Assembly: GCA_002404055.1 (NCBI GenBank)
Contig: DHIZ01000106.1
Location: 4,304-15,222 of the forward strand
DNA: 10,919 nt
Source: Chloroflexi bacterium UBA4733
Lineage (GTDB): Bacteria; Chloroflexota; UBA4733
Reading direction: 5' to 3'
In this document: positions 1 through 10,919 of the stretch, piece by piece
Numbering within the stretch: position 1 is the first letter of the stretch
Layout: every line of letters begins with the position of its first letter
Notes under the pieces: generated by a model
Seen by the model: the letters and a program-made list of their open reading frames with translations, nothing else
Database searches by the model: none
What the model was told of the DNA's origin: nothing
Position numbers and translations under genes: made by a program

Positions 1-402
1 ATGAACACCGGCCACGACGGCAGTATGACGACGCTACACGCCAATAATCCGCGCGAAGCGCTCAGCCGCCTGGAAACGATGGTGCTCATGGCCGGTCTCG
101 ACCTGCCATTGCGGGCCATCCGTGACCAGGTCGCCAGCGCTATCGACGTGATCGTGCAGTTGTCACGTATGCGTGACGGCTCGCGCAAAGTGACCCACAT
201 CACTGAGGTCCAGGGCATGGAGGGCGACGTGATCGTGCTCCAGGACATCTTCCTGTTCGAGCAGACGGGCTTCCAGGACGAGAAGGTGCTCGGCCGGCTG
301 CGCCCGACCGGCATCCGCCCGAAGTTCTACGAGAAGTTCGAGATCGCCGGGGTCCGGCTCCCACCGGATGTGTTTGTGGAGAAGACGGCGCTCTGGCGCT
401 AA
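1..402 (+). CDS. tadA: TadA/CpaF-family pilus assembly ATPase, C-terminal part (5' end outside window)
   Basis: This is the C-terminal 133 residues of a type II/IV secretion ATPase of the CpaF/TadA family, the cytoplasmic motor that powers Tad/Flp pilus assembly. The fragment opens with the family's conserved stretch [20 protein letters not shown] (residues 4-23), which follows the Walker B region in complete proteins. It continues through the typical [20 protein letters not shown] segment (about 36-55) and the beta-rich end ([20 protein letters not shown]). The ATG at base 1 is almost certainly an internal methionine, because the Walker A and N-terminal domains are missing and must lie upstream of the window. 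The gene ends in TAA at 400-402. tadB follows after 50 bases and tadC after that, the usual tad order. Family assignment is firm; the exact subfamily is inferred from the neighbours. Confidence 0.93.
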
Positions 403-435
403 GGATCGTGGCAGACCCGAGCGTCTGCCAGGGAC

Positions 436-443
436 GGAGGTGA
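436..443 (+). promoter_or_regulatory. Ribosome binding site of tadB
   Basis: GGAGGTGA lies 9 bases before the ATG at 453. It is an extended match to the anti-Shine-Dalgarno sequence and fixes the tadB start. Confidence 0.75.
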
Positions 444-452
444 AAGATACGC

Positions 453-1406
453 ATGGACATGCTGCCGGCGCTCGCCGCGGGAGGCGCGGTTTTCCTGCTG
501 TTCCTGGGCATCCAAACTATGCTGGCCGGGTCGGCCATGATGGACGACCGGCTGCGCCAGTACGGACGGGCGGCGGATCCGCGCGCCAGCCGTGTGGACG
601 ACGGCGTGAATTCCAAGTCGATCATGACCGGGCACATCGACCGCGCGCTGAAAAAGCGTGGCGCCGGTAACCGGCTGGCGCTACAGTTGGAGCGTGCCGA
701 TGTCCACATGACGCCGAGCGAGTTCGTGATGGTCACGGCGATACTGGTGGGTGGCGTGGCGGTCGTCAGTTTCATCCTGTTGAAGAACCCGGCCTTCGGC
801 CTCATTGCTACCGCGATGGCCTTTTATGCGCCGCGCATCTGGCTCTGGCGCAAGCGTCAGAAGCGCATGAAAGCGTTCAACGACCAACTGGCCGATGGCA
901 TCGCCCTGCTTGCCAACTCGCTGCGCTCCGGCTACAGCCTGCCCCAGGCGTTGGAGTTGCTGTCGCGCGATGCTCGCCCCCCGCTTTCCCACGAATTTTC
1001 CCGCGTCAACCGGGAAGTGAACCTCGGCCTGTCGCCACCGGACGCCCTGGCCAATATCCTCAACCGGGTGCCCAGCGATGACCTTGACCTGTTCATCACC
1101 GCCGTCAACATCCAACGCGAGGTCGGTGGAAACCTGGCCGAGGTGCTGGACACGATCGCCGACACTATTCGAGATCGCGTCAAACTGTTGGGTGAGGTGC
1201 GCGTCCTCACGGCGCAGCAGTCCTACGCCGGGTACGTCGTCAGCGCCCTGCCGATCGTGCTGGCCGCCGCGATGTTCCTCATCAGCCGCAGCTATATGGA
1301 AACGCTGTTCACCAGCCTCATCGGCTGGATGATGCTGTCGGTCGCCAGCGTGGGCATCATTGCCGGCTTCTTTGCCATGCGCAAGATCGTCGACATCCGG
1401 GTGTAG
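453..1406 (+). CDS. tadB: TadB-like type II secretion system F domain protein (Tad pilus platform)
   Basis: This is an inner-membrane platform protein of the Tad/Flp pilus machine; with TadC it is thought to couple the TadA motor to pilin assembly. The 317-residue length is usual. A hydrophobic N-terminal segment (about 5-25) is followed by a charged linker, a membrane pair (about 91-110 and 115-132), and a T2SSF cytoplasmic domain (about 143-245). That domain carries the signature LADGIALLANSLRSGYSLPQ and the hallmark EVGGNLAEVLDTIADTIRDR (223-242). Two C-terminal membrane helices follow (about 260-278 and 286-309). A strong ribosome site supports the ATG start. The gene lies 50 bases after tadA and 58 bases before tadC on the same strand, so co-transcription is likely. 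Naming it TadB rather than TadC rests on gene order and the layout of the T2SSF domain. Confidence 0.93.
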   Translation: MDMLPALAAGGAVFLLFLGIQTMLAGSAMMDDRLRQYGRAADPRASRVDDGVNSKSIMTGHIDRALKKRGAGNRLALQLERADVHMTPSEFVMVTAILVGGVAVVSFILLKNPAFGLIATAMAFYAPRIWLWRKRQKRMKAFNDQLADGIALLANSLRSGYSLPQALELLSRDARPPLSHEFSRVNREVNLGLSPPDALANILNRVPSDDLDLFITAVNIQREVGGNLAEVLDTIADTIRDRVKLLGEVRVLTAQQSYAGYVVSALPIVLAAAMFLISRSYMETLFTSLIGWMMLSVASVGIIAGFFAMRKIVDIRV

Positions 1407-1464
1407 ATCGCACCGTCGTCACCCCGAAAGAACGGGCGAGGCGGTAGACGGAAGGGAGCGAAAC

Positions 1465-2385
1465 ATGAGTCCGGAACTGGTATCCCTCGCGGCTGCCGTC
1501 ACTGCGGCGGCCGGGGTCTTCCTGTTGGTGCTGTCGCGTGCCCAGCCGCGGTCGGTCGACGCAGTGCGCAGCCGCCTGGCGCAATACGCGCCGGCGCCAC
1601 GAAACCTGCGCGAACTGGAGATGAACCGGTCGTTCACCGACCGTGTTGTCAAACCATTGGCGGCGCACCTGGCGTCGACAGTGGCGCGCGTCACGCCGGC
1701 TCGCTCCTACGAGGACATCCGCAAGAAGTTGGTCCTCGCCGGCAACCCGAACGGCATGGTCCCTTCCGACTTCCTGGGGATGCAAGGGCTCAGTCTCCTC
1801 GTGATGGGCCTGTTTGGCCTGTTGTTGTTCGTCATGCTGCGCGCAAGTTCCAGCAAAGCCATCCTCATGGTCGGCGTCTTTTTTCTCTTCGGCTATATGT
1901 ACCCGCGGGCCTGGCTCGACCGCAAAGTCAAGTCGCGCCAGCGCTTGCTCAAGGAGCAGTTGCCGGACTCGCTCGACCTCTTGACGATCATGGTGGAGGC
2001 GGGCCTTGGCTTCGACGCGGCGCTGGCCCGGCTGGTGGACAAGGCGCAAAACGAACTCTCCCAGGAGTTCGCCACGGTCCTGAGCGAGATTCGCCTGGGT
2101 AAGTCACGGCGCGAAGCGCTCCAGCAGCTTGGTCAGCGGACCAATGCGGAAGACATCGCCACCTTCGTGACCTCGTTGGTCCAGGCCGATCAACTGGGGG
2201 TCAGTATCGCTCGTGTCTTGCGGGTCCAATCGGCCCAGATGCGCATCAAGCGCCGGCAACGCGCCGAGGAGGCCGCGCACAAGGCGCCGATCAAGATGCT
2301 CTTTCCTCTGGCCTTCCTCATCTTCCCATCCATGTTCATCATCATTCTCGGCCCGGCGGTGCCCAGCCTGTTGCACGGGCTATGA
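1465..2385 (+). CDS. tadC: TadC-like type II secretion system F domain protein (Tad pilus platform)
   Basis: This is the second inner-membrane platform protein of the Tad/Flp pilus system, 306 residues. The start at 1465 is chosen because GGGAG (1454-1458) lies 6 bases before it and the protein then begins with a hydrophobic helix (about 5-24). The frame is open further upstream to about 1360, but that would overlap tadB and add an arginine/serine-rich stretch unlike the family. Membrane segments lie at about 106-126 and 131-147. The T2SSF domain follows, with LPDSLDLLTIMVEAGLGFDA (166-185), LSEIRLGKSRREAL (206-219) and VQADQLGVSIARVL (239-252). A terminal membrane helix (about 276-300) contains the TadC-like KMLFPLAFLIFPSMFIIILG (277-296). 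No further tad gene follows on this strand, so the cluster ends here or other parts lie upstream. Confidence 0.93.
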   Translation: MSPELVSLAAAVTAAAGVFLLVLSRAQPRSVDAVRSRLAQYAPAPRNLRELEMNRSFTDRVVKPLAAHLASTVARVTPARSYEDIRKKLVLAGNPNGMVPSDFLGMQGLSLLVMGLFGLLLFVMLRASSSKAILMVGVFFLFGYMYPRAWLDRKVKSRQRLLKEQLPDSLDLLTIMVEAGLGFDAALARLVDKAQNELSQEFATVLSEIRLGKSRREALQQLGQRTNAEDIATFVTSLVQADQLGVSIARVLRVQSAQMRIKRRQRAEEAAHKAPIKMLFPLAFLIFPSMFIIILGPAVPSLLHGL

Positions 2386-2484
2386 GGTCGAGCGCTAAAG
2401 TGAAGCCACGACGGGTTCTGCATGGCCTGCTGTATGTGGGCATACTGAACCTGCAGGTATTGGCAACCGATCATCCTGAGCCGC
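2386..2484. other. Spacer after tadC with no recognisable gene
   Basis: About 100 bases lie between the tadC stop and the response-regulator remnant. I see no convincing hairpin with a T-tract and no coding signal on either strand. It may be further decayed sequence from the same disrupted locus. Confidence 0.4.
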
Positions 2485-2650
2485 CTACGGCTTGGCCAGG
2501 CCGTGGTTATAGGCATAGACGACGACCTGACTGCGGTCGGTAGCATCCAGCATCGGCGGGGTCAGCGTCCTTGAGCAGGTAGCCGACGGCGCCGGCCTGC
2601 AACGCCGCCTGCACAAGCGCGTCATCGCCGTAGATAGTTAGCGTGTGGGC
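2485..2650 (-). pseudogene. Remnant of a NarL/LuxR-type response regulator (internal deletion plus frame change)
   Basis: Two pieces of one gene family lie on the minus strand. The upstream piece (about 2650 down to about 2557) reads LTIYGDDALVQAALQAGAVG followed by YLLKDADPAD. This is the classic end of a NarL-family receiver domain, including the conserved lysine of LLKDA. It is joined directly, but in another frame, to LDATDRSQVVVYAYNHGLAK and P-stop (2550 to 2485), which matches the last residues of a LuxR-type HTH domain. Missing are the N-terminal receiver with the phospho-aspartate, and nearly all of the linker and HTH. At the junction (about 2545-2556) GATGCT occurs twice, one base apart, on the minus strand. 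Similarity is judged by eye from family patterns. The pieces are too short to work, so this is a relic and not a gene. Its receiver end runs up to the probable promoter area of the FMN-binding gene. Confidence 0.75.
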
Positions 2651-2683
2651 CAATACATCCCAGCGGGCAGGCTTTACATTGTA

Positions 2684-2726
2684 TTGACACTCCGCTTGCC
2701 CCGGCGTGGCATAGTTATTGTATACA
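2684..2726 (+). promoter_or_regulatory. Possible promoter region of the flavoprotein operon
   Basis: A perfect TTGACA (2684-2689) is the only consensus -35 hexamer noticed in this gap. It is followed by an unusually AT-rich stretch for this window, with TATTGT (2716-2721) and the palindrome TGTATACA (2719-2726). No good -10 sits at 16-18 bases from TTGACA. A weaker pairing is TTGCCC (2696-2701) with TATACA (2721-2726), 19 bases apart. The location 40-80 bases before the first gene fits a promoter; the exact boxes are uncertain. Confidence 0.35.
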
Positions 2727-2755
2727 GGTGGGTGGTGTCGCCGAAACGCAGACGC

Positions 2756-2760
2756 GGAGG
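2756..2760 (+). promoter_or_regulatory. Ribosome binding site of the FMN-binding protein gene
   Basis: GGAGG ends 5 bases before the ATG at 2766. It decides for this start over the in-frame TTG at 2718, which lies upstream of the site. Confidence 0.7.
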
Positions 2761-2765
2761 TACGG

Positions 2766-3428
2766 ATGGCTCGCCGCATGAGTCGTAGGCTGGTCGCACT
2801 CAGCACCGCGGCCATTGCTACAGTGTTCACCGTTGGCTATGTTCACACGCAGCCGGCGGCGGCACGGCTCGCCTCAGCCGACAGTTTTGCTACACCGTCG
2901 GCTAGCGCGACTCCGGGAAACGCACAAACGGTGCAGACTAACGTCAGCAGCACCGGAGCGGCAATCCCAACGCCCACCGTCGTGGTGAGCCCGTCCTTTA
3001 TCCTTCCGCCATTGACAGCGCGCGGGTCGGACGGTGGCGAAGGGGGAGGCGGACGCGAAGGCCGCGATGGCGGCACGCCCCGGCTGTTCCGACCCATTGC
3101 CACACCCACATCCCTGCCGACCCCGAGCAGCCAGACAACCATCACCAGCACGACGCAGGGCGCTCGCTACCTCGACGGCTCGTATAGCGGCATGGCAGAG
3201 AACCGCCACGGCTACGTCCAGGCCACCGTGGTTATTGCCGGGGGACGCATCACCAGGGCAGCGATCTCCGACTGCGGCATGCAATATCCCTGCTCGCGCA
3301 TCGCCATGCTGCCCGGCGAAGTGCTGACCCGCCAGAGCACGGATACCGATCTGATATCGGGCGCCACAATGAGTTCCACGGCGTATCAGGGGGCGGTAGA
3401 GCAAGCCCTGGCGAAGGCCGCCGTGTGA
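2766..3428 (+). CDS. Exported FMN-binding-domain protein with flavinylation motif
   Basis: This 220-residue protein is predicted to carry covalently bound FMN outside the cytoplasm and act as a one-domain electron carrier. A positively charged N-terminus and hydrophobic helix (about 9-25) form a signal peptide or anchor. A long low-complexity linker rich in Ser, Thr, Pro and Gly follows (about 35-130). The FMN-binding domain (the fold shared with NqrC and RnfG) covers about 134-217. It starts at YLDGSYSG and ends with DLISGATMSSTAYQGAVEQA (195-214). In this family the Thr of SGAT, here Thr201, receives FMN through a phosphoester bond made by ApbE. Two cysteines, C170 and C176 (DCGMQYPC), lie in the domain. 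The next gene encodes ApbE and overlaps the stop by 4 bases, which strongly supports flavinylation. Its electron donor and acceptor cannot be read from the sequence. Confidence 0.88.
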   Translation: MARRMSRRLVALSTAAIATVFTVGYVHTQPAAARLASADSFATPSASATPGNAQTVQTNVSSTGAAIPTPTVVVSPSFILPPLTARGSDGGEGGGGREGRDGGTPRLFRPIATPTSLPTPSSQTTITSTTQGARYLDGSYSGMAENRHGYVQATVVIAGGRITRAAISDCGMQYPCSRIAMLPGEVLTRQSTDTDLISGATMSSTAYQGAVEQALAKAAV

Positions 3429-4354
3429 CTGGCGCAGCCCAGGCCTACCCCCAACTCCAGCAGCGTGGGGCGATTGTGATGGACACAGCAGTCAGCGTGC
3501 GGTCAAGTGTGCCATTGCTGGGCGACGAGTTTGAGTCGCTGGCTGATCGCGCCTTTGGCTGGTTTCACACTGTTGAGCGCATCTGCAGCCGCTTCGACCC
3601 GACGAGTGAGGTGATGCACCTGACGGCACAGGCCGGTAGGTCAGTGGCCGTGTCACCGATTTTGTTTGAAGCCGTGCAGTTTGCGCTCGCCGTTGCCGAG
3701 TTGAGCGACGGCGCCTTTGACCCGACAATCGGTCAGACATTGGAGGCACGCGGCTTCAACCGCAACTACCGCACTGGTAACCTCATCGCCACCGAAATGC
3801 CCACCGCTGCGCCAGTAAGCTATCACGATGTCCAACTCGATGACCAGCGTCGTACCATCACGTTACTGCGGCCGCTCATCCTAGACCTGGGGGCGGTCGT
3901 CAAAGGGCTGGCCATTGATCTGGCCGGCAAGGAACTGGCGTCGCTGGGCAGTTTCAGCATAGATGCCGGGGGTGACATCTACGTGGCCGGCCGGAATGAC
4001 ACCGGTGGTCTCTGGCGCGTCGGCATCCGCCACCCACGTTTGCCGCAAGCAGTTGCCGCCGTGCTGCGGGTCACCAACGTCGCGGTCTGTACGTCGGGCG
4101 ATTATGAGCGACCGGCAGCGAGCGGCGGCCACCATATTGTGGATCCGCGCAGTGGCGAATCGCCCGTGGACGTGGCGAGCGTGACGGTCGTCGGGCCGAA
4201 CGCTATGCTGGCCGATGCCTTGTCCACGGCCGCCTTTGTACTCGGTGCGGAACGAGGCCTGCAGTTGCTGGAGAGTCAGGGAGTGGAGGGCCTGTTTCTG
4301 ACCTCCTCACTGGAGAGGCGCATGACGCCGGGAATGCGGGGGTTTCTGGCATGA
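3425..4354 (+). CDS. apbE: ApbE-family FAD:protein FMN transferase
   Basis: The enzyme transfers FMN from FAD to a Thr or Ser of a target protein, releasing AMP and needing Mg2+. The 309-residue protein has the ApbE landmarks in order: SRFDPTSE (55-62), DGAFDPTIG (95-103), LDLGAVVKGLAID (153-165), DAGGDIYVAG (180-189), TSGDYER (223-229), HHIVDPRSG (236-244) and the metal-binding DALSTAAFVLG (264-274). The GTG start at 3425 overlaps the previous stop as GTGA. An alternative ATG at 3479 would cut into the first strand (RGAIVMDTAVSV), so the GTG is preferred. The likely substrate is the SGAT protein encoded just upstream. No signal peptide or lipobox is visible, unlike many ApbE proteins that work outside the membrane; this is discussed in the findings. 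Confidence 0.95.
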   Translation: MTGAAQAYPQLQQRGAIVMDTAVSVRSSVPLLGDEFESLADRAFGWFHTVERICSRFDPTSEVMHLTAQAGRSVAVSPILFEAVQFALAVAELSDGAFDPTIGQTLEARGFNRNYRTGNLIATEMPTAAPVSYHDVQLDDQRRTITLLRPLILDLGAVVKGLAIDLAGKELASLGSFSIDAGGDIYVAGRNDTGGLWRVGIRHPRLPQAVAAVLRVTNVAVCTSGDYERPAASGGHHIVDPRSGESPVDVASVTVVGPNAMLADALSTAAFVLGAERGLQLLESQGVEGLFLTSSLERRMTPGMRGFLA

Positions 4355-5205
4355 CGGTTGCAGCGCAACAACCGCAATGGCGGAAGTTCAAGCTGTTCGC
4401 GCGTTCCCCAAAAGGCCTCATGCTCTGGGTGCTCCTGCTGCTCGCCGTGCTGGCAGCGCCGGCGGAGGGACCACACCGCGTCGTTGCGACGATCCTGGTG
4501 GCCCTGGCCGGCGCCGCGATCGTGGATGTGCTGGTCGCCAGCATCGAACAGGGACACTTCGTCTTCCCCACCAGCTCGCTCTTGACCGGCCTCTTCGTCG
4601 CCCTTCTGCTGAGTCCGACCGAGCCCTGGTACACCGTCGCCGCGGCAGCCATCCTGGCAGTCTGCTCCAAGCATCTTTTGCGGACCCGGCGCTGGACGGT
4701 GTTCAACCCCGCCGCTGTCGGACTGCTGGTGGTGGCGCTGCTCTTCGCCAGCAGCGAAAGCTGGTGGGGATCGTTGCCGGACCTGCCAGGCGCGCTCTTG
4801 CTCGTACTGGCGCTGTCGGGCGCCTGGATCGTCGACAAGGTCAACAAGTGGCCGCAAACCCTGGCCTTCCTGGCGACGTTCTACCTGCTCTTCACCGTCG
4901 CATCCTTTATGGACAGCTCCCCGCTGGTCATCGAGGCCTTTCGCGTCCCTTACCTGAACACGGCGATCTTTTTTGCCGCCTTTATGCTGTCGGACCCGCC
5001 AACCTCGCCAGCGCACTATCGGGAGCAGCTTATCTATGGGGCCGGCGTCGCTGCGCTGAGCTTTGTGGTGCAACTGGCATTTCACCCACAGTACTTCTTG
5101 CTGGCCGGCCTATTGGTTGGCAACGGTGTGTTCGCCTGGTGGCGGTCCCGCCCGACGCGGCGGACGGCGCTGGCGGCGCGAAGGCTGGCCACCGCCTCAC
5201 GATAA
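4351..5205 (+). CDS. Stand-alone NqrB/RnfD-like membrane protein
   Basis: This 284-residue polytopic membrane protein has about ten hydrophobic segments (roughly 20-38, 44-65, 75-89, 93-110, 117-135, 144-161, 167-186, 201-216, 228-245 and 249-265). It resembles the NqrB/RnfD family, the core membrane subunits of Na+-NQR and Rnf. Matching features are SSLLTGLFVALLLSP (75-89), the FNPAAVG motif that follows a membrane-proximal basic stretch, and FMLSDPPTSP, which corresponds to the family's TDPVTSP. An IYG motif and a terminal helix with a conserved Asn (LLVGNGVF) follow. It is shorter than typical NqrB/RnfD, and the extracytoplasmic part bearing the SGAT flavin site is absent. The start overlaps the apbE stop as ATGA. 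A role in passing electrons across the membrane to or from the exported flavoprotein is inferred. Cofactors and direction are unknown. Confidence 0.85.
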   Translation: MTVAAQQPQWRKFKLFARSPKGLMLWVLLLLAVLAAPAEGPHRVVATILVALAGAAIVDVLVASIEQGHFVFPTSSLLTGLFVALLLSPTEPWYTVAAAAILAVCSKHLLRTRRWTVFNPAAVGLLVVALLFASSESWWGSLPDLPGALLLVLALSGAWIVDKVNKWPQTLAFLATFYLLFTVASFMDSSPLVIEAFRVPYLNTAIFFAAFMLSDPPTSPAHYREQLIYGAGVAALSFVVQLAFHPQYFLLAGLLVGNGVFAWWRSRPTRRTALAARRLATASR

Positions 5206-5439
5206 GGGACACGATTTCTCATGCCAGGCAGCCGTCGATTAGTACCCTCTCCTGCCTGCTCTTGCCGTCACCCGCGGCATCCCGTACTCTGAGATGGGAG
5301 GATAACCAAACGGCCGCCCAGCCGTTGGACGGAAGAGTGGTACGGCTTGTGCGTTAACACCGACAGGGGCCTGGAGAAAGCAAGAGAGGAGTGTTCGGCC
5401 GGATTGTCAAAGGTACCCCTCCGGCAGAACAACACAGCA
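5206..5439. other. Intergenic region before the L,D-transpeptidase gene
   Basis: These 234 bases hold no gene that I can support. A possible sigma70-like pair is listed separately. Other items are a small hairpin with 6-base arms (AACGGC 5309-5314 and GCCGTT 5321-5326), and a purine-rich GAGAGGAG (5383-5390) lying 13 bases before an in-frame TTG at 5404. I see no known riboswitch pattern. Confidence 0.5.
5262..5290 (+). promoter_or_regulatory. Weak sigma70-like promoter candidate
   Basis: TTGCCG (5262-5267) and TACTCT (5285-5290) are separated by exactly 17 bases, upstream of the L,D-transpeptidase gene. Each hexamer matches the consensus only partly, so the call rests on spacing and position. 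Confidence 0.25.
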
Positions 5440-6297
5440 ATGCAACGACGAATCTTCTTGAAAATGGCCGCCGGGTTGCCGGCGGCATGGGTGGCCGCGC
5501 AGGCGGCGCCGGCCTTTGCCGACAGTAAGATCGTGGAGCAGGGCGGTCAGTACGTCAGTACGTACACGGCCGGCCCCGCCACCGGCTGGACCGGCTATAC
5601 GAATGCCGGTGGCGCCGGTTACACCTACGTCTATCTGTTTAGCGGCCCGAGTTCCCAGACGACGTGGATTGCCAACGTTCCCGTCAACGTGCCGGTAATC
5701 GTGAACGCCTACGCGCCAGGCGAAATACTGGCGCCGCCAAATCCGCTCTGGTACAACATCAGTACCATCCAGGGCGACGGCTGGGTATATTCGGGGCTGA
5801 TCAGCAACGCTCCCCCGGTTTCGTTACCGGCCTCGGCGGTGGCGCTGCCGCCAGGGCCTATCCCGGCGCCCATCGGCTCCGGCCGTTCCATTGGCGTGTC
5901 CCTGTCCCGTCAGCACCTCTGGGCCTACGACAACGGTGTCGTCGTTTGGGACGCTGACGTCACCACCGGCGAACCGCTCAAGCCGACCCCGACGGGCATC
6001 TTTACTATCGAAATGAAGATCCCCAAGTTCAAGTTCATTTCGCCATTTCCTCCCGGTTCCTCGCTCTGGTATCCAGACTCGCCCACGCACTACGCCTTAC
6101 AGTTCCGCGGCGACGGCTACTACATCCACGACGCGCCCTGGCGGCCGTATTATGGTCCAGGCACCAATTTTCCGCACATGGATCTGGACGGCACGGTGCG
6201 CGCCGGCTCTCACGGCTGCGTCAACACCATGTTGTCAACTATCGAGTTTCTGGCGCCCTGGACGCCGCTGGGTGCGCCGGTCAATATTATCGACTGA
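5440..6297 (+). CDS. L,D-transpeptidase (YkuD domain) with twin-arginine signal
   Basis: YkuD-domain enzymes cross-link peptidoglycan stem peptides or attach proteins to them, using a cysteine nucleophile outside the membrane. From the ATG at 5440 the protein has 285 residues. It begins MQRRIFLKMAAGLPAAWVAA, a Tat-type signal (RRxFLK, hydrophobic core, cleavage near AFA-DS, about 27-29). A small SH3-like region follows (about 75-122, with LWYNISTIQGDGWVYSGLI), then a Pro/Ala linker and the YkuD domain (about 149-284). Catalytic features are YIHDAPW with His230, and AGSHGCVNT with His258 and Cys260. The ribosome site is poor at this ATG. An in-frame TTG at 5404 has GAGAGGAG 13 bases upstream and would add 12 residues before the Tat motif, so the start is not certain. 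It follows the flavoprotein operon by 234 bases and probably has its own promoter. Confidence 0.92.
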   Translation: MQRRIFLKMAAGLPAAWVAAQAAPAFADSKIVEQGGQYVSTYTAGPATGWTGYTNAGGAGYTYVYLFSGPSSQTTWIANVPVNVPVIVNAYAPGEILAPPNPLWYNISTIQGDGWVYSGLISNAPPVSLPASAVALPPGPIPAPIGSGRSIGVSLSRQHLWAYDNGVVVWDADVTTGEPLKPTPTGIFTIEMKIPKFKFISPFPPGSSLWYPDSPTHYALQFRGDGYYIHDAPWRPYYGPGTNFPHMDLDGTVRAGSHGCVNTMLSTIEFLAPWTPLGAPVNIID

Positions 6298-6330
6298 CAC
6301 GCCATACACTGGCAAAGCAGGGGATCGGAG

Positions 6331-6355
6331 CGGGCACAGTTCCCTGTGTTTCCCG
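6331..6355 (+). terminator. Possible weak terminator hairpin after the L,D-transpeptidase gene
   Basis: CGGG and CACAG pair with CTGTG and CCCG around a 4-base loop, with a TTT bulge on the right arm. It lies 34 bases after the stop codon. No T-tract follows, so the call is weak. The remaining sequence up to 6445 shows nothing clear. Confidence 0.25.
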
Positions 6356-6445
6356 CCGCGCTATGCCACGCAACGGAGCGCTGGTAGGCTAAGGGCGTAG
6401 TCGGCGGGCGGCCTTTCGGAGCGGAGCGAGACGAGGCGTGCTGGC

Positions 6446-8839
6446 TTGACTTCGCTCCCTCGCCGGGTCACAGCTCACCTGGCATCTTCCTTGTGCGTGC
6501 TTGGCGTCCTCGTTGCCACGCTCGTTTCACCCTCGGCAGGGGCGGCAATTGCCCTTGGTGGCCTATCGACGATAGGCCCATCTCAGCAAGTGGTAACCAG
6601 CGCGGCCGCGGCGAACAGCGACCCATTGAAGTCCTACCGCGCCGCACACCCGGAGGCGAGCTGGCCGCACTGGTTGACCGACCACCGGCTCGCCTGGGCT
6701 ACTGTTGGTCTGGCCGGCGGCGGGACCGAGGGCTTGGTTGCCACCGACGGCACGCTCTCGCCCAACGGCAACCGCTTCGGCATCAGCCTGTGGCTGCGCG
6801 ATGACCAGAGCGGCGTCCTCTACGTGCCGCAACTCGATCAGGTGACGCAGTCCCTGGCAAACGGCGACCTGCCGCTCATCACGACTCGCTGGTCGGTCGA
6901 CGGCGCCACCCTCACCACCACCGTCTTCGCGGCGTCGGATGCTCGGGACCCGTCCGCTCCCGGCTCGTCCGACGCACGCCGGGTCTTCCTGCAGACGACG
7001 CTCAGCGCCGGCGGCACGCCGCGTCCCTGGACGCTGTACGTGGCCCTGCGCCCCTTCGGTCCCGCCGGAGGCTCGACGCTGCTGCACAGCGCAGCGGCAA
7101 GCACATCGTCACTCAGTGTCGATGGCTCACTGGTGCTGGTCGCTCAGACCGTCGCCAGTCGGGCCGGCGCCTTGAACGAGACGGCTGTTGACGCCTCTGT
7201 TGTGGCAAAAGCGGGCGGCATTCCGCCGCAACAGGCGGTCACCAGCGCCAGCGGCCTGGCCGAAGCGCTGCTCGCCTACGACCTGCAACTTGGCAGCGGA
7301 CAAACAGCCACCTATGCCTTTGTGCTGCCCATGCAGCCCACACCGCCGTCGCCAACAACCATTGACACGCTCCAGCACCTTGATGTCGGCATGCTACGGC
7401 AGAACGTCAGCGCCGCGTGGCAGGCACGCCTGCACCACGTGCAGGTCACGGTAGGCGACCCGCGCATCCAGAACGCCTTTTACGCCTCGCTTGCCTATAT
7501 CCTCATGGCGCAGCAGGCCAATGGTGAGATATTCTCCGGACCGCTCAGCGAACGCGCCTTCTGGTTTCGCGACGCCGCCTACATCACCAACGCGCTGGAC
7601 GAGGCCGGCTACCAGAGCAACGTTCGCGACATCCTGCGCTTGGTCGCTTCGACCCAACTGCCGTCCGGCCGCTACCCGCCCATCATCACGGCCGCCGGCA
7701 GTCCCCAGTTGCCGCTGAAGACGGAATGGGATACCCAGGGCGAGGTCATCTTTTCGCTGGTCAACTACGCCCAGCAGAACCACGATCTCGCCTTCCTGCA
7801 CGATGTCTACCCAGGCATCTGGGCGGCGACACGCTACCAGGAGTCACAGCTCGCGGCGACGCGGATTCCGGCATTGCAGGGGACGCCCTTCTTCGGCATC
7901 CTGCCGGCCGGGGAGAGCGCCGAAGACCTCTATAGCGCCGACTGGCATCACTACTGGGACGACTTCTGGGCTATGGCGGGCTTCCAACAGGCGGCGGCAG
8001 CAGCCCAGATGCTCGGCTTCAACGGCGACGTGGGCCGGCTGACCGGCGACGAGCAGGCGCTACGCAGCGCCACCATCGCCAGCGTCAATAGCAGCTTACC
8101 GCCAGATAAGCGGGCCGTCATCTCCAACGGACCAGAAGACCGCTCCACGACAGCGATGGCGCGCAGCGGGACGCCCTCGATCTGGCCCGTAGAGGTGCTC
8201 AATCCCGGCAGCGAGCTGGTGCAGCACAGTTTTGACACCTATTACATCTGGGACATTAAGCCCTACGGCGGCGCCTATCAGCACTACAACGACCACTACT
8301 GGCCCTTCGCCGGCATCAGCCTGGCCCATGCCTTCTACCGCCTGGGCATGATGGCGCACACCGAACAGATCCTGGAGTGGACGCTCAGCCACCAGACGGC
8401 GCCCAACCTCTACGCCTGGGCCGACATCGTCGATCCGACGACATCCAGCCTAGCCCTGGGCGACATGCCGCACAACTGGATGGCCGCCGAGATGATCCTG
8501 TTGATTCGCGACATGCTGGTACGGGAAGCGGGGCAGGCCATCGCCATCGGCCCGATGCCGGAAGGCTGGCTGCCACCCGGCGGCACGGTGTCGATCAGCG
8601 ACTTCCCGACCGCGCTCGGCAGCCAGAGCTACCGCCTGACGCGCTCCGCCGATGGCGTCACGCTGCACTTGACGTTCAGCGGCAGCCCTCCGCCCGGCGG
8701 CTACGTATTCCAGGTCTCCGACGCCCTGGCCGCGCAGAGCTACGCGATTGACGGCGGACCAATGCAGGGTGCCACAAGCGACACGATCACCCTGCCCGCC
8801 GGCGCAAGAAGCGTGACGGTGCGCGTGGCGACGCGATGA
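6446..8839 (+). CDS. Exported six-hairpin (alpha/alpha)6 glycosidase-like protein
   Basis: This 797-residue protein has an N-terminal signal peptide (basic residues, hydrophobic core about 11-35, cleavage near the Ala-rich stretch). An N-terminal beta-rich region (about 80-300) is followed by a helical catalytic-type domain (about 335-690) and a short beta C-terminal region (about 705-797). The middle resembles six-hairpin glycosidases such as glucoamylase and trehalase relatives. It has AFWFRDAAYITNALDEAGY (371-389), TEWDTQGEV (426-434), a Trp/His/Asp-rich HHYWDDFWAM (501-510) and HYNDHYWPFAGISLAHAFYR further on. Asp429 or Glu433 are candidate acidic catalytic residues, but I cannot assign them or a substrate. 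The TTG start at 6446 has GAGG (6433-6436) 9 bases upstream and no better in-frame codon; the signal peptide then starts at once. No transporter or sugar-pathway gene lies nearby, so a role in polysaccharide breakdown or remodelling outside the cell is only inferred. Confidence 0.82.
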   Translation: MTSLPRRVTAHLASSLCVLGVLVATLVSPSAGAAIALGGLSTIGPSQQVVTSAAAANSDPLKSYRAAHPEASWPHWLTDHRLAWATVGLAGGGTEGLVATDGTLSPNGNRFGISLWLRDDQSGVLYVPQLDQVTQSLANGDLPLITTRWSVDGATLTTTVFAASDARDPSAPGSSDARRVFLQTTLSAGGTPRPWTLYVALRPFGPAGGSTLLHSAAASTSSLSVDGSLVLVAQTVASRAGALNETAVDASVVAKAGGIPPQQAVTSASGLAEALLAYDLQLGSGQTATYAFVLPMQPTPPSPTTIDTLQHLDVGMLRQNVSAAWQARLHHVQVTVGDPRIQNAFYASLAYILMAQQANGEIFSGPLSERAFWFRDAAYITNALDEAGYQSNVRDILRLVASTQLPSGRYPPIITAAGSPQLPLKTEWDTQGEVIFSLVNYAQQNHDLAFLHDVYPGIWAATRYQESQLAATRIPALQGTPFFGILPAGESAEDLYSADWHHYWDDFWAMAGFQQAAAAAQMLGFNGDVGRLTGDEQALRSATIASVNSSLPPDKRAVISNGPEDRSTTAMARSGTPSIWPVEVLNPGSELVQHSFDTYYIWDIKPYGGAYQHYNDHYWPFAGISLAHAFYRLGMMAHTEQILEWTLSHQTAPNLYAWADIVDPTTSSLALGDMPHNWMAAEMILLIRDMLVREAGQAIAIGPMPEGWLPPGGTVSISDFPTALGSQSYRLTRSADGVTLHLTFSGSPPPGGYVFQVSDALAAQSYAIDGGPMQGATSDTITLPAGARSVTVRVATR

Positions 8840-8847
8840 CGAACAGG

Positions 8848-8875
8848 GCCGCGACTGCGGGCCCGCAGTCGCGGC
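8848..8875. terminator. Perfect 28-base palindrome between convergent genes, probable terminator
   Basis: The left arm (8848-8861) and right arm (8862-8875) are exact reverse complements with no spacer, giving a very GC-rich hairpin. On the plus strand it is followed by TTTATA, 8 bases after the glycosidase stop. On the minus strand it begins 10 bases after the guaA stop, but no T-run follows there. It probably ends transcription from the left and may also block it from the right. Confidence 0.75.
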
Positions 8876-8885
8876 TTTATACCCC

Positions 8886-10505
8886 TCACTCCCACTCAAT
8901 CGTTGCCGGCGGCTTGGATGTGATGTCGTACACCACCCGGTTGATGCCCGGCACTTCGTTGACGAGGCGGGTGGCCAGGCGCACCTGGGTGGCAGCGGGT
9001 AAGGCCAGCGCCTGCGCCGTCATGAAGTCGTCGGTGCTGACGGCGCGCACTGCCAGCAGGTTGCCGTAGGTGCGGCCGTCGCCCATCACGCCGACGCTGT
9101 TGACGGGTGTGAGCACTGCGAAGTATTGCCCCAGGCGGCGGGCGAGCGGGCTGCGCTCCAACTCTTCCCGCACGATGGCGTCGGCGGCACGCAGCGTTGC
9201 CAGGCGGGGCGACGTCACCTCCCCGATCACGCGCACGGCCAGGCCCGGACCGGGGAAGGGCTGGCGGCGCAGGATCGCTTCCGGCACTCCCAACCGCCGG
9301 CCCAGCTTGCGGACTTCATCTTTGAAGAGGAAGCGCAGGGGCTCCAGCAGTTGAAACTGGATGTCCTTGGGGATGCCGCCGACGTTATGGTGGGTCTTGA
9401 TCTTGCCGGCGGTCTGGTGCCCGGTGGCGCTCTCGATCACGTCGGGATAGAGGGTGCCCTGCACCAACCAGCCGGGTGAGCCAAGGTCGCGGGCCGCCGC
9501 CTCGAAGGTGCGGATAAAGACCTCGCCGATGCGCCGCCGCTTCTCCTCCGGGTCGGTCACGCCTGCGAGCCGCTCCAGGAAGCGGTGCGCGGCGTCGATG
9601 ACCACCAGATTGCCGCCCAGGCAGTCCCGCAAGGCTGCCTCCACGGTCGCGGCTTCGTCCTGGCGGAGCAGGCCGTTGTCGATGAAGATACAGGTCAGGC
9701 GATCGCCCAGCGCCTTGTACACCAGCGCCGCCGCCACCGTGGAATCGACGCCGCCGGACACTGCGCAGATGGCGTTGCCGGCGCCGACGCTGGTGCGAAT
9801 GTTCTCCACCGCGCTCGTGACGAAGGAACCGAGTCGCCAGTTGGGCTTGCAGCCACAGACATCGAAGACGAAGCCGCGCAGCAGGTCGAGTCCGCGTGGC
9901 GTGTGCGTCACCTCCGGGTGAAACTGCACACCGTAGAGCCGCCGCGCCGGGTCGCCCATGGCCGCCAGCGCCGTGTTGTCGGTGCGGGCCAGCGCCGCAA
10001 AGCCTGGCGGCAACGTGCAGACGGAATCGCCGTGGCTCATCCAGGCATCAAACTTGCCGGGCAACGCCTGAAAGAGCGGATCGGTAGCCAGTTGCTCCAC
10101 GACCGCCGGGCCATATTCGCGGCGAGTCCCTGGCTCGACAGTTCCGCCCAGTTGCTGCGCCATCAGGTGCATGCCGTAGCAGATGCCCAGCACCGGCAGG
10201 CCAGTCTGCAAGAGCGCCAGCGGCGTCACCGGCACGCCGGCATCGTAGACGCTGGCCGGACCGCCGGAGAGGATGATGCCGCGCGCCCCCCGCGCCGCGT
10301 ACTCCTCGACGGGCAGCGTATGCGGCACAATCTCGCTGTAGACGTGTAACTCGCGGATGCGGCGACCGATCAGATGCGTGTACTGGGAGCCAAAATCGAC
10401 GATCAGGATGGCGTCGCTGTCTACGAGGCCGCCATCCGAGCGTCGGCGCGCCGCCACCGGCCCATTACTAACGGTGGTCTGTCGTTCCGCTGTCGCCACA
10501 CTCAT
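8886..10505 (-). CDS. guaA: GMP synthase (glutamine-hydrolysing)
   Basis: GuaA converts XMP to GMP using ATP and glutamine, the last step of GMP synthesis in the cytoplasm. The 539-residue protein has a class I glutamine amidotransferase domain (about 32-215), with FGSQYTHLI, the nucleophile Cys109 in GICYGMHL, and the His196/Glu198 pair in GVQFHPEV. The ATP-pyrophosphatase domain follows, with its P-loop SGGVDS at 250-255. The C-terminal dimerisation and XMP-binding part has KTHHNVGG, PFPGPGLAVR and the typical end VVYDITSKPPATIEWE. The start at 10505 is chosen because AGGAGG (plus-strand 10513-10518) lies 7 bases upstream. A longer frame to 10553 would only overlap purD further. Even so, the N-terminus has about 25 residues more than is usual before the first strand. 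The start overlaps the purD stop as ATGA, so the two genes are translationally linked. Confidence 0.98.
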   Translation of the reverse strand: MSVATAERQTTVSNGPVAARRRSDGGLVDSDAILIVDFGSQYTHLIGRRIRELHVYSEIVPHTLPVEEYAARGARGIILSGGPASVYDAGVPVTPLALLQTGLPVLGICYGMHLMAQQLGGTVEPGTRREYGPAVVEQLATDPLFQALPGKFDAWMSHGDSVCTLPPGFAALARTDNTALAAMGDPARRLYGVQFHPEVTHTPRGLDLLRGFVFDVCGCKPNWRLGSFVTSAVENIRTSVGAGNAICAVSGGVDSTVAAALVYKALGDRLTCIFIDNGLLRQDEAATVEAALRDCLGGNLVVIDAAHRFLERLAGVTDPEEKRRRIGEVFIRTFEAAARDLGSPGWLVQGTLYPDVIESATGHQTAGKIKTHHNVGGIPKDIQFQLLEPLRFLFKDEVRKLGRRLGVPEAILRRQPFPGPGLAVRVIGEVTSPRLATLRAADAIVREELERSPLARRLGQYFAVLTPVNSVGVMGDGRTYGNLLAVRAVSTDDFMTAQALALPAATQVRLATRLVNEVPGINRVVYDITSKPPATIEWE

Positions 10506-10919
10506 GCGCTCGCCTCCTGACCGATGTCCCCCCGATACTGCACGCCGTCCCAACTGATCTGCTGCACTGCCGCATAGGCTGCAGTGGCGGCTTCGGCGCG
10601 GGTGCTGCCCACCGCCGCCACGCAGAGCACGCGGCCGCCGGTCGTTACCACGGCACCGTCGCGCTTTGCCGTGCCGGCCTGAAAGACGTAGGTTTCCGGC
10701 AACGCCGCTGCTGCTTCCAGGCCGGAAATCGGCAGGCCGGTCTGGTAGGGACCGGGGTAGCCGCCGGAGGCCAGCACGACGTTGACACAGGCGCGGCGCC
10801 GCCAGCGCAACTCCTGTCCGCGCAGGTTGCCCTTGGCGGCAGCCCGCAGCAGCAGCAGCAGGTCGTTCTCCAGCAGCGGCAGCAGCGCCTGCGCTTCCGG
10901 GTCGCCGAAGCGGGCGTTG
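10502..10919 (-). CDS. purD: Phosphoribosylamine-glycine ligase, C-terminal part (5' end outside window)
   Basis: PurD (GAR synthetase) joins glycine to phosphoribosylamine with ATP in purine biosynthesis. The visible 138 residues begin NARFGDPEAQALLPLLENDL, the conserved metal- and ATP-site stretch of PurD, and include VNVVLASGGYPGPYQTG (about 43-59). They end with the small C-terminal domain (VLCVAAVGSTRAEAATAAYA and following). The frame is open to the window edge, so the N-terminal two-thirds is missing. The TGA stop overlaps the guaA ATG by 4 bases, and the guaA ribosome site lies inside the purD coding sequence. A leucine run (LLLLL) explains the CAG/CTG-repeat look near 10847-10860. 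Identity is firm from these motifs. Confidence 0.96.
   Translation of the reverse strand, partial: NARFGDPEAQALLPLLENDLLLLLRAAAKGNLRGQELRWRRRACVNVVLASGGYPGPYQTGLPISGLEAAAALPETYVFQAGTAKRDGAVVTTGGRVLCVAAVGSTRAEAATAAYAAVQQISWDGVQYRGDIGQEASA
10513..10518 (-). promoter_or_regulatory. Ribosome binding site of guaA inside purD
   Basis: The minus strand reads AGGAGG here, 7 bases before the guaA ATG. It is a full-strength site within the end of purD and sets the guaA start at 10505. Confidence 0.8.

Follow-up and report, generated by a model that had tools for sequence, protein, structure and literature searches.

A lone NqrB/RnfD-like membrane protein encoded with an FMN-binding protein and ApbE: a recurrent three-gene module and candidate two-flavin wire

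The closest described relatives of the module considered here are the NQR/RNF-like systems of Meheust (2021), defined by a membrane protein in which PF03116 is joined to a C-terminal PF00175 domain and reported for 127 clusters (PMC8238504). The pair from Ktedonobacter racemifer has been modelled, and its FMN threonine was noted to be missing (PMC11334425). Covalent FMN was shown in the FMN-domain proteins SaFMN3 and CbFMN4, with a potential of -184 mV for SaFMN3 (PMC10339131). ApbE labels motifs down to seven residues, and signal-less ApbEs with cytosolic targets are known (PMC12052999). In Listeria, EetB is the FAD-export subunit (PMC9973259).

The window, a stretch of 10,919 nucleotides from the Chloroflexi bacterium UBA4733, contains genes for an FMN_bind protein (F), an ApbE (A) and a lone NqrB/RnfD-like membrane protein (R). 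The original prediction described them as joined by GTGA and ATGA overlaps with no other Nqr or Rnf subunit, cytochrome or Fe-S protein adjacent, and both statements are correct (Table 1). A Pfam scan of the window gave nothing beyond FMN_bind, ApbE and NQR2_RnfD_RnfE in F, A and R, and none of the other genes matched a second Nqr/Rnf subunit, a cytochrome or an Fe-S protein. The same scan placed pilus-assembly (Tad/T2SS) genes 5' of the module and, on its 3' side, a YkuD (L,D-transpeptidase) gene and a gene for a 797-residue protein, followed by guaA and a purD end on the opposite strand. The 797-residue protein (6446-8839, plus strand) has no Pfam match and only a weak match, far below the cut-off, to an oligosaccharide amylase model (9.6e-9). 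A short frame at 2507-2830 on the minus strand appears to be what remains of a gene; 30 of its residues match the terminal part of a response-regulator receiver domain weakly and below cut-off (E 0.0075). The window holds no tRNAs and no Rfam matches at the gathering score; a scan of 2380-5500 gave no promoter-like sites and three terminator-like sites against 1.9 expected, an uninformative number.

Table 1. Coordinates of the module genes, their predicted functional sites and a Paenibacillus neighbour (window positions unless a locus is named)
Feature	Position	Strand	Details
F, FMN_bind protein, 220 aa	2766..3428	+	ATG start, TGA stop; PF04205 E 2.4e-5
Membrane helix of F, residues 7-41	2784..2888	+	predicted model and K/R charge counts
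S-G-A-T flavinylation motif of F, residues 198-201, putative acceptor Thr201	3357..3368	+	sequence
GTGA overlap, F stop / A start	3425..3428	+	sequence
A, ApbE (FAD:protein FMN transferase), 309 aa	3425..4354	+	GTG start, TGA stop; PF02424 E 3.2e-61
ATGA overlap, A stop / R start	4351..4354	+	sequence
R, lone NqrB/RnfD-like membrane protein, 284 aa	4351..5205	+	ATG start, TGA stop; PF03116 (NQR2_RnfD_RnfE) E 6.3e-18
R Thr79, aligned with riboflavin-binding Thr162 of NqrB	4585..4587	+	T 68, S 12, C 1 of 81
R Asn119 in FNPAA, aligned with riboflavin-binding Asn203 of NqrB	4705..4707	+	81/81, partly selected for by the locus scan
R Trp138-Trp139, outer loop that holds the FMN threonine in NqrB/RnfD (position inferred)	4762..4767	+	81/81
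R Asp215 in DPPTSP, aligned with riboflavin-binding Asp346 of NqrB	4993..4995	+	81/81, partly selected for by the locus scan
Paenibacillus small membrane protein with conserved histidines	L062:3983-4534, L068:8823-9377, L069:8861-9415, L070:3919-4467, L079:3879-4514

A protein search with R returned 72 proteins including the window's own, all with PF03116; one, a partial protein with a Chloroflexota label (P0014), is 93% identical. The scan of a genome collection found 285 relatives, and the best 80 of these (by record title 20 Chloroflexota, 23 Gemmatimonadota, 7 Acidobacteria, 6 Opitutae, 23 Bacillota and 1 Gammaproteobacteria) were combined with the window to give 81 loci. Profiles made from the window sequences together with those of the fetched loci located the order F-A-R on a single strand, which the original prediction had proposed to look for in other genomes, in 69 of the 81, a recurrence showing that the arrangement is more than chance. 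Nine of the other 12 loci have F and R without A, two have R only, and one has A-R on a contig that starts inside A. The genomes of eight of the nine F-R loci encode an ApbE elsewhere; genome-wide searches found none in the draft genome G029 (F-R locus L075) or in G327 (R-only locus L036). Paenibacillus cymbidii (L061, genome G313) retains R with neither F nor ApbE beside it, and its whole genome has no FMN_bind match. A scan of a viral collection with R gave four pattern matches and no relatives.

The possibility that homologues always lie within full nqr or rnf operons can be set aside. No such operon was seen around the fetched modules, and in whole-genome searches of 22 Bacillota genomes (that of locus L080 was left out) PF03116 occurs only as the lone R, with one gene in 21 genomes and two in G312, where one copy is in an F-A-R and the other in an F-R locus. 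FMN_bind is confined to F in 21 of the 22, the exception being P. cymbidii, and the module ApbE is the sole ApbE in seven. PF03116 matches occurred in 62 of 301 sampled genomes from the phylum of G001; among 150 sampled from the phylum to which the Gemmatimonadetes record G004 belongs, 15 had strong R-profile matches (E < 1e-100). The former sample also includes PF03116 proteins with no match to the module F or ApbE within about 1.5 kb (L090-L096, L099-L103, L106, L107 and L113); among five loci whose neighbours were scanned, a sortilin/BNR-repeat gene adjoins L090 and L096.

The original prediction had also proposed to list conserved neighbours; none stood out outside the Bacillota. Of the 23 Bacillota loci, 12 have genes for a response regulator and a histidine kinase no more than 1.5 kb from the module, as against 0 of 57 others (several of the contigs are short), so that module expression in the Bacillota may be signal-controlled. 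The regulator is of the OmpR type (L046:4535-6476 and equivalents). Five Paenibacillus loci encode, next to the module or its two-component genes, small membrane proteins that are related to one another and conserve several histidines. Their Pfam matches are to cytochrome b561 in L068 and to DUF4405 or DUF3792 in three copies, with none in L069. A haem partner is possible, but we do not claim one, since these matches are weak, below cut-off and inconsistent among the five copies.

By our count the model of R has ten long helices, and R has both PF03116 and the RnfD fold, as described for an NqrB/RnfD-like protein. The flavinylated threonine of NqrB and RnfD, however, is absent: window R has no [ST]GA[ST] string, and the three strings found among the 81 R proteins lie outside the corresponding loop in two cases and at the edge of the searched part in the third. 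A tryptophan pair lies at the presumed position of that outer loop. The nearest NCBIfam model to R is rnfD (TIGR01946), at 49.3 bits far below the cut-off of 207. True Rnf was present among the loci fetched from the G001 phylum (L085-L089), with rnfD above cut-off in L085, L086, L087 and L089 (258-317 bits), rnfC in L085, L088 and L089, and rnfG and rnfE in L085.

We aligned R with NqrB (chain 9lrr_B) using HMMER and counted residues by eye. Three of the four side chains of the NqrB riboflavin site are retained in R, a putative riboflavin-binding protein. The locus scan partly selects for FNPAA and DPPTSP, but both are also invariant in a separate 28-row alignment. At the fourth position (NqrB Asn200) window R has T116, and the 81 proteins have N in 46, P in 22, H in 11, T in one and Q in one. 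Only about 19 residues, including one short helix, precede the first long helix, which leaves little predicted room for the extra quinone-site helices of NqrB. Two other homologues of R are of interest: P0040, with 479 residues, has an additional hydrophobic stretch at its C-terminus and a region without Pfam assignment, and P0068, 40% identical, bears the source name enediyne biosynthesis protein E5, which suggests that lone RnfD-like proteins serve in natural-product clusters too.

Window R ends after the membrane domain, and the Pfam scan detected no NAD-binding PF00175 in it. The claim that flavinylation clusters linked to NqrB/RnfD are known in principle holds for a published relative that is fused to this domain (PMC8238504, PMC11334425), but window R does not have it. 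PF00175 was detected, as a positive control, in fused loci of the G001 phylum (2.9e-15 in L105, 3e-18 in L109, 5.4e-17 in L108 and 9.2e-20 in L111; the frame of L110 ends early). Could the module be an NQR/RNF-like system in which a separate NAD(P)H reductase replaces the fused domain? This would overlap with the explanation that we prefer below and would fix the donor. The order F-A-R is common to the fused loci L105, L108, L110 and L111 (L109 has no ApbE match between F and R), the SWW loop is shared with L105 and L110, and the FMN threonine is missing in both kinds of protein (PMC11334425). Against this, no PF00175 lies beside R in the window, and P20-K21 and R198 are kept in 81/81 lone R proteins and were not seen in the fused L105 and L110 sequences. 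In a tree of 46 rows (37 of the 81 lone R, four fused and five Rnf), the groups separated: the fused rows formed their own branch (100/100) and the lone rows fell on one side with weak support (62/41), and the tree has long branches that meet. We regard a separate reductase as possible, though less likely than not.

F is modelled as a helix, a long linker that is disordered and of low confidence and rich in P, T, S, A, Q and G, and a C-terminal domain (residues 138-219) at a pLDDT of about 95. The closest Foldseek matches to this domain are the FMN domains of SaFMN3 and CbFMN4 (8p2a and 8p2b). Thr201 starts the last helix of the model, and the surrounding DLISGAT fits the D-x-x-[ST]-G-A-[ST] pattern of FMN_bind substrates of ApbE. 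The pattern [ST]GA[ST].[ST] occurs in 72 of 78 F proteins, and the other six have AGAT, SRAT or SGST with the threonine kept; the aspartate is present in 53/78 and absent in 19/78. A cysteine pair in the FMN domain (residues 170 and 176 in the numbering of window F) occurs in 44 of the 78 F proteins, with one cysteine in 12 and none in 22. Topology was assessed in 65 of the 78 by locating the helix from the motif and counting K and R in equal windows on either side. Among the proteins with the motif, more K/R precede the helix than follow it in all 16 from Chloroflexota, the window's included, and in all 21 from Bacillota, so an outward-facing domain is predicted in these two phyla. The 28 proteins from elsewhere are ambiguous, with 12 N-in, 14 N-out and two ties.

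A has PF02424 and the conserved histidine expected of an ApbE (His237, in 69 of 70 ApbEs with one gap by column counts), and its nearest solved chain is 7esa_A (3.6e-33). Export signals were judged by hydropathy only, as the 12-residue maximum within the 40 residues before the domain. By this measure window A has no hydrophobic N-terminus and does not show the exported-lipoprotein feature that is typical of ApbE, although not universal, and no signal was seen in any of the 67 F-A-R loci (of 69) in which the ApbE start could be assessed; the frames of L008 and L049 are broken. In these 67 loci the ApbE domain starts 4.7-33 residues past the F stop (median 9.7) and the maximum hydropathy upstream is 2.07, with 1.6 attained in four loci. 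Four ApbEs of the same phylum that share a contig with rnfD (L172-L175) have clear lipoprotein-like signals (3.0-3.5), so the measure does detect them; L179, from the fifth Rnf genome, was excluded because its ApbE is cut by the contig end. Nine non-module Bacillota ApbEs (L134, L136-L143) likewise gave no export signal, and those of the NAD-fused loci have no hydrophobic N-terminus, though there the profile match begins late. Among the flavinylation genes, F has a membrane helix and ApbE shows no signal by hydropathy.

The original prediction had ApbE attach FMN to an exported domain. With F predicted to face outwards, the lack of a signal on ApbE, which the prediction did not mention, makes this topologically puzzling. 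One answer would be that the flavin domain of F is cytosolic like ApbE and feeds R from the inside, with nothing extracytosolic involved. The absence of an ApbE signal in 67/67 loci and the excess of K/R after the helix in 14 of 28 F proteins outside the Chloroflexota and Bacillota would fit. We think this unlikely given the uniform N-in/C-out prediction in those two phyla, the composition of the long linker, and the outside location of the homologous RnfG and NqrC domains (PMC9588780, PMC9325719). The puzzle could instead be caused by attachment of FMN before the F domain is exported. No match to EetB exceeded the cut-off in the 22 Bacillota genomes, and G322 has one weak match with stops.

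Sequence and model establish the family memberships, the fold, the conserved sites and the gene order; the bound flavins, their docking, electron flow and the timing of flavinylation are what we infer. We favour as probable the explanation that F and R together make up a transmembrane two-flavin wire, with A as the enzyme that matures F. R would hold a non-covalent riboflavin near the cytoplasmic side, and the FMN on Thr201 of F would dock in the outer cavity of R, the site of the covalent FMN in NqrB and RnfD. Electrons would pass between the two flavins without the other Rnf/Nqr subunits (the ion-pump core and the parts that handle NADH or ferredoxin). ApbE would probably attach FMN from the cytosolic side, ahead of export of the C-terminal domain of F. 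The minimal transmembrane redox system of the original prediction survives as a minimal unit around F and R with putative electron transfer. Observations that run counter to this explanation include the variable fourth position of the riboflavin site, the lack of an NAD-binding domain and of a conserved donor gene nearby, the little room for quinone-site helices, and the ambiguous topology of F outside the Chloroflexota and Bacillota. In addition, P. cymbidii keeps R without F, and the draft genome G029 has an F-R locus without any ApbE found.

We consider outward flow the likelier direction, on the analogy of the fused sister: the donor would be a reductase in the cytosol or the quinone pool, encoded elsewhere, and the acceptor would lie outside. 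Inward flow, the direction of RnfD and NqrB in their complexes, is possible. No conserved donor gene was found beside the module, and R has no NAD-binding domain. Menaquinol would be a poor donor for outward flow, because transfer from it to an SaFMN3-like FMN at -184 mV would be uphill.

Two further alternatives are weaker. R could be a flavin transporter, given its Amt/urea-channel-like fold, that supplies FAD for the maturation of F and carries no electrons; we consider this very improbable. That the module is what decay has left of an rnf or nqr operon, as the survival of two of six subunit types might suggest, is scarcely credible, since order and residues are conserved over six phyla and no further PF03116 gene occurs in the 22 genomes.

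If the two-flavin wire is correct, the RnfD/NqrB fold serves here in a very small system and a subunit of this type can persist without an ion pump, so that electron transfer could be studied separately from pumping. Cultivable Bacillota have mostly a single copy and no other NqrB/RnfD-family gene, and the effects of gene removal should be cleanly interpretable there. The location of ApbE raises the question of whether covalent FMN can precede export, which would change the view of how exported flavoproteins mature. Only tentatively do we extend this to a widespread stand-alone wire, outside the definitions in the accessible parts of the published work, in which a signal-less ApbE flavinylates F in the cytosol, the domain is then exported, and neither a FAD exporter nor any other Rnf/Nqr subunit is needed.

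The passages of open-access literature that were covered contain no account of an F-A-R module with a lone RnfD, and the supplementary tables of PMC8238504 may list one. SaFMN3 and CbFMN4 are the closest solved structures to the F domain, but they have three or four FMN domains where F has one (PMC10339131). Of the riboflavin site of NqrB in Na+-NQR, R keeps three of the four side chains by alignment; unlike Na+-NQR, the module has no other Nqr subunit, and R has little room for the extra N-terminal quinone-site helices of NqrB (PMC12174285). The RNF complex has in common with the module the RnfD fold of R and the layout of F, which like RnfG combines a single membrane helix with an FMN domain whose last helix starts at a threonine (PMC9588780). 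It differs in that the window has only D- and G-like genes and no RnfA, B, C or E, that R has no FMN threonine, and that the module ApbE does not have the lipoprotein-like signal of the four Rnf-linked ApbEs assessed. The NQR/RNF-like systems are closest: both have an FMN_bind gene, an ApbE gene and a PF03116 membrane protein without the covalent-FMN threonine in one cluster, and four of the five fused loci fetched share the gene order. The window has PF03116 and the flavinylation cluster, but its membrane protein has no PF00175, and the lone R family has its own conserved residues (P20-K21 and R198). Because R does not have the defining NAD-binding domain, the module is, as judged by its domains, a variant of the NQR/RNF-like kind and not a member.
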